Source: Enterococcus pallens ATCC BAA-351
Lineage (GTDB): Bacteria > Bacillota > Bacilli > Lactobacillales > Enterococcaceae
Assembly (NCBI RefSeq): GCF_000407485.1
Contig: NZ_ASWD01000002.1
Location: 1,116,001-1,180,000, forward strand
Direction: 5' to 3'
DNA: 64,000 nucleotides
Shown one piece after another: positions 1 to 64,000 of the stretch. Every line of letters starts with the position of its first letter. Position 1 is the stretch's first letter. A program made the translations under genes and the position numbers. The notes beneath the pieces were generated by a model, which searched no databases, was not told where the DNA came from, and worked only from the letters and a program-made list of their open reading frames with translations.

Positions 1-587
1 GCAATTGGTGCCTTCAAAAACTCAGCCAGCTTACGCGCACGGGTTACACCGCCGTGGTCAGGAGAGACAACAACTACATCATCGCCGCAAACCCCTTGTT
101 CAACAAAGTAATTAGCGATTAAAGGTGCCCCCATTAAATGGTCCACTGGAATATCAAAGAATCCTTGGATCTGTGAGGCATGCAAATCTAAGGTTAACAG
201 GCGCGTTGCTCCTGCTTTTTGGATCATGTTAGCGACTAATTTCGCTGTAATCGGTTCACGAGCACGAGCTTTTCGATCTTGACGTGCATAGCCATAATAA
301 GGCATTACTACGTTAATAGTTTTTGCACTTGCACGTTTTAGGGCATCAATCATGATTAATAGTTCCATCAAATTATCATTTACCGGACTACTGGTTGACT
401 GAATAACATAGACATGCGCACCACGAATACTTTCCTCGATGTTCACCTGAATTTCGCCATCGCTAAATTGTGTGACTGAGCTTTTTCCTAATTGCACACC
501 TACAGCTTCAGCAATTTTTTCTGCTAACGGACGATTCGAGTTCAAGGCAAAGATTTTCAATCTTGGATCAAAATACTGTTTTGACAT
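1..587 (-). CDS. prs: Ribose-phosphate pyrophosphokinase, 3' part missing
   Basis: Makes PRPP from ribose-5-phosphate and ATP in the cytoplasm, feeding purine, pyrimidine, His and Trp synthesis. The N-terminus begins [20 protein letters not shown]; further on are the family's [17 protein letters not shown] stretch, [10 protein letters not shown] and the metal/PRPP-site [12 protein letters not shown]. The ATG at 587 has a GGAGG five bases upstream. About 195 codons are present and the gene runs off the window's left edge, so the C-terminal PRPP loop is not visible. It lies downstream of glmU in the same direction, the classic glmU-prs pairing. Function is certain for the family; only completeness is unknown. 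Confidence 0.96.
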
Positions 588-690
588 GGGTCCCTCCACT
601 TTCTTTTTGCATACGTTACCGATTATATACTATTTCAAGTAAAATACTAGTCATTTTTCTATAGGAAATCAAGCTATCTAGCTTAAAAAT

Positions 691-2058
691 TTAAAAAGGG
701 ATATGAGAGGCATAGCCTTCTTTATTCACTTGTCTAGCTCGAGCAATCGCCATATCTCCACTTTTTACGTCTTCTGTGATGGTAGAACCGGCTGCTGTAA
801 CACTGTTTGCCTCCAAATTAACTGGTGCAACTAAATTAGAGCCTGAACCGATAAACACATGATCCCCAACCGTTGTATGATGTTTGTTCTTGCCATCGTA
901 ATTAACAAAAACTACCCCACAACCGACATTGATATCTTTTCCTAACGTAGCATCACCAACATAAGTTAAATGCCCCACCTTAGTTTGTTCACCAATGGTT
1001 GCTTTTTTCGTTTCTACAAAATTTCCGATATGGGCATGTTCACCAATATCTGATTGCGGACGTAAATGAGCATACGGACCTACATCGGCATTTTTGCGAA
1101 CAATACTTTCTTCAACTACGGAAGATTTAATTTCAACGTTGTCTTCAATTGTACTGTCGACAATTTTTGAATGGGCACCGATTAGACAATCTTCCCCAAT
1201 AACAGTCTTTCCTTGCAGCTGAACACCTGGCTCAATCACTGTATCAGAACCAATTTCTACACCCGCATCAATATATGTGCTGGCAGGATCAATAAAGCTG
1301 ACACCATTGACCATGTGCATTTTATTAATACGTGCCCGCATGATTTCATTTGCTTTAGCTAAAGCAATACGATCGTTCACACCTAGAGATTCCTCGAAGT
1401 CCTCTGTTTGATAAGCCGCTACGGTTTTGTCTTCACTTTTTAGGATTTCGACAATATCGGTTAAATAATACTCACCTTGTGCATTATTGGTTCCAATTTT
1501 TGCCAAAGCTTCAAATAATGCTTGGTTGTCAAAGCAGTAAGTGCCAGTATTGATCTCTTGTACTCGAGCTTCTTCAAGAGTCGCATCCTTTTGTTCAACA
1601 ATCTTTTCCACGATGCCTACATGATCACGTAAAATCCGGCCATAGCCAGTTGGATCTTCAGCATGCGCAGTTAAAATGGTGGCACTAGCCTTTTTACCTT
1701 GATGATAATCAAATAAATTGTCTAAGGTTTGGGTTGTTAATAGAGGTGTATCTCCACTAATGACTAAGGTTGTACCACTTTTATCCTTTAGAAATTCAGC
1801 TGCCTGCAATACTGCATGGCCTGTTCCCAATTGCTCTGCCTGCAGCGCATATTGACTGCGTTCACCTAGCTGTGCCTTTACCTTTTCGGCGCCGTGTCCT
1901 ACAATTGTTACGATTTCTTTCGGGCTGGTTTCAATCACTCGTTCGATGATGTGTTCTACCATCGGTTTGCCTGCTACTGGATGCAACACTTTATAAAGCT
2001 TTGACTTCATACGGGTTCCTTTACCCGCAGCCAAAATAATGGCGTATCGATTTTCCAA
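691..2058 (-). CDS. glmU: Bifunctional GlcN-1-P acetyltransferase / GlcNAc-1-P uridyltransferase
   Basis: Makes UDP-GlcNAc for peptidoglycan in two steps. The N-terminal uridyltransferase domain carries [12 protein letters not shown] (residues 9-20). The C-terminal half is a left-handed beta-helix of hexapeptide repeats with acetyl-CoA site residues, including [15 protein letters not shown] chose the TTG at 2058 (455 aa): AGGAG lies eight bases before it, whereas it directly abuts the upstream GTG at 2067. The resulting [14 protein letters not shown] fits relatives. It follows purR after about 100 bp and precedes prs, so a purR-glmU-prs order is present. Length and motifs are normal. Confidence 0.96.
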
Positions 2059-2090
2059 AATAGTCACTCCTAATTTCGTAATCCTTCTTT

Positions 2091-2116
2091 GAATAAGTGT
2101 AGCTCACTACTTATTC
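2091..2116. repeat. Imperfect inverted repeat upstream of glmU
   Basis: GAATAAGT at 2091-2098 and ACTTATTC at 2109-2116 are perfect 8-bp inverted arms around a 10-base centre. No T-run follows on either strand, so this is not an obvious terminator. It lies between the purR terminator and the glmU ribosome-binding site and could be a promoter-proximal operator. It does not match the PurR box. Confidence 0.4.
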
Positions 2117-2130
2117 ATTTTCAATTGGCA

Positions 2131-2160
2131 ATAAAATAAGCAAGGAGCCCTTGCTTATTC
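2131..2160 (-). terminator. Intrinsic terminator after purR
   Basis: AATAAGCAAGG and CCTTGCTTATT form an 11-bp stem around a 3-base loop. On the minus strand a T-rich tail follows. The hairpin includes the purR stop codon, so glmU probably has its own promoter. Confidence 0.85.
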
Positions 2161-2973
2161 GTTGAAACAATTTCCTGGTACAACTGTAATCGTCTTAGTA
2201 CTGGTATCGACGTCTTTTACATATAATAATGAACGATAATCATTAATCGCACGTTCACCCTTGAAGCGTGACTCAGCAAATACGGTAATTCCCACTAATT
2301 CTGCTTCAAATTCTTCGATTAGACTCTTCATACCATTGACGGTACCGCCGCCCTTCATGAAATCATCCACGATCAACACCTTTGATCCACGTTTCAAGCT
2401 GCGTTTGGACAGCTCCATTTTTTCAATCCGTTCAGAGGAGCCTGACACATAGTTCACACTTACAGTGGAACCTTCCGTGATCTTCGAGTCGCGACGAACG
2501 ATGACAAAAGGCACGTTCAAATAATAAGAAACAGCCTGAGCGATCGGTACACCCTTGGTTGCTACAGTCATGACAGCATCCACTTCTTTATCCAAATATT
2601 GTGCGGCAATGATTCTTCCAACCATCCGCAGTAAATCTGGTTGTCCCAGCATGTCGGATAAATAAACGTAGCCGCCTGGCAGTAAACGATCCTCTTCTGA
2701 CAAACGATCAGCTAATGATTCAATATACTCCTTCGCTGCTTCTTGTGAAATACTTGGTGTATAAACAACACCGCCAGCTGCTCCCGGAATCGTTTCTAAA
2801 AAGCCAGTACCTCGTTCCTTAAAGGTCTTTTTAACAATTGCTAAGTCTTCACTGATGGATGATTTCGCTGAATGGTAACGGGCAGCAAAAAAAGTCAGTG
2901 GAATTAACGTATGGGGGTGTTCTAGTAAATACTGCGTTGTATCGATCAAACGCTCACTGCGACGAATTTTCAC
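2155..2973 (-). CDS. purR: Purine operon repressor PurR
   Basis: Gram-positive PurR, a winged-helix repressor of purine synthesis genes fused to a phosphoribosyltransferase-like effector domain that senses PRPP. The N-terminus MKIRRSERLIDTTQYLLEHP and the HTH around residues 25-55 are typical. The PRPP-binding signature VLIVDDFMKGGGT is at 199-211. The 272-aa length is normal. The start is a GTG with AGGAG ten bases upstream; nearby ATG and GTG codons are out of frame. It is the first gene of a purR/glmU/prs neighbourhood and ends in its own terminator. I did not see a clear PurBox inverted repeat nearby. Confidence 0.95.
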   Translation of the reverse strand: MKIRRSERLIDTTQYLLEHPHTLIPLTFFAARYHSAKSSISEDLAIVKKTFKERGTGFLETIPGAAGGVVYTPSISQEAAKEYIESLADRLSEEDRLLPGGYVYLSDMLGQPDLLRMVGRIIAAQYLDKEVDAVMTVATKGVPIAQAVSYYLNVPFVIVRRDSKITEGSTVSVNYVSGSSERIEKMELSKRSLKRGSKVLIVDDFMKGGGTVNGMKSLIEEFEAELVGITVFAESRFKGERAINDYRSLLYVKDVDTSTKTITVVPGNCFNE

Positions 2974-3087
2974 GTCATTTTCACTCCTATCCTAATCTAT
3001 CGTTACTCATTATAAGGGTTTAGCTCAAAAAATTCGAGCATTTTCTAGTTTTTGACAGAAAAAGTTCGGCTTTTCTAATAAATTGCA

Positions 3088-3120
3088 TAAAAAAAGAGGA
3101 GAAGCCTTCGCTTTCCTCTA
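3088..3120 (-). terminator. Intrinsic terminator of the zinc transport operon
   Basis: On the minus strand AGAGGAAAGC pairs with GCTTCTCCTCT and is followed by seven T. The stem overlaps the adcB stop codon. Confidence 0.85.
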
Positions 3121-3951
3121 ATCATTTTGATTTCTTTTTCGCTGAAGCATCATTTTCACCCGACGAAACACGTTCATCAGCAAGAACAGTCCGATAAAGC
3201 AAAGAGTAATGGTTGCCCCTGGTGGAATATCCATATAGAAGGAACCGGTCAATCCACTGATAATTCCCACCAAGCCAATGATCACACTAATCAGAATAAC
3301 GGCATTGAAGCTCTTGCCTGCCCGCATTCCAGTTGCTGCGGGAACAATCATGATTGCTGAAATCAATAACGCGCCGGCAATCGGAATCATTACTGCGATA
3401 GCGACCCCAGTTACTACATTGAAAATCATGGACATTAAGCGCACGGGTAAGCCGTCAACCGCTGCAATATCCTCATCAAAGGTTAAAACATACATCGGAC
3501 GTTTGAATAGGAGAAACAAAATACTAACTAATACGAACAAAGCGCCTAAAAATCCCACCTGCGGCCACGTAACCGTAATAATCGAACCAAACAAGTAAGA
3601 TTGAATACTAACGGCTGAGCTGCCAGGTGCCAGCTTCATTAGGACCAAAGCAATAGCTAAGCCAGCTGCCATCAAAATCGCAATGGATATTTCCGAATAG
3701 GAGCTGTACATATTCTGCAAATACTCCATAATAATTGCCGCAATTACCACAACCAGCAAGGTGGTTGCCGTTGGATTCAAATTTAAGAAAAATCCTAAGG
3801 CTACTCCAGCCAAGGAAACGTGGGACAAGGTATCTGCCATTAACGATTGGCGGCGAATAACCAAGAAAACTCCCAACATTGGGGCAATTCCGGCAATAAA
3901 AATCCCTGCCAAAAAGGCTCGGATCATGAATTCATATGAAAGCAGCGCCAT
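3118..3951 (-). CDS. adcB: Zinc ABC transporter permease
   Basis: Membrane permease of an ABC-3 family metal importer, 277 aa with about eight hydrophobic segments. The [25 protein letters not shown] region near residues 25-52 is typical of ZnuB/AdcB/MntC-type permeases. It is the last gene of adcA-adcC-adcB and overlaps adcC by 28 bp, implying translational coupling. The ATG has GGAGG seven bases upstream. Zinc rather than manganese is inferred from the His-rich binding protein and the Zur-like site ahead of the operon. Confidence 0.9.
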
Positions 3952-4604
3952 TGAGAATCCTCCTTCCGCACTAAGCGAATTTGCCGATCCACATAGCCCT
4001 TGATATCATCATGATCATGGGTAATCATTAAAATACTCTTTCCATGCTCGTGAGCACTGTGCTGCAGCAATTCGTAAAAATTGTTCCGAGAGCGTTCATC
4101 CATTCCCGTTGTCGGTTCATCTAGGATAAACAAATCTGGGTCATTGGCAAAAATCCGGGCTAAGCTGATCCGCTGTTTTTGCCCACCGGAGAGCTCACCA
4201 ACTCGTTTATGCCGCATGTTCCACATTCCGACAGCTTCCAACGCCTTTTTCACGTGAGCATGATCTCGCTCCGTTAATTTTTTAAACCATTTTCCATTAG
4301 GATAGCGGCCTGAGCTGACTAATTCCAAGACGGTACTGGGAAATCCAGCATTAAAGGAAGCAACTTGTTGAGGGATGTACCCCATTCTTAGTTTTTTTCC
4401 TTCCGTATTTTGTTTGGCAATTGTCACCTGACCGCTGCTTGGCTTCAACAGTCCTAGCGTAGCCTTAATCAGGGTAGACTTAGCTGCTCCGTTTTCACCA
4501 GTTAGAATGACAAATTCCCCTGGATCTACCTGATAGGAAACATTTTCCAGAACAGGTTCTTCATCGTAGTAAAAGGAAAGATTTTCTACTTTTATATAGG
4601 ACAT
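3924..4604 (-). CDS. adcC: Zinc ABC transporter ATP-binding protein
   Basis: Cytoplasmic ATPase that powers AdcAB uptake. Walker A is GENGAAKST, with Ala where most ABC proteins have Gly-Gly or Ser-Gly, as is common in AdcC/ZnuC. The signature motif is LSGGQKQR and Walker B is [13 protein letters not shown]. The ATG at 4604 is preferred (226 aa) because AAGGAGG sits seven bases upstream; the ATG two codons earlier is too close to it. The gene starts 19 bp after adcA and overlaps adcB. Confidence 0.92.
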
Positions 4605-4623
4605 TGCCATTCCTCCTTAATTC

Positions 4624-5556
4624 TTACTTGATACTTTCTTTCAGTGCGGAAAGATTTTTTTCCATCACCGTCAAATAGCTTTCCCCATCTTTGATTTGCT
4701 GATCGGTTAAGCTTTCCAATGGGTTTAACACCTCTAATTTAACGCCGGTTTCCTGTGATAAGGTTTCGGCAACTTTAGAAGAGGCATTTTCTTCAAAATA
4801 AATGACACTAACCTGGTTCTCGTCGACATAATGCTTCAACTCACTCAAACGAGCAGGCGAAGGTTCTTGATCTGGAGAAACACCTGCGATTGCTTCTTGT
4901 GTCAGCCCATATTGTTTCGCCAAGTAACCAAAGGCCGCGTGCTGAGTCACAAAGGTTTTATTGGATGCATCGGCAAAGGCTGTTTGATATTGCTGATCCA
5001 AGTCCTGCAATTTTTTAATATACGCTTCCGCATTTTTCTCAAAAGCTGCTTTATCGTCAGGGTATTTTTTGCTTAAATCGTCACGGATAGTTTCGACTTC
5101 TTTAATCGCCAAAACGGGGTCTAACCATACATGAGTATCAAGCTCGTGACTGTGATCGTGGCCTTCTTCCCCCTCTTCTTCTTCAGAACCTTCCATTAAA
5201 GAAATATTCTTAGAAGCTTCAATCACCGTCGTTTTCTTGTCATCCACGGTATCTGTCAGATTATCCACCCACGTTTCTAATTCGGGGCTGTTGTATACAA
5301 AAACATCTGATTCTGCAATCTTCGCTAAGTCCTTGGCTGATGGTTCATAATCATGAGGCTCTGTCCCCGCTGGAATCAGCAGCTCCACCTCTCCCTTATC
5401 ACCAACTACCTCCTTGGTAAATTCATACATCGGGTAAAAAGTCGTCATGACTTGTAGTTTATCATTCTTTGTCGCCTTTTGATCCTGTTGATTGCCACAG
5501 GCAGCTAGCAAGCCTACTGCAGCTATTGATGCTAAAAATAGAAGCGTTTTTTTCAT
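4624..5556 (-). CDS. adcA: Zinc-binding lipoprotein AdcA
   Basis: Substrate-binding lipoprotein anchored on the outer face of the membrane, delivering Zn2+ to AdcBC. The signal peptide ends in lipobox LLAAC with Cys20 as the lipidated residue. An acidic, histidine-rich loop (about 124-142) is followed by THVWLDPVLA; further family ligands are in TEPHDYEPS and TQHAAFGY. At 310 aa it lacks the C-terminal ZinT domain found in longer AdcA proteins. It is the first gene of the operon, with a promoter and Zur-like operator upstream. Manganese-type relatives normally lack the His loop, which supports zinc. Confidence 0.93.
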   Translation of the reverse strand: MKKTLLFLASIAAVGLLAACGNQQDQKATKNDKLQVMTTFYPMYEFTKEVVGDKGEVELLIPAGTEPHDYEPSAKDLAKIAESDVFVYNSPELETWVDNLTDTVDDKKTTVIEASKNISLMEGSEEEEGEEGHDHSHELDTHVWLDPVLAIKEVETIRDDLSKKYPDDKAAFEKNAEAYIKKLQDLDQQYQTAFADASNKTFVTQHAAFGYLAKQYGLTQEAIAGVSPDQEPSPARLSELKHYVDENQVSVIYFEENASSKVAETLSQETGVKLEVLNPLESLTDQQIKDGESYLTVMEKNLSALKESIK

Positions 5557-5592
5557 TTACTTCACACCTTTCAAATCCATTTGACCTAAAAT

Positions 5593-5621
5593 AATCTAAC
5601 AGATGTTTTTCTATCCGTCAA
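5593..5621 (-). promoter_or_regulatory. Promoter of adcACB
   Basis: On the minus strand TTGACG (5621-5616) and TAGATT (5598-5593) are separated by exactly 17 bp, about 37 bp before the adcA start. Both hexamers are close to the sigma-A consensus. Confidence 0.75.
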
Positions 5622-5628
5622 GACAAAG

Positions 5629-5641
5629 CGTAAATTTTACG
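5629..5641. promoter_or_regulatory. Zur-box-like operator
   Basis: CGTAAATTTTACG is an inverted repeat with 6-bp arms. It matches the outer CGTAA...TTACG of the Firmicutes Zur consensus at every outer position. It ends seven bases upstream of the -35 element, a position from which Zur could repress adcA when zinc is replete. Confidence 0.7.
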
Positions 5642-5757
5642 TTTTACCAAATAAAAAGCCCATCAAACCGTAAAATACATGTTAATACGTTCATATGATA
5701 GAAAGATAATATATTCTCCAGGTGTTATTTTTCTTATGTACCTTCCTGCCATAGACA

Positions 5758-5782
5758 GAAAAAAAGACCCACAAGTGGATCT
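5758..5782 (-). terminator. Intrinsic terminator after ispE
   Basis: Minus strand: AGATCCAC pairs with GTGGGTCT (one wobble) and is followed by seven T, at the very end of ispE. Confidence 0.8.
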
Positions 5783-6633
5783 TACTTTAAGGTTCTGACA
5801 AGGTAGACCTCATCACAGAACCCTTTTAATGCATTGTAAATATGTTGTGCTCTGGAATGCTTATGGCACAAGCCATAAACCGTTGGGCCGCTGCCGCTCA
5901 TCATCGCAGCATCTGCACCGTATCTCATCATCCGGTCTTTGATTCTTTGAATAATTGGGTGTTTCTTGATCGTTACAACTTCCATTGAATTCCCCAAATT
6001 TTCCGTCATCATCTGATAGTCTTGTGTTTCAATCGCCTTAATTAAAGCCGCAATGTTAGGATGGTACAAGTCCTCCATGACAATTTGCGAAAAGATACTG
6101 CGGGTGGAAACACTCATCCGCGGCTTCACCACCACTACCCAGCATTGGGGCATTGATGGCAGCAAGGTCACTTTTTCGCCAAAGCCTTCAACTAATGCAG
6201 TCTGACTATATACACAATAAGGAACATCCGAACCCACTTCTGCACCTAATGCAGCCAGCTCCTCCATTGATAGGCCCAGCTGCCATAAACGATTCACTGC
6301 CCGTAACGCAGCTGCTGAATCCGTTGAACCGCCGCCTAAACCTGCTGCAACCGGAATCTGCTTATGAATATTCACCTTTAATCCAGTGTCGATCTGGTAG
6401 CGATCCTTCACCAGCTCCAGTGCCTCATAAACATGGTTCTTCTTATCAGTGGGTAAAAATGCCTTATTGGTTTCGATGATAATTTTATTTTCAGGAATTT
6501 CCTCTAGATGTAAACGATCCGCCAGATCAATACTCGCCATAACCATTGATAATTCATGCAAGCCATCTGGACGTTTACCGAGAATGTCCAGGCCAAGATT
6601 GATCTTAGCTGGCGCTTTTTCCATGATCTCCAT
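5782..6633 (-). CDS. ispE: 4-diphosphocytidyl-2-C-methyl-D-erythritol kinase (GHMP kinase)
   Basis: Phosphorylates CDP-methylerythritol in the non-mevalonate isoprenoid pathway. GHMP-kinase motifs are clear: EKAPAKINLGLDILGKRPDG at the N-terminus, the ATP loop PVAAGLGGGSTDSAAALRA around 93-111 and the C-terminal MSGSGPTVYGL. Length (283 aa) is normal. Two in-frame ATGs are possible (6633 and 6624); I kept the first because relatives begin MEI. No other MEP-pathway gene lies in this window. Enterococci mainly use mevalonate, so ispE may be an orphan or part of a second pathway elsewhere. It is divergent from hsp20. Confidence 0.93.
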   Translation of the reverse strand: MEIMEKAPAKINLGLDILGKRPDGLHELSMVMASIDLADRLHLEEIPENKIIIETNKAFLPTDKKNHVYEALELVKDRYQIDTGLKVNIHKQIPVAAGLGGGSTDSAAALRAVNRLWQLGLSMEELAALGAEVGSDVPYCVYSQTALVEGFGEKVTLLPSMPQCWVVVVKPRMSVSTRSIFSQIVMEDLYHPNIAALIKAIETQDYQMMTENLGNSMEVVTIKKHPIIQRIKDRMMRYGADAAMMSGSGPTVYGLCHKHSRAQHIYNALKGFCDEVYLVRTLK

Positions 6634-6785
6634 TTTCTCACCTATTCGAATTTTTCACTAGGAAATTCTATCATAGCTCCTCGCAAAAGTATAGTTACTC
6701 CATTTTAGCATGCTTTTAATATTATCGGTTGAATATTTTCTCAGGAACGCTTACGATTAAAGAAAAAGGAAAGAAGGAGAGTATT

Positions 6786-7196
6786 ATGGCAGGACTGTTT
6801 CCTAAAAAAGATTGGTTGGACGGAGAAGAGTTAGTTGGAAAATTGTTAAGCAGCTTTGGCGAAGACCGAAAGTTAAATGTAGATGTGAAAGAATTTCCTG
6901 ATCGCTATGAAGTGAAAGCCGACTTACCTGGTTTTAGCAAAGAAGAGATTACTGTCGAATACGATAGTGAAATCCTAGCTATCTCAGCAGAGCATTCCGT
7001 GAGTAAAGAGGAAGAAGGCGACGATGGACGCTATTTGCGTAAAGAACGCTCGACTACTGCCCTGCGCCGCCAATTTGTCGTAAAAAATGTTGCAGAAGAC
7101 CAAATCACCGCCGCTTTTGAAATGGGTGTCCTTCATTTAACCTTACCTAAAATCGAAGCCGATCGACAAACTCGCAAAAAAATTGATATTCAATAA
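6786..7196 (+). CDS. Hsp20 / alpha-crystallin family small heat-shock protein
   Basis: ATP-independent holdase that binds unfolding proteins in the cytoplasm. The 136-aa product has an alpha-crystallin domain from about residue 33: FPDRYEVKADLPGFSKEEI, then a beta-rich segment, RYLRKERS, and the closing GVLHLTLPK. The start is the ATG at 6786 with AAGGAG six bases upstream; the frame stays open to a TTG at 6729 but no ribosome site supports it. It is a single gene between divergent ispE and convergent mprF. I found no CIRCE or CtsR box in the upstream 150 bp, so its control is unclear. Confidence 0.93.
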   Translation: MAGLFPKKDWLDGEELVGKLLSSFGEDRKLNVDVKEFPDRYEVKADLPGFSKEEITVEYDSEILAISAEHSVSKEEEGDDGRYLRKERSTTALRRQFVVKNVAEDQITAAFEMGVLHLTLPKIEADRQTRKKIDIQ

Positions 7197-7244
7197 AAAA
7201 ACGACCCCCAGAAGTTAGACCAAACATCTAACTTTTGGGGGTCG
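7195..7244 (-). terminator. Strong hairpin between hsp20 and mprF
   Basis: An 18-bp stem with one mismatch (7202-7219 with 7227-7244; arm core CGACCCCCAGAAGTTAGA). The T-run is on the minus-strand side, so it is a classic terminator for mprF. The hairpin alone may also slow transcription arriving from hsp20. Confidence 0.85.
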
Positions 7245-7260
7245 AGCCATTTAGAGCTTT

Positions 7261-9834
7261 TTATACTTCGATCATTTCATCGGTTAAGGTTGCTCCTTTG
7301 TTCTTCCCTCGTCCAATCAGCAGCAGCAGCTGCAAAGCTGAGAATAAAAAGCTGCTGGACTTCATGTAAGCAAAGTAGCGAGGCCGCCAATAATCTACGT
7401 ATAATGTTTTCTCCTCTGTGACTTGCTGGAAGGCATAGAAGGAATTTCCATATTTATAAATCAGATTCATGATCCGCTCTCCTAAAAAGGAGTAGGATGT
7501 CTCCCCTACCTTGGCTAACGGCGCCATTCCCTGATAAACCAGCTGAACACCCTGACGCTTCAACTCATCCATCAACTGAAGCTTCAAAAAGGTCGGCAGT
7601 TCTTTCGGAACATCATTGCGATAGCGCAGCAAATCATAAGAGCTGCGGTTAGCATCAATCGGCTGTTTCGAAATAAAGCCGACGATCCGGTTCGCAGGAT
7701 CTCTAACAATTCCCACTTGGCTTGCTTCAAGATAGGCCCGATCAAAACGTCCCACCGAGAAATGCTTTTCCTTTTCTCCATTTAACCACTCTTCAGAGAT
7801 TTCCCGCATTTCCTCATACACTTCATCAGGTATCTTTTTAAAGTAGATAAATTGATAGCCCTCATTGGTCAATCGCTTGAATTCAAAGCGGTCAGAAAAA
7901 ACTTCGCGAGGATGAGCTTTGAAATCCGTTACGCCATTTTCTCCGATTTTATCAAAATGGAAACCTAAATCATGCAGCAGCAAAACATAATCATCAGAAA
8001 TCTTATAAAAGGCTAATTGATAGCCTAAACGATCTGCATGCTCCAGAAAAGCAATCGTTGCCTCCTGCCATTTTTCCCGATTGCCGATGGGATTACCTAA
8101 GACAAAACACTTATTGGCTTTCGTCTGGAAGCCAAATACAATCTGATCGTTGCCATTTTCCTGATAATAGTAGTAATCATACCCCGGCAAGCGCAGATAA
8201 TGCCCTGCCGCTGTGCCGCCATAACGATTAATCAAATAGTTGAAGCGTTTCTCATCCCAGGATGTACCCAGCTCTTCCTTGCCCTGCGTTAAATACTGAT
8301 ACAAAATCGCCAGACATAGAATCGAAAGCACCAAGCCGACAATTCCAGACACCCAGATATCTTCAGATGGAAAAGCAAAGTAGCGATTAGGAATAGCCTC
8401 TGCCCGCCAAAGCTGACCACTGTGATAGCCAGCCACCGCATAGAAGATAAACAAGATTCCAAAGATCAAGCCATCAACAATCAGTGCTCCCCATGAATAC
8501 ACAAAGCGTTTCCGCGAAAATTCCTTACGAGAAGCCCAAACAATCAAAAGAACAATAATGTAGGCAATAATCAAGCGCAAGGAAGCCGTCTTAGCGACCG
8601 TATTAACGATTCCAAAGACTAATAGGACAATTGTCGGCCAAAAGGCTTTACGGACCTTCTCGGCGATCCCACGGGCCAGTCCTAGCAATAGGAAGCCCAC
8701 TAACAGATTCAAGGTTTGATCCAAAAAATCAAAGGAGTAAGGCAATAGTATTTCAAATAACCGGCTTATGTTCGAGAGGTTAGTAAATGTCGATAGTAGA
8801 ATCATCATGATTCCAGCAAAATACACAGCACATACAAGAACCGTATGGGCCAGCTTTTGTGATAAAATGCGCGGCAAATTATCAAAATAGCGATTCATTC
8901 GCATACTGGTACTAGTGATGAAGATTAAAATACCTGATAAAAACGGCAGTAAATAATAAAATAGCCGATAGAACAAAATCCAGACAACCGCCTGACTTTG
9001 ACTCAGCCCAAGATGCCCCAATCCTAAAATCATCATGACATCGAAAGTACCGGCTCCTCCAGGAATCATCGTAATCATCCCAAAGCCAGTAGCAATAATA
9101 AACATCGGATAAACGGCACTAATGGCTAATTGAATCCCCATCAAATGACCCACCGTCAAAAATACGGCCAAAGCCCCCAGCCACTGACCCAAAGAGGCCA
9201 AATAGAGAATAATAATCCGTTTAGGTCTAAATTCTTTAAATAGAGTCTTTCGGCGAGAATACACGATTGCGCCTAATAGCGGGGCAAAAACGCCCCCCAG
9301 CAATAACCAAATCCGATAACGGACAAAGGGATTATCTTGGCGGAATAAAAACAAATCCAAGGCAGTAACAAAAGCTAAAATCGACAGTCCGCTCAGCATA
9401 AACAAAGCAATTTTTGAGACTGTGGCTAGAACTTTTTTTCTTTCCAGGTTTTTGCCATAAAAGCTCGCCCGCAGGCTCGCGCCAACGACACCGCCAAAGC
9501 CTGCTAAATTATTTATTGTGTTCGTCGTCCAGGCAGCCACCAGCCATCCGCTGAGATCCATCCTGGGTCGACCTTCTTCTTCTAAAGTTTTAATAGCTAC
9601 ATAGTCATATAGGAGCATCGGGACTACACCAGCCAAACCGGCTCCTAGCATCCCTAATAAAGACCACTGATCTTGCTGCTGAATCGTCTGCCAAACCTCA
9701 TGCCAGCTCATCCCCTGGGCAATGTGTGTTACTTGATTGGCCACGAAAAATAAAACAACACCGAAGAAAAGAATCTTCAATAAGGTAGCATGACGTTTGA
9801 ACCATCCGCTCATGGGCGTCATACGTTTTTCCAC
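7261..9834 (-). CDS. mprF: Phosphatidylglycerol lysyltransferase / flippase MprF
   Basis: Transfers an amino acid (normally Lys) from tRNA to phosphatidylglycerol and flips the product, lowering surface charge and giving resistance to cationic peptides. The 857-aa length fits. Roughly 14 hydrophobic segments cover residues 15-540; GGVVGASLRASFYGKNLERK and TMIPGGAGTFDVMM belong to the flippase half. The soluble C-terminal synthase domain (about 545-840, DUF2156/GNAT-like) includes YGGTAAGHYLRLPGYDYYY and the DLLRYR region. The start is a GTG with GGAG seven bases upstream. It appears monocistronic. Some enterococci have two mprF genes; which one this is cannot be told here. Confidence 0.95.
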   Translation of the reverse strand: MEKRMTPMSGWFKRHATLLKILFFGVVLFFVANQVTHIAQGMSWHEVWQTIQQQDQWSLLGMLGAGLAGVVPMLLYDYVAIKTLEEEGRPRMDLSGWLVAAWTTNTINNLAGFGGVVGASLRASFYGKNLERKKVLATVSKIALFMLSGLSILAFVTALDLFLFRQDNPFVRYRIWLLLGGVFAPLLGAIVYSRRKTLFKEFRPKRIIILYLASLGQWLGALAVFLTVGHLMGIQLAISAVYPMFIIATGFGMITMIPGGAGTFDVMMILGLGHLGLSQSQAVVWILFYRLFYYLLPFLSGILIFITSTSMRMNRYFDNLPRILSQKLAHTVLVCAVYFAGIMMILLSTFTNLSNISRLFEILLPYSFDFLDQTLNLLVGFLLLGLARGIAEKVRKAFWPTIVLLVFGIVNTVAKTASLRLIIAYIIVLLIVWASRKEFSRKRFVYSWGALIVDGLIFGILFIFYAVAGYHSGQLWRAEAIPNRYFAFPSEDIWVSGIVGLVLSILCLAILYQYLTQGKEELGTSWDEKRFNYLINRYGGTAAGHYLRLPGYDYYYYQENGNDQIVFGFQTKANKCFVLGNPIGNREKWQEATIAFLEHADRLGYQLAFYKISDDYVLLLHDLGFHFDKIGENGVTDFKAHPREVFSDRFEFKRLTNEGYQFIYFKKIPDEVYEEMREISEEWLNGEKEKHFSVGRFDRAYLEASQVGIVRDPANRIVGFISKQPIDANRSSYDLLRYRNDVPKELPTFLKLQLMDELKRQGVQLVYQGMAPLAKVGETSYSFLGERIMNLIYKYGNSFYAFQQVTEEKTLYVDYWRPRYFAYMKSSSFLFSALQLLLLIGRGKNKGATLTDEMIEV

Positions 9835-9961
9835 TTAGTTTCTCCTACTCATCTTTTCTATTATCGTAGCTTATTCTACCTCATTTGCCAACTTGAAACT
9901 GTCTATTTTTACGAACTTTTTGATAATAAAATGGCGAGAATGGATAAAATTTTTCTAAAAA

Positions 9962-10003
9962 CAAAATAAGACAAAAATCACGAAGGATTTTTGTCTTATT
10001 GAT
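9962..10003. terminator. Intrinsic terminator after rny
   Basis: A perfect 15-bp stem AATAAGACAAAAATC / GATTTTTGTCTTATT around a 6-base loop. On the minus strand TTTTG follows, terminating rny just past its stop. Confidence 0.85.
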
Positions 10004-10005
10004 AA

Positions 10006-11562
10006 TTATTTTGCGTAATCAGTCGCGCGTGTTTCACGGATAACTGTTACTTTGATGTGACCTGGGTAATCCAGCTCGTCTTCAATCTTACGACGGATGT
10101 CGCGAACTAAGCGAACCGCTTCCAAGTCAGAAATTTCTTCTGGTTTAACCATAACACGAACTTCCCGTCCGGCTTGTACGGCGAAACTAGAATCAACTCC
10201 CTCAAAGCTGTTAGAGATATTCTCCAAGTTTTCCAGACGGCGAATATAATTTTCCAATGATTCGCTGCGGGCTCCTGGACGTGCTGCCGATACTGCATCA
10301 GCCGCTGCCACCAGCACTGAAATCACTGAAGTTGCTTCTGTGTCGCCATGGTGAGAAGCAATGGCATTGATCACAATTGGGTTTTCACGATATTTGGCTG
10401 CTAATTCAGCACCAATTTCAACGTGAGAGCCTTCAATTTCATGATCCAGAGCTTTCCCGATATCATGCAGCAAACCTGCACGCTGCGCCATTTGGATATC
10501 TTCACCCAACTCGGCAGCTAAGACACCAGTCAGCTTGGCAACCTCTACGGAATGATCTAGAACATTTTGACCATAACTCGTTCTAAAGTGCAGACGACCT
10601 AAGATCTTAATCAAATCTGGATGCAAGGTATGCGCACCAACTTCGAATGCAGCTTGTTCACCGTATTCACGAATGCGTTCGTCCATTTCCTTGCGAGATT
10701 TTTCAACCATTTCTTCAATTCGAGCCGGATGAATCCGACCATCTTGAATCAATTTCTCTAAGGTCATGCGGGCGGTTTCCCGTCTAATTGGATCAAAACC
10801 TGATAATACTACTGCTTCAGGGGTATCATCGATGATCAAATCGATACCGGTTAATGTTTCTAATGTGCGGATATTACGTCCTTCACGACCAATGATGCGA
10901 CCTTTCATCTCATCATTTGGCAGTGTTACAACAGAAACAGTTGTTTCAGAAACAGCATCGGCTCCGCAACGTTGAATAGCCATTGCCAACAGGTTTTTCG
11001 CTTTGCGATCAGCCTCTTCTTTCGCCCGTTGCTCAGATTCTTTCACCATAACCGTTAGTTCATGGTTTAATTCTTCTTCTGTTGTTCGCATAATGACATC
11101 TTTTGCCTCTTCTTTAGAAAGAGATGCCACTTGTTCTAGTTTTGTTTGTTGTTCATCAATTAGTTGTTCTACTTCTTTTTCTCGCTCGTCAATTAATTGT
11201 TGTCTCGCACTGAGTTTTGTTTCTTTGTCTTCCAGTGAGTTTTCACGCTTCTCTAGAGAATCATCTTTACGATCTAAAGTCTGCTCTCTTTGAAGCAAGC
11301 GATTTTCTTGAGTTTTTAGTTCTTGTTTGCTTTCTTTCAACTCACTTTCAATTTGTGCTCGATACAGCTGGTTTTCTTCTTTGGCTTCCAACAAAACTTC
11401 TTTTTTTAAGGTTTCAGCTTCTTTTCTTGCTTGAGTAATAATCCCTTTAGCTGAGTTTTGTGCCCCATCAATTTCTTTTTCATGACGTGATTTGGCAACC
11501 ATAAATCCTAAACCAAGACCGACAATTAAACCGATGATAGCGAGGAGAATAGGAACTGTCAT
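10006..11562 (-). CDS. rny: Ribonuclease Y
   Basis: Membrane-anchored endoribonuclease that starts mRNA decay. Order: one N-terminal transmembrane helix (about 4-24), a long charged coiled coil (about 30-190), a KH domain with [20 protein letters not shown], and a metal-dependent HD domain with [16 protein letters not shown] chose the ATG at 11562 (518 aa): GGAGG is eight bases upstream, whereas it abuts the earlier GTG at 11571. It is a single gene with a consensus promoter about 100 bp upstream and its own terminator. Confidence 0.96.
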
Positions 11563-11670
11563 TGAATCCACCTCCGTACTATCTTATTTTTTTATGTGTA
11601 GTTTTTTGATAAACGTGGTTAAAATTATCAATATGCCTACTTGCATGCGTGTGTATAGTCACACAACTTT

Positions 11671-11699
11671 ATTCTAATGTTTGAAGGATAGGGTGTCAA
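11671..11699 (-). promoter_or_regulatory. Promoter of rny
   Basis: Minus strand TTGACA (11699-11694), 17 bp, TAGAAT (11676-11671): a near-consensus sigma-A promoter that leaves a 5' UTR of about 100 bases. The rest of the 300-bp gap up to recA holds only the recA terminator. Confidence 0.85.
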
Positions 11700-11826
11700 C
11701 TTTATTTGACGGTTGCCATTGTTTTTAGCATAAATAGAAACCCCAGTAAAAAATCATTTTCTTACACAAATAGACACTTTGTTCATTTTTAGCGCTCTAT
11801 GTAAGGGTTTAGGACCTTTACGCGCA

Positions 11827-11867
11827 CAAAAAAACACTAACGAAACAACGTGCTTCGTTAGTGTTTT
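11827..11867 (-). terminator. Intrinsic terminator after recA
   Basis: AAAACACTAACGAA pairs perfectly with TTCGTTAGTGTTTT around an 8-base loop; T-run on the minus strand. Confidence 0.85.
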
Positions 11868-11872
11868 AGCGT

Positions 11873-12925
11873 TTAGTCTTCTAAAGGAAGTTCTTCTTGT
11901 CCAGGCTCTTCTACATCTTCAGGAACCTCAACTGGCTCACCGATACCGTAAGCAGCACGTACACGACTAGAAACTTCCGCTGTCATATCAGGATGCTCTG
12001 CTAAGTATTTCTTCGCATTTTCCCGACCTTGTCCGATTCGTTCTTCCTTATAGCTGTACCAAGCACCACTTTTATCGATGATGTCTTGTTCAGCCGCCAT
12101 ATCCAAGAGTTCACCTTCCTGTGAAATCCCTTGACCGTACATAATGTCAACTTCAGCTACTTTAAATGGCGGAGCCACTTTGTTCTTCACTACTTTGATT
12201 TTCGTACGGTTACCGACAATGTCAGTTCCATTTTTTAGTTGTTCGGCCCGACGTACTTCCAAACGAACAGTCGCATAGAATTTCAATGCGCGTCCACCAG
12301 GAGTGGTTTCTGGATTCCCAAACATAATCCCAACTTTTTCACGAATTTGGTTGATAAATACCGCGATCGTTTTGGTCTTATTAATCGAACCAGATAATTT
12401 ACGCAATGCTTGAGACATTAAACGCGCTTGCAAACCAACGTGAGATGCACCCATTTCACCATCGATTTCCGCACGAGGAACCAACGCAGCAACTGAGTCA
12501 ATAACAATAATGTCTACTGCACCACTGGATACCAATGCGTCAGCAATTTCCAAACCTTGTTCACCAGTATCTGGTTGGGAAAGCAATAATTCATCAATAT
12601 TGACGCCTAAGTGCTGTGCATATTGCGGGTCCAATGCATGCTCTGCATCGATAAAGGCTGCCGTTCCGCCTTGCTTTTGCACTTCAGCAATCGCATGTAA
12701 CGCTACAGTTGTCTTACCAGAGCTTTCTGGTCCGTAGATTTCGATGATACGTCCACGCGGGTAGCCGCCTACACCTAATGCTACGTCTAGAGCCAATGAA
12801 CCACTAGGAATAGTTGAAATCTGTTGATCAATCTTATCCCCTAATTTCATGATGGAGCCTTTTCCGTAGTTCTTTTCAATTTTCTTCATTGCAGCTTCTA
12901 AGGCTGCTTTACGATCGTCTGCCAA
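11873..12925 (-). CDS. recA: Recombinase RecA
   Basis: Forms filaments on single-stranded DNA, catalyses strand exchange and triggers LexA self-cleavage. Walker [10 protein letters not shown], the loop L1/L2 regions with [20 protein letters not shown], and a short acidic C-terminal tail are all present; 350 aa is normal. The start is a TTG at 12925 with AAGGAGG eight bases upstream ([15 protein letters not shown]). A LexA site and promoter lie in the 117-bp gap behind cinA, so recA can be SOS-induced apart from any cinA read-through. Confidence 0.97.
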
Positions 12926-12987
12926 GCGCGAATCCTCCTTATAATAAAAACATTTCAGTGAATGATTTTCTTCGGGTCAGTAGTATT

Positions 12988-13016
12988 AGTTTATCGGTTC
13001 GCAGCCAAAAAAGCAA
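12988..13016 (-). promoter_or_regulatory. Promoter of recA
   Basis: Minus strand TTGCTT (13016-13011), 17 bp, TAAACT (12993-12988). It is moderately close to consensus and lies directly downstream of the LexA site. Confidence 0.6.
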
Positions 13017-13024
13017 GCGAAAAA

Positions 13025-13038
13025 CGAACAAACATTCG
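13025..13038. promoter_or_regulatory. LexA operator of recA
   Basis: Minus strand CGAATGTTTGTTCG has the CGAAT-N4-GTTCG form of the Bacillus-type SOS box. It lies between the cinA stop and the recA -35 element. Confidence 0.8.
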
Positions 13039-13042
13039 TATT

Positions 13043-14290
13043 TTAATTTTTATTTAGAATTGCCCGGCGGATCAAGTCTAATCCCTTCATAACCGCGCTG
13101 TGGCGCACATAAGAACGGTCACGAGAGAAGTGATTCTCGGTTACAATCGTTTCTTTGCCCTTCCGTGCCAACGCGATATAGACTGTTCCAGGAATTTTGC
13201 CTTCCAATTCATCCGGACCCGCTACCCCTGTAAAGGAAACCGCAAAATCGGTTCCTGCTTTAGCCAAAGCGTGCTCTGCCATCGCTTGCGCGCATTCTTG
13301 ACTAACCACACCATACGTGTCCAACAAGGCTGGATCAATATCTAAGAAAGCTGCCTTTGTCGCTTTAGAATACGTTACAAAGCCACCAGGGAACACTTCT
13401 GAAACCCCAGGGATTTGTCCCAATGTTGCTTGAAATTCACCCGCAGTTAAGCTTTCCGCTGCTGTAACTGTTAAATGATGCTGCTTCAGCAGATCAACAG
13501 TTACTTCCTCCAAGCTGTTGGTATCACCATATCCATAGAAGTATTCACCAACCTTAGCCATAATTTCAGCTTCCGCTTGATCTAATAATACTGTTGCTGA
13601 AGTATCGTCCATCGTATTAGCGGTAATTCGTAAGGTTACTTCATTTGGTTTAGCATAAGGTGCAATGGTTGGGTTGGATTGATTTTTGATCATTTCAGCT
13701 AATTCTGTTACTAACAACGATTCACCTATGCCGTAAAAGCGCAATACTCGAGAAGTCAGCACTTCCTGCGTTGGAAATTCTTTTTGCAATAAAGGTTTGG
13801 CCTGCTCCAAAAACATCGGTCTTAATTCACTTGGAGGTCCAGGCAATAAAATATAATTGTTCTTTTTTCCTTTATAGAGACAACCGATTGCAAGTCCTGT
13901 CCGGTTTTGTAATGGAATACCGTCTTTCAATGTTTCTACTTGTCGTAAATTATTCGGAGTCATTGGATGCTGACGATTTTTAAAGAAGGTCATCATATGC
14001 GCGTACCCTTCAGCATCTTGAACCAGTGGTACTCCCACATGATCAGCTAAAACATTTTTAGTTAGATCGTCATCGGTTGGACCTAATCCTCCGCCTAAGA
14101 TGATCAAGTCGCTACGGGTGTCCGCTAATTGCAATAACTCCTCTAAACGTTTTGGATTATCTCCAACAACTGTGTGGTAATACACCTCGATTCCTAAGTC
14201 CGCCAATTGTTCAGATAAAAAAGTTGCATTGGTATTGACTACTTGCCCCATTAATAATTCTGTTCCGACAGCAATAATTTCTGCTTTCAT
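13043..14290 (-). CDS. cinA: CinA-like protein, nicotinamide mononucleotide deamidase family
   Basis: Two domains: an N-terminal molybdopterin-binding-like (COG1058) domain starting [21 protein letters not shown] with [15 protein letters not shown], and a C-terminal CinA/PncC domain (about 260-415) with [21 protein letters not shown] and [11 protein letters not shown]. PncC-type domains deamidate NMN; in streptococci CinA is made with RecA during competence. The ATG at 14290 (415 aa) is preferred over the in-frame GTG at 14299, which lacks a convincing ribosome site. It lies upstream of recA in the usual order. Confidence 0.93.
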
Positions 14291-14390
14291 TTCATTCACT
14301 TCTTTCTTAAGATACGCAATTTCCCTTCAACTATACCAGAAAAAATAAAATTTCGGGAATTTTTTGCAGGAATCAGGTATTTTAGACCAT

Positions 14391-14419
14391 AAAAAAACTG
14401 CGAAGCCAGCTTCGCAGTT
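14391..14419 (-). terminator. Intrinsic terminator after pgsA
   Basis: AACTGCGAAGC / GCTTCGCAGTT stem with seven T on the minus-strand side. It closes the ymfF-ymfH-ymfI-rodZ-pgsA operon ahead of cinA. Confidence 0.85.
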
Positions 14420-14427
14420 CAAATCTT

Positions 14428-15009
14428 CTACATAGAGCCTTTAAATAAGGCCGTATTTTTAGCAAAATAATCATACCCTGAATAAACGGTAAAGAATAAA
14501 CAAACATACAGCATAATTTGATCAACAGGAATACCAATGTAATTGAAGGGAACATTGTTCAAGTACAGCAACACAATTCCAATCATTTGAGTAGCTGTTT
14601 TGATTTTCCCTGGCATTGCTGCTGCCATTACACCGCCGCCTTGCTCAACAATCAACAGGCGTAACCCTGTTACTGCCAATTCACGACACACAATAATTGC
14701 AATAACCCAAGCAGGTGCTTTACCTTGCTCGACCAGGATAATAAACGCAGTCATTACCAGCATTTTATCTGCTAATGGATCTGCAAATTTACCGAAGTTA
14801 GTTACTAAACCTCTGGCACGAGCGATTTTGCCATCCAAATGGTCTGTATAGCTGGCAATCGCAAAAACAATTGCCCCCACTAGCTGCGTAATCGGCAAAG
14901 CTGTATCTCCGGCCATAATTGTTCCCCAATCCCATGGGGCCAATACAATAATCATAAATAACGGAATCATAAAAATTCGGATCACCGTTAATTTATTTGG
15001 TAAATTCAA
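14428..15009 (-). CDS. pgsA: CDP-diacylglycerol-glycerol-3-phosphate 3-phosphatidyltransferase
   Basis: Membrane enzyme making phosphatidylglycerol phosphate, the committed step to PG, cardiolipin and lysyl-PG (the MprF product). The CDP-alcohol motif is intact: D56, D59-G60, A63-R64, G73, D77 and D81. The 193-aa protein has several hydrophobic helices. The start is TTG at 15009 with GGAG seven bases upstream. It is last in the ymf/rodZ operon, 18 bp after rodZ, as in many Firmicutes. Confidence 0.95.
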   Translation of the reverse strand: MNLPNKLTVIRIFMIPLFMIIVLAPWDWGTIMAGDTALPITQLVGAIVFAIASYTDHLDGKIARARGLVTNFGKFADPLADKMLVMTAFIILVEQGKAPAWVIAIIVCRELAVTGLRLLIVEQGGGVMAAAMPGKIKTATQMIGIVLLYLNNVPFNYIGIPVDQIMLYVCLFFTVYSGYDYFAKNTALFKGSM

Positions 15010-15027
15010 TGTCTTGCTCCTTTCTTA

Positions 15028-15897
15028 TCAATCCGCGTAATTCAGTGCTAAACGAATATTCTTTTGACTTGCTGAATCCGCAGGCTGATAATCCAGCGGC
15101 TCATCATTTATTTGAACATCTGCATAGCGGGCTATTCCGACAGTAATCACCGCTTCTGCCGTATTGGCAGGCAGCTCGGTTGATTGCGTTTCATTTGGCT
15201 GCAAGGTGTATTGGTAAATTAACGCACCATTTACTTGAACACCAATCCACACACGTTCCTTGCCGGTGAAGGTTAGCTTAACCGATCCTTTGATCTGTTC
15301 CACCTTCATTTGCGCTTCGCTGTTTGTATTGCTTTCCATGGTGATTGCCATCTTAGGTTTTTCTGGCTCCGAGGAAGATTGGCTTGTACTTTCCACAGCT
15401 GAACTGCTTGTACTTGCACTGTCTGCCACACTTGAGCTCACAGAGCCTTCAACAGCCATTGAATTATTTGGAGAAATGATCGGCTCTCCTTGGTTATCAA
15501 GCCACATCATATATCCTACCACCACAATAATCGATAATGCAACCAAGCCTAAAAGCACCGCAGGCAAACTCGCTTTAACCCGTCGTTTCGTTGGGTGCTC
15601 AGCATGCTTATTTTTGCGGGAGCCTTCTACTGGCTCAAGCTCAGGATAAACTGGCCGGGGCTGGTCTTTCCCATCATAGACATCTAATAAATAATTGCCA
15701 TCCAGCTTTACTTCCTCTGCATACTGACGGATAAATGCTCGCAAATAGTAATCACTTGGCAGCAAATGAAAGTCATTGTCTTCTAAGGCAATCAAATAAC
15801 GTTTTTGAATTTTCGTTTTTTGCTGCAGCTCGTCAAGACTAATTTTTTTATCGATTCGGGCTTTTCGTAATGTTTCACCTATATTTATACTGGCCAC
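15028..15897 (-). CDS. rodZ: RodZ-like cell-shape protein with HTH and membrane helix
   Basis: Resembles RodZ/YmfM, which links the elongation machinery to the membrane. Order: an N-terminal Xre-like HTH (IGETLRKARIDKKISLDELQ), a proline/charged linker, one membrane helix (about 108-133), a Ser-rich stretch, and a C-terminal DUF4115-type beta domain. The start is the GTG at 15897 (289 aa) with AAGGAG ten bases upstream, 14 bp after ymfI. A longer reading would overlap ymfI and has no support. Coccoid enterococci lack MreB, so its role here may be in peripheral wall growth; that is inference. Confidence 0.87.
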   Translation of the reverse strand: MASINIGETLRKARIDKKISLDELQQKTKIQKRYLIALEDNDFHLLPSDYYLRAFIRQYAEEVKLDGNYLLDVYDGKDQPRPVYPELEPVEGSRKNKHAEHPTKRRVKASLPAVLLGLVALSIIVVVGYMMWLDNQGEPIISPNNSMAVEGSVSSSVADSASTSSSAVESTSQSSSEPEKPKMAITMESNTNSEAQMKVEQIKGSVKLTFTGKERVWIGVQVNGALIYQYTLQPNETQSTELPANTAEAVITVGIARYADVQINDEPLDYQPADSASQKNIRLALNYAD

Positions 15898-15911
15898 TCG
15901 TTTTCTACTCC

Positions 15912-16637
15912 TTAATCCATCCAGCCGCCGGCAACCACCAGAGTAGTGCCTGTTGTATAGCTGGCTTCCTTTGAACATACGTATTTACATGCCGCTGCCA
16001 CTTCGTCGGGTTCGGCCATTCGACCTAAAGGAATATCTGCCGCTAAAATCTCTTGCTCATTTGATGACCAGTTTTGATTCATTCGAGTATTCACCGCTCC
16101 TGGAGCTATTGCATTAACAGTAATGCCTAAGGAGGCTACCTCTTTTGCATAAGCTTTAACAAAGCTCTCCTGTGCTCCTTTAACAGCACTATAAACTGTC
16201 TCCATGCTGCTGCCATGCTGACCGTAGACTGAGCTGATAAAAACAACCCGGCCGCTGCCGTTTTGAGCTAATTTCACTTGCAGCTGCTGCAACAATAAAA
16301 GCGGTGTTTTTACGTGAATTTGCCATAAGCTGTCCATCTGCTGACTGGTTGTTTCCGGCAATAATTCATATACCGTAAAACCAGAAGCAAAAATAACTCC
16401 GTCCACTTGAAATAACTGGCTCACAAATGCTGAGATTGCAGATTCCTCTAGCATGTTTAAGGATAACACAAAAAAATCTTGCTGGGGATAACGTTGCTGC
16501 AAGTCTGAAACTAAATTTAATACTTTTTCCTGATTGTGATGATAGTGACAGTAAAGCGACCAGCCTTCTTCAGCCAAGGCGTAACAAATCGCCTGCCCGA
16601 TATCTCCACTGGCACCCATCACAAGACCGTAAGGCAT
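15912..16637 (-). CDS. ymfI: Short-chain dehydrogenase YmfI (EF-P 5-aminopentanone reductase family)
   Basis: NAD(P)-dependent SDR of 241 aa. The Rossmann motif GASGDIG is at 8-14 and the catalytic set is Ser135/136, Tyr149 and Lys153 (YSAVK). FabG-like enzymes in this operon position correspond to B. subtilis YmfI, which reduces the 5-aminopentanone on elongation factor P. That role is inferred from context; generic 3-oxoacyl-ACP reductase is the alternative. It starts two bases after the ymfH stop. Confidence 0.85.
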   Translation of the reverse strand: MPYGLVMGASGDIGQAICYALAEEGWSLYCHYHHNQEKVLNLVSDLQQRYPQQDFFVLSLNMLEESAISAFVSQLFQVDGVIFASGFTVYELLPETTSQQMDSLWQIHVKTPLLLLQQLQVKLAQNGSGRVVFISSVYGQHGSSMETVYSAVKGAQESFVKAYAKEVASLGITVNAIAPGAVNTRMNQNWSSNEQEILAADIPLGRMAEPDEVAAACKYVCSKEASYTTGTTLVVAGGWMD

Positions 16638-16639
16638 GC

Positions 16640-17932
16640 TTACCCCTCCTTACGCATATAGAACCGACTGAATGCCTCTTCCTTGATCAATAACTGTCCA
16701 GCAGCCAAAATATCTTGCAACTGTACACTTTGAATCAGCTCAGGCATATCAAATAACGTCCATTCACCAAATAATGATTGAGTAAACTGGTTTGCCACAT
16801 ATTCTAAAGCATTTAAGGATTGGAAATATTTACCCAGCATCTTTTTCTTCAACAATGCCAAATTCTCTTCATTAACCTCTGGATCCTGCTCAAAGTTCAA
16901 CAAGATTTTAATTACTTCATCCGCCAGCTGCTCTGGTTTTTCAGTATCGCCACCAAAATCAGCAAAATAGAAGCTGCGATCCAGTGAAAATTCATAACCG
17001 AAGCTATCATCAATAATCCCCTCATTATATAGGCGCAAATAATTTTGGGAGGTATTTCCTACTAAAAGCTGCAGCAATAGATCAACAGACAGCTTAAAAA
17101 TCAACCGTTCTTTATCATTTTCCGGCAGAGCAGAAATTCCTTTAACTCCTACGATTGATTTCGGCATAGCTACAGGCATTTTTTGCTCGCTGACCTGTAT
17201 AATATCCTCTAGTCCCTCAGTTGGAAATTGACGTTGGATTGGCTCTGGTGCTGCAAATTCTTTTTGCGCTTGATTTTCTCGGATAAAGCTCATTAGCGCT
17301 TCTGGTTCTAGATTACCAACCACAAATAGCGTCATGTTGCTAGGATGATAGAAGGTCCGATAGCAAGTATACAGATCCTCCGCAGTGATTTCTGCAATGG
17401 ATTCTACTGTACCCGCGATATCAATATGCAGCGGATGCTTTGGATACATATTTTTCAAAATCCCAAAAAATTGCTGCCAGTTAGGATCATCCTGATACAT
17501 TTGGATTTCCTGACCAATGATTCCTTGTTCCTTTTGTACAGATTCCTCTGTAAAATAAGGCTCCTGAACAAAGTCCAGCAACGTAGCCAAATTCAGCTCC
17601 AGCTGATCTGTTGTTGAAAACAGATAGCTGGTTCGCGTAAAACTGGTGAAGGCATTGGCAGAAGCACCTTGTTCACCAAATTTTTGGAACACATCGCCTT
17701 CTTCTTTTTCGAACATTTTGTGCTCTAGAAAGTGTGCAATTCCATCCGGTACTGTAATAAATTCATCACCGCCGCGAGGAATAAAGGTATTATCGATTGA
17801 TCCATAATTAGTGCTGAACAATCCATAAGTTTTGTGATACCCTTCTTTCGGCAACAAATAAACAGTCAAGCCGTTGGGCAGCACTTCTTTATATAACGTT
17901 TCATTAATTTTATCGTAGACTTGTTTATCCAT
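16640..17932 (-). CDS. ymfH: M16-family zinc peptidase YmfH
   Basis: Insulinase-like peptidase of 430 aa. The inverted zinc motif HFLEH is at 67-71, followed by the typical second-half domain. The ATG at 17932 has GGAGG eight bases upstream and overlaps the ymfF stop by 8 bp; an earlier in-frame ATG lacks support. It is paired with YmfF, which lacks the motif, so YmfH is probably the catalytic half of a heterodimer, as in two-subunit M16B enzymes. The natural substrate is unknown. Confidence 0.9.
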   Translation of the reverse strand: MDKQVYDKINETLYKEVLPNGLTVYLLPKEGYHKTYGLFSTNYGSIDNTFIPRGGDEFITVPDGIAHFLEHKMFEKEEGDVFQKFGEQGASANAFTSFTRTSYLFSTTDQLELNLATLLDFVQEPYFTEESVQKEQGIIGQEIQMYQDDPNWQQFFGILKNMYPKHPLHIDIAGTVESIAEITAEDLYTCYRTFYHPSNMTLFVVGNLEPEALMSFIRENQAQKEFAAPEPIQRQFPTEGLEDIIQVSEQKMPVAMPKSIVGVKGISALPENDKERLIFKLSVDLLLQLLVGNTSQNYLRLYNEGIIDDSFGYEFSLDRSFYFADFGGDTEKPEQLADEVIKILLNFEQDPEVNEENLALLKKKMLGKYFQSLNALEYVANQFTQSLFGEWTLFDMPELIQSVQLQDILAAGQLLIKEEAFSRFYMRKEG

Positions 17933-19187
17933 TTTGCTTTCCTCCATCCAAAAAGAAGATCGCCTGCAGCTGCATTTGTTTCGCAACCTGCTGTACTTCT
18001 TGTTTGGTTACCTTCTCTAGTCGTTTCAGCCAAGCTTCGTCAGAGAGCTGACTGCCTGGCAGCCATTGATCCAAATAGGCAATCTCAATCACGTTTTGTG
18101 GACGATCCAAACCTAAGAGGTACTGATTTTTCAACATAGCCTTGGTTTGCTGGAAGGCTAGATCTGTAAAATCTCCTTGCTGCAAGTCTTCTAATTGTTC
18201 AGAAACTAAACGCAGCACCTTGTTACGATTCTCACTGTTGATTCCCGTCTGTACACTCATATAACCACGGAAGGTATCAAAGGTAGTAGAAGCATAATAG
18301 GCCAAGCTTTCTTTTTCCCGAACATTCATGAACAATTTCGAATGAGGAAACCCACCGAATAAACCATTAAAGACCAATAGCGGGAAACGCTGGGCATCTT
18401 CGTAATAAATCCCAGTTGCGTATGCTAAGTTTAATTTACCTTGAATTACCGGTTCTTGCAGCTGCTGTTCACGAATGACATTGCTGACAGTCTGTTCGTA
18501 ATAAATTTCAGGTGAACGCTCTTCACGATCTGTAAACGGCAAGGCAGCAAACAGCTCCGCTACCTCTGCTTCGCTGACATCTCCTACTACGAAAAGATCC
18601 AATTGATCATTTGCTAATACCTCTTGGTAGTAATCCGCCAAGGTTTGAGCCGTTTCCTGCTTCAAATCAGACACTGTTCCAAAGCTTGGAATTTGCTGAG
18701 CTTCATCAGTAAAGTAAGTTTCTTGTAATTTCAACGAAGCCAGCGTTTGCTTATCTTCCTCCAGGCTCTCTAAATAGCCCTTCAAATTTTCTTTTTCCAA
18801 TTGAAAGGTTTGTTCATCGAATTGGCCATCTTTGATATTAGGATAAAAAAGAACCTCCTTAAACAGGTCCACTGCTTGAGCCAATATCGTTGGGTCGTCA
18901 ACATATTTTCCATTTACTACACTAATCCCAAGGTTCATCCAATGAAGATTGCCCTTACGTCCTACACTCAGTCCAAAACCCGCACCATAAAGCTCTGCTA
19001 AATGTGCACTTAGTTTTGTTTGATCGGGATAATTTAATGAATTGGTTTCTAGTAAGTTCGCAAGAAGCGTACGCGTTGTCATTTTTTCTCTACGCAGTCT
19101 TGTTGTAAATCGTCCATAAATTTGAATCGTTTTATATTTTTTCGTCGGTAAGACGTGAAGCCGAATGCCTTTTTTTAGTCGAATCAT
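17925..19187 (-). CDS. ymfF: M16-family peptidase homologue YmfF, zinc motif lost
   Basis: M16-like protein of 420 aa with the fold's two halves (for example GGFPHSKLFMNVREKESLAYYASTT in short segments). At the usual HxxEH position it reads NLLETNSLN, so it should not bind zinc. The ATG at 19187 has AAAGGAG seven bases upstream. It is first in the ymfF-ymfH-ymfI-rodZ-pgsA operon, behind an extended -10 promoter. It probably shapes the chamber of the YmfH/YmfF complex; this is inference from M16B pairs. Confidence 0.88.
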   Translation of the reverse strand: MIRLKKGIRLHVLPTKKYKTIQIYGRFTTRLRREKMTTRTLLANLLETNSLNYPDQTKLSAHLAELYGAGFGLSVGRKGNLHWMNLGISVVNGKYVDDPTILAQAVDLFKEVLFYPNIKDGQFDEQTFQLEKENLKGYLESLEEDKQTLASLKLQETYFTDEAQQIPSFGTVSDLKQETAQTLADYYQEVLANDQLDLFVVGDVSEAEVAELFAALPFTDREERSPEIYYEQTVSNVIREQQLQEPVIQGKLNLAYATGIYYEDAQRFPLLVFNGLFGGFPHSKLFMNVREKESLAYYASTTFDTFRGYMSVQTGINSENRNKVLRLVSEQLEDLQQGDFTDLAFQQTKAMLKNQYLLGLDRPQNVIEIAYLDQWLPGSQLSDEAWLKRLEKVTKQEVQQVAKQMQLQAIFFLDGGKQNG

Positions 19188-19219
19188 ATACAAGCTCCTT
19201 TGATTTGTCATTACCTTCA

Positions 19220-19228
19220 ATTATAGCA
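19220..19228 (-). promoter_or_regulatory. Extended -10 promoter of the ymfF operon
   Basis: Minus strand TGCTATAAT: a perfect TATAAT with the TGn extension, about 30 bp before the ymfF start codon. The -35 region is weak, which is common with extended -10 elements. Confidence 0.65.
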
Positions 19229-19331
19229 CAGGAAAAAGTCTAAAGCTGGCATTTGCTATAAGCAAGCCTTTTGTTTCATCTTTTTTAGGGAGTTCGCTAT
19301 ACTGGAGAATGTAAAGGTAAGGAGGAATAAT

Positions 19332-19778
19332 ATGTTTAAAGAATTTAAGGAATTCCTGATGCGAGGCAGCGTACTTGATTTAGCAGTCGGGGTTGTTATC
19401 GGGAGTGCATTCACTGCCATTGTAAATAAAGTTGTTGAAGGACTAATCACTCCACTAGTCGGCTTAGTGGTTTCATTGTTTACTCGAGGACAAAATCTAG
19501 AAGATGCCGTTTCTGTTTTAGATTGGTCACCAGTTAAAGGTGTTACCTTTGCATTTGGTGATGTAGTTAGTGCGATTATTACTTTCTTAATTACTGGTTT
19601 TGTCTTGTTCTTAATTGTTAAAGCAGCTAATCGGGCGAAGAATTTAGGCACTAAAGAAGAAGCTGAAGAAGAAGTAGCAGCACCGACAGCTGAAGATTAT
19701 TTAGCTGATATTCGTGATATGTTGGCGGAACAAAAACATTTGCAAGAAAATAGCACGGATAAAGATAAATTAGAGTAA
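19332..19778 (+). CDS. mscL: Large-conductance mechanosensitive channel MscL
   Basis: Pentameric emergency-release channel opened by membrane tension. The N-terminus MFKEFKEFLMRGSVLDLAVG continues into the pore helix VVIGSAFTAIVNKVV. A second helix is at about 75-97 and a charged C-terminal bundle follows. At 148 aa it is slightly long, with an acidic tail. A GGAGG lies seven bases upstream of the ATG. It is a single gene, divergent from the ymf operon. Confidence 0.96.
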   Translation: MFKEFKEFLMRGSVLDLAVGVVIGSAFTAIVNKVVEGLITPLVGLVVSLFTRGQNLEDAVSVLDWSPVKGVTFAFGDVVSAIITFLITGFVLFLIVKAANRAKNLGTKEEAEEEVAAPTAEDYLADIRDMLAEQKHLQENSTDKDKLE

Positions 19779-19788
19779 CTAGATACTT

Positions 19789-19832
19789 GAGCAACGAGCC
19801 TAGAATATGTCAGCGCTCGTTGTTCTATTTTA
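19789..19832 (+). terminator. Intrinsic terminator after mscL
   Basis: GAGCAACGAGC / GCTCGTTGTTC stem followed by TATTTTA. Confidence 0.75.
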
Positions 19833-19836
19833 GATA

Positions 19837-19868
19837 AAATAAAAACCACGGAGCAACTATGCTCCATG
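19837..19868 (-). terminator. Intrinsic terminator after veg
   Basis: Minus strand CCATGGAGC pairs with GCTCCGTGG (one wobble), followed by TTTTTATTTT. Confidence 0.8.
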
Positions 19869-19872
19869 GCTC

Positions 19873-20118
19873 TTAAACTGCTTCAGTTAAAAATTCAATT
19901 TCTACTGTACGTGTTAATACATCGGAATAACTATAAGATACCCGTTCAAAAGAATTTTCTTCAGGATCCAAATCGACTACAAACACAGATGGATAAATTT
20001 CAGTTAGAATTCCTCTGCGTTGCGTTTGACGTTTTCTGCCTGTTTGAGCGACTAGTAAAATCGGACTGCCCAAGCGATCTTCTAAGCTCTGCTTGATGGT
20101 TGCTAAAGTTGTTGGCAT
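19873..20118 (-). CDS. veg: Veg family protein (DUF1021)
   Basis: Small 81-aa protein of the Veg family (MPTTLATIKQSLEDRLGSPI, with TGRKRQTQRRG in the middle). It is predicted to form an Sm-like small barrel. In B. subtilis Veg promotes biofilm matrix expression; the molecular role is not settled. It follows sigH by 107 bp. In bacilli veg usually lies beside ispE, so its place here after sigH is a local arrangement. Recognition is by sequence similarity only. Confidence 0.87.
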   Translation of the reverse strand: MPTTLATIKQSLEDRLGSPILLVAQTGRKRQTQRRGILTEIYPSVFVVDLDPEENSFERVSYSYSDVLTRTVEIEFLTEAV

Positions 20119-20225
20119 TCAGTTCACCTCACCCTACAGTATAACAGAAAAAGTTGAATTTTACAATGTTATCATAAAAGAAATTGCTTTGCAACCCTTT
20201 TAGTATCAACCACGAATGTATCCGA

Positions 20226-20807
20226 TTACAAAAGTTCTTCTTGATAAGATAACTCTTTTTTTAGTTTTCTTTTGGCTCGGTTCAAGGCACTTTCTGCCTG
20301 CGAACGTTTCAATCCCATCTCTTTGGCAGCTTCGGTAAGTTCGATATTATTTATGTAAGCTTGAAATATTTTTGCCTCAATCAGGGAGAATTCAATCGTT
20401 GAATTCTCAATCGCCTCACGAATCATCAATTTTTCTTCTATTTGTTCACTATAAACTAGATTTTGAGTAAAATACTCCAGCCCGTCACTTTCAACGGACA
20501 CTACATTTTTCTCGCTGCGTCGTTTTTTTGCTTCTTGCTTGCGCAGCTCGCATAATATTCTATTTTTTAGCACCTGCTTGAAATAGAGACCAAAAGTCAC
20601 ATGGCTGCCATATTCATAGCTTTCAATTGCATCCTGCAACGCGAGCCGACCTTCTTGCAACCAATCTTCCTCATCAAATAATCGTATATAGTAAACCTGC
20701 TTCATCGCCTGAACCACTCCTTTGTATGCTGTAAAGAGTGTTTCAAACGCTTCTTCATCACCTAATTTTGCTTTTTTTAACCAACCATGTAACTCAACCT
20801 TTTCCAT
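20226..20807 (-). CDS. sigH: Sigma-70 family factor, SigH/ComX-like
   Basis: Alternative sigma factor of 193 aa. A region-2-like segment contains DEEDWLQEGRLALQDAIESY and a region-4 HTH at the C-terminus contains LTEAAKEMGLKRSQAESALNRAK. It is the downstream gene of the cysS-mrnC-rlmB-yacP operon, where bacilli keep sigH. In enterococci its regulon is not well defined; competence or stress genes are possible. The ATG has AAAGGAG a few bases upstream. Confidence 0.85.
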   Translation of the reverse strand: MEKVELHGWLKKAKLGDEEAFETLFTAYKGVVQAMKQVYYIRLFDEEDWLQEGRLALQDAIESYEYGSHVTFGLYFKQVLKNRILCELRKQEAKKRRSEKNVVSVESDGLEYFTQNLVYSEQIEEKLMIREAIENSTIEFSLIEAKIFQAYINNIELTEAAKEMGLKRSQAESALNRAKRKLKKELSYQEELL

Positions 20808-20877
20808 GTAACCACTCCTTTCTGAATAAAAGGATACCTGATTTTTTCCAGATTAGAAGTGGTTAAGGAACAACTTT

Positions 20878-21402
20878 TTATTTTTGGCTCAATTCGTCCC
20901 TTTTTTGGGACAAATCGTGCAATTGTCGTTCGTTCCATGGAGAATTACGTCGAAAATCAGTAAATTGCGTATCTTTAGTATTACCCAAAATAGTTTCTTC
21001 AATCTTTTTTACGTCTTTATAAAGTTCACGAGCAGAGGTTCGCAAAGCTCCTTGTGAGAAAACAGTCCATTGCTCAGCTAAATCACTGGTTGCTACAGTC
21101 ACTTGTGTTAATCGATCATTCAATTCTTTAGCGGTACGTTCAATATAGCTATCCGCTGTTTCATCTTCTTTAGTAAAGACTACTGACAGCTGATACTTCT
21201 GATAACTTTTTTGAATACCCGGAACTAGCTGAGCATCAAATACTACAATTACCTCTAGTCCCTGGTATTTTGCATAATTAGACAAACGATTAAGCAGCAC
21301 TTCCCGCGCTTCCTCTAAATGATCTTGCTTTTTCAATTGAGAAAGATCTGGCCAGGCACCAATCATGTTGTATCCATCGACTAATAATAATTGCTTTTTC
21401 AT
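20878..21402 (-). CDS. rae1: NYN-domain ribosome-associated endoribonuclease (YacP/Rae1)
   Basis: 174-aa PIN-like NYN nuclease. The acidic site is seen in LLLVDGYNMIGAWPD at the N-terminus, then VVFDAQLVPG and TKEDETADSYIE. The B. subtilis homologue Rae1 cleaves mRNA in the ribosomal A site. Its start overlaps the rlmB stop by one base (TAATG), so translation is coupled. It lies in the usual position between rlmB and sigH. Confidence 0.9.
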   Translation of the reverse strand: MKKQLLLVDGYNMIGAWPDLSQLKKQDHLEEAREVLLNRLSNYAKYQGLEVIVVFDAQLVPGIQKSYQKYQLSVVFTKEDETADSYIERTAKELNDRLTQVTVATSDLAEQWTVFSQGALRTSARELYKDVKKIEETILGNTKDTQFTDFRRNSPWNERQLHDLSQKRDELSQK

Positions 21403-22193
21403 TAGTAGCCACTTCGCTTTCTAAGTACTTCATACATCAAAAGTCCCGCAGCTACACCTGCATTTAAGCTTTGGACGTGCCCAGTCATTGGAATCGTCAG
21501 CATTTCATCGACTTCCTTTTTCAGGCCTGCACTCATTCCTTTACCTTCATTGCCAATGATTAAAGCAATTGGACCATCCACCTTCCACTGACGATAATCC
21601 GTTCCTTGCATATCGGTTCCAAAAATCCAATAACCGGAATCCTTTAATTGTTTAATCGTTTGACTAAGGTTAGTCACTCGAGCGATAGGCACATATTCCA
21701 CTGCGCCTGTCGATGCCTTCGTGACCACCGGAGTAATTCCAACTGAACGATGCTTAGGAATGACTACTCCACTTACACCACTGGCATCAGCCGTTCGTAA
21801 AATTGATCCAAAATTATGGGGGTCCTCTAAGCTGTCCAAAATCAATAGAAAAGGTGCCTCTACTGTTGCTACCTGTTCAAGCAGCTCATCTATCGTTAAA
21901 TATTGATAAGGAGTGATCGCCAGCAAAATTCCTTGATGGACTCCTTGATCACTTAATGTATCCAGCTTTTGTTTCGGTACCCACTTAACTGGCACAGCTT
22001 GCGTTTGAGCCAAGGTCTTCAACTGCTCAATTTTTTCTCCGCGGGCATCCTCTTGTAAAAACAATTTATTTCCACGTCCAGCCTGCAAGGCCTCTACTGT
22101 TGCGTGATGCCCGAAAACAAAATTTTTCTCTTCATTTGTTTCTTCTGGTATATTCACCGCTTTTTGCGGCTTGCGTTTACGCTTGTCTTTCAT
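21402..22193 (-). CDS. rlmB: 23S rRNA (guanosine-2'-O-)-methyltransferase RlmB
   Basis: SpoU-type SPOUT methyltransferase acting on 23S rRNA. An N-terminal substrate-binding domain begins at FVFGHHATVEALQAG and the C-terminal trefoil knot has the motifs LDSLEDPHNFGSILRTAD, IGNEGKGMS and PMTGHVQSLNAGVA. The ATG at 22193 (263 aa) has AGGTGA five bases upstream and overlaps mrnC by 17 bp; an in-frame GTG lies three codons earlier. Members of this branch may methylate tRNA instead, but operon and motifs favour RlmB. Confidence 0.92.
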   Translation of the reverse strand: MKDKRKRKPQKAVNIPEETNEEKNFVFGHHATVEALQAGRGNKLFLQEDARGEKIEQLKTLAQTQAVPVKWVPKQKLDTLSDQGVHQGILLAITPYQYLTIDELLEQVATVEAPFLLILDSLEDPHNFGSILRTADASGVSGVVIPKHRSVGITPVVTKASTGAVEYVPIARVTNLSQTIKQLKDSGYWIFGTDMQGTDYRQWKVDGPIALIIGNEGKGMSAGLKKEVDEMLTIPMTGHVQSLNAGVAAGLLMYEVLRKRSGY

Positions 22194-22581
22194 CCAGTTC
22201 ACCTACTTTCTTAATACACCAACTCATTAATTCTTCCAGTCGTTCTTTTTCACCTAATAAATGTAAATACCCCATCACTGCTTCAAAACCTGTTGACATA
22301 CGATAGGTCATTTTATCGGTATTTTTGGCAGATGTATAGCTTTTCGCATTTCGGCCGCGGCGATAAACACCCTGCTCTTCCTCGGTTAACAGGTTGATTT
22401 TTTCCATCTCATGAATCAGCATTGCTTGGGCTTTCGCTGAGACATAACGGGTAGCCATATGATGCAGCTTATTAGGGCGGGTTTGGCCTGAAAGAACCAA
22501 GAAATCCCGCACATAGCTTTCATAAATAGCATCCCCAACATAGGCTAAGGTTAATCCACTTAATTGTTTTACGTCTATCAT
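22177..22581 (-). CDS. mrnC: Mini-ribonuclease III
   Basis: 134-aa RNase III-like dimer without the double-stranded RNA-binding domain; matures 23S rRNA ends. Motifs: LSGLTLAYVGDAIYESYVRD and RRGRNAKSYTSAKNTDK. The ATG at 22581 overlaps the cysS TGA by one base (TGATG), with GGAG nine bases upstream inside cysS. An earlier in-frame TTG is less likely. The cysS-mrnC-rlmB-rae1 order is standard in Firmicutes. Confidence 0.93.
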   Translation of the reverse strand: MIDVKQLSGLTLAYVGDAIYESYVRDFLVLSGQTRPNKLHHMATRYVSAKAQAMLIHEMEKINLLTEEEQGVYRRGRNAKSYTSAKNTDKMTYRMSTGFEAVMGYLHLLGEKERLEELMSWCIKKVGELDERQA

Positions 22582-23990
22582 CAAGCTCTTCTCCAACGGG
22601 TACCCTGTGGCGTATCCTCCAAAATAATTCCTTGATCCTTCAATAGATCACGAATTTCATCACTGCGGGCAAAATTTTTATCTTTGCGGGCCTGATTACG
22701 TTCAGCGATCAATTGATCCACCTCTTCATCTAACAGTTCAGCAGTTTCAAAAGTGATTCCAAAGACAGCCAATAATTGCAGCAGCATATCCAAGCCATAT
22801 TGTAGTGTAGCAGCAGAAACTTCTGCTCTCTCAATGTATTGATTCAACCATTTTGCTAATTCATAAACCACTGTAATTCCGTTTGCTGCATTGAAATCGT
22901 CATCCATCTCTTTAACAAAACGAGCTTCCAGTGCTTGAATAGCCTGAATATTTTGTTCGTCGTCTGCCAATTTGTCTTCAGCAGTATCTTTACGGAAGTT
23001 CACATTCTCAACTGTCGTACGTAGACGCTGCAAGTTTGCTTGGGCATCTTTCATAGTTGCTTCGCTATAACGGATTGGACGGCGATATTGTGTAGTTGCC
23101 ATGAAAAAGCGCAATACTTGCGGATCAATTTCTTTCACCATATCGTGCACTGTCACAAAGTTGCCTAACGATTTGCTCATTTTTTCATCGTCTTCACCAA
23201 TAGTCACATAACCGTTATGCATCCAGTAATTGGCGAATTTTTTGCCCGTTTTTGCTTCGCTTTGAGCAATTTCATTTTCATGATGAGGAAATTCTAAATC
23301 CTGTCCGCCACCGTGAATATCAATGGTGTCGCCTAAATGCTTAGTGGCCATCACCGAGCATTCAATGTGCCAGCCTGGACGCCCCTTGCCCCAAGGTGAT
23401 TCCCAAGAAATTTCCTCTGGTTTAGCAGCTTTCCACAAAGCAAAATCTAACGGATCTTCTTTTTGCAGCTGCTCCGTACCGGTACGCTGACTAGCGCCTA
23501 CTTCCAATTCATCAATCGACTGATCGCTCAATTCTCCATAGTCTTTGAACTTCCGGGTGCGATAATAAACATCGCCATTGGACTCATAAGCGTAGTCTTT
23601 TTCAATCAAAACCGCAATAAACTCGATAATATCTGGAATATGGTTAATTACTCGTGGATGCAAGGTTGCTGGTTTTACATTCAAAGCCGCTGTATCCTCT
23701 TCAAAGGCGGCGATAAACCGATCAGCAACTTCTGGAGCAGTAATGGATAATTCTTTAGCTGCTTTAATAATTTTGTCATCCACATCAGTAAAATTCGAGA
23801 CATAGTTCACTTCATAGCCGCGATATTCAAAGTAACGACGAATCGTATCAAAAGCTATTGTACTGCGAGCATTACCAATATGAATATAATTGTAAACAGT
23901 CGGTCCGCAGACATACATACGGATTTTTCCCTCTTCAATTGGTTGAAAGACTTCTTTTTCACGGGTTAAGGTATTATAGATTTCAATCAT
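22581..23990 (-). CDS. cysS: Cysteinyl-tRNA synthetase
   Basis: Class I synthetase charging tRNA-Cys. HIGH motif HIGN follows the zinc-site [17 protein letters not shown] and [11 protein letters not shown] supply further zinc ligands; KMSKS is at DEKMSKSLG. The 469-aa form starts at the ATG at 23990, with AAGG six bases upstream, and overlaps the cysE stop by 8 bp. It is co-transcribed with cysE behind a cysteine T-box, so enzyme level should follow the charge of tRNA-Cys. Confidence 0.96.
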
Positions 23991-24516
23991 GTTGAACCTT
24001 CTTTCCATTAATTCTAACTACTTTAGCTGGCACACCAACTGCGGTGGCATGATCAGGTATATCATTTAAAACAACAGCGCCAGCACCAATTTTTGCACCA
24101 GCACCAATTTCCACAGGTCCTAAAATTTGTGCATTGGCTGACACAAAAGCACCTTTACGAACTGTCGGATGCCGCTTGCCGGTATCCTTGCCTGTCCCTC
24201 CCAATGTTACACCGTGGAACATGACTACGCCTTCTTCTACTTCAGCGGTTTCACCAATCACCACCCCAGCACCATGGTCAATAAAAACCCCTGGGGCTAT
24301 TTTAGCTCCTGGATGAATTTCAATTCCAGTTAAAAAACGCCAAAATTGCGAATGGATCCGTGCCAGCAAGAAAAGGTTGTGGCGGTAGAAAAGATGGGAC
24401 AGCTTGTGGAAAAACAAAGCATGTATCCCTGGATAAGTTAATACCACCTCAACACTTGACTTAACAGCAGGATCATTTCGTTTGGCAGCCTCTATTGCGG
24501 CTTTCCACCATCCCAT
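23983..24516 (-). CDS. cysE: Serine O-acetyltransferase
   Basis: Makes O-acetylserine, the precursor of cysteine. The 177-aa form has an N-terminal helical region and a C-terminal left-handed beta-helix of hexapeptide repeats with [18 protein letters not shown] and [18 protein letters not shown]. The ATG at 24516 has GGAG eight bases upstream. It is the first gene after the T-box leader. It is shorter than E. coli CysE, as in other Gram-positives. Confidence 0.94.
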
Positions 24517-24596
24517 TTTAATCGCTCCTTTATTTTCAAACAACGAACTCTCCTTACTTTTACCTACCAAAAGCATAACTTTTACCATTTAATAAC

Positions 24597-24826
24597 AAAA
24601 AACACGCGTCTTTTGAGTTTCCTCAAAAGACGCGTGTTCACGTGGTCCCACTTTTGTTTGCAGCTCTTGCTGCCTCTGACGGATAACGGTCGTTTGCCGT
24701 TTTTGGCTACCAGAAACTCGCCAAAACCACTCCAAGATGCATTTCACAGGGTTCATCTTATCTGCTTACACCAGCCGCAGACTCTCTTAGAAGACTTCTT
24801 CCTGCTACTTCTTCTTATCAATGTGT
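24597..24826 (-). promoter_or_regulatory. Cysteine T-box leader of cysE-cysS
   Basis: tRNA-sensing transcription leader between gltX and cysE. The T-box core TGGGACCACG lies at 24650-24641 and overlaps the base of the terminator region. A terminator hairpin with a 16-bp stem (24637-24601) ends in a T-run. Upstream, the AGAGAGT-type stem I base is near 24787-24781, and a specifier-like loop GAAATGCATC places TGC (Cys) at 24741-24739 followed by A. Gene context and specifier agree, so tRNA-Cys sensing is well supported. B. subtilis has the same gltX/T-box/cysE layout. Confidence 0.9.
24601..24637 (-). terminator. Terminator within the T-box leader
   Basis: ACACGCGTCTTTTGAG pairs perfectly with CTCAAAAGACGCGTGT around GAAA, then a T-run. 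It forms when charged tRNA-Cys is bound and the antiterminator is not made. Confidence 0.9.
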
Positions 24827-26284
24827 TTACATTACTTGATTTAAATGTGCCAAAGCCTTTTCTTTACCTAATAACTCGACAGTTTCAGGTAATTCAGGGC
24901 CGTGTGTAACGCCACTAACAGCAACACGGATCGGCATCCAAAGGTTTTTACCTTTGACACCCGTTTCTTTTTGAACAGCCTTGATCGCTGCTAAAACACC
25001 TGCTGCATCAACGGTTTCCATATCTTCTAGTTGTTCTTTAAACGCACTTAGAACCATGGGAACAGTTTCTTGCGCTAAAACTTCTTGAGCGGCTTCATCC
25101 AATACAGGATGTTCTTCAAAGAATAATTGAGATACTTCCACGATTTCAGCTGCAAAGCTCATTTGTGGTTGGTATAAACCAACTACTCGTTGAACCCAAG
25201 CTTTACGATCTTCACTTGGATTTTCTTCTACTTTACCTGCTTTAATTAAAAATGGCAAACACAATTCAGTCAATGTGGTTAAGTCCATTGCTTTGATGTA
25301 GTGATTATTTACCCATTCTAATTTCTTTTGATCAAAGGCTGCAGGTGATTTGCTTAAACGTTTGGTATCAAACATCTTAACTAACTCTTCTTGAGAGAAG
25401 ATTTCGTCTTCACCAACTGGCGACCAGCCTAGCAAAGCAATAAAGTTGAACATTGCTTCTGGCAAGTAGCCTAATTCGCGATATTGCTCAATGAATTGCA
25501 GGATTGATTCATCCCGCTTGCTTAGCTTTTTACCGGTTTCGCTATTAATAATTAACGTCATATGCCCAAAGGTTGGACGAGGCCAGCCAAAGGCATCGTA
25601 AATCATTAATTGTTTTGGTGTATTAGCAATATGGTCATCGCCACGTAATACGTGGGTGATCTTCATCATGTGATCGTCTACTGCTACTGCAAAGTTGTAA
25701 GTAGGCATGCCATCGCGTTTTTGAATAACAAAATCGCCGCCGACATTATCTGATTCAAAGTTGATTTCGCCTTTTACCATATCTTCAAAGCTGTAAGTTG
25801 TGTTACGTGGTACGCGGAAACGAATAACTGGTTCTAAGCCTTGCGCTTCTTTTTCTGCTTGCTGCTCAGGACTCAGGTTGGCACATTTGCCGCCGTAGTG
25901 AGGCATTTCGCCACGTGCACGCTGCGCTTCTCTCTCAGCTTCTAATTCTTCCTCTGTACAATAGCACTTATACGCTAAATTACTGGCTAGTAATTGGTCA
26001 ATCAACGGTTGATAGATTGCTTTCCGTTCTGATTGTCGGTAAGGGCCGTATTCGCCTGGTTTATCAGGAGACTCATCCCAATCCATTCCCAACCAAGCTA
26101 AGTTTTCCAGCTGGCTTTTTTCACCATCGGCAATGTTGCGCTTTTGGTCAGTATCCTCAATACGAATGATAAATTCACCATCATTGTGACGAGCAAATAA
26201 ATAGTTGAATAACGCTGTCCGGGCATTTCCAATGTGTAAATGTCCAGTTGGACTTGGTGCATAACGCACACGAATTTTTGACAT
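24827..26284 (-). CDS. gltX: Glutamyl-tRNA synthetase
   Basis: Class I synthetase of 485 aa. HIGH motif HLHIGN in [24 protein letters not shown]-like KKLSKRDES. The ATG at 26284 has GAGGAG five bases upstream; a longer reading has no ribosome site. It lies between yacL and the T-box leader. Firmicutes of this type usually use a non-discriminating GltX with GatCAB to make Gln-tRNA; this cannot be judged from the sequence alone. Confidence 0.96.
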
Positions 26285-26372
26285 GTGAACTCCTCTTTCC
26301 CGCATAATTAAGCAGAGCAATTGCCTGCTTTACTGCTCAAATTGTACAATCAATCAGCTATTTAGTAAAGGG

Positions 26373-27524
26373 TCAATCCTTTTTCCCCTCTTGATACTCA
26401 ATTTTTTTCTCAGGAGAATCATCTTTAATGTTGCGGTTGGAATGGGCTGGTTTGGCAAAAATCATTCGACCAGCTGCTGTTTGCAAAGCACTAGTTACGA
26501 CAACTTCAATATGTTCGTTCATATAATGTTGGCCATCTTCAACAACCACCATCGTTCCGTCATCCAGGTATGCTACCCCTTGCTGACGCTCTGTACCAGC
26601 TTTTACCACCAAGACATTCATGTTCTCACCAGGAATGACTACTGGCTTAACTGCATTGGCTAAAGCATTAATATTCAGCACAGCCACATTTTGGAATTCT
26701 GAAACCTTGTTCAGGTTGTAATCGTTGGTGACGATCACACCATCTAACAGCTTCGCCAATTTGATTAGTTTACTATCGACTTCATTAATATCTTCGAAGT
26801 CGCCATCATACATTTCTACAGCAATTCCATCTTCTTTTTGCAAAGAATTTAGAATGTCTAATCCTCGGCGCCCTCTCACTCGTTTCAAGCTATCGCCAGA
26901 ATCAGCAATGTATTGTAATTCATACAGGACAAAGTTCGGAATCATCAAGACACCTTCTAAAAAACCGCTTTTGGCAATGTCATAGATTCGGCCATCAATA
27001 ATCACACTAGTATCCAAGATTTTGTATTTATGGAAATTATCATCTGCCTTGCGATCCAGTACTTCACCTTCTGGATTTTCTGCCTTTTTCGTACGTGGTG
27101 TGAAGATTCTCTTCCACTCGTCGATTCGGGTAGTTCCCATTCGAAACCCTAGGTAACCTAACAGAATCATAATGATGATTGGCAGTGCACTGTTAACCAC
27201 TGGAATCTCCAGATTATACAGTGGATTAGTAACAAACAGGCCTAATGTCAGACCAATAATTGCACCCACCGTTCCAAATAATAAATAAGTTAAACTAAAC
27301 TCGTTTAATTGCTTCTCAATTTTTTTGACACTGGTTGTAATCGGTTCGACGAGGACCAAAGATAATAATAAAAAAATAATTGCGCCAATCAGGCCATTCG
27401 TCAACGAATTATTCAACCATAAATTGCTGCTTTGTCCAATTGCCATCCAAGCTGTCGGCAGCAAAGTAATCCCCATGCTGATCCCAACTAAAACTATAAT
27501 GACAGTTAATACACGTTTTTGCAT
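26373..27524 (-). CDS. yacL: PIN/TRAM-domain membrane protein YacL
   Basis: 383 aa: four hydrophobic segments in the first 135 residues, then a PIN nuclease-like domain (ILDTSVIIDGRIYDIAKSGFL, acidic residues also at FEDINEVDSKL and VTNDYNL) and a C-terminal TRAM RNA-binding domain with a basic tail. It is probably a membrane-anchored RNase; the substrate is not known. Its position between radA and gltX is conserved in bacilli. Confidence 0.9.
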   Translation of the reverse strand: MQKRVLTVIIVLVGISMGITLLPTAWMAIGQSSNLWLNNSLTNGLIGAIIFLLLSLVLVEPITTSVKKIEKQLNEFSLTYLLFGTVGAIIGLTLGLFVTNPLYNLEIPVVNSALPIIIMILLGYLGFRMGTTRIDEWKRIFTPRTKKAENPEGEVLDRKADDNFHKYKILDTSVIIDGRIYDIAKSGFLEGVLMIPNFVLYELQYIADSGDSLKRVRGRRGLDILNSLQKEDGIAVEMYDGDFEDINEVDSKLIKLAKLLDGVIVTNDYNLNKVSEFQNVAVLNINALANAVKPVVIPGENMNVLVVKAGTERQQGVAYLDDGTMVVVEDGQHYMNEHIEVVVTSALQTAAGRMIFAKPAHSNRNIKDDSPEKKIEYQEGKKD

Positions 27525-27597
27525 AACTTCCCTCCTAAGTAGTCATTTATTCTCACAGACCTTTTTATCAAGGCCTGTTAAGAAATTCACTTTAACA

Positions 27598-27632
27598 CCT
27601 AGACCATTGACAGCTGATGCCAATAGTCTAGG
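27598..27632. repeat. Inverted repeat between radA and yacL
   Basis: CCTAGACCATTG (27598-27609) and CAATAGTCTAGG (27621-27632): 12-bp arms with one mismatch. No T-run follows on the minus strand, so it is not a clean terminator; it could be an mRNA processing or attenuating hairpin. Confidence 0.4.
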
Positions 27633-27652
27633 TTGGTCATTGTAATTCTTTA

Positions 27653-29023
27653 CTATTTAAATACTTTACGCAGCGTTTCACCTAAAGTAGCAACTGGAAC
27701 CAGTTCGATCCCCTTAGGTACCTTCCAGTCACCCATATTGTTTTTAGGTAGATAGATTTTTTTGAAACCGAGTTTTTTAGCTTCTTTAACACGCTGCTCT
27801 ATACTGTTGACTCGCCGGATTTCGCCAGTCAAACCAATCTCACCAATAAAACATTCAGTAGCTTCTGTGCCTTTTTCTTTATAGCTGGAAGCGATTGCTA
27901 CGCCAACTGCCAAGTCAATGGCCGGCTCGTTTAATTTTACCCCGCCGGCTGCTTTTAAGAAAGCATCCTGATTTTGCAGCAGCAAGCCTGCCCTTTTTTC
28001 TAAAACTGCCATAATTAAGGAAATTCGATTGAAATCCAAACCAGTGGTAGTCCGTTTCGCATTACCGAAAACAGTCGGGGTCACTAACGCTTGCACCTCA
28101 ACTAAAATTGGACGGCTGCCTTCCATCGCCACCACAATTGCAGAGCCAGTTGCACCTTCTAAGCGCTCCTCCAAGAAAACCTGAGATGGATTGGCTACTT
28201 CAACTAAACCAGTCTCTCGCATTTCGAAAATCCCGATCTCATTGGTTGAACCAAAACGGTTTTTCACCGCCCGTAAAATACGGAAGCTGTGATGCTTTTC
28301 CCCTTCAAAATATAAAACGGTATCCACCATATGCTCCAGCATTCGCGGGCCTGCAATATTTCCTTCTTTAGTTACGTGACCGACAATAAAAATGGCAATC
28401 CCATTCGTTTTAGCCAATTTTAACAGCTCGGCGGTTGTTTCCCGAACCTGACTGACTGAGCCAGCCACACTAGAAATATCCGGTTGAGTCATCGTTTGAA
28501 TCGAGTCAATAATGACAAATTCCGGTTTGATCTGCTCAATTGCCCGGCTAATTTCGCCCATATCCGTTTCTGGATATAGATAAAAATCCGTCTGGCTGGA
28601 ACCTAGACGTTCTGCTCTAAGCTTAATTTGCTGAGCACTTTCTTCGCCTGAAACATATAAAACTTTCCCGCCAGTTGCTGCCAGCTGATGAGAAACCTGC
28701 AGCAGCAAAGTAGATTTCCCAATTCCCGGATCTCCACCAATTAACACTAATGAACCTGGGACCACACCGCCGCCTAGTACACGGTTTAGTTCAGCCAGCT
28801 GCGTTTCAATCCTCGTTTCTTTTTTGAAAACAACATCCTTTAGCAGAGTGGGCTGCGCTTTTTCACCAGTTAAGCTGACCCGATTACGCCGATCCTCTGT
28901 GTCTTGAATGACCTCTTCTACCATCGTATTCCAACGGCCGCAGTTAGGGCAACGACCTAAATATTTTGGCGAGACATAGCCGCATTCGTGGCAAATAAAT
29001 TGTGTTTTGGCCTTTTTCGCCAT
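27653..29023 (-). CDS. radA: DNA repair protein RadA
   Basis: RecA-like helicase that helps branch migration. Order: N-terminal zinc finger [18 protein letters not shown], Walker [13 protein letters not shown], the RadA-specific KNRFG motif ([13 protein letters not shown]), and a C-terminal Lon-like domain with [12 protein letters not shown]. Length 456 aa is normal. It starts 30 bp after dut in the same direction. Confidence 0.96.
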
Positions 29024-29053
29024 GATTCACACCTCTTTAATTTTAACATAAAA

Positions 29054-29569
29054 CTAGTTTTTTGGATGCTGATCTGAGGAGCCGAATCCGCCCGTTCGTT
29101 CATTGGTTGCCTGATCATTATCTGCTTTTAAGAAAGGCAGAAAAATCCCTTGGCCAATGCGTTCACCTTTTTTTATCGTAACATCCGTCAAACCAAAATT
29201 GGTAAATTGGAACATAATATGTCCTTCATTATCCGGGTTATTGTAATAGTCGCTGTCAATCACACCGACACCGTTACTTAGACTTAAAAAGCGTTTCAAG
29301 GGATTGCTGGAGCGATTTGCCAATTGCAAATATTCATCTTCTCCCATGTAAGCTTTAATTCCTGTTGGCACCAACACTGGCTTAACCAGTTTTTCTTCTG
29401 GATCTGCCTGTCCAGTAACCTGAGCTACCAGTTGTTTCCAAAATGTTGGGATCACAATGTCTTCAGCTGCTTCAAAATCATAGCCAGCTGCATTTTTAGT
29501 GGCTCTTTCTGGCAAATGAATCTCTTTATCTTGATACTTAGTAACTATTTCAAATCCTCTTTTTTTCAT
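29054..29569 (-). CDS. dut: dUTP diphosphatase
   Basis: Hydrolyses dUTP to dUMP, keeping uracil out of DNA. The trimeric dUTPase motifs are in order: AAGYDFEAAED, LQLANRSSNP, GVGVIDSDYYNN, KKGERIGQGIF and the C-terminal RTGGFGSSD arm. At 171 aa it is a little longer than average because of an insert after motif 1. It is the first gene of the dut-radA-yacL-gltX run, with AAAGGAG before the ATG. Confidence 0.94.
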   Translation of the reverse strand: MKKRGFEIVTKYQDKEIHLPERATKNAAGYDFEAAEDIVIPTFWKQLVAQVTGQADPEEKLVKPVLVPTGIKAYMGEDEYLQLANRSSNPLKRFLSLSNGVGVIDSDYYNNPDNEGHIMFQFTNFGLTDVTIKKGERIGQGIFLPFLKADNDQATNERTGGFGSSDQHPKN

Positions 29570-29681
29570 AAGTCGCTCCTTTAAAAATCTTAGTGTTATT
29601 CTACCATAGAGAACGTATGCTTATGAAAATGTTTTGCGAAAACTACATGGAAATTTAGTGAATCTTAGGGATTTGCTCCAG

Positions 29682-29713
29682 AAAGAAAAAGAGCAGGCCC
29701 TCAGCTCTGCTCT
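29682..29713 (-). terminator. Intrinsic terminator after the CDF gene
   Basis: Minus strand AGAGCAG pairs with CTGCTCT, then TTTTTC. The stem overlaps the gene's last codons. Confidence 0.65.
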
Positions 29714-30636
29714 CGTATTGCATAATTCGGATCAAATTCATCCACTTCAATATAAATATATGCCTTTTTATCCGGCAGCGAATGACGAATCTGCCGCTCA
29801 ATGTCATTGATAAGTTTGTAACTAACGCCTTCATAGGCATCCGTTATGTCCATTTTAGCTGCAATCAACACTTCTTCCGGACTCAAATGAACGGTTTTCA
29901 CATCAATCAGCTGTTTAACCTCTGGTCGCTGAAAGGCGTGTTGAATTTTTGCCAAATCAGTTTGAGAAACACTTTCTCCCACAATTAGGCTGTAAAACTC
30001 GCGGGCTAAAAAGATCGAAGCAAACATTAACAACAGTCCGATTAGTAAGCCGCTCAAAGCATCGAACATCGGATTCCCAGTTAGCGTTGTCAACAGGGTT
30101 CCAATAATTGCTAAAACTAGACCGATTACTGCACAGAAATCCTCAGTAAAAATAATTAGAATCTCACTATGGCGGCTTTCATGTAAAAAGCGAAACAGCG
30201 GTAATTTTTCAACATTTAACTCACGTATTTCTTTTAAAGCTACCCGCAGCGAACTACCTTCAACCAAAATACCAAAGACTAAAATTACTAAAACAATCCC
30301 TGGATTTTCCACCTCATGATTTGGGTGGAACAATTTCTCTAGAGCCTCCATTACCCCTAATGCGCCCCCGCCGAAAAACAGCATGGTGGCTACAATCGTG
30401 CTAAAAAAATACTTTGCCCGTCCTTCACCAAATTGATGCAGGGCACTTTGCCCGCGTCCAGCACGTTTATCGCCAAACAGCAGCAGGATTTGATTGCTGC
30501 AGTCGACTACACTATGGATACTTTCATTTAGCATGGCCGCACTGCCGCTGATTGCATAGCCAACAAATTTACTGATAGCCACCAAGATATTTGCGATCAA
30601 AGCGGCTAAAACAGCTGTCGGTCGCTGCTTGTCCAT
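29701..30636 (-). CDS. Cation diffusion facilitator family efflux transporter
   Basis: About 311 aa. Six hydrophobic segments cover residues 8-210 and a C-terminal cytoplasmic metal-sensing domain (about 215-300) follows. The metal-site signature is seen in NESIHSVVDCSNQ (HxxxD) in the second helix. Proteins of this type export Zn2+, Mn2+, Co2+ or Fe2+; the specificity cannot be read here. I favour the ATG at 30636; a TTG eight codons upstream is in frame but poorly supported. It lies downstream of the tetR gene of the crt operon with a 79-bp gap and may be partly co-transcribed. Confidence 0.88.
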   Translation of the reverse strand: MDKQRPTAVLAALIANILVAISKFVGYAISGSAAMLNESIHSVVDCSNQILLLFGDKRAGRGQSALHQFGEGRAKYFFSTIVATMLFFGGGALGVMEALEKLFHPNHEVENPGIVLVILVFGILVEGSSLRVALKEIRELNVEKLPLFRFLHESRHSEILIIFTEDFCAVIGLVLAIIGTLLTTLTGNPMFDALSGLLIGLLLMFASIFLAREFYSLIVGESVSQTDLAKIQHAFQRPEVKQLIDVKTVHLSPEEVLIAAKMDITDAYEGVSYKLINDIERQIRHSLPDKKAYIYIEVDEFDPNYAIREQS

Positions 30637-30715
30637 CTTCTCATCTTCTCTCTGTTTCAATTCTTGCTTTCAGTATATAACAGAAATAAGCCAAACCCGT
30701 GAATCGGTGCTCAGC

Positions 30716-31276
30716 TTATTTTTTGACAATTCCATATAAGAACATATCAATCGCTGCAGGAAAAGAATTCCCTTGCTTGTCATACGTTTCTGGCTGCAAA
30801 TACGCTGCCAGCAAAATGAACAATTGCTTGACTGCTAACTCCACTTGAATCTCTGAACGTAAAGCAACCCCTTCCTTTTTCAGCACCTCGATAAAGGGCG
30901 CTTCATAAGACTGCTGCCATAAAAGATATAATTCTTCTGCTGATTCTTTGGATAGTGCATAGTGCATATCATGCATCATCATATAAAAATCAAACGGATG
31001 CCGCTGCCGTAAATAAACCATCATTTCAGTTAGTTTTTCTGTTAAAGTCGATTCATTTTCTTTAGCCAGCTGCCGCAGCTGTTGGCCCACTTCCTCTGCT
31101 AAAGCACGCATTACAGCAACATAGATATCTTCCTTCTTTTTAAAATGGTAATACAGATTAGGTTGCGTAATTCCTAAGGCATCAGCAATTTGTCGAGTAG
31201 AGGTAGCCTCATAGCCTTGATTCATAAACAATTGCTCAGCCGTTTCTAATATTTTTTGATACATTGTTTTGCTCAC
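30716..31276 (-). CDS. TetR/AcrR-family regulator of the carotenoid operon
   Basis: 186 aa. The N-terminal HTH is typical (YQKILETAEQLFMNQGYEAT, then ITQPNLYYHFKKKEDIY); the C-terminal ligand domain is helical and unassigned. The GTG start overlaps the crtM stop by four bases (GTGA), so it is the third gene of crtN-crtM-tetR and is coupled to crtM. An 18-bp palindrome on the operon promoter is its likely operator, giving negative autoregulation. The inducer is unknown. Confidence 0.88.
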   Translation of the reverse strand: MSKTMYQKILETAEQLFMNQGYEATSTRQIADALGITQPNLYYHFKKKEDIYVAVMRALAEEVGQQLRQLAKENESTLTEKLTEMMVYLRQRHPFDFYMMMHDMHYALSKESAEELYLLWQQSYEAPFIEVLKKEGVALRSEIQVELAVKQLFILLAAYLQPETYDKQGNSFPAAIDMFLYGIVKK

Positions 31277-32172
31277 GTCTGAATCGACTCCCTCTGGTGA
31301 TCGATTTTTTGCAGCTCTTTTCGAATGGCCTGAAAAATTCGCAGCTTTCGCGCCTGTTTCACCATCTGTCGCTGAGTAAACACCTGGTAGTCATTCTCCC
31401 GAATCACTTGTAAAATCTCGCGATAAAAATAGCTTGCAGCCAGCAATGGTCCACGACAATCCTCATCAATCCACGGCATCATCGTTAAGCCCTTTTGATA
31501 GCTTTCCTCTGCCCGCTTCGCCTCAAATTCCCATAAGTTAATAAATGCTTGGGTTTGACGATGCGCTTTGAGATCTTCTGGGGTTACACCAAACTCTGTC
31601 ATTTTATCCTTGGGTAAATAAATCCGGCCAGCTGCTTCATCTTCGCCAATATCGCGCAAAATATTCGTGATTTGCATAGCTTCTCCCAGTGCTTTGGCTT
31701 CTTCCACAATTCTTTTCCAATCCTTTGAAAGAATCGGCAGCAGCATTAAGCCAACTGAACCAGCTACGTAATAACTATACTCTTCTAGTTCCTGTTGGGT
31801 GTTCGGCTGTTGAAACTGCACATCTCTGCGTTGCCCCTCCAACATGTCATAAAAAGCCTGAAGATCTAAAGGATAATGATCAAAGACCACAGCTAGCGCT
31901 CGCCATAGAGGCTCATCTGGATGTTCTCCTTTTTGAAAGGCCTCCAATTGTGCCTTCAATTCAGCCAGCTTTTCTGGATTTTTTTCTACATCAATTGCAT
32001 CATCCGCACGGCGGCAAAACGCATAAATGGCATAAACACTCATTGCCTTTTGCTCCGGCAGTTTAGAAAAAGCCGCATAAAAGCTTTTGGAATGATGTTC
32101 AATGATGCGTTCGCAATAATCAAAATCCGCTTGATAGCGACGAAAATCGGTAACAATTTTATTGGTCATCAC
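31273..32172 (-). CDS. crtM: Dehydrosqualene synthase (4,4'-diapophytoene synthase)
   Basis: Condenses two farnesyl diphosphates to 4,4'-diapophytoene, the first step of C30 carotenoids. Both aspartate-rich motifs are present: DDAID at 57-61 and DIGED at 174-178, with HSKSFYAAFSKLP near the N-terminus. Length 299 aa. The start is GTG at 32172 or the adjacent ATG at 32169; either overlaps the crtN end. Pairing with crtN excludes a plain squalene synthase. Confidence 0.93.
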   Translation of the reverse strand: MMTNKIVTDFRRYQADFDYCERIIEHHSKSFYAAFSKLPEQKAMSVYAIYAFCRRADDAIDVEKNPEKLAELKAQLEAFQKGEHPDEPLWRALAVVFDHYPLDLQAFYDMLEGQRRDVQFQQPNTQQELEEYSYYVAGSVGLMLLPILSKDWKRIVEEAKALGEAMQITNILRDIGEDEAAGRIYLPKDKMTEFGVTPEDLKAHRQTQAFINLWEFEAKRAEESYQKGLTMMPWIDEDCRGPLLAASYFYREILQVIRENDYQVFTQRQMVKQARKLRIFQAIRKELQKIDHQRESIQT

Positions 32173-33652
32173 GAACCAGCTCCTCTACTGCTAACTTAGC
32201 GCTTTGCATAACAATTGGCACCCCAGCCCCCGGATGAGTGCTGCTGCCGCAAAAATATAACCGATCTGCATAGTCAAATTTATTGTGAGGACGATAGTAA
32301 TTGCTTTGCTTTAATGTCGGTTTTAGTCCAAAGGTCGCTCCCCGATAAGCATTAAAATTATCGGCAAAATCTCTTGGTGTAAACTGTTCTTCAAAAACAA
32401 TATGATCATCAATATCTGAGAAAACCGTTTCCTGTTTAATTTTCTGAATCACATGGTTGCGATAAATAGAAATAGTCTCCTCGCTCCAATCCGAAAACTT
32501 GGACAGCTCCGGTACGGGAATTAAGACATACAATGCTTCATGACCTTCCCTAGCCATCTCAGAATCTAATAGGCTTGGTACATATAAATAGTAGGAAGGA
32601 TCGTCTGGCAATACACCTTGATCAAAAATATCGGTAATATTTTTCTCAAAATCTTTGGCAAAATGAATCGAATGCAGTGCTTCAACATCGTACTTTTTGT
32701 CTAATCCAAGATATAAAAGGAAGCAAGAGCAGGAATACTCCATTTGATCAATCTTTTGATCCGTGTATTTGCCGCGATCTTTTTCGTTAGGCAGCAAATG
32801 CTTCATCGCATAAGGAAAATCTGCGCCGCAAACAATAGCGTCAGCTAATATTCGCTCGTCATTAACTTTAATCCCGACTGCTTCTTTATTTTCTATTATG
32901 ATTTCCTGCACCTCAGTATCGCAATAAATCTCGCCGCCTAGTTCTTTAAATAGACGTTCCAGCCCTTGCGCCAAGGTGTACATGCCGCCCTTCATAAAAT
33001 GAATTCCATACAACAGCTCAATCATTGGAATGATCGTATAAAGTGACGGACCCTGATAAGGTGAAATGCCAATATATAACGTTTGGAAAGCCAGTGACTT
33101 TCGTAAACGGTCATCTTTTACAAATTTTGAAATGGAACTGTACGCATCGCCGAAGGTTTTCAATTTCAAGCCATTTAACAATGATTTAGGATTGTAAAAA
33201 TCCCAAAATGAGCGAAACGAACGCATAATAAAGGCATCCTTGGCGATAATATAACGTTTATAAATATCTGCTAAAAAGGCAAAATAACCTTGAGCATCTT
33301 CTTCGGAAATTCCTTCAAGGGTCTTCGTTAATTCGACCAAATCTGACGAAAACAATAACGGGTCATCATCAGTAAAATACAGCTTTAACATCGGATCGAT
33401 TTTTTCCATTGGGATATAATCATCAGGATTTTTGCCGCAAAATTCGAACACTTCTTGATAAATATCTGGCATCATGACAATAGTCGGGCCTACATCAAAG
33501 GTAAAACCATCCTTTTTGATCTGATTCATTTTTCCGCCAACTTGACTGTCCTTTTCATAAAGCTGGACTGCATAGCCCATTTTTTGCAACCTCACCGCTG
33601 CAGTGAGTCCTGCGACTCCCGCCCCTATTACTATTACCTTCTTCAATGTCAT
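32159..33652 (-). CDS. crtN: Dehydrosqualene desaturase (4,4'-diapophytoene desaturase)
   Basis: FAD enzyme that desaturates diapophytoene to yellow 4,4'-diaponeurosporene. The dinucleotide-binding GAGVAGLTAAVRLQ is near residue 10, with the partner motif YEKDSQVGGKMNQ, and the C-terminal carotenoid-desaturase signature includes SSTHPGAGVPIVMQSAK. Length 497 aa. The ATG at 33652 is only three bases after AGGAGG; the TTG two codons later has ideal spacing, so the true start may be 33646. First gene of the operon. No crtO/P/Q genes are adjacent, so staphyloxanthin-like end products are not expected from this locus. Confidence 0.93.
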   Translation of the reverse strand: MTLKKVIVIGAGVAGLTAAVRLQKMGYAVQLYEKDSQVGGKMNQIKKDGFTFDVGPTIVMMPDIYQEVFEFCGKNPDDYIPMEKIDPMLKLYFTDDDPLLFSSDLVELTKTLEGISEEDAQGYFAFLADIYKRYIIAKDAFIMRSFRSFWDFYNPKSLLNGLKLKTFGDAYSSISKFVKDDRLRKSLAFQTLYIGISPYQGPSLYTIIPMIELLYGIHFMKGGMYTLAQGLERLFKELGGEIYCDTEVQEIIIENKEAVGIKVNDERILADAIVCGADFPYAMKHLLPNEKDRGKYTDQKIDQMEYSCSCFLLYLGLDKKYDVEALHSIHFAKDFEKNITDIFDQGVLPDDPSYYLYVPSLLDSEMAREGHEALYVLIPVPELSKFSDWSEETISIYRNHVIQKIKQETVFSDIDDHIVFEEQFTPRDFADNFNAYRGATFGLKPTLKQSNYYRPHNKFDYADRLYFCGSSTHPGAGVPIVMQSAKLAVEELVRDDQ

Positions 33653-33669
33653 TCGCCTCCTCTTACCAT

Positions 33670-33693
33670 TTTATAACTTATCATTTGATAAGT
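33670..33693 (-). promoter_or_regulatory. crt promoter and 18-bp palindromic operator
   Basis: ACTTATCATTTGATAAGT at 33676-33693 is a perfect palindrome (8-bp arms, 2-bp centre). It abuts the -10 element TATAAA (33675-33670, minus strand) and fills the -35/-10 spacer, so a bound dimer would block RNA polymerase. It is probably the target of the TetR protein encoded by the third gene. Confidence 0.8.
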
Positions 33694-33740
33694 AAAAATA
33701 TATAACCGAAAAAAACTTCATAAAAGTGGGTTTAAAGCAG

Positions 33741-33771
33741 AAAAACGCTGATCACCTCACTTGATCAGCGT
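33741..33771 (-). terminator. Intrinsic terminator after the hydrolase pseudogene
   Basis: ACGCTGATCA / TGATCAGCGT perfect stem; minus-strand TTTTTC tail. It overlaps the end of the reading frame. Confidence 0.8.
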
Positions 33772-34486
33772 GTTCTTCCAACCAAATAATCAAGCGCTGG
33801 GCTACTTCTTGATTTTGGTCACTAATGGTTGCTTTTCCGTCTCCCTTTTGCGGACCATAGGAGCCAAAGCCAGCGTGGTTACCGCCAGGAATTTCCTGAT
33901 ATTCAGTATTTTTTGGCAGCTCTTGCTTGGCTTTCTGATAAGCCTCTTGATTCAATACCTGGTCATTTGCTCCAGTTAGAGACAGGACCGGAACTTGAAT
34001 GTTGGCTAAGCTCCCCTTGTCATCAGGATAACTAGCTAAGAAAAAAACGCCTGCTAATTTTTCTGTGTGCTCCTTGGCAAAACGGCTGGCCATTACTCCA
34101 CCTAGAGAATGTCCACCTACTATATACTTGCGATCAGGCTGCTCATCCAAGACTTTAGCTCCGCGATTTGGGGCCAGCACAGCCAAATCCAATGGCATCT
34201 TCAACAGGTAGACCGGATAACCGGCTTGTGCTACTTTTTGAGCTCAAGAGCTGTAGCTGCCTGGATCGACTAAAGCACCCGGATAAAAAATCAGCATCGG
34301 CTTCGTATCATCCTCAGAAGGAAAATATAACCAGTTGCTGTCATCATCTGCTTGCTTAGTAATTTGCTGAGCATCGCTAGTAGGCGGATACGTCTGTGTT
34401 TGTAAATAAGCAATTCCGCCGGCCACAACAACTGCTACTCCGATAAGGATTGTCAGAAGAATCTTTTTCCATTTTTTCACTGCCAT
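33752..34486 (-). pseudogene. Membrane-anchored alpha/beta hydrolase interrupted by an in-frame TGA
   Basis: The first half (34486-34247) has an N-terminal membrane anchor and ends PGALVDPGSYSS. A TGA follows at 34246-34244, and the same frame continues AQKVAQAGYPVYLLKMPLDL and on to the stop at 33752. The second half has the nucleophile elbow GHSLGG, an acid-bearing strand with TGANDQV and the catalytic-His region GGNHAGFGSYG, matching the alpha/beta-hydrolase_5 family. No base is missing or added. One TGG to TGA change would explain it. As written the enzyme is split before its catalytic Ser. It could be a strain mutation, a sequencing error or read-through. Confidence 0.85.
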
Positions 34487-34565
34487 CGTTCCTTTCTATT
34501 CCTCTCATCATAGCATCGGAAACAAGAATTCCTATAAAGTTTGCTTGAATCAATTTATGCTCTCA

Positions 34566-34605
34566 AAAAAAGGTCAATTACCACCTGCTCTGGTGGCAAT
34601 TGACT
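34566..34605 (-). terminator. Intrinsic terminator after the NlpC/P60-like gene
   Basis: Minus strand GTCAATTGCCACC pairs with GGTGGTAATTGAC (one wobble), followed by seven T. Confidence 0.85.
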
Positions 34606-34618
34606 ACTTCTTTCGCCA

Positions 34619-36154
34619 TTATCCTTGTCTAAATAAATAAATTTTAGTCCAGGGAGTCATTGATTTAATATTCGACATGTTGTTATGCGGGAAGGTACTA
34701 TGCCAGATTCTATCATGATTCGGAGTATTTCCCCAGAAAAAGCCAAGATGGCAATCATAGTTTGGTTTAGAGTAATCTGGTTCAAAATAAAGAATATCAC
34801 CTTTTTTAGCCAAGCCGCTTTGCAGCAGCGAACTTACTGAAGTATAGGTTTCGTATTGGACATTTTTGGTTAAAGCATCCCGCCAATTATAGCCATTTGC
34901 TACACCACCCCAAGCATTGGCAACATTAGTAATTGCGGCTAAATTTCCGCCGGCTCTCTTAATTACACTAGCAATAAAACCTGTACAGTTCATACCTGGT
35001 CCGCTGCCATTAGGATCACCATTAGGACTCATAGAAGTACTGGCATTGCCAGATAAGCCTCTGAACGGGGTGTACAAATAATAGCGATCATTTTCATGCT
35101 TTGCTAACTCATTAACAATTTGAGCATGAGTGATTCCAAAGAACCCAGATGCCCATTGGACAACACTTTCTGGTTGAAAAGGCGTGCTGTACCAGCCAAT
35201 TCCTTCGTAACGCCAGCCATGGTTCCTCAAATTATCCCGTTCATTCCCATTCACAGTATAGTGATGAGCGCCTACGCCTCCATTAGGGTTATAAACACGG
35301 TAAACTGGCATTCCCGAGTCGGATGTGTGCCAGCCAATCCCTTCATACCGCCAGCCAATGCCTCTAAGCATATTGCGCTCATTACCGTTCATTGTATAAA
35401 AATGTTCTCCAGTGTTAGGGTTGTACAAGCGATAAACTTCAAGCCCGGATAAGACAGAACGCCAACCGATTCCTTCATACCGCCAGCCTACACCCTTAAG
35501 CATATCTCGCTCATAACCATTCATTGTGTAAAAATGTTCTCCAGAATTAGGATTGTAAATTCTATATACTGGGACATCTTGTACAACTGCCTTGGCTTTA
35601 GTTGGTACTTTTGTAGTTTGGACTGCCGCTTTAGTTTGCTGCGGCGCTTTTGCTGGTGTCGGAGCAGGTTTAGCCGGCTCAGTATAATTAGCTTCAGGCA
35701 CCTTCTCAATTGCCTGATTGCTTTCTGTTACATCTGCTTTCTCTGTCTGTTCTTCGTCTACAGCAGGTATTTTTTCTTGGTTCTCTTCTTTGCTATTCTC
35801 TTGCTCGTTTTGGTTTCCTTGATTTTCCTCAGGTGGCTCTATTGCCTCGGATGAATCGTTTTGTTCTTCATTCAACGAGGGCGTTGATGGTTCCACAGTT
35901 TCAGTTGGTACTTCAGGAGTACTAACTTCTTCCCCGTTTGCATCTGTCTCTTGATTGTCACTTGCGGCAGTTGAATTCGTTTCCAATTGTGTTTCTGAGT
36001 ATACCGGAGTACTTTCGACAACTGCTGCTTCATTTCCAATTTCAGACGCAAAGGCAGTCTCATTTTCTTGCTCATATAATGCTGCAGAGAATAATAGCCC
36101 TGCTATGATCAAAAGATATTTTTTATTGCCCTTTTTCTGCTTTCTAAAATCCAT
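34619..36154 (-). CDS. Secreted cysteine hydrolase (NlpC/P60 or CHAP-like) with three aromatic repeats
   Basis: 511 aa. Order: N-terminal signal segment (KKYLLIIAGLLFSAA), a long acidic and Pro/Thr-rich linker (about 40-190), three copies of a ~44-residue repeat (195-330; consensus VYRLYNPNSGEHFYTMNG then GWRYEGIGW, DUF5648-like), and a catalytic-type domain with Cys390 (MNCTGF) and His469 (CHLGFFWG). This is consistent with a peptidoglycan amidase/endopeptidase, and the repeats may bind wall carbohydrate. The ATG at 36154 has GGAGG seven bases upstream. It is divergent from a relative with the same repeats. There is no LPXTG motif. Confidence 0.82.
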   Translation of the reverse strand: MDFRKQKKGNKKYLLIIAGLLFSAALYEQENETAFASEIGNEAAVVESTPVYSETQLETNSTAASDNQETDANGEEVSTPEVPTETVEPSTPSLNEEQNDSSEAIEPPEENQGNQNEQENSKEENQEKIPAVDEEQTEKADVTESNQAIEKVPEANYTEPAKPAPTPAKAPQQTKAAVQTTKVPTKAKAVVQDVPVYRIYNPNSGEHFYTMNGYERDMLKGVGWRYEGIGWRSVLSGLEVYRLYNPNTGEHFYTMNGNERNMLRGIGWRYEGIGWHTSDSGMPVYRVYNPNGGVGAHHYTVNGNERDNLRNHGWRYEGIGWYSTPFQPESVVQWASGFFGITHAQIVNELAKHENDRYYLYTPFRGLSGNASTSMSPNGDPNGSGPGMNCTGFIASVIKRAGGNLAAITNVANAWGGVANGYNWRDALTKNVQYETYTSVSSLLQSGLAKKGDILYFEPDYSKPNYDCHLGFFWGNTPNHDRIWHSTFPHNNMSNIKSMTPWTKIYLFRQG

Positions 36155-36204
36155 TACTACACCTCCTAATTTTTTCATAAAAAAACAATTCTTAACTCAT
36201 ATAA

Positions 36205-36234
36205 ATTTTAAACTATTTGCTTTGCCCTTGTCAA
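36205..36234 (-). promoter_or_regulatory. Promoter of the secreted NlpC/P60-like gene
   Basis: Minus strand TTGACA (36234-36229), 18 bp, TAAAAT (36210-36205). It lies in the 227-bp gap shared with the divergent C39-type gene; I could not fix the opposite promoter with confidence. Confidence 0.7.
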
Positions 36235-36381
36235 AAAAACTTGATCATTTATGATGATAACTTTTCCCTATTAGTTCCCCTGTATAATCTGTAGCATTTT
36301 AAAACTGTCAATGATAAAATAAATAAAGCACTTCTGTTAATTATAACGCATGTTTCAAAAGATTACGGAGGAGATAATACG

Positions 36382-37623
36382 ATGAAAAAGAATGTTTGTT
36401 TGTTATTTTGTACTGCTTTTCTTTCTTCAATATTTTTGATAGGAACAGAAAGCTTAGCCGTTGAAGAACCCTCGACAGCTGAAGCAACTATTACAGAAAC
36501 CCAAGTTTCCAGTGACTCGGCAACCGTTGACGATTCTGCTGTGGCTCCTGCTACAGCTTCTGTAGAGGTCGAAACAGCAGCTGAACAGCCCGCAGATTCA
36601 ATTGAACCGGCTATGGCTCCTGCTACTTTTGCTGCAGCTGCTGCTCCAACTACAACCGGAATTCCTATGTATCGGCTGTATAACCCCAATAGCGGCGAGC
36701 ATTTTTACACTGCGAATGGGATCGAAAGAGATCAAATAGTGAACGCTGGCTGGTATTACGAAGGAATTGGGTGGTCAGCTCCGAATGGAGGCCAACCCGT
36801 TTATCGGCTTTACAATGCAAATGCAGGAGATCATCATTATACTTTAGATGCTAATGAACGAGATCACTTAAAAGGTGTTGGCTGGCGTTATGAAGGGGTC
36901 AGCTGGTACTCACCAGCTAGTGGTCAACCACTCTATCGGTTGTATAATCCGAATGCAAAAGCTGGGTCTCATCACTATACGCTAAACGGCGCAGAAAGAG
37001 ATCATCTGCAAAAAGTTGGCTGGCGCTATGAAGGAATTGCTTGGTATGCAATCGGAGGAGCAGTGGGGGTTAGCAACAACGTTCTGCTTAATGCTCCTTA
37101 CATCAATCAAAATACGGCTGGAATGCCGATGGGTTGCGAAGCTGCTTCCTTACTGCAAGCCTTGCAGCTAAAAGGGTATGCTAAAAATTACAACCTGAAG
37201 TCCTTCATTAAGGAGATGCCGTTAGCTAGTGATAATAATCCTAATAATGGATTTGCTGGTCAGCCGGATAAGCTTATGAACAATGTCTACCAATCTATCT
37301 TCCCAGCACCACTTGCCAATTGGGGCAATCGTTATGGAAAAGTAGCAAATATTTCAGGTGCTTCTGTCGGAAGTCTTAAACAAGAACTTCGTAACGGTAA
37401 TCCAGTGGTTGTTTACGTAACGTTGAACTTTGAAAGTCCTCGCTATGGCAACTACTTCTGGGGAACAGGAATAAATAATGCCCACATCATGACCTTGGAT
37501 GGATTCAATGAGAGTAACAATACGTATCATGTATCTGATCCTAATGCTGGAAAATATTGGGTATCTGGAGCAAAATTTGAAGCAAGCTACAACTTGAAAA
37601 AATTTGCTGTAGTCGTTCGTTAA
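36382..37623 (+). CDS. Secreted C39-like cysteine peptidase with three aromatic repeats
   Basis: 413 aa. Order: signal peptide (about 1-26), Ala/Thr/Glu-rich linker, three repeats at about 94-225 (YRLYNPNSGEHFYTANG, GWRYEGIAW) closely related to those of the divergent neighbour, then a peptidase_C39_2-type domain with Cys252 (MGCEAAS), His368 (NNAHIMTLDGF) and Asp386 (VSDPNAG). It should act outside the cell on peptides or wall. The ATG has GGAGGAG eight bases upstream. The shared repeats with different catalytic ends suggest duplication and domain swap. Confidence 0.82.
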   Translation: MKKNVCLLFCTAFLSSIFLIGTESLAVEEPSTAEATITETQVSSDSATVDDSAVAPATASVEVETAAEQPADSIEPAMAPATFAAAAAPTTTGIPMYRLYNPNSGEHFYTANGIERDQIVNAGWYYEGIGWSAPNGGQPVYRLYNANAGDHHYTLDANERDHLKGVGWRYEGVSWYSPASGQPLYRLYNPNAKAGSHHYTLNGAERDHLQKVGWRYEGIAWYAIGGAVGVSNNVLLNAPYINQNTAGMPMGCEAASLLQALQLKGYAKNYNLKSFIKEMPLASDNNPNNGFAGQPDKLMNNVYQSIFPAPLANWGNRYGKVANISGASVGSLKQELRNGNPVVVYVTLNFESPRYGNYFWGTGINNAHIMTLDGFNESNNTYHVSDPNAGKYWVSGAKFEASYNLKKFAVVVR

Positions 37624-37630
37624 CAAATCA

Positions 37631-37675
37631 AAAAAAGACCTTTTCGCTATATAAAATAACGAAAAGGTCTTTTTT
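37631..37675. terminator. Bidirectional terminator between convergent genes
   Basis: AAAAAAGACCTTTTCG / CGAAAAGGTCTTTTTT perfect 16-bp stem with T-runs in both directions. It serves the C39-like gene and the radical-SAM pair. Confidence 0.9.
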
Positions 37676-37711
37676 AGTTCGTTTGTATCATATAATAAAT
37701 AGTCCCGCTGT

Positions 37712-38455
37712 TTAATCAAAATCCACCATATTTCCACGGAATCTCAGAGGCAGATGGCCCATTTGAACCTTGGGATTAGTTCGTTCTTTGATGGTTACCG
37801 CCGATAAAAAGGCTCGCCACTGGCTTTGGATTTCTTTTTCTTCGCTAGTTTCCTTGATAGTCGGGCAGTCGGTATCCTCAATTAGAGTTACTCGCCCATG
37901 ATCGATCATTGCCAGCAAACGGTGAGTTTCATCATAGATTATCATTTGCTCATTAGGGTAGCGTTCGGCAAAATGCGGACAGATAAACGGCAAAGAATAA
38001 TGCTTTGGGGCAATCTTACTAAATAGAATCTTACCGACGTACTCGAAACGAACAAAGCCAGTGAACAAATGAACTTCGCCCAATAGGGTTTTAATACTTT
38101 TGCGTACAGCCAAAACGGAAGGATGACCAATGTAATTCTCCAATGAATCTTTAGTCCCTAGGGCAATTTCAATGGCATCCAGCAGACAGCGTTCCTTGCC
38201 AGTTAAAGTTCCATAAAATCCAGTTTGAATAAATTGAAGATTTTCAGCAGTCAAACGCTGCTGCAAGCGGCGATAGATTTTTTGTGCTCTAGGCTCGTTA
38301 GTAGCAATCCATTCTCCCATAAACAAACTCTCCAAAGCTGTTTCGGGTGTGAGAATCAAGGCTGGAAAGGTTTGGCGAGAGAAGGCTTGGTCTACCAAAC
38401 ATAGAAACCCGTAAAAACTGCCATCGTATTCCCAGGTTTCCGCTACCTCTTTCAT
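37712..38455 (-). CDS. TIGR03915-type DNA-metabolism protein (DUF4130)
   Basis: 247 aa, partner of radical-SAM DNA-repair-like proteins in many bacteria; the biochemical function is not established. Visible: YDGSFYGFLCLVDQAF at the N-terminus, FVRFEYVGKILFSKIAPKHY in the middle, and PHFAERYPNEQMIIYDETH. Relatives are found fused to uracil-DNA-glycosylase-like domains, which suggests base repair. Its ATG follows directly on the TAG of the radical-SAM gene (TAGATG), so the two are coupled. LexA control is predicted from the operator upstream of the pair. Confidence 0.82.
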   Translation of the reverse strand: MKEVAETWEYDGSFYGFLCLVDQAFSRQTFPALILTPETALESLFMGEWIATNEPRAQKIYRRLQQRLTAENLQFIQTGFYGTLTGKERCLLDAIEIALGTKDSLENYIGHPSVLAVRKSIKTLLGEVHLFTGFVRFEYVGKILFSKIAPKHYSLPFICPHFAERYPNEQMIIYDETHRLLAMIDHGRVTLIEDTDCPTIKETSEEKEIQSQWRAFLSAVTIKERTNPKVQMGHLPLRFRGNMVDFD

Positions 38456-39757
38456 CTACTCACCACTCCCTTTAGCATGCTCAAAGCGTTCGACATCGAA
38501 TAACGACAATTGTTCTGCTTTACTTTGGGTATTCAGCTGTTTCAGTGTCTGATATTGTTTGGAAGAAATTAATGATGTAATCACCCATTCAGGATCACGG
38601 ATTAGTCCTGCGGGCGTTTCATGATTGCAGGCGATAAAATACTGCGCTCTTTTTATAACAATCCCCAGCTTCTTTAAATCACTTAAATGCAGGCGGTAAT
38701 ACTTCCGTGCCTTCACAATATTTTGAGCACTTTTCGGACCAATGCCAGGTACCCGCAGCAGCAGCTCATAGGAAGCCGTTTGGACATCTACTGGAAAACG
38801 ATCATAATTTTGCACCGCCCAATTGGCCTTAGGATCTAAATATAGATTGAAATTAGGCTTGTCATCTGACAAAATTTCATCTGCTGAGAAACGATAAAAA
38901 CGCATCAGCCAGTCAGCTTGATACAAACGATGCTCCCGCAGCAAGGGCGGCTCCGTCGTAACAGCCGGCAGCAACGAATCCTGATTCACCGGGATATATG
39001 CTGAATAATAAACCCGCTTCAACTCATAGCGCTGATACAAATTTTCGGCAATTTTGACAATTGAACGGTCACTTTCAGGACTAGCCCCGATAATCATTTG
39101 CGTAGATTGACCGGCCGGTACAAAGCTCGGACCTTTTCTGACAGCTGGTAAAAAAGCTTCTTCTTTTTTCTTCGTAGTAATTTGCTTCATCGGTTTATAC
39201 AAAGCGTAAGGATCTTTATCTGGTGCTAACAGTTTTAGACTTTCACGAGAGGGCAGCTCCACATTGACGCTCATCCGATCAGCTAAAAAACCCAGCTCTT
39301 CAATCAGCTTCTCATCCGCACCAGGGATAGCTTTCACATGAATGTAGCCGCGAAAGCCTTTTTCCTCCCGCAAAATTTTCAAGGTTTTAATTAGCAGCTC
39401 ACAGGTGTAATCAACATTTTTAATAATGGCTGAACTGAGAAATAACCCCTCAATATAGTTCCGCATATAAAAATCCATAGTTAAATCTGCTACCTCCTGC
39501 GGTGTGAAGGTGGCCCGTGGAATAGCATTAGATTTCCGATTGATACAATAATGACAATCAAAAATACACGCATTAGTAAATAGTAGCTTCAACAATGATA
39601 CACAGCGACCATCGGGAGTAAATGAGTGGCAAATGCCTGATACAGCAGTACTGCCGACTGAGCCTTCGCGGGTATTGTTGGCCACTCCGCTGCTGGAACA
39701 CGACACATCATATTTGGCTGATTCAGCGAGAATTTCGATCTTTCTTGTCAGTTCCAT
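38456..39757 (-). CDS. Radical-SAM putative DNA modification/repair protein (TIGR03916-type)
   Basis: 433 aa. The 4Fe-4S motif CIFDCHYC gives Cys64, Cys68 and Cys71. The barrel follows, and a helix-hairpin-helix DNA-binding motif (RVPGIGPKSAQNIVKARKYY) lies near 335-355. The family is linked to a DUF4130/UDG-like partner and assumed to act on damaged DNA; the reaction is unknown. The ATG has AGGAGGGG four bases upstream. A TTGACA-17-TAAAAT promoter with an SOS box over the start of transcription lies just before it. Confidence 0.87.
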   Translation of the reverse strand: MELTRKIEILAESAKYDVSCSSSGVANNTREGSVGSTAVSGICHSFTPDGRCVSLLKLLFTNACIFDCHYCINRKSNAIPRATFTPQEVADLTMDFYMRNYIEGLFLSSAIIKNVDYTCELLIKTLKILREEKGFRGYIHVKAIPGADEKLIEELGFLADRMSVNVELPSRESLKLLAPDKDPYALYKPMKQITTKKKEEAFLPAVRKGPSFVPAGQSTQMIIGASPESDRSIVKIAENLYQRYELKRVYYSAYIPVNQDSLLPAVTTEPPLLREHRLYQADWLMRFYRFSADEILSDDKPNFNLYLDPKANWAVQNYDRFPVDVQTASYELLLRVPGIGPKSAQNIVKARKYYRLHLSDLKKLGIVIKRAQYFIACNHETPAGLIRDPEWVITSLISSKQYQTLKQLNTQSKAEQLSLFDVERFEHAKGSGE

Positions 39758-39777
39758 AGAACCCCTCCTAATTTATA

Positions 39778-39791
39778 CGAACGTACGTTCT
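39778..39791. promoter_or_regulatory. LexA (SOS) operator of the radical-SAM pair
   Basis: CGAACGTACGTTCT contains the perfect 12-bp palindrome GAACGTACGTTC. It fits the Gram-positive SOS box (CGAAC-N4-GTTCG) with one outer mismatch and covers the expected transcription start, directly after the -10 element. Confidence 0.85.
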
Positions 39792-39792
39792 T

Positions 39793-39821
39793 ATTTTAGT
39801 TGATAAGCTTAGGATTGTCAA
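39793..39821 (-). promoter_or_regulatory. Promoter of the radical-SAM operon
   Basis: Minus strand TTGACA (39821-39816), exactly 17 bp, TAAAAT (39798-39793). A strong consensus promoter that would need tight repression. Confidence 0.85.
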
Positions 39822-39870
39822 AAATTGCTAGGGTTAAATAAAAAAAATCGAAGAAAATTTAAATTTCTTA

Positions 39871-39899
39871 TTTACATCTCATTTTTCTCAGTGTATACT
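39871..39899 (+). promoter_or_regulatory. Promoter of the Phe-leader transcript
   Basis: TTTACA (39871-39876), 17 bp, TATACT (39894-39899). The predicted start near 39906 leaves about 25 bases before the leader peptide ATG. Confidence 0.75.
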
Positions 39900-39930
39900 A
39901 ATCTTCAATTAGAAGTTGGAGGTCATCCTT

Positions 39931-39990
39931 ATGATGAACAGAAATCACTCACAACTGAATAACAGCTTTTTCTTTAGCTTTTTTAGATAG
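39931..39990 (+). CDS. Phe-rich leader peptide (19 aa)
   Basis: MMNRNHSQLNNSFFFSFFR then TAG. Five of the last seven residues are Phe (TTT TTC TTT AGC TTT TTT, 39967-39984). GGAGGT lies seven bases before the ATG. Its position between a good promoter and an intrinsic terminator, and the pairing of its Phe codons with downstream RNA, point to a regulatory peptide whose translation reports tRNA-Phe charging. Confidence 0.8.
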   Translation: MMNRNHSQLNNSFFFSFFR

Positions 39991-40157
39991 GTTTGTATTC
40001 ATCAAGATGGATGCAAACGACCTACGTTTTGTATCTATCTATGATGGCTAAAGAGTTTTGACGTACCACCAGCCACGTAGAAGTAATCGAAGTGGCTGAA
40101 GAATTCTATTCTCGTATTCCCATCATCCACTTAGTTTACTGAGTGGATGATTTTTTT
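39972..40157 (+). promoter_or_regulatory. Predicted Phe-responsive transcription attenuator
   Basis: Segment 1 (CTTTAG 39972-39977 and AGATAG 39985-39990, in and after the Phe codons) pairs with segment 2 (CTATCT 40035-40040 and CTAAAG 40048-40053). A 12-bp hairpin (39991-40018) lies between. Segment 2 also holds ATGATGG (40041-40047), which can pair with CCATCAT (40120-40126), the 5' arm of the terminator at 40122-40157. A ribosome stalled on Phe codons would mask segment 1 and favour the antiterminator. Confidence 0.7.
40122..40157 (+). terminator. Attenuator terminator before the TrpX-like gene
   Basis: ATCATCCACT / AGTGGATGAT perfect 10-bp stem followed by seven T, 22 bases before the gene's start codon. 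Confidence 0.88.
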
Positions 40158-40178
40158 ATGGAAAAGGAGAAAATAAAA

Positions 40179-41141
40179 ATGAAAAAGAATGTATTGTTAG
40201 GATTAAGTTTAGTTAGTTTATTGGTATTAGGTGCTTGTAGTAAAGGTGATGCGGCAGATAACGACGTGAAAAAAGTCGGTGTCCTGCAAACGGTACAGCA
40301 CGGTTCTTTCGATGAAGCTTACGAAGGATTCAAAGAAGGCTTAGCAGAAAACGGGTATGTTGAAGGAGAAAATTTGGAAATTTCTTACCAAAATGCCCAA
40401 AATAACCAAGACAACCTAAAGAGCATGAGCGAAAAATTAATCAAGGATCAGCCAGATTTATTATTAGGGATCGGCACACCTGCTGGGCAATCCATTGCTA
40501 ACGGAACAACAGATATTCCAGCACTAGTTACTGCTGTGACTGACTTAAAGGCTGCAAAATTAGTAAAAAGCTATGACGAACCAGGTACAAATATGTCTGG
40601 GACAACCAACCTTTCACCGATCAAAAAACAAATTGACTTATTGCTGTCCGTTGCACCTGGTGCCAAAAAAGTTGGATTATTGTACAATGCTGGAGAAGTA
40701 AACTCACAAATTCAAATTGACGTAGCAACCGAATATCTGGAAGAGCTTGGGTTAGAAATTATGGTTAGAAATGCCACTTCAACCAATGATGTTCAACAAG
40801 CAACAACCTCTGTAGCCAGCGAAGTAGATGCGATCTATATTCCAACTGACAGCACCTTTGCTAGTGCAGCTACAGTGGTTGGTGAAGTGGTAAAAGAACA
40901 TAAAGTTCCTTTAGTAGCAGGTTCAGTGGATCAAGTTAAAGAGGGCGGCTTGGTTACTTTGGGAGTGGATTATGTTTCTTTAGGCAAGCAAACAGGGGAA
41001 ATGGCTGCCAAAATTTTAGATGGCGAGGCAGAACCTCAAACGATGCCTGTAGAAAGTGCGAAGAACTTAGCATTCTATGTTAACAAGGATATGGCAGAAG
41101 CTTTAGGTATTGATCCTGCCAGCATTAAAGAACCAAAATAA
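40179..41141 (+). CDS. TrpX-like substrate-binding lipoprotein (ABC_sub_bind family)
   Basis: 320-aa lipoprotein with lipobox LVLGAC (Cys20). The body KKVGVLQTVQHGSFDEAYEGF and ITYLGTP-like LLLGIGTPAGQSIANG, then GTTNLSPIKKQIDLLL, match the TrpX family of aromatic amino-acid ABC transporters. The ATG at 40179 has AAAAGGAG nine bases upstream; an upstream in-frame ATG lies inside the terminator T-run. No permease or ATPase follows, so it is an orphan that must use partners encoded elsewhere. The Phe leader suggests phenylalanine as ligand; this is inference. Confidence 0.85.
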   Translation: MKKNVLLGLSLVSLLVLGACSKGDAADNDVKKVGVLQTVQHGSFDEAYEGFKEGLAENGYVEGENLEISYQNAQNNQDNLKSMSEKLIKDQPDLLLGIGTPAGQSIANGTTDIPALVTAVTDLKAAKLVKSYDEPGTNMSGTTNLSPIKKQIDLLLSVAPGAKKVGLLYNAGEVNSQIQIDVATEYLEELGLEIMVRNATSTNDVQQATTSVASEVDAIYIPTDSTFASAATVVGEVVKEHKVPLVAGSVDQVKEGGLVTLGVDYVSLGKQTGEMAAKILDGEAEPQTMPVESAKNLAFYVNKDMAEALGIDPASIKEPK

Positions 41142-41186
41142 GCAAAACTTTATTTTAGAGCAACCAAACTGAAGTTTTTTATTGAC

Positions 41187-41227
41187 AAAAAGTGGCAGCC
41201 TCGCGGAATCGAGACTGCCACTTTTTT
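41187..41227. terminator. Bidirectional terminator between the TrpX-like gene and the thioesterase
   Basis: AAAAAGTGGCAG / CTGCCACTTTTTT stem with T-runs on both sides. Confidence 0.88.
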
Positions 41228-41231
41228 CATT

Positions 41232-41726
41232 TTACCAAGGTAAACGGGTATCTACATGCTTGGTTAATTCAATGCTTTCTTGGCGTTTTTCTTTGCGAAT
41301 AGCTCGACGTTCGTCATAGCCGGCGCAAATATATTTTTCTTCCTCAGATTCGGGCGTAATCTCCGGCAAGGTAATATTTCGCTCCAAACTGGTAAAGGTT
41401 AAAAAACTAGTGGCTGCTAAATAGCGCTGGCTTTTTAATAGATCTTCACCAATTACCTTAACAAATACTTCCATCGAGCGCTTGCCGGCACCAGAAACAT
41501 AGGCCTCTAAACAAACCGAATGCCCTTCAAGTAACGGAAGCAAAAAATCCAAATGGTCCAGTGAAGCCGTGACTAAGCTAGTTCTGGCAAAACGTCCCGC
41601 CGCAATCCCAGCAGTCTCATCCATCCAATGCATCAGTTGACCACCATAAAGCGCCTTATGCATATTCATGTGAGGATACATAATTAAATGGGTCTGAACC
41701 GACCGTGTTTCTTTACAAGTTGGCAT
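41232..41726 (-). CDS. Acyl-CoA thioesterase, hotdog fold (YkhA-like)
   Basis: 164 aa. The hotdog helix is clear in MNMHKALYGGQLMHWMDETAGIAAGR split around residues 21-46, where the Asp in MDETAG is the usual catalytic acid; then LDHLDFLLPLLEGHSV. It should hydrolyse acyl-CoA to free CoA; chain-length preference is unknown. It lies 63 bp downstream of the flippase gene and could share its transcript. Confidence 0.88.
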   Translation of the reverse strand: MPTCKETRSVQTHLIMYPHMNMHKALYGGQLMHWMDETAGIAAGRFARTSLVTASLDHLDFLLPLLEGHSVCLEAYVSGAGKRSMEVFVKVIGEDLLKSQRYLAATSFLTFTSLERNITLPEITPESEEEKYICAGYDERRAIRKEKRQESIELTKHVDTRLPW

Positions 41727-41789
41727 AGCTTTTCCATCCCTTCTGTGTCTTCTTTTTTAGTATACAAGAAAGTCGCCCAATAATGACAA

Positions 41790-43373
41790 TTAGCGAACTA
41801 GAAATCGCTGTTTTAACTTTTGGACTTGTCGCGGCAAGCCTACTAGCGTATACATAATGGTGCCAATCCCAGCAATAATTATCGAAATAAGCAAGGCACC
41901 TGTTCTTGTTTCTACCATAATAATATTGTTCAGCTGTAAGTAAACAACTAAGCAAAGTAGACCCATTCCACCAGCAGCCAAGGTTAGCTGCTTCAGGTAA
42001 TTCCTGACATAGTGTAAAGGCTGGATTTGATAATTGTTGCAGATTATTTGATAGCTTTGAATAGTAATGATTAGAAAAGCAGCTCCTGTTGCTAAATTTA
42101 AACCATAGCCTTTAGTCAGCCAAACTAGCGGAAATTGCAGCATCAGCTTAATCAGTAGCGCCCTCGTTACCAAAGCAACCGCCGCACGATGCAGCCCCAC
42201 TGCCTGCATAATCGACAGCAAAATCGAACAAATACTTAGAATGGCAGTGGTCCCAATTGCTACACGCATATAACCAGTCGTTGCAGGATCATACCCGAAA
42301 AATACTGTGTACATTGGTCCCGCCAGTAAAAGCATGCCAATCGTTGCTGGGATTAAAAAGGTTAGTGCTAAGCGCAGCACATCTGAAATGCCTACCAGCA
42401 GATCCTGTTTTTCTCGCAATTTTGTTAATAAAGGCAGTGAAGTAACCGAAATCGAACCGATAATTGTAATCAGCAATACCGTCAGCTTATTCGGATTAGC
42501 GGATGCTTGAGTAAACAGCACCTCAACCTGAGCCAAACTCAACTGATGCGTTAATGAATGCAAAATTCCTTTTAAGGTTACCTGATCAATTAATTGCGCC
42601 AAAGAAATCGCTGATCCTACATAGATAAACGGCAGCGATTCACGAATTACCGAAAGAACCAGCGGCCGTTGTTCCTGTAAAAAGCTGTTTGGCCGAAAAA
42701 CAAAGAATCGCAGCCGAAAATAATTTTTGCGTTTCCCAATAAAAATGAGGTACACAATACTTACCAGCCCACCAACACATGAAGCCATGGTGCTGATGAC
42801 CACCGCGGAGAAAATACTGCCGTTTAAAATCATGCGAATGTAAAAGGTTCCCATTAAAATGACGATTACGCGGATCAGCTGCTCCAAAACGTGGGACACA
42901 CTATAAGGAATCACATCACTGACACCTTGAAAATAACCGCGTAGGGCACTTAAAATTGGGATGACCAGCAGCGATGGACATAAGCTGCGAATGGCCCAAA
43001 CAGCTTCCTGCACATCACTAACGGGACTGATGCGACTCAACAGCGGTGCAAAAACAAACATTAATACTGCTGAAACAATCCCGATGCCTTCCATAATCCC
43101 TAATGAACTTTTGAAAAGCAGCTGGATCTTTTGAGGATCGTCCTTTTCAGCGGCAATTTTTTTAGCAATCCCGCTAGGAAAACCAGCAGTCCCTAAAGTT
43201 AAGAACAAGGCATAAGGCAAGTAGGCCACGTTGTACAATGCTTGCGCCCGCAGCCCAGCCTCCTGCGATCCCATCATCAGCAGCCAAGGAATCAGATAAA
43301 TAATTCCTAAAATCTTGCACAACAAATTAGCCGAAGACAGCCAAAAGGTACCCGATAAAAGATTCTTTTTCAT
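41790..43373 (-). CDS. MOP-superfamily flippase (MurJ/SpoVB/YtgP-like)
   Basis: 527-aa polytopic protein with about 14 hydrophobic helices. The start MKKNLLSGTFWLSSANLLCKILG and the GTAGFPSGIAKKIA segment are typical of the polysaccharide_synt (MVF) family that includes lipid II flippases. The usual Gram-positive MurJ is about 540 aa, which fits. It could flip lipid II or another undecaprenyl-linked sugar; a housekeeping copy may exist elsewhere. AGGTGA precedes the ATG. Confidence 0.85.
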   Translation of the reverse strand: MKKNLLSGTFWLSSANLLCKILGIIYLIPWLLMMGSQEAGLRAQALYNVAYLPYALFLTLGTAGFPSGIAKKIAAEKDDPQKIQLLFKSSLGIMEGIGIVSAVLMFVFAPLLSRISPVSDVQEAVWAIRSLCPSLLVIPILSALRGYFQGVSDVIPYSVSHVLEQLIRVIVILMGTFYIRMILNGSIFSAVVISTMASCVGGLVSIVYLIFIGKRKNYFRLRFFVFRPNSFLQEQRPLVLSVIRESLPFIYVGSAISLAQLIDQVTLKGILHSLTHQLSLAQVEVLFTQASANPNKLTVLLITIIGSISVTSLPLLTKLREKQDLLVGISDVLRLALTFLIPATIGMLLLAGPMYTVFFGYDPATTGYMRVAIGTTAILSICSILLSIMQAVGLHRAAVALVTRALLIKLMLQFPLVWLTKGYGLNLATGAAFLIITIQSYQIICNNYQIQPLHYVRNYLKQLTLAAGGMGLLCLVVYLQLNNIIMVETRTGALLISIIIAGIGTIMYTLVGLPRQVQKLKQRFLVR

Positions 43374-43490
43374 ATATTCACCTGTCGTTTTCTCAGTTTG
43401 TTCTTATTATAAAGGAGAATTTCAGCCGTACCTGATTGGATTAAAACCCTTAATGAATTGTTTACTTTCCAGCAGTAAGTTCGATGCCTG

Positions 43491-43520
43491 AAAAAAGCAC
43501 TGCCGCAATGGACAGTGCTT
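43491..43520 (-). terminator. Intrinsic terminator after the M24-like gene
   Basis: AAGCACTG / CAGTGCTT stem; six T on the minus strand. Confidence 0.8.
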
Positions 43521-43527
43521 CAATCAA

Positions 43528-44910
43528 CTATTCTACAACTAACGCTTGATCCTTAGCTAAGAAGAAAGGCCGCAGGTAAGCTACTGTGTTGGATAATGGC
43601 AACACATCGTCAGAAAGTGAAATATTTAATTCGTTGCGCAGGTATTCCCGTCGTGTTTGAATTCGTGTCCATAGCTCTGGATACTGAGCTTTAATTTCAG
43701 CTTGCAGCGCTTCATCAGCTAAGACTACGCATTCCTCAGCGCTGGTTCCTTGATAACCGGCAATGGAAGGAATGATATCAATTTGGAAAATCATACCGCT
43801 TTTTACGATTTCTTTAGAGCCTGGATAAACAGGTGAGGACATCCATTCTTCATCTGCCACTAGATGCCCAGGATTTAATTCCCAGCCAAAAATTTCCTTT
43901 GGCAGCACTTCTTCAATGGCCTGATAAAGCTCTCCACCCGCTATACCTACTCTCGTTTTCTCCAGCCAAGTCGTCATCGCTTGGAAATAGGGATACACCA
44001 CTCGGTCTAAATAATCTAGCTGACCTGCTGGCAATTGGTTAGCTTCTTCAATCACAAACCCCGAACGACTGGACAAACCGCCTTTGTAGCCGATTGTCAA
44101 TGAAAGCGGCTGGCCCTCCTGCACCTCTTTATGGGTAGGATAAAAATTGGCTTTTTCAAAACGGGAACCGGCTGCTGCAATCGTCACGACTGAATTTAAC
44201 TGGCCTTCACCATTTAAAATCTCACCCAGTTCACTTTCTTTAATGCCAGGTTTTACCGCATTCATAGCTTGCAGGATTCTTGTGGAAGCTAAGTTTGCGC
44301 CGTACTCGTAATGAGCCAGCTCGTTGGCATTGTTAACAGTCCGTGCCCCGTGACTGCCATGGATAAACAAATCGCAGGCATTGTGTAATTCAGCCTGACC
44401 TGCCGCTGCTTGCAGCGCTTGAATGATGAAATACGGAACATCCAGCATCCGTTTGCCATCAGCCTGTTTAGGGGTGAACATTTTCCAGCCGGCAACACCG
44501 ATCTTGCTCCCGGTGTTTAGACCGATCTCCGTGAAAATGTCGCTTAACGGTCGTTCATTTTCCATGGGCTGATTAGGCAGTGAAAAATAAGGCGTATGGT
44601 ACAGCTTCGTATCAATCCGAGCATGCTTAGCCATTTTCAGATTTTCGTTCCCTAAAACTAAAGAGGCTTCGCCAGCTTGGTTGAGAATTAGTAATCCTTC
44701 TTCAAAACGTGGATAAAAGCCGGTTAGGTATTCAAAATTGGAGCGATGCTCTTTGTCCGCATAGACCACCAAAAAATCGTACTCCGCAGCCGACAGCTGT
44801 TCTAAAATTTTTGCCTGACGCTGCGCCATCGTGTCATCGGTTAAAAAGACCGGGGCAACTTCATGATAAGTCGTTGGTTCTTTAACCGTGGTTAATTTGA
44901 TTGTTTTCAT
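43528..44910 (-). CDS. M24 (pita-bread) family protein with degenerate metal site
   Basis: 460 aa. The N-terminal creatinase/prolidase-type domain is followed by an M24-like C-terminal half. Normal M24 enzymes have a DxG...GYxSDxTR metal strand; here the equivalent reads TIGYKGGLSSRSGFVIE, without the aspartates. A His is kept in LNPGHLVADEEW and the late Glu is in TSAEECVVL. It may have lost aminopeptidase activity or bind metal differently. It starts 12 bp after the deoR-type gene in the same direction, so that regulator probably controls it. I do not know its substrate. Confidence 0.7.
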   Translation of the reverse strand: MKTIKLTTVKEPTTYHEVAPVFLTDDTMAQRQAKILEQLSAAEYDFLVVYADKEHRSNFEYLTGFYPRFEEGLLILNQAGEASLVLGNENLKMAKHARIDTKLYHTPYFSLPNQPMENERPLSDIFTEIGLNTGSKIGVAGWKMFTPKQADGKRMLDVPYFIIQALQAAAGQAELHNACDLFIHGSHGARTVNNANELAHYEYGANLASTRILQAMNAVKPGIKESELGEILNGEGQLNSVVTIAAAGSRFEKANFYPTHKEVQEGQPLSLTIGYKGGLSSRSGFVIEEANQLPAGQLDYLDRVVYPYFQAMTTWLEKTRVGIAGGELYQAIEEVLPKEIFGWELNPGHLVADEEWMSSPVYPGSKEIVKSGMIFQIDIIPSIAGYQGTSAEECVVLADEALQAEIKAQYPELWTRIQTRREYLRNELNISLSDDVLPLSNTVAYLRPFFLAKDQALVVE

Positions 44911-44922
44911 TTCATCTTCTCC

Positions 44923-45678
44923 TTAAGTAATCATTAGTTCAACATTGTTTTCGGTCAAAGCGGTTGTAAATTCAGCGGAAGGTGTTTGATCAGTTATCAA
45001 GACGTCAATCTCACTTAAATCACAAATTTTGAACAATCCAGTAGTTTCCAGCTTGGTGTGGTCGGCTAGAGCAATCACCTGTTTACTTTGCCGAATCATT
45101 TGCCGTTTAACCAAGCCTTCTTCTTCCGTATGGATAAACAAGCCTTCAGCATTGATGGCAAATACACCTAATAATGTATAGTCCACTGAGTATTCGCTGA
45201 TTTTCTGAACGGTCTCAGCACCATAAATAAAGAGCTGTTGCTTGTGAAGCTTGCCAGGCAGCATCCGGATTTCGCTATTGGCCAGTTGAGCCAGCAACGT
45301 TGCATGAGTCAAAGAATTGGTAATCGCCAATATCCCTTTACCTTGCAAGTAAGGAATGGCTGCTTCAACAGTGGTAGACGAATCCAAAATAAGAGCGGAA
45401 TTGTTCTTAATTTGTTCGGCTGCCAGTCGCCCCATAGAATCCTTTAGCTGCTGATCGCGGCTGGATCGCTCCTGATAGTCGAAAATCAGCGCCTCTCGAC
45501 TAACCAGCATCGCACCACCATGGATCCGTTTAACGATATTTTTTTGTTCCAGCTTAATTAAATCCCGTCGTATGGTATCCTTAGAAACCTCCAGCTCTGC
45601 TGCTAAAGCTTCTAAGGATGCACTGTTTTGCTGTTCTAAAATGCTTTTGATCTTATCTAACCGTTCTTCTATCAACAT
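44923..45678 (-). CDS. DeoR-family transcriptional regulator
   Basis: 251 aa. The N-terminal DeoR HTH has LEALAAELEVSKDTIRRDLI; the C-terminal sugar-isomerase-like sensor domain includes ALILDSSTTVEAAIPYL and IALADHTKLETTG. The ATG at 45678 has GAAGGAG nine bases upstream; a longer in-frame extension has no support. DeoR proteins usually sense phosphorylated sugars, so pairing with an M24-like protein is unusual. Repeated TTGCAA motifs upstream are candidate operators. Confidence 0.88.
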   Translation of the reverse strand: MLIEERLDKIKSILEQQNSASLEALAAELEVSKDTIRRDLIKLEQKNIVKRIHGGAMLVSREALIFDYQERSSRDQQLKDSMGRLAAEQIKNNSALILDSSTTVEAAIPYLQGKGILAITNSLTHATLLAQLANSEIRMLPGKLHKQQLFIYGAETVQKISEYSVDYTLLGVFAINAEGLFIHTEEEGLVKRQMIRQSKQVIALADHTKLETTGLFKICDLSEIDVLITDQTPSAEFTTALTENNVELMIT

Positions 45679-45746
45679 TGTTGTTCGCTCCTTCCTTTCT
45701 ACCTTATCACCTTTTGCATAAATCTGCAATATGAAAATGCACATCG

Positions 45747-45762
45747 TTGCAAAATATTGCAA
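45747..45762. promoter_or_regulatory. Pair of TTGCAA motifs between deoR and the LysR leader
   Basis: TTGCAA at 45747-45752 and 45757-45762, ten bases (one helical turn) apart, with further TGCA words nearby. TTGCAA is itself a palindrome. A plausible DeoR-family operator in the divergent promoter region; not proven. Confidence 0.4.
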
Positions 45763-45784
45763 AAGGTTGTATAAATCTTTTCCT

Positions 45785-45812
45785 TTGAATATCATTAAAA
45801 CTATGCTATTCT
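45785..45812 (+). promoter_or_regulatory. Possible promoter of the LysR leader transcript
   Basis: TTGAAT (45785-45790), 16 bp, TGC-extended TATTCT (45807-45812). Only moderately close to consensus. Confidence 0.45.
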
Positions 45813-45846
45813 TATTCATACTATTTTAACGAAGGTGATGAATGTG

Positions 45847-45989
45847 ATGCGTATCTACCAGTCAACCCGTTTCTTAACAGCAAACTGCCGTAACATGATG
45901 TGTCCATACGCATCATGTTCTTTGGCGTATACTCAGATTGCCGGATGCAATCTAGCCAGGGGACTTGATGAAAATCAAGTCCCCTTTTT
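45847..45989 (+). promoter_or_regulatory. Cys-leader attenuator 1, upstream of LysR
   Basis: An ATG at 45847 (GGTGAT seven bases before) opens a reading frame with Cys codons at 45886, 45901 and 45916 in NMMCPYASCSLAYT. Pairings: segment 1 AACATGATG (45892-45900) with segment 2 CATCATGTT (45911-45919), 9 bp perfect; segment 2 GTTCTTTGGC (45917-45926) with segment 3 GCCAGGGGAC (45955-45964), 10 bp with wobbles; segment 3 GGGGACTTGAT (45959-45969) with segment 4 ATCAAGTCCCC (45974-45984) and T-run, the terminator. Unlike leader 2 the frame has no stop and continues in phase into LysR. Confidence 0.75.
45959..45989 (+). terminator. Attenuator 1 terminator
   Basis: Perfect 11-bp stem GGGGACTTGAT / ATCAAGTCCCC with GAAA loop, then TTTTTC, 26 bases before the LysR start. 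Confidence 0.88.
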
Positions 45990-46014
45990 CTTTTATCTAG
46001 AAAGGAGTTTTATG

Positions 46015-46938
46015 ATGAATTTTCAACAATGCCGCTATGCTGTAGCGATCGCTAAAGCCGGCAGCTTTAGTCAGGCCGCGAAGGATTTATTTGTTACCCA
46101 GTCCAGCCTTTCTACTGCCATCAAGGAGTTGGAAACCTCCCTTGGCATCCGTTTGTTTCATCGTTCCAAATCAGGGGTTCGCTTAACGGAAGAAGGCAGT
46201 GAGTTTTTAGTGTCCGCACGCCGTATTTTGGCTCAGGTGGAGCTGCTGGAGAATCAGTATCAGCCCAACAAGAAAAAAGATTTTGTGATCGCTGCTCAGC
46301 ATTACGATTTTTTGTCCCAGCCCTTCTTGACTGTCTTTCACCAGTTTCAGCAGGAGTGCCAGAGCTTTCATTTGATTGAAACCACGACCCAAAAAATTAT
46401 TGAAAGTCTGCAAAGCTTCCGCAGCGAGCTGGGAATTTTGTATTTAACCCCTGCTAATAAACGGTCACTGGAGCGGCATTTTGCACAAGAGCAGTTGACT
46501 TTTCAGCCGTTGGGAAATTTTGTTACTCGGATTTTCCTGCGCAAGGATCATCCCTTGGCTGAAAAAGCACAGCTGACGATTCAAGATTTGGCTGACTATC
46601 CGCAAATTCGTTTTAATCAGGAGGAGTATGAGTTTTCTCACTTTGAAGAGGACCCGCTAGAGATTCCTACTGAGCAGGCAGTAATTTACGCCAACGATCG
46701 GGGTACCCTGCTGAATTTATTGTGCGGTTCAGATGCCTATGCTTCAGGCTTGGGGATTGTAGAAGGCTTTGCTAAGGACCAGATTGTCTTGCTTCCCTTG
46801 GCCGATTCCGATATCCATACACTGGGGGTCGTCTATCATCAGCAGCGCTCCCTGAGTGACATGGCCGAGCGTTTCATTAAGGAAGTTCAAATCGCTGTGA
46901 ATCAGTCCACTGTATCTATTGAGAAAATCAATGGGTGA
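46015..46938 (+). CDS. LysR-family transcriptional regulator
   Basis: 307 aa. The N-terminal HTH is CRYAVAIAKAGSFSQAAKDLF and TQSSLSTAIKELETSLG; a C-terminal periplasmic-binding-like sensor domain follows. The ATG at 46015 has AAAGGAG seven bases upstream; an adjacent ATG at 46012 is closer. The frame is also open back to the Cys leader, so an N-terminally extended form is possible. It precedes the URO-D/ABC operon in the same direction and is a good candidate regulator of sulphur-amino-acid genes, like CmbR/CysR proteins; the ligand is unknown. Confidence 0.87.
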   Translation: MNFQQCRYAVAIAKAGSFSQAAKDLFVTQSSLSTAIKELETSLGIRLFHRSKSGVRLTEEGSEFLVSARRILAQVELLENQYQPNKKKDFVIAAQHYDFLSQPFLTVFHQFQQECQSFHLIETTTQKIIESLQSFRSELGILYLTPANKRSLERHFAQEQLTFQPLGNFVTRIFLRKDHPLAEKAQLTIQDLADYPQIRFNQEEYEFSHFEEDPLEIPTEQAVIYANDRGTLLNLLCGSDAYASGLGIVEGFAKDQIVLLPLADSDIHTLGVVYHQQRSLSDMAERFIKEVQIAVNQSTVSIEKING

Positions 46939-46975
46939 CCATCAATAACAACAATTATCCAAATGACCTGGAACT

Positions 46976-46984
46976 TGGTATAGT
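46976..46984 (+). promoter_or_regulatory. Extended -10 promoter of Cys-leader 2
   Basis: TGGTATAGT, a TGn-extended -10 element, 33 bases before the leader peptide ATG. The -35 region is weak, which could fit an activator such as the upstream LysR protein. Confidence 0.55.
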
Positions 46985-47016
46985 TAGAAAAAGTTAAAAC
47001 AAGGAGGAGAACACGG

Positions 47017-47103
47017 ATGTTAACAGTCAATCATTCAGCAATCACAACTGAATCAATGAACATGGCTTGTCAATGCATGCCGTGTTCTTTAGCGTACCCT
47101 TAA
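47017..47103 (+). CDS. Cys-containing leader peptide (28 aa)
   Basis: Begins MLTVNHSAITTES and ends NMACQCMPCSLAYP before TAA. Three Cys codons (47068, 47074, 47083) cluster next to the stop. AAGGAGGA lies nine bases upstream. The last part is homologous to the leader before LysR (C-x4-CSLAY), with synonymous third-base changes in Leu and Tyr codons, which supports real translation. It probably reports tRNA-Cys charging. Confidence 0.8.
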   Translation: MLTVNHSAITTESMNMACQCMPCSLAYP

Positions 47104-47166
47104 AGGAATGAAGCTCATTTCAAAAGGTGCACTAAAGGACTTGATGCCTATTCAAGTCCTTTTTTC
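47059..47166 (+). promoter_or_regulatory. Cys-leader attenuator 2, upstream of the URO-D/ABC operon
   Basis: Pairings: segment 1 AACATGGC (47059-47066) with segment 2 GCCGTGTT (47079-47086), 8 bp with one wobble; segment 2 from GTTC to GTACC (47084-47098) with segment 3 from GGTGC to AAGGAC (47126-47140), about 15 bp with one mismatch; segment 3 AAAGGACTTGA (47134-47144) with segment 4 TCAAGTCCTTT (47152-47162) and T-run. Segment 1 adjoins the first Cys codon, so ribosome stalling would free segment 2 to make the antiterminator. Confidence 0.78.
47134..47166 (+). terminator. Attenuator 2 terminator
   Basis: AAAGGACTTGA / TCAAGTCCTTT stem, then a T-run. The core GGACTTGAT...TCAAGTCC is shared with attenuator 1. 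Confidence 0.87.
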
Positions 47167-47178
47167 TTTGGCTTAGTT

Positions 47179-47200
47179 GCGAATTTTTTCACAAATTCGC
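47179..47200. repeat. Short hairpin between attenuator 2 and the URO-D-like gene
   Basis: GCGAATTT and AAATTCGC, 8-bp arms around 6 bases, in the 110-bp stretch between terminator and gene. No T-run. Its role is unknown. Confidence 0.35.
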
Positions 47201-47275
47201 TACATTTAAGCAATGATGCGTCGCTGCTATTCATCCCTTATGAGGGGTTCAAAACAAAAAAAGGAGTGTTTTTAC

Positions 47276-48283
47276 ATGTCAAAAAGAGAATTGGTTTTAC
47301 GTGCACTGCATCAACAGCAAGTCGAAAGAGTCCCGGTCGGTTTTTGGTTTCATTTTATTACCAATGAAGAAGAGCTGCGGCAGCCAGTCCCAGCGGTTAT
47401 TGAACGCAACATTGCTGGTCATCAAGCGTTTATCGCAGACTTCCAGCCAGATTTCGTTAAATTGATGAGTGACGGTTTCTTCTACTATCCCAATGATCAA
47501 ATTGCCCAAGCTAAAACGATTGATGACTTGAAAAATATTCAATCCATCGGCAAAGATCATACCTGGATTCAGCAGCAAGTAGACTTAGTGAAGCAGCAAA
47601 AGGAACAATTCGTCGAAGATATCGCGGCCTTTTACAATATTTTTGCACCAGCGACTTATTTTAAATGGCAGCTGGCAGGTGGTGAAGCTCAATTTGCGGA
47701 TTTTTTATTAGAGAATCCTGATTTGACAAAGCAGGTGTTAGCAGTGATTGCTGAGGATATTGCTTATCTAGTCACTGCCATTTTGAGTCAAACCGATATT
47801 GATGGCATTTACTTGAGTGTTCAAAATGTGCAGGATCCGCGAATTTCTTCTGATGCTTACGCTCAGTTGGTTCGCAGCTCTGATTTGCTTGTTCTGAAGG
47901 CGGCTAATACCGTCTCTGCCAACAACATTTTGCATATTTGCGGTTACGAAGGAGCAACAAACGATTTGTCCCTTTATCAAGATTATCCTTCCGCAGCGGT
48001 TAATTGGGCAGTTGGTCCTGAAGAGCTGTCGTTAGCCGAAGGAAAAGAATTATTTGAACGAACTGTCATTGGCGGCTTTGATAATACGGTGAACAGTGTG
48101 CTTTATCAAGGCAATCAAACCGATATCCAGCACACCGCCCAAGCCCTGCTGGAGGAGGCTGGTGAGACTGGGGTAATTTTAGGAGCTGATTGCACCGTGC
48201 CAAGTGATATTCCGCTGGAGTATTTGCAATGGGTTCGAGAAGTAACCTATCAAAAGGCTGCCAGCACTAGCGATAACTACTAG
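47276..48283 (+). CDS. Uroporphyrinogen decarboxylase-like (MtaA/CmuA-type) methyltransferase
   Basis: 335 aa with a URO-D superfamily barrel: MSKRELVLRALHQQQVERVPVGFW at the start (in short segments), ILHICGYEGATNDL and GGFDNTVNSVLYQG later. Relatives include HemE and methyl- or corrinoid-transferases such as MtaA. The lack of haem genes nearby and the amino-acid transporter downstream argue against HemE. It may demethylate or dealkylate an imported thioether or amino acid; this is inference. The ATG at 47276 has AAGGAG nine bases upstream. First gene after attenuator 2. Confidence 0.75.
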   Translation: MSKRELVLRALHQQQVERVPVGFWFHFITNEEELRQPVPAVIERNIAGHQAFIADFQPDFVKLMSDGFFYYPNDQIAQAKTIDDLKNIQSIGKDHTWIQQQVDLVKQQKEQFVEDIAAFYNIFAPATYFKWQLAGGEAQFADFLLENPDLTKQVLAVIAEDIAYLVTAILSQTDIDGIYLSVQNVQDPRISSDAYAQLVRSSDLLVLKAANTVSANNILHICGYEGATNDLSLYQDYPSAAVNWAVGPEELSLAEGKELFERTVIGGFDNTVNSVLYQGNQTDIQHTAQALLEEAGETGVILGADCTVPSDIPLEYLQWVREVTYQKAASTSDNY

Positions 48284-48320
48284 TTTGATAAAAATGAGCT
48301 AACAACAAGGAGGAAGTAAA

Positions 48321-49178
48321 ATGAAGAAAATCATTATTGGTTTAGGCATTGTTTTAGTACTGGCTGGAGGAACCTTTTGGGTCAGGCAAAGCAATCGACC
48401 AGAAGCGGCTGATGAAAAGGTGACAACTATAAAAGTTGCTCATACCCAAAATTATGTTCCTTACGATTTCATCAATGAAAAGGGTGAATCCGATGGGTAT
48501 GAGGTTCAGGTCTTAAAAGCAGTGGATAAAAAGCTGCCTCAATATAAGCTGGAGTACACCGGCACCAGTGACGACGATTTACTGATCGGCTTGGAATCAG
48601 GAAAATATGATGTAGGCGTTAAGGGTGCTTGGTACACCGCTGAACGGGCGAAGAAATTCATTCTGCCAGAAGAAAAAATCGGTGCCAGCATCATTGGCTT
48701 CACTATTCGCAAAGAAGACGCCGGAACCATCACTGATATCGACTCGTTTGCAAAAACAGGAGGCAAACTTGTACCGATTTCACCGCAAAATGCTCAGTGG
48801 AACGTAATCGAAGAATATAACAAGGAGCATGCTGATCAGCCGATTCAGCTGACTGCCGCCGAAGCTTTTAATGTCGCAGATGCCTATGCTTGGGTATTGG
48901 AAAAACGCTATGATGCCTTCTTTGATATCAAGCTTTCCTATGAAGAAGCCATCCAAAATGAAGACGGTGCTTATCATCAATATGCTGATCAGCTGACCTA
49001 TGTGCCTTACAAAGGTATCCCTACCTACCCGCTGCTGCATCGCAATGAACAGAATAAGGAATTTGCTAAAGCCTATGAAGGAGCCATTCGTGAACTGGAA
49101 AAAGACGGCACGCTTCAAGCCTTATCGGAGGAATATTTTGGTGAGGATGTTTTCAAATTTATTGATGAGAATAACTAA
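48321..49178 (+). CDS. Amino-acid ABC transporter substrate-binding protein (family 3)
   Basis: 285 aa, SBP_bac_3 type: KVAHTQNYVPYDFINEKGES, GYEVQVLKAVDKKLP, LIGLESGKYDVGVKGAWYT. The N-terminal hydrophobic segment has no lipobox Cys, so it is membrane-anchored or secreted rather than a lipoprotein. It resembles cystine/polar-amino-acid binders such as YxeM/TcyA; exact ligand unknown. It follows the URO-D-like gene by 37 bp and precedes two permeases and an ATPase. Confidence 0.87.
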   Translation: MKKIIIGLGIVLVLAGGTFWVRQSNRPEAADEKVTTIKVAHTQNYVPYDFINEKGESDGYEVQVLKAVDKKLPQYKLEYTGTSDDDLLIGLESGKYDVGVKGAWYTAERAKKFILPEEKIGASIIGFTIRKEDAGTITDIDSFAKTGGKLVPISPQNAQWNVIEEYNKEHADQPIQLTAAEAFNVADAYAWVLEKRYDAFFDIKLSYEEAIQNEDGAYHQYADQLTYVPYKGIPTYPLLHRNEQNKEFAKAYEGAIRELEKDGTLQALSEEYFGEDVFKFIDENN

Positions 49179-49189
49179 GGAGGAATTCG

Positions 49190-49918
49190 ATGGTCTCTTT
49201 TGATCCGGCACATATCGTTCAAGTATTGCCCGACCTGCTGGTACATTTGCCGGTTACGCTAGCTGTCGCTGGCGTAACTGTGCTTCTAGGAACCCTTTTA
49301 GGTGGCTTGGTCGCCTGGGGGCTGCTGACTTCAGATAAACATGTAAGAAAGATTGCCGAGAGCTATGTGTTTGTTTTACGTTGTACTCCGCCAATTGTGC
49401 TGCTGTTTATCGTATTTTACGGCTTTCCCCGCTTCCTTAGCTGGTGGCTGGGCATTGAAAGTGACGGCTGGTCTCGCGGTGTCTTCGTAGTTATCGCCAT
49501 GACTTTATTGTTTGCGGCGATTATTTCTAAAGTTTTCACCTCTGCCTATCTGGCAGTGCCGAAGGGTCAATTGGAGGCGGGGTTGAGTATCGGGCTCTCG
49601 CCGTTGCAAACTTTTTACCGTATCTTGTTGCCTCAAGCTGCTAGAATTGCCTTGCCGAATTTTTCAACTGCCCTGCTTAATTTGATGAAGGATGCCGCCT
49701 TAGCCTATACGATTGGCTTAGTTGATGTTTTGGGTGGTGCAAACCTTTTAATCAGCCGCAATTTCGGCAATTATTCGCTGGAAACTTATACAGCGGCAGC
49801 GATTATTTATTGGGGCTTGGCCTTTGTACTAACCTTAGCCACTCAAGCTGCTGAACAACTGTTATCACCAGCAGGATTCCAGTTTCACCTAGCTCGCAGT
49901 CGCTCCAGCAAAAAATAG
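49190..49918 (+). CDS. Amino-acid ABC transporter permease 1
   Basis: 242 aa HisM-type permease. About five hydrophobic helices; the EAA-like loop is KGQLEAGLSIGLSPLQTFYRILLPQAAR, read in parts near 122-149. It starts 11 bp after the binding protein gene with a GGAGG site, and forms a heterodimer with permease 2. Confidence 0.9.
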   Translation: MVSFDPAHIVQVLPDLLVHLPVTLAVAGVTVLLGTLLGGLVAWGLLTSDKHVRKIAESYVFVLRCTPPIVLLFIVFYGFPRFLSWWLGIESDGWSRGVFVVIAMTLLFAAIISKVFTSAYLAVPKGQLEAGLSIGLSPLQTFYRILLPQAARIALPNFSTALLNLMKDAALAYTIGLVDVLGGANLLISRNFGNYSLETYTAAAIIYWGLAFVLTLATQAAEQLLSPAGFQFHLARSRSSKK

Positions 49919-50016
49919 CTTAATTGTCGTTAGGGACCTTAAAACAGTGGACTGAACGTCGACTCAATTTTTCCAAGGAGAAAATAATAGCTTACTATAA
50001 AGGAGGAACGCTTTAA

Positions 50017-50793
50017 ATGGATTGGCAGTTTATCATCGAAACCTTTTTTCTCACTTTAAAGGGTGTGCCTACTACCTTAGCTATCATGGTAGTAGCTTTT
50101 GTACTTAGTTTTTTACCAGCCTTACTGCTGGCTCTGGCGCGGATTCATCAGGTAAAGGGCGTTACGGCCTTTTCCATGGTTTATCTGGCCTTCGTGCGGG
50201 CAACTCCGCCGATTTTACTTATCTTATTTTTCTACAGCCTGCTGCCTAGTGTCTTAAATGTTTTCATGCAGCACATTGGCAGCTCGGTGAATGTCTTTGA
50301 ATTTAATCCGATCTTCTATGCCTTTATCGTCTTTGGCTTTTTTACTACGGCCAGCTTATCGGAAGTCTTCCGCTCGGCTTTGATGACGGTGGACAAAGGA
50401 CAGCTGGAGGCTGGACAGGCGGTTGGGTTAAGTACCTTTCAAACCTACCGCCGGATTATTTTTCCGCAAGCTCTGGTTTCAGCTTTACCGAATTTATGTA
50501 ATCTGATGATCAATTTAGTTAAAGGAACCTCTTTAGTTTTTGTTATGACGGTACAGGATATTACCGCTATCGCTCGGGTACAAGCGGCTTACGGCTACCA
50601 CTATTTTGAAGCCTATTTTGTCATTTTCGTGGTGTATTTACTACTGTGCGGAGCTATTCAAGGAGTGTTCTCGTTGCTGCAACGCCGTATTTTCCGACAA
50701 TCCATTAGAAGTAAGCGAAAGGAGCAAGCCCATGTTAAACGCTACCCATATTCACAAAAGCTTTCAGCAGCAAGCAGTTTTAAAAGACGTTAG
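50017..50793 (+). CDS. Amino-acid ABC transporter permease 2
   Basis: 258 aa HisM-type permease with [19 protein letters not shown] and the EAA-like loop [26 protein letters not shown] lies nine bases before the ATG; a second AGGAG in the 98-bp gap has no start. The C-terminus runs 62 bp into the ATPase gene, adding about 20 basic residues beyond the usual family end. Confidence 0.9.
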
Positions 50794-51463
50794 CCTGCAG
50801 GTAAATCAAGGAGATGTCATTGTAATCCTCGGCCCCAGCGGTTCTGGTAAAACTACTTTTCTCCGCTGCCTGAATGGTTTGGAGCAAGCCGACAGCGGCG
50901 AATTGGCTATTGCTGATGCCGCCTACGACTTAGCCAAAATTTCCAGTAAAGATATATTAGCTCTTCGTAAAAAGACCGCCTTTGTTTTTCAGCACTACAA
51001 TTTGTTTGCCAATAAGACAGCCTTGGAAAATGTGTTAGAAGGCTTAATTATCGCCCGTAAGGTTCCAAAAGGCGAAGCTCTGAAAACGGCCCGGGAAGCG
51101 ATTGCTAAGGTTGGCCTGTCCAGTCACGAAAATTATTATCCTCATGAATTATCTGGAGGCCAGCAGCAGCGAATCGGCATTGCCCGGGCAATTGCCGTGA
51201 AGCCAGACGTTCTGCTGTTTGATGAACCTACCTCCGCCTTAGATCCTGAGCTGATCGGCGACGTTCTGCAGGTGATGCGGCAGCTGGCGGAAGAAGGCAT
51301 TACCATGGTGGTGGTTACACATGAGATGGGCTTTGCCCGCGACATTGCTAACCATGTAGTTTTTATGGATGAAGGTCGAATCATCGAAGAAGGTGCACCT
51401 AAGGAATTCTTTGCAGCACCGAAAGAAGAGCGGACCAAACGCTTTTTAGCCCGAATTAGTTAA
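50732..51463 (+). CDS. Amino-acid ABC transporter ATP-binding protein
   Basis: 243 aa. Walker [10 protein letters not shown], signature LSGGQQQR, Walker [13 protein letters not shown] and the switch His in VVTHEMG. GlnQ/TcyC-type polar amino-acid importer ATPase. The ATG at 50732 has AAAGGAG seven bases upstream and lies inside the end of permease 2. Last gene of the operon, closed by a terminator. Confidence 0.92.
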
Positions 51464-51505
51464 AAAAGGAGAAACGCTGGTTGATTTTCAGCGCTTCTCC
51501 TTTTT
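51463..51505. terminator. Terminator between the ABC operon and rlaP
   Basis: AAAAAGGAGAAACGCTG pairs with CAGCGCTTCTCCTTTTT (one mismatch); T-runs on both strands, so it can serve both convergent operons. Confidence 0.88.
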
Positions 51506-51506
51506 A

Positions 51507-52265
51507 TTATTCTAGCCAGTTTAAAAAGAATTCATTCAATTTGGTGGAAGCAATCGCCGGTCCTTTATCCATGCCTTTTACATAGCCGTTAAAGAAATTC
51601 AGCTGTTCTTCCAAAAATTGGTTCAGCTGCGGGATACAGGTTTCTATATCCAGCTCATCGCCTCGCTTTTTTCTCGCTAGCAGGTCATAGATAATTTGCA
51701 ATAAATCAGCCGACAGGTTTGGCAGGGGCAACATTTCATCAAACAACACGGGCGGCCGTTGATGATACGTCTGAACCCACATGCAGGCCAGTACCGGACG
51801 CAGAACATAAAAATACTTCTTGATCCGAACCTGCTCTTTTTTCAAATACTCCCGATAGTTGCCTTCTGCCATATGCAAATAGTGATAAATCAGACGCTGC
51901 TCGTTGAGACTATCGGTGCTCAACTGCCGAAGCGCTGCGATAAACGGTGGATTCTCATGGTAAATTAGCGGCGAATTCAGCCACTCCAGCAATGCTGGAT
52001 TACTTTTTTGCAGCAGCTTCAGGGTTTTGTCTAAATCCCAGCCGCAAATATCCAGCTGTTCATTGATGGGAATTTCTAAATGATCAGCAGTCTTTTCCAG
52101 TTTTAGGTACCAATTTTTCGGGCGGCGATAAATGAAGCGAACATCATAATCGCTGTCCTGCGAGGGGAACCCCCAGGCCCGACTGCCGCTTTCCACCGCA
52201 TATAAAATTTCAATCTGCTCCTGCTGTTCAATTTCCCGCAGAGCTTGTCGGATTTTCTGCTCCAT
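51507..52265 (-). CDS. rlaP: RlaP-type nucleotidyltransferase (PF10127-like), RNA-repair partner
   Basis: 252 aa. The polymerase-beta-type nucleotidyltransferase motif is complete: GSRAWG at 27-32 and DSDYD at 37-41, then LDICGWDLDK. RlaP proteins occur beside RNA ligases and are thought to add or edit nucleotides at RNA ends during repair. Here it follows pnkp by 11 bp as the third gene of hen1-pnkp-rlaP, which strongly supports the RNA-repair role. No experimental activity is known to me for this branch. Confidence 0.85.
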   Translation of the reverse strand: MEQKIRQALREIEQQEQIEILYAVESGSRAWGFPSQDSDYDVRFIYRRPKNWYLKLEKTADHLEIPINEQLDICGWDLDKTLKLLQKSNPALLEWLNSPLIYHENPPFIAALRQLSTDSLNEQRLIYHYLHMAEGNYREYLKKEQVRIKKYFYVLRPVLACMWVQTYHQRPPVLFDEMLPLPNLSADLLQIIYDLLARKKRGDELDIETCIPQLNQFLEEQLNFFNGYVKGMDKGPAIASTKLNEFFLNWLE

Positions 52266-52276
52266 GTTATCCCTCC

Positions 52277-54826
52277 TTACAGTCTTGGGTCAAAGGCAGA
52301 TTCCTTGTCCATTTCAAACAATAAATTAGCCAGTAGATTTAAATAATCCGGATTTTCCTTAGTTAATTTCGCTAGCGGCAGCCGCAAAAGATCTCTAGCC
52401 AGTTCGTATTCCTTGATGGAAGTACGCAGCTTGTGGGAAATATTTTTCCCCCTGATCAATCGTTGATAATAATGCGGACTGTGATAGGTAAAGCCATAAA
52501 TCAGGGTCAGGTAGGCTTTGTTCCGAACCTTCAAGAAAGGCGCCACCCCTTTTTTCTGTATTTCCGGCTTCATTACAATGCCTTCCATTTGCTGCTCCAG
52601 CGTCATTTGGTCAAAATAGCGCTGTGCTTGGTCTTCTGCATCTGCTGCATTTAGGTCCAACAATAGAAATTCGTCCTTATTTAGGAATTGATAAATTTCT
52701 GAAGTAGGCTTGTCCACGACTTCCTCTCTATCCTGATATACTATCTTCAATAAGTCAAAGGCTTTAAAGCTCAGCGGTGCATCCTTGCCGTACAATTCAA
52801 TTTGCTGCTGGTACAGCTGTAAAGCTTCTTTTTGCTCTGCCAATGGAACTTGGTGTGGCAAAGCCTTCAGTAATTCCCGAAACTGTCGGGTAAGATGATC
52901 TCCATATTTTTCGCTTAGCTGTTTCTTTGATAAATGATAACTGTCGGTGGTAAATTCCGTGGCATGCATGTTTTCAGTCAACTGCTGGAACTGTTTTGAA
53001 AACTGGCTTTGCTGTAAAAAGGCCAGCTCCACTTCAATCCCCTTAGCTACCGGCCAGTATTCGCGTTGGATTAAGTTTTCACCTAAAGCTCGCCAAGGCA
53101 GCAATTCTCCGTCTAGCAGCAGCATGCTTATTTGGTTTTCCTTCATATAAGAAGCAAATTGCTGCTGCAGCTGAGCAAAGACCTGCTCTATTTCGGGCAA
53201 ATAAATTTTGTAGCCCTTACGAGAGATAGCGTAGCAGTCCTCCAGCTTTTCATGGAGATAGATGTTGGCGCGCGAGCCCATGTACTTAGGCTCCAGCACA
53301 ACCTGCTGAACGCCTTGCTGACGGTAATAATTCAAAGCTTCCGGCAACGATTCCAGGTCATTTTCTTCTACATTTGCAGCAGCAGGAGCCATGGTTCCTG
53401 AAAGATACTGTACCTGATTGTTTGCCATCCGCAGCAGTCGCTTTTGTTCCTTTTCCGTCAGCTTTTCCCAAGATTGCAGCTTAGGACGACCGAAAAGATC
53501 TGGTAATTCTTCAGATGACTCATTCACTGAGGCAACTGACACCTTGGCGTTGCCCTTGGCAAAAATCTTTAGCGCGCTTAGCTTGTTGCCATAAACAGCG
53601 CCAGTATCAATCCCATGCTTATTTTTTATCCGGAAGCTGTCCTTAGCTGCAATATGTCCAAACACATGAATCGGCAAGTTGTACATGCTTTCGTCTTCCA
53701 GCCATTGCAGCTGCTCTTGTACTGGTTTTTCCCGATTCAAGCGGAAGTTGCGCTGATTACGCAAGGCAGCGCTGTCCATTTTCCCTAAAAATTGTTGGTG
53801 GCAAGGGGCATGGGTAACGATAAAGGATTGCTTTTCATCACCAATGCGGCGAAGAAATGGCTGACTCTGCTCCACCAACTGGTTAAATTTCATCAGGAGT
53901 TTCGGCTGTGCTTTTAGTGTACGAATTGACGTAAAATGCTGATCGATGATTTCTTGCTCGGCTCCTTTAATTTCGCCTTTTAAAAACCGATACACAAAAT
54001 GCTCGTGGTTGCCTAAAACCAGCTGGAAGTGCTCGCGGTTCTTAAAAAGAAACTCAATCATTTCAGCCGTACGCTCCCCTTTGTCAATCCAATCCCCCAG
54101 CAAAATCAGCTCTAGCGGCTCCTTGCTGGAAATTTCCATTTTCGCTTGCTCCACTCGATAGCCTAGCTTTGAGATCAGCTTTTTCAAGTCCGCTACTGAC
54201 TCGTGAACGTCACCAATCACCGCATAATCTTTTTGGTTGGACAGCAAAGTAGCCAGATAGGCGTCTTTATTTTCTACTTCAACAGTGATCTCCTGAAAAT
54301 TCTTATGTTTGATTCGGTGCACCGCTGCATAATTCTCCTTCGCCAGCTTAGGCAAAACTTCCTTTTTCAGACGGTCCACATGCTTGGTAATTAATACCTT
54401 GGAGCGTTCAGAGGCATAGAATGCTTCGCGGGCATAGTCAAAGACGACTGCTTCTACACGATAATGATTTTTTTCAGCAATTTCCCGTACCTCCTGGCGA
54501 AATTCTTCCGCCAAGCCGATGGTATCCACCACTACAAATTCCGCATTCACCGGATAACTGGTTAAAAAGTCCAGCTTGGTCTTCAAATAAGGAAAGGCAA
54601 TCCCCGAAGCCTCCATCATACTTGCGGCATATTTATCATAGTCCCGTCCCAATAGTTCCCGCCGCATGTCATCTGAAGACAGATGATGGTTATTGGTCCG
54701 GAAATTTTTCTCAGCCGCTTGAAAGGACAGCTGCGGCAGCAAAACTTCTTTAGTAAAGGTTGTCTTACCTGATTCCGTTGGTCCAATTAGCAGAAAAATG
54801 GTGTGAACCTGAGTAGTTATCTTCAT
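52277..54826 (-). CDS. pnkp: Polynucleotide kinase-phosphatase-ligase Pnkp (RNA repair)
   Basis: 849 aa with three catalytic domains in the order of bacterial Pnkp. Kinase: P-loop GPTESGKTT at 15-23. Calcineurin-type phosphatase: GDVHE 205-209, GDWIDKGER 244-252, GNHEHF 272-277, TH 338-339 and GHIAAKD 390-396. Adenylyltransferase/ligase: motif I KYMGSR with Lys514, LLLDGELLPW 569-578, MEGIVMKP 747-754, and FLKVRN 764-769. Such enzymes heal 2',3'-cyclic phosphate and 5'-OH ends and seal with Hen1's help. Its ATG overlaps the hen1 stop by four bases. All key motifs look intact. Confidence 0.92.
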   Translation of the reverse strand: MKITTQVHTIFLLIGPTESGKTTFTKEVLLPQLSFQAAEKNFRTNNHHLSSDDMRRELLGRDYDKYAASMMEASGIAFPYLKTKLDFLTSYPVNAEFVVVDTIGLAEEFRQEVREIAEKNHYRVEAVVFDYAREAFYASERSKVLITKHVDRLKKEVLPKLAKENYAAVHRIKHKNFQEITVEVENKDAYLATLLSNQKDYAVIGDVHESVADLKKLISKLGYRVEQAKMEISSKEPLELILLGDWIDKGERTAEMIEFLFKNREHFQLVLGNHEHFVYRFLKGEIKGAEQEIIDQHFTSIRTLKAQPKLLMKFNQLVEQSQPFLRRIGDEKQSFIVTHAPCHQQFLGKMDSAALRNQRNFRLNREKPVQEQLQWLEDESMYNLPIHVFGHIAAKDSFRIKNKHGIDTGAVYGNKLSALKIFAKGNAKVSVASVNESSEELPDLFGRPKLQSWEKLTEKEQKRLLRMANNQVQYLSGTMAPAAANVEENDLESLPEALNYYRQQGVQQVVLEPKYMGSRANIYLHEKLEDCYAISRKGYKIYLPEIEQVFAQLQQQFASYMKENQISMLLLDGELLPWRALGENLIQREYWPVAKGIEVELAFLQQSQFSKQFQQLTENMHATEFTTDSYHLSKKQLSEKYGDHLTRQFRELLKALPHQVPLAEQKEALQLYQQQIELYGKDAPLSFKAFDLLKIVYQDREEVVDKPTSEIYQFLNKDEFLLLDLNAADAEDQAQRYFDQMTLEQQMEGIVMKPEIQKKGVAPFLKVRNKAYLTLIYGFTYHSPHYYQRLIRGKNISHKLRTSIKEYELARDLLRLPLAKLTKENPDYLNLLANLLFEMDKESAFDPRL

Positions 54827-56067
54827 GCTGGTTGCTCCTTTCGTTCAATCCAAGCTCCCTGAGTGGTGGCAATGCCATTCACTTGGTCACCGGTTGTAAA
54901 AAATTCTAGTGTAAATCCCTCACCGACAATTTCTGTCAGCCATTGCTTAAATGCGGCTGCTGTCAGCTCAAATTGATGATCCTCGTGACGTTTTTGCTCC
55001 TCGGTCATGCCATAAAAACTATTAAAATCCTTATTCGGCGTGGAAAGAATCAACCGATGGAAGGGCAGCTGCAGTAATTGTTGCAGCAGCTGCTTTGCTT
55101 CAGCCTGTGACATATGTTCAATCACTTCCATTAATAAAATATCCATTGAAGCGGGTAAGCTGGCCTCTTCCAATGATGCAAACAGCTGGATATTGGTCAG
55201 CTCCATGCGTTTACTTCGTTCCTTGGCATAGGTCAAAACCTCTGGGTCAATGTCAATCCCAATGTACTGGTCCACCTTCTCAGCCAACTGAAAATACGCG
55301 CCGCCACCGCAGCCAACATCTAAAATAGCCTGCTTTAAATCCAACAACTCCTTCACCTTCTCAATTCGGGAATAGCTAGTCCCCCGATAAGTAAAGGCAA
55401 TCTGCTCCCGGCTGTTGGCCTCCAGCTGCGTTTGGTATTTCAAAAAGGCTTGCTTGCTGTATAAAAACTTGCGGACAAATAAATTGCGAATATAATAAGG
55501 CGCCTCAATTGCCTGCAGCGATTGAATGCCCCGTTGGATCAAGGAATCACTCTCATCCAAAAACGTGCTGCTCTCCTTCGCCAGCAGCAAAAGCAGCACA
55601 TAGGTCCCATGCAGCAACTGATACAACGAATTCGTCTTCACAGTTAGGCGATAAAATCCATCCAATAGCAGCTCCTCCTGCACGTCAAACTCTGGCAGGA
55701 CCCGCTGGATAGAATGAAACAGCTCCAGCTTTTTGATTTCCACCATTGAAATGGTCAGCTGATTGTCAGATTCTTCAGTTTCCGGCTCCTTCATGGCTGA
55801 CTTTAAGAACTCGGTCATTAAGGCTAGGTAAGCCTGCGGAGCCGAATATTGTTTAACATTTAAATAGTGCTGCTGCTCTTCACGAGTAGAGCGAAACGAA
55901 AGCTTGGTGCCATAATCTTGAAAATATAAGCAATAGGTTTGGGGTGTTTCGTACCAGCCAAAGCTCGTGCCATTGCGAATACTCCGCAGCAGCAAGCCCC
56001 CTTCTGGATGCTTTTTAATTCGTTGGGTAAATTCTGGATATGTGGATGTTACCGTCATGATTGCCAT
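54823..56067 (-). CDS. hen1: Bacterial Hen1, 3'-terminal RNA ribose 2'-O-methyltransferase
   Basis: 414 aa. An N-terminal domain (about 1-210) serves in bacterial Hen1 to activate the Pnkp ligase. The C-terminal methyltransferase has SAM motif DVGCGGGAYFQLA at 250-262, the Hen1-specific metal ligands Glu314, Glu317, His318 (MEVIEHM) and His364 (RHEDHQFE), and STPNKDFN at 342-349. It marks the repaired 3' end with a 2'-O-methyl before ligation so the same cut cannot recur. AGGAGG lies nine bases before the ATG. First gene of hen1-pnkp-rlaP. Confidence 0.92.
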   Translation of the reverse strand: MAIMTVTSTYPEFTQRIKKHPEGGLLLRSIRNGTSFGWYETPQTYCLYFQDYGTKLSFRSTREEQQHYLNVKQYSAPQAYLALMTEFLKSAMKEPETEESDNQLTISMVEIKKLELFHSIQRVLPEFDVQEELLLDGFYRLTVKTNSLYQLLHGTYVLLLLLAKESSTFLDESDSLIQRGIQSLQAIEAPYYIRNLFVRKFLYSKQAFLKYQTQLEANSREQIAFTYRGTSYSRIEKVKELLDLKQAILDVGCGGGAYFQLAEKVDQYIGIDIDPEVLTYAKERSKRMELTNIQLFASLEEASLPASMDILLMEVIEHMSQAEAKQLLQQLLQLPFHRLILSTPNKDFNSFYGMTEEQKRHEDHQFELTAAAFKQWLTEIVGEGFTLEFFTTGDQVNGIATTQGAWIERKEQPA

Positions 56068-56199
56068 GATTTTTTTCCTCCTGCTTGTTCTCCTGTGGTT
56101 TAACTGACTTTATCTTACCTAATCGGCCAAAATAGTTCTTTAAAAAAAGGGTGCGAACTTGATACAATAGGAGATAAATCAGTCTAAGGAGGCGGAGCA
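56068..56199. promoter_or_regulatory. Divergent control region of the RNA-repair locus
   Basis: The 132 bp between hen1 (minus) and the WYL gene (plus) must hold both promoters. On the plus strand TACAAT at 56163-56168 follows a weak TTAAAA -35 at 17 bp. I could not fix the hen1 promoter or a clear operator palindrome. The two WYL proteins are the obvious candidates to bind here. Confidence 0.5.
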
Positions 56200-57402
56200 A
56201 TGGCGAAAAAATTTCAGGAGCTGGTGAAGCAGTTCAGCACGCTGCGCAGCTATACCCGCGAATTTCTAATTTATGGGTTTAAAAGTCGGGAAGAAATTAC
56301 CTTGTCCAGTCCGCGAACCTACGACAACGAACGCCGGCGGTTAGAAAGCCTGCTGCAGGACTATGTCGAAACTCAAACCATTCACAATAAAAAAATTTAT
56401 CGGTTGGTTCTCCCCGCTAATCAGGCAGATAATCCGCTGCACTGCTTGTGGCAAACCAAATCCTTTACCCGTAATGATATTTTTCTGCATTTTGTGCTGC
56501 TGGATATCCTTGCCTCAGAAAACAAATTGACCGTTAACGACATTGTTCAACAGGTAGACAAGTATTTAGCCGTGTTTGAGGATGATTACTTGATTGACAG
56601 CTTGACTATCCGCAACAAATTGAATGAATATGCTCAGCTGGGAATTTTAACGAAGGAAAAAGCAGGCAAACAATGGCTGTACGCCTTGGAGAAAGAAATC
56701 CGCTTTACTCCTCAGCAGCTGCAGGCCATTCAGTTTTACAAAGAAACGGCACCGATGGGAGTCATTGGTGATCTGCTGCTAAAGCGGATCGACCCGCCAG
56801 CCTCTCCTTTTTGCTTCAAGCACAAATACGATAGCCAAACGCTGGACAGCGAACTGCTGCTCTTTGTGCTGCAGGCGATTAAGCAGCAGCAGAGAATCCA
56901 GCTAACCAAAGTCAACGGTGTCGAACTAAGTCTCACCCCACTAAAGGTTTATTCCAGCTGTGAAAGCGGCCGCCAATATTTAGTGGGGATTCATTCAGGC
57001 CGGCTGTATTCCCTGCGCTTAGATTATTTGGAAAAAGGCCGTTTGTTAGGCTCCGCGGAAAACTATCAACAAGGAGTAGCTAAATTAGCAGCAGCAGAAA
57101 AAACGGCCTGGAACTGCTCCTTCACCATGACTCGAACCGTCAATTATCGAATTGTCCTGCATTTGCCGGAGCATTATTTGTATCAGCGACTGCTGCGGGA
57201 GAAACGCCAAGGCACGGTGACACCTTTGGGAGATGCGTTGTATGAATTTTCAATTGATTTGATTGATCCTAAGGGGATGGAGCCCTGGCTGCGCACCTGG
57301 ATTGGACGAATTGTGCAAATCAATTCACTCAATCGAACGTGGGAAAACCAATTTTGGGCCGACTTAACTGAAATGAACCGCCTGTACGGATTGGAGGAGT
57401 AG
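56200..57402 (+). CDS. WYL-domain transcriptional regulator 1
   Basis: 400 aa. An N-terminal segment resembling a winged helix (about 35-70, RTYDNERRRLESLLQDYV) and a second helical region are followed by a WYL domain at about 220-300 (GRQYLVGIHSGRLYSLRLDY) and a C-terminal WCX-like tail (310-400). WYL proteins sense nucleic acid or nucleotide ligands and often regulate defence or repair loci. AAGGAGG lies six to seven bases before the ATG. It is divergent from hen1 and one base ahead of WYL regulator 2. Confidence 0.82.
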   Translation: MAKKFQELVKQFSTLRSYTREFLIYGFKSREEITLSSPRTYDNERRRLESLLQDYVETQTIHNKKIYRLVLPANQADNPLHCLWQTKSFTRNDIFLHFVLLDILASENKLTVNDIVQQVDKYLAVFEDDYLIDSLTIRNKLNEYAQLGILTKEKAGKQWLYALEKEIRFTPQQLQAIQFYKETAPMGVIGDLLLKRIDPPASPFCFKHKYDSQTLDSELLLFVLQAIKQQQRIQLTKVNGVELSLTPLKVYSSCESGRQYLVGIHSGRLYSLRLDYLEKGRLLGSAENYQQGVAKLAAAEKTAWNCSFTMTRTVNYRIVLHLPEHYLYQRLLREKRQGTVTPLGDALYEFSIDLIDPKGMEPWLRTWIGRIVQINSLNRTWENQFWADLTEMNRLYGLEE

Positions 57403-57403
57403 C

Positions 57404-58318
57404 ATGGAGCTTTTTTCAGAAATTCACAGTCTCTATTATCAACTGATGACACAGCTGCTGCAGACGAAAACAGCAGCAGAACAGCGGGAGCTGCTAGAGC
57501 AAAACGGCTTTAAGGAAACTCCCTTTGAGATGTCTGCCTATTTAACTGAGGACAAGGACGGCTGGCATCTAACCAAGGACAATCGTCCCATTTTAAAGCA
57601 TCCACCCAAGGCCTTTCCCCTGACTAAGCTGGAAAAAGCTTGGTTGGCTGCCATTCAACAGGAGCAGAAATTTGCCTGCTTCAGCGAGCCCTTTGATCTT
57701 GGAGATTACGAGCCTTTGTTTAACTGGCAGGACGTTCATTATTTTGATCAATTTGTTAGTGAGGACAGCTTTACTGGCGCATACGCGCAAATTATTCGCA
57801 AGCTGCTGCAAAGCATCACTAATCAGCAGGTAGTACAGCTAGAATACAAGGCTGCAGGCAAAAAGCAAGCAACCACTCACCTTTTTCAGCCCTTAAAGCT
57901 AGAATACTCGGCGAAAAATAATAAATTCCGAGTATTAGGGAAGCGAAAAACGGGTCGCAGCTGGAAAACAGTGACCTTTAATTGTTCAGACATCCAGTCC
58001 CTTGAGCCTGCCAAATACCTTCCGATTGAGGGAATGGTTTGGTCGCAGCCTAGACTTTGCAAAATTGTCTGCCACCTGATTGATAAACGAAGTGCTTTAG
58101 AACGGGCAACCTTTCATTTCTCCAACTATCGCAAAACAGTGGAACGGATAGGAGATAATCAGTATCGCTTAACGATTTTCTATGAGAAAAAGGATGAAAC
58201 GGAGCTGTTGATTAATGTACTTTCCTTCGGTGCTCGGATGAAGGTGGTGGAACCAGACAGCTTTATCCAGTTGGTTAAAGAACGGCTGATTCGGCAAAAA
58301 AAGCTAAGTCACTTCTAA
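57404..58318 (+). CDS. WYL-domain transcriptional regulator 2
   Basis: 304 aa. A WYL domain lies near 140-210 (NQQVVQLEYKAAGKKQ, NKFRVLGKRKTGRS), followed by a C-terminal WCX-like domain; the N-terminal HTH is not obvious. It begins one base after the stop of WYL regulator 1, so both are made together and may form a heteromer. Tandem unlike WYL proteins next to hen1-pnkp-rlaP suggest joint control of RNA repair. Confidence 0.8.
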   Translation: MELFSEIHSLYYQLMTQLLQTKTAAEQRELLEQNGFKETPFEMSAYLTEDKDGWHLTKDNRPILKHPPKAFPLTKLEKAWLAAIQQEQKFACFSEPFDLGDYEPLFNWQDVHYFDQFVSEDSFTGAYAQIIRKLLQSITNQQVVQLEYKAAGKKQATTHLFQPLKLEYSAKNNKFRVLGKRKTGRSWKTVTFNCSDIQSLEPAKYLPIEGMVWSQPRLCKIVCHLIDKRSALERATFHFSNYRKTVERIGDNQYRLTIFYEKKDETELLINVLSFGARMKVVEPDSFIQLVKERLIRQKKLSHF

Positions 58319-58407
58319 GATACCTGCGAAAAGGGCAGCGACGGACAAGCGTACTCTAAAGATATTTAGCTACAATGAAGACATCTTAACGGATGGAGGG
58401 ATTTAGT

Positions 58408-59337
58408 ATGTACGCATGGGAAGCGATTCAAACGGTCGTCGATTATCTTGAGGAGCATTTAGCAGAACCTCAATCTCCTGAGAAGCTGGCAGAAATTGCT
58501 GCGCTATCGCCTTTTTATTTTCAACGCTTATTCTCCCGACTGGTGAAGCGTCCAGTCAACGAGTATATTAAGCTGCGCAGATTGGCTAAAGCTTGCGAGA
58601 AGTTAGAGGATACAACACAACGGATTTTGGATATCGCACTGGCTAGCGGCTTTAACAGCCATGAACATTTTACCAAAACCTTTAAGCATGCATTTGGAAT
58701 TACCCCAGAAGAATACCGTAAACATCCGGTTCGGCTGAATCAATTCATGAAGCCGGATTTAGCGATTGGTTATACACAGATTGATGAGCATGTTCCTTTA
58801 ATTACTGATAGTATTATATTGGAAATTTCTCGCCGCACCTTAAACACTTCCGAACGCTATATTGGTCTTTCTGGAAAAGTAGCTGCAACTCAGCAAATAC
58901 CGCTGGGAGAAACGACCGGCATCGATACCGCTGGACAATTATGGGATAGCTTTCATCGAAAAAAATCCAAGCTTAAAGGGTTGATAGACAACGAAATCGA
59001 ATTTGCTGCTTCGACAATGACTGCCAGTGAAGGAGAGACCTTTGACTATTTTGTGGGCGCACTAACACAGTCAAAAACTGTGGCCTACGATGAGTTTGTT
59101 CTTTGGGAGCTTCCTGCAGCTGAATACATCGTTTGCTCCTTTGAAGCTGAAAGCTTTAAAGAGCTAACAACCTCAGCTCTTGGAAAAAGTATTAATTATT
59201 TATTCAATATCTGGCTACCTAAACATCAGTTGACCACCCAAGCATTTTTAGCCGAAAAGTATTTAAGTGCTTCGGAAGGATGGTACCAAATGGAGCTGTG
59301 GGTGATTCCCATTGAATTAATAGAAGAAAGCAGGTGA
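58408..59337 (+). CDS. AraC-family regulator with C-terminal effector-binding domain
   Basis: 309 aa. Two AraC HTH motifs are in the first 110 residues (LAEIAALSPFYFQRLFSRLV and ILDIALASGFNSHEHFTKTF, ending FGITPEEYRKHP), followed by a GyrI/integron-type effector-binding domain (about 125-305). That order, DNA binding first, is found in Rob/BltR-like drug or stress sensors. The ATG at 58408 has GGAGGG seven bases upstream. The DUF3788 gene follows after four bases and is probably its target or partner. Confidence 0.87.
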   Translation: MYAWEAIQTVVDYLEEHLAEPQSPEKLAEIAALSPFYFQRLFSRLVKRPVNEYIKLRRLAKACEKLEDTTQRILDIALASGFNSHEHFTKTFKHAFGITPEEYRKHPVRLNQFMKPDLAIGYTQIDEHVPLITDSIILEISRRTLNTSERYIGLSGKVAATQQIPLGETTGIDTAGQLWDSFHRKKSKLKGLIDNEIEFAASTMTASEGETFDYFVGALTQSKTVAYDEFVLWELPAAEYIVCSFEAESFKELTTSALGKSINYLFNIWLPKHQLTTQAFLAEKYLSASEGWYQMELWVIPIELIEESR

Positions 59338-59341
59338 AAAA

Positions 59342-59785
59342 ATGCAGTGGAGCGACTTATATTCAAAGGAAAATGAACCGACAGAAGAGCAAATCCGCCA
59401 ATTTGTTGCTGTGCCTTACTGGAATGAATTGACCGTTTATTTGCAACAAACTTATCAAATCCAACCAAAATTATTTTATAGCGGCTGCCGGATGGATGCA
59501 GGTAACTGGTTGGGGTGGAATGTAAACTATAAAAAAAGCGGTAAGTCCATCTGTACCCTTTATCCAAAGGAAGGATATTTCGTGGCGCTGATTCCCGTCG
59601 GCAGTAAAGAAATTGACGAAGCTGAATTGCTGATGCCCCACTTAACTGCTTATACGCAAAAGATTTTTGGCCAAACTACACTTGGACACTATGGCAAATC
59701 ACTGGCACTCGAAATTACCAGCGAGTCAATTTTACAGGATGTAAAAGTCTTGACTGCTTTGCGAGTAGATACCAAACTAAACTAA
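59342..59785 (+). CDS. DUF3788 family protein
   Basis: 147 aa. The segments FYSGCRMDAGNWLGWNVNYKK and CTLYPKEGYFVALIPVG match the DUF3788 family, small cytosolic proteins with no known function, often beside AraC/GyrI-like genes. It starts four bases after the AraC-type regulator with a short GGTGA site, so the two are coupled. A terminator follows. I can say nothing firm about its biochemical role. Confidence 0.82.
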   Translation: MQWSDLYSKENEPTEEQIRQFVAVPYWNELTVYLQQTYQIQPKLFYSGCRMDAGNWLGWNVNYKKSGKSICTLYPKEGYFVALIPVGSKEIDEAELLMPHLTAYTQKIFGQTTLGHYGKSLALEITSESILQDVKVLTALRVDTKLN

Positions 59786-59833
59786 ATAGACCAGGATCAG
59801 TTCGATATTGACTGGTCCCGGTCTATTTTTTAT
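59785..59833 (+). terminator. Intrinsic terminator after the DUF3788 gene
   Basis: AATAGACC.GGA.CAGT pairs with ACTGGTCCCGGTCTATT (minor mismatches) followed by six T. Confidence 0.8.
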
Positions 59834-59946
59834 TTAATAATTACAATCGAACTTCTCAATCATCGCTGATTTTATTCGATTAGCAGCTGCTGTCTATATC
59901 TAAAACCAGTCTGCTCCTCTGCCCTTTTTTTCCTAGTTTATTTCAC

Positions 59947-61509
59947 CTAATCCGTCTGCTCCACCTGGGAAAGCTGTTCAGTAAATTGCCAGGTTTCTCC
60001 ATTGTCGGAGGAACGATACAAACAAGCAAACATCTTCCATTGGTCAATGCCGCTGTTTTTTAGCAGATAGAATTTCGTTTCCAGTTGATTGGTCCCTGTT
60101 TGAATGACTTCATTAGGTGACTGGAACAGATCCAATCCACCTGTTTGATAGCCTTCAGGAATCGTCACCACCGCCTCTTTAAAGGAATTGCCGCTGTTGT
60201 TGGTGTAAAACAGCTTTTCCCGAGTCGATACAAAGCCTAAGGTCGGATTCACAAAGCTGACATTTTGAACTGGCTGAGGCACACTGGTTCCGTTGCTTCT
60301 GCTCCAGGTTTGGCCGAAATCATTGGTAGTGTACATCTCCAATCCTTCCGAGGAGACCTCGGGCGAAGCAGTGGAGTATACCAGCACCCCGCTGCCATTG
60401 GCAAAGAACTGCGCCTTACGATAGCGAACCCATGAAGCACGACTGGACACTACGGACTTTTGCCAGGTTTGTCCCTTGTCTTTTGAAGACAGAAACTCGA
60501 TATCTTCCTGATTTTGCGAATAAATAAACCACGAAAACTCTGGGGAAATATTGTAGGTATTGTCCATCCAATAGCCATAAGGAATTTCCCCGCTAGTCAG
60601 CAAATAACTGCCAAATCGCAGCCACTCAGGCTTTAATGGAACAAAGGACCAGTTGAGACCATTATCAGTAGTCAGATACAACTCATCACTTCCAGTCATC
60701 AGCTCCAGCTGATTGGTCTGACCTACCTGACGATCCGGTGCCTGTCCTTGCTGCTCGAGTAAGCCCTCAGCATTCACTATAGCAGTGGTACTGCTGGTCT
60801 CGTAGGTAGTTTCTTCTCCAGATCTGTGGCCGTAAAGATTTTGATACACGGTGGTTCCTTCATAATAGGCAACACCTGCCAATGCTGCCAGCAGCAGACC
60901 CAACATAGAAAGCAAGGCTCCTTGATTAAATGAATGTGCCCTAGAGTAGGTTTGCGGCATCAGTTTGGGCTCACCAGCAAGCAGGAACAGCTGGTTGGTG
61001 CCGATCCCTGGAAATTGCGGTTTTCTTCCCAACTGAATTTCCAAATCATCAAGCGTAGTAGTCAGCGACATACATTCTGCTTTTACCAATCGAATTTTTG
61101 AAACGGGCGGCTTAGCAGACAAATAATAGTAATCACGTTCCTGAAAAACATACGGTGTATTCAACATCCGCTTCACATGCTTCTCCAGCCAGTGATCGTA
61201 GGCATACTGCAGCTGAAATCCGCCAAAAATAGTTTTCAGCAGCAAAACCAGCAGAAACAACACGCCAATTACGCCTACCGCCAACGAAAAATAGTAAAAA
61301 CCTTCTATTATATAATAGCCAGAGGTAATCGAACGCACCCGCCAGCGAAACATTCGGTAAAATAAAGTGCCTAAACCAAAGCAAATAATACACACGCCAA
61401 TTAGGTAGCCGAGAATCGCCAGTAAATTCCTTCGCCGATTTTCCTTGTCATAGGCTCTGATTTTCTCCTTAGAGGATAGCAACTCAATAATAAACAATTC
61501 TGGATTCAT
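59947..61509 (-). CDS. Membrane protein with extracellular Asp-box (BNR-like) repeats
   Basis: 520 aa. Two hydrophobic segments in the first 115 residues, a cytosolic loop, a third helix at about 200-218, then an outer domain of about 300 residues. That domain holds at least five Asp-box motifs (TTDNGLNWSF, SSKDKGQTWQ, TTNDFGQTWS, TNNSGNSF, SSDNGETWQF), the signature of a beta-propeller as in sialidases or YCF48-like proteins. No sialidase catalytic set is evident. I do not recognise a characterised homologue. The ATG at 61509 has GGAG five bases upstream. It appears to be a single gene. Confidence 0.75.
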   Translation of the reverse strand: MNPELFIIELLSSKEKIRAYDKENRRRNLLAILGYLIGVCIICFGLGTLFYRMFRWRVRSITSGYYIIEGFYYFSLAVGVIGVLFLLVLLLKTIFGGFQLQYAYDHWLEKHVKRMLNTPYVFQERDYYYLSAKPPVSKIRLVKAECMSLTTTLDDLEIQLGRKPQFPGIGTNQLFLLAGEPKLMPQTYSRAHSFNQGALLSMLGLLLAALAGVAYYEGTTVYQNLYGHRSGEETTYETSSTTAIVNAEGLLEQQGQAPDRQVGQTNQLELMTGSDELYLTTDNGLNWSFVPLKPEWLRFGSYLLTSGEIPYGYWMDNTYNISPEFSWFIYSQNQEDIEFLSSKDKGQTWQKSVVSSRASWVRYRKAQFFANGSGVLVYSTASPEVSSEGLEMYTTNDFGQTWSRSNGTSVPQPVQNVSFVNPTLGFVSTREKLFYTNNSGNSFKEAVVTIPEGYQTGGLDLFQSPNEVIQTGTNQLETKFYLLKNSGIDQWKMFACLYRSSDNGETWQFTEQLSQVEQTD

Positions 61510-61636
61510 AAATACTCCTAGTCGTAACATATTTTTTCTTATTATCCTATAGAATAAATAGGTTGAACAGAGAGTTAAGGATAATATTAGTACATTGTTA
61601 GCTCATGATAAGACTTTGGTTATATTTGTAATTTTA

Positions 61637-61736
61637 AAAAAACTGCGGCAACTACACGGATAACGGAATCTCAGAAACAGTTATTAGCGGTCGGACTGGT
61701 GAACCCTGCTACTGGTACCGTCTAGTAAAACGTTAG
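61637..61736 (+). pseudogene. Possible 3' remnant of a lost gene
   Basis: A short frame after a TAA reads NCGNYTDNGISETVISG, then GEPCYWYRLVKR and TAG. It has no start codon or ribosome site, yet is followed 20 bases later by an intrinsic terminator. That pattern fits the tail of a gene whose front was deleted. I do not recognise the protein. It is the only gene-like content in the 453-bp gap apart from the terminator and the LPXTG-gene promoter. Confidence 0.3.
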
Positions 61737-61755
61737 TTTGATTTCAACTAAATGT

Positions 61756-61805
61756 ACAACCCTTTAAGGCTGAAAAACAACTCAGTTTTGACGGGTTGTT
61801 TTTTT
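61756..61805 (+). terminator. Intrinsic terminator in the 61.5-62.0 kb gap
   Basis: ACAACCC (61756-61762) pairs with GGGTTGT (61793-61799), with an inner CTGAAAAAC/AACTCAG hairpin, then seven T. No intact plus-strand gene precedes it. Confidence 0.7.
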
Positions 61806-61842
61806 AATTAAAAATTTATTATTTATGTATTTAAATTATCTT

Positions 61843-61871
61843 TTGTATTTATTGACATTTATGTATATAAT
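61843..61871 (+). promoter_or_regulatory. Promoter of the LPXTG protein gene
   Basis: TTGTAT (61843-61848), 17 bp, TATAAT (61866-61871). It gives a 5' UTR of about 85 bases. Confidence 0.75.
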
Positions 61872-61962
61872 AATAAGCAAAGAATGAAAATCTTTTCTTC
61901 TATTTGCTTAATAAATACTTATAGATGAAAAGAGACTTAAATGAATACTAGGAGGAAGATCA

Positions 61963-63495
61963 TTGAAAAAGTTTGTTGGTTTATTGGTTATCGCCTCATT
62001 TTTTCTAACAGGCTCCGCTTCAGCAATGGCGGAGACCTATAACACAGTAGAAAAACCAAAAGAAGCGATTGAAAATGCCAGTGTATGGAATCGAGACATT
62101 GGGGACGGCATTGATACCTTCAAGTACGAAAACGGTAAATGGGTGCCTGTTGAAAGTACTTCAAAAAGAAGAGCTGCAGCCAAAGAAGAATATCTTAAAA
62201 AAGTAGTTGCGCCAAATAAAGAAGCACGCAAACAAGCGGAAGAATTGAAGCAGGGTTATATTGAGCAAGCAAAACAGGATGCAGATGTCTTTGCTCAATT
62301 ATCGGAGGACGAAAGTATGCTGGCTGCTTACACTGACGAACAGGGAACTCACGAGGTAAAAATTCCAAAGGTCCAGCTACCGGAGGAAATTGAAGAACCA
62401 GGTACTTTCTTTGTTAGTGATGCTGTGCCGGAGATGTTGGAAGTGTTACCTATTAAAAAAACTAAAGATACTACTACTCCAACAGCTGTGACACTAAAAT
62501 TCGATCAAGAGAAAGAATTTACAGAGGCTGAAAACAATAAAGTACTAAAAAAAGCCGACCTTTTGAACCGAGTGACCTATTCAGGAAATCCAAGTGAACT
62601 GACTCTAACCATTACATCAAAAATGGTTTATGCAGCTATTGATGAAACTGTTTATTATCATGACTTGGCTGCGTTGTTAACCAAAACAACTGTTGATAAA
62701 ATTTCAGTACTGACAGAAGAACAAGCCAGCTCTCTAAAATTAACCGCAGCACAAAATGATTCAGCAGAGATCGAGCAAATCAATCTTTCCATGTCTGGAA
62801 GCTATGAAGTGAAGGTACAAAATCCTACTGGCGATACAGCAACACTTACCTATACTGTTACCGGAAATAATGGAGCATTACGAGTAGATCGTCCTGACCC
62901 AACCCCTGTTCCACAACCGATGAAAATCGAGGTTAAGGATCATACGTATCCGGTTGAGGTTGGCAAATATTTAGACGAAGCAGCTTTGCTGAACCTAGCA
63001 GCCTACACTGGCGACAAGAGCAAGCTGAAAATTTCTATTGCAACGGAGTATGTGTATGTTACGCCTAATGCGGAAGTGTATCATATTGACCTGCATGAAT
63101 TACTCAGCAAAGCCAATTTAGACACGATCACTGTCATGACTGAACAGGAAGCGGTCAATCAAGGACTGCGCCGGTCGACTGAAAACAATGATAAAGGCGG
63201 AATTGATACCATTGACCGTTCACTGCCGGGCAAATATCATGTAACTTATACCGACGGGCAAGTTTCTGCCACCAGCGTGATTACAATCGGTGAAGTAAAA
63301 CCTAAGCAGGAACAGATTACTACACCAGTAAATACGCCAAGACAAACAACTACAGCAAAAACCTATCCAACGACTCAGGCAAAAAATCTGCCGAAAACTG
63401 GTAGCACCACTTCCAATCTTTTGATGGTATTAGGTGTAGGAATTGTAGCTGCAGCGGCTTTTCTTTACTGGAAAAAAACAGCGAAAAAAGCTTAA
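61963..63495 (+). CDS. LPXTG cell-wall-anchored surface protein with two homologous modules
   Basis: 510 aa. Signal peptide (about 1-23, ending SASAMAE), a charged helical N-terminal region, two related modules of about 105 residues (around 195-300 and 330-435; each with an LLNxxxYxGxxSxL start, YVYxxxxxxVYHxDLxxLL core and SGxYxV end), a Thr/Gln-rich stretch, then sortase motif LPKTG at 476-480, a hydrophobic helix and a KKTAKKA tail. The start is a TTG with AGGAGGA eight bases upstream. It is probably an adhesin or wall protein; the ligand is unknown. Confidence 0.87.
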   Translation: MKKFVGLLVIASFFLTGSASAMAETYNTVEKPKEAIENASVWNRDIGDGIDTFKYENGKWVPVESTSKRRAAAKEEYLKKVVAPNKEARKQAEELKQGYIEQAKQDADVFAQLSEDESMLAAYTDEQGTHEVKIPKVQLPEEIEEPGTFFVSDAVPEMLEVLPIKKTKDTTTPTAVTLKFDQEKEFTEAENNKVLKKADLLNRVTYSGNPSELTLTITSKMVYAAIDETVYYHDLAALLTKTTVDKISVLTEEQASSLKLTAAQNDSAEIEQINLSMSGSYEVKVQNPTGDTATLTYTVTGNNGALRVDRPDPTPVPQPMKIEVKDHTYPVEVGKYLDEAALLNLAAYTGDKSKLKISIATEYVYVTPNAEVYHIDLHELLSKANLDTITVMTEQEAVNQGLRRSTENNDKGGIDTIDRSLPGKYHVTYTDGQVSATSVITIGEVKPKQEQITTPVNTPRQTTTAKTYPTTQAKNLPKTGSTTSNLLMVLGVGIVAAAAFLYWKKTAKKA

Positions 63496-63506
63496 TGACG
63501 AATTCG

Positions 63507-63538
63507 AAGGACAACTGCCGCAGGTAGTTGTCCTTTTT
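63507..63538 (+). terminator. Intrinsic terminator after the LPXTG gene
   Basis: AAGGACAACT / AGTTGTCCTT stem with TTTTTG tail. Confidence 0.85.
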
Positions 63539-63539
63539 G

Positions 63540-64000
63540 TCAATTTTTAGGAAAAAGCAGCACCTGCCAGCTGGCAATGTCCTTGTTCATCGCCAAATCA
63601 AAAGCTAATTGAATATCCTCTAGAGTAAACCGATGAGAAACCAGCGTACCTGGCTCCAGGCGTTTTTGTTCAATCAAGGAAAGCGCGGCTGCCCATTCTT
63701 TACCAGGAAAAGGTGCCGAATAAGAGCTCCAAAGACCCTTAAGCGTATATTCTCTTTGAAAAATATTATTGAATGCCTGCTGGCGCAGCATCATATTCAT
63801 AGGCTCCTGCCCATAATAACCAATGGTTCCGCCCTTTTTAGCAATCAGCAAACATTGCTCCACAGCTACAAAAGAGCTGGTGCATTCCACTACAACATCT
63901 ACACCTTGTCCCTCAGTCAGCTGAGCAATTCGTTCTTCCACCGACTCACGCAGCATATCAATGGTATCCGTCACACCGTGCATTTTAGCTTCCCATAAAT
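63540..64000 (-). CDS. Zinc-type alcohol/polyol dehydrogenase, 5' part missing
   Basis: The last ~153 residues of an MDR-family dehydrogenase. Visible: the Rossmann part GQGVDVVVECTSSFVAVEQCLLIAKKGGTIGYYG and, near the C-terminus, LVSHRFTLEDIQLAFDLAMN, typical of threonine/sorbitol/galactitol-phosphate dehydrogenases. The frame is open to the window's right edge, and the residues before the first internal Met continue the domain, so the start lies outside. Substrate cannot be told. It is convergent with the LPXTG gene. Confidence 0.87.
   Translation of the reverse strand, partial: LWEAKMHGVTDTIDMLRESVEERIAQLTEGQGVDVVVECTSSFVAVEQCLLIAKKGGTIGYYGQEPMNMMLRQQAFNNIFQREYTLKGLWSSYSAPFPGKEWAAALSLIEQKRLEPGTLVSHRFTLEDIQLAFDLAMNKDIASWQVLLFPKN

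Follow-up and report, generated by a model that had tools for sequence, protein, structure and literature searches.

A predicted ribosome-mediated attenuator with cysteine control codons ahead of sulfur operons and lysR genes in enterococci and other Lactobacillales

In the 64,000-nucleotide stretch of Enterococcus pallens DNA analysed here (the window), the RNA ahead of an operon for a URO-D superfamily protein and a putative cystine-type ABC transporter very probably acts as a ribosome-mediated transcription attenuator responding to how much charged tRNA-Cys is available. The support comes from the anatomy of the leader, its homology, the covariation of its helices, the conservation of its codons and its folding geometry, from which we infer its promoter, the stalling of the ribosome, read-through, activation by LysR and the response to cysteine. 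Twelve related leaders are found in nine genomes of two families, seven of them preceding sulfur operons and five preceding lysR.

The leader ORF (47017..47103; features of the window are on the forward strand unless marked otherwise) has 28 codons encoding MLTVNHSAITTESMNMACQCMPCSLAYP followed by a stop, and is preceded by the Shine-Dalgarno sequence AAGGAGGAG (47001..47009). The ORF, its ribosome site and the three Cys codons at 47068, 47074 and 47083 are all present in the sequence as an earlier note on this DNA had described them. Further upstream an extended -10-like element, TGGTATAGT (46976..46984), is the putative leader promoter, and its TGGTATAGTT is unchanged in all four aligned sequences. 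The element was not listed by a promoter scan and has no consensus -35, which would fit activation by the LysR-family regulator encoded directly upstream of the leader (46012..46938; PF00126/PF03466).

Four segments of the RNA can pair in alternative ways. Segment 1 (47059..47066) pairs with nucleotides 47079-47086 of segment 2 (47079..47098), and two of these pairs are changed on both sides across the homologues. Nucleotides 47084-47098 of segment 2 form the antiterminator with 47126-47140 of segment 3 (47126..47144), with one C-A mismatch, while 47134-47144 of segment 3 are the left arm of an intrinsic terminator whose other arm, 47152-47162, belongs to segment 4, which together with the U tract spans 47152..47165 (terminator prediction and alignment). 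Segment 3 is therefore common to antiterminator and terminator, as previously claimed, with 47126-47140 and 47134-47144 overlapping, and 1:2 and 2:3 share just 3 nt. All three pairings proposed in the earlier note are present, but the 2:3 helix conserved in the 12 homologues has 9-10 bp and not 15. The first two Cys codons, TGT (47068..47070) and TGC (47074..47076), lie in the loop of 1:2, and the third (47083..47085) lies within the pairing strand. The folding energy of 47053-47166 is -43.7 kcal/mol against -22.3 (sd 3.22) for shuffled sequences, a z-score of -6.65, and none of 200 shuffles folded as well as the native sequence. Among 101 ORFs of 10-45 codons with an SD-like site in the window, eight have clustered Cys codons, and by a crude test a terminator lies downstream of the leader only.

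The first gene of the operon encodes the URO-D superfamily protein (47276..48283), which is distantly MtaA/CmuA-like, with PF01208 above its cut-off and TIGR01463 far below. A sequence search for a solved relative of this protein found none; its HxC...GADC motif could, we presume, be a Zn thiol site. There follow a solute-binding protein (48321..49178; PF00497), the nearest named relatives of which are cystine-type (NF008426, below cut-off) and the PDB relatives of which include YtmK and Lmo2349, and then, assigned from profile models, two ABC permeases (49190..49918 and 50017..50793) and an ABC ATPase (50729..51463) with cystine TcyN as its nearest model, again below cut-off. For the ABC parts as a whole, models of cystine transport are the closest or rank among the closest, none reaching its cut-off, and the substrate of the operon is putatively cystine-type.

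The earlier note gave one leader, yet the window holds two. Matches to covariance models R1 (E 9.7e-11) and R2 (E 3.0e-16) place a previously unreported copy at 45847..45989, ahead of lysR, with an ORF start at 45847, a 1:2 helix of 45892-45900 with 45911-45919 and a terminator at 45958-45985. In this copy the second loop Cys is replaced by Tyr, the SD-like site is weak and the frame has no stop before the terminator, continuing into LysR (45847-46938); the frame through the copy is listed as 367 codons from 45835. The copy is partly decayed.

Homologous leaders were sought by a DNA search of 98 genomes, by searches with the URO-D protein and by reading upstream sequence. Five further leaders of URO-D operons were found, in Enterococcus sp. 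665A, Enterococcus sp. 669A, E. raffinosus N17 and the genomes G001 and G112, the last belonging to another genus of the Enterococcaceae. A search of enterococcal genomes with a covariance model had been proposed in the earlier note and was carried out with success: the first model, built from six URO-D-operon leaders and searched in 105 genomes of the family, added a leader in G006 (E 9.2e-16), one in G047 and copies upstream of lysR in the window's own genome, 665A and 669A, with strong matches (E < 1e-6) in eight of the 105. A second model, searched in 395 genomes of the order, brought in G290 (E 4.3e-12), which belongs to a different family of that order, and also matched a decayed remnant of a lysR leader in G331 (G331:C1:444322-444432), which has lost its lysR and was excluded, as locus L104, from alignments and counts. 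A search of 76 genomes from the family of G290 returned G290, G331 and two weak matches. The third model, R3, applied at E <= 1e-4 to 279 genomes of the class and 329 of the phylum, matched the window's own genome alone, the filters being stricter in the large class, phylum and family searches so that weak matches were lost, and a plasmid search left the leader unmatched. Copies before both lysR and the operon occur in three of the nine genomes, and an SD-like site, judged by eye, with a frame open through the loop is present in all 12 leaders.

Several candidates were set aside. The covariance models also gave weaker matches, many of them from the first model, and the eleven that were read (L063-L066, L105-L108, L110, L141 and L142) are by eye terminators without this leader. 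What BLAST matched to the 5' part of the leader in G003 and G018 is where an ABC gene begins (MLTVDHLYKSF). The pattern CSLAYP-stop gave five matches in five of the 105 family genomes, three of which are leaders; those in G056 and G134 lie, by eye, antisense inside a coding gene.

Within the 105 family genomes the leader accompanies all six URO-D orthologues with identities of 50% or more; a seventh, distant relative (29%), in G047, is on a different contig from that genome's leader. In the order, URO-D relatives at E <= 1e-30 occur in 45 of 395 genomes, three of them Enterococcaceae. At 28 of the URO-D loci (L075-L102) the sequence upstream of the best-matching copy was read and the leader was absent, and where copies are in tandem the sequence upstream of the first was inspected in few loci. 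Three of these 28 loci gave a Cys-containing ORF by filter, the position of which indicates the preceding coding sequence. At L100, L101 and L102 (G424, G415 and G156, from another family of the order) a T-box stands upstream of the URO-D gene, with a putative specifier that by eye looks like AUG. A distant URO-D relative in Limosilactobacillus mucosae (L031, upstream of 6001) is preceded by a short SD-led ORF containing a single Cys, followed by a terminator, their sequence being unlike the window leader, and relatives of this URO-D gene occur on L. mucosae plasmids. In G112 about 450 bases with repeated segments (L042 1050-1500) separate the leader terminator from the start of the URO-D gene.

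The genes that follow the leader in G006 are of a second kind. There it lies between lysR and an operon with a cystathionine-lyase-like gene, cysK (TIGR01139 above cut-off), an ABC transporter nearest to cystine-type models, below their cut-offs, and an amidohydrolase, in a genome that yielded no URO-D relative at E <= 1e-20. Upstream of its lysR are metE, a PatB-type C-S lyase and a MetB-like gene. It is because the leader precedes this cystathionine-lyase-like, cysK and cystine-type operon that the switch can be tied to cysteine. The lysR leader of G290 adjoins a cluster of binding protein, permease, ATPase and amidohydrolase genes (by BLAST to the window proteins and by eye), and the remnant in G331 lies near the same transport cluster.

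The short ORF and the 1:2, 2:3 and 3:4 pairings are found in all 12 leaders, with compensatory changes in every helix. The alignment was made by sequence, and the models were given the structure, so that matches to them lean toward it. Pairing is possible in 95.2% of the cells of 1:2, 95.0% of those of the first ten pairs of 2:3 and 98.5% of those of 3:4, and falls to 16-61%, 32-69% and 25-62% respectively when the partners are slid by 1-3 columns. Cells changed on both sides number 4, 4 and 8 in 1:2, 2:3 and 3:4, which was reached by 0, 7 and 0 of 500 shuffles, although 12 sequences are few and related, and relatedness can beat shuffles without structure; the number of pairs that show such double changes is by itself unremarkable (58, 185 and 56 of 500 shuffles). 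The window and 665A have G-C at 47065/47080 and C-G at 47066/47079, where nine other leaders have A-U and U-A respectively; 47091/47133 of 2:3 occurs as A-U in three operon leaders, against G-C in seven leaders, and the second pair of the terminator changes from A-U to G-C in four members. Absence of covariation among homologues had been set beforehand as an outcome that would speak against the switch, and all three helices covary.

In the stretch just 5' of segment 2 the 12 leaders have 22 Cys codons in the frame of the ORF and 12 and 0 in the other two, the 12 in another frame weakening the case. Ten leaders carry two loop Cys codons, as Cys-x-Cys, and two, the window lysR copy and G047, carry one; TGT and TGC interchange, with Q, R, L, P or M encoded between them. 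The operon leader of 669A has a loop 4 nt shorter and a shifted frame, giving a peptide that ends in MACQCRVL-stop, and in G047 and G290 CHHVLW replaces CSLAY in the frame over segment 2. In these three leaders the RNA of segment 2 and the loop Cys codons are kept, and the third Cys codon is out of frame. Since the loop Cys persists where the downstream frame has shifted, it is the codons that are kept and not the peptide end, and the likeness of the C-terminal peptides is explained by base pairing.

Folding of the masked and unmasked leader, also proposed earlier, was performed in silico with 30 nt masked around each A-site and the transcript folded up to segment 4, and gave the expected switch, with the lysR leader of G290 as a partial exception. 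A ribosome placed at the first loop Cys gave a predicted probability of the 2:3 pairing, P(2:3), of 0.73-1.00 in the 11 leaders having that codon. At the second, nine leaders gave 0.51-0.66 and 669A gave 0.02; at the third it was 0.00 in the nine leaders having it, and at the stop 0.00 in all 11 leaders with a nearby stop. For the window the values were 0.82 at the first Cys (47068), 0.66 at the second (47074) and 0.00 at the third (47083). Thus, of the Cys codons suggested as control codons in the earlier note, those at 47068 and 47074 can act as such, but that at 47083 cannot, because segment 2 would then lie under the ribosome. When the last Cys codon as far as segment 2 was taken, P(2:3) was 0.00 in nine leaders, 0.02 in 669A, 0.05 in the lysR leader of G047 and 0.51, with the ribosome at the second Cys, in that of G290. 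In the leader of G047, which does not have the first loop Cys, the value was 0.05 at the one loop Cys present and 0.84 at a Cys codon farther upstream.

Folding without any masked ribosome gave P(2:3) values from 0.08 to 1.00 over the 12 leaders, with 0.39 for the window leader and 0.95-1.00 for those of G006 and G001. The probability is already high in some leaders because 1:2 competes weakly, and untranslated leader RNA might, on this model, read through. When the full transcript was folded at equilibrium with the ribosome at the first loop Cys, the 3:4 pairing was 0.85 in the window and at least 0.60 in eight of 11 leaders. As 3:4 is still favoured at equilibrium, read-through must be kinetic; in known attenuators the switch is kinetic.

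The proposed mechanism would therefore run as follows. When cysteine is plentiful the ribosome would pass Cys-x-Cys and cover segment 2, allowing 3:4 to form and transcription to end near 47166. When Cys-tRNA is scarce it would stall at 47068-47076, covering segment 1, and 2:3 would form before segment 4 is made, so that RNA polymerase could enter the URO-D/cystine-type ABC operon. In some species the copy upstream of lysR would put the presumed activator under the same control. That scarcity of charged tRNA-Cys stalls the ribosome and turns the genes on had been suggested from the one leader, and the 12 leaders, their codons and the predicted folding are consistent with it.

Two other readings turn on what the peptide or the RNA might sense by itself. 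The sequence CxCxxCSLAY is common to the operon leaders of the window, 665A, raffinosus and G001 and to two lysR leaders, with Pro-stop in some, which could suggest a TnaC-like arrest in which the nascent CSLAYP-stop peptide senses a ligand in the tunnel and stalls the ribosome at the stop. This seems very unlikely, as the peptide ends differ and frames shift, with MACQCRVL-stop in 669A, SLANFC-stop in G112, SLVSP-stop in G006, SLAYL-stop or SLAYV-stop elsewhere and CHHVLW continuing in G047 and G290, and as the DNA at the peptide end is explained by pairing. Arrest at the stop would moreover favour termination, 2:3 being abolished in the 11 leaders with a nearby stop. The window and 665A differ by four nonsynonymous changes and one synonymous, all in codons 5-9, and raffinosus and G001 by eight and five; because of these differences much of the leader peptide looks unconstrained. 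A slightly smaller chance is given to an RNA that binds a ligand or protein directly, as a riboswitch or T-box does, the ORF being incidental. The RNA is indeed better conserved than the peptide end, and T-boxes are plentiful, with 24 matches in the window's own genome, 16 of them above the Rfam cut-off. Against this, Rfam has no match at the leader at gathering score, lax filters over 45700-47300 giving six sub-gathering matches to unrelated families, and RF00230 has none there though it is detected at 24623-24830 of the same window; the SD-like site and open loop frame are found in 12 of 12 leaders, and an in-frame loop Cys is present in the frame-shifted members too.

Least probable of all would seem a plain terminator behind a small ORF, with no regulation by cysteine. 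The terminator is there, and the data are solely comparative, but the alternative pairing 2:3 and its geometry are conserved, and the same element recurs ahead of lysR and of another kind of sulfur operon. Attenuation by charged tRNA-Cys, in contrast, accords with the features of a trp-type system that the leader displays, namely an SD-led ORF, Cys codons in the loop, covarying helices and, in silico, a stall that frees segment 2. A wider proposal, which we put forward tentatively and consider rather less than even in its chances, is that in Lactobacillales a duplicating Cys-attenuator cassette governs a sulfur operon together with its LysR activator as a feed-forward loop, the RNA switch being kept and the loop Cys selected while ORFs are re-framed, and that the lysR frame in the window might couple translation to antitermination in a new way.

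Ten of the 24 ORFs taken as downstream of T-boxes in the window's own genome are named by their nearest model, as MetQ (three), MetN, O-acetylhomoserine sulfhydrylase, a MetE-like protein, LuxS, LysR, proline-tRNA ligase and a cystine-type permease. The match upstream of the cystine-type permease gene is L119 (G000:C3:647957-648183), and that upstream of the LysR gene, a different one from that in the window, is L125 (G000:C1:258558-258805). Cystine uptake in this genome may thus also be under a T-box, and cysteine may not be sensed by peptides alone. The window itself contains the T-box leader at 24623-24830 on the reverse strand (RF00230, 132 bits) and, on the forward strand, Enterococcus sRNA 2410 at 39974-40163 (RF02863, 86 bits).

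The four-segment logic of the window leader is that of the enterobacterial trp and his attenuators, although its 1:2 and 2:3 overlap little and no homology is claimed. Cysteine-responsive, leaderless ORFs in mycobacteria were reportedly, to go by the title, the subject of Canestrari et al. in 2020. Leaders with Cys codons but without obvious terminators have been predicted in Actinobacteria (PMC1262725), which resemble the present ones in being short ORFs with Cys codons ahead of cysteine operons; in Mycobacterium the Cys codons come in runs and a conserved terminator hairpin is absent, whereas the window leader has an SD-led ORF and covarying 2:3 and 3:4. Closer in design is uORFC-8-2 of Rhodobacterales, a Cys attenuator with a terminator predicted ahead of cysS (PMC8632094), which likewise has a uORF, two Cys codons in the first stem, an intrinsic terminator and proposed attenuation by Cys-tRNA. 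It is found in alpha-proteobacteria, ahead of cysS only, with tandem Cys codons usually at codons 14-15 (PMC8632094), whereas the enterococcal leader, compared by description, has Cys-x-Cys, belongs to Lactobacillales and stands ahead of uptake and biosynthesis operons and lysR; the window leader neither precedes cysS nor has tandem Cys codons. To the earlier remark that peptide attenuators are uncommon in Firmicutes it may be added that histidine ones were already predicted, at hisS*/hisZ in bacilli, where they replace the T-box and are presented as the first outside Proteobacteria and Actinobacteria, ermC excepted (PMC2965389). These share with the window leader an amino-acid leader peptide in Firmicutes but differ in reading histidine, and in the text of that article cysteine appears once, in the reference list (PMC2965389). 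Searches of the openly licensed literature turned up no account of cysteine leader peptides in enterococci or elsewhere in Lactobacillales. The leaders are a new sequence family of predicted ribosome-mediated attenuators in this order, set apart from uORFC-8-2 by description.

Firmicutes are taught as users of T-boxes. The occurrence of a Cys-codon attenuator and T-boxes in one genome suggests that both sensing strategies coexist there, and the leaders of operons and of lysR, together with the frame-shifted members, are natural variants with which the needs of a leader-peptide attenuator may be tested.
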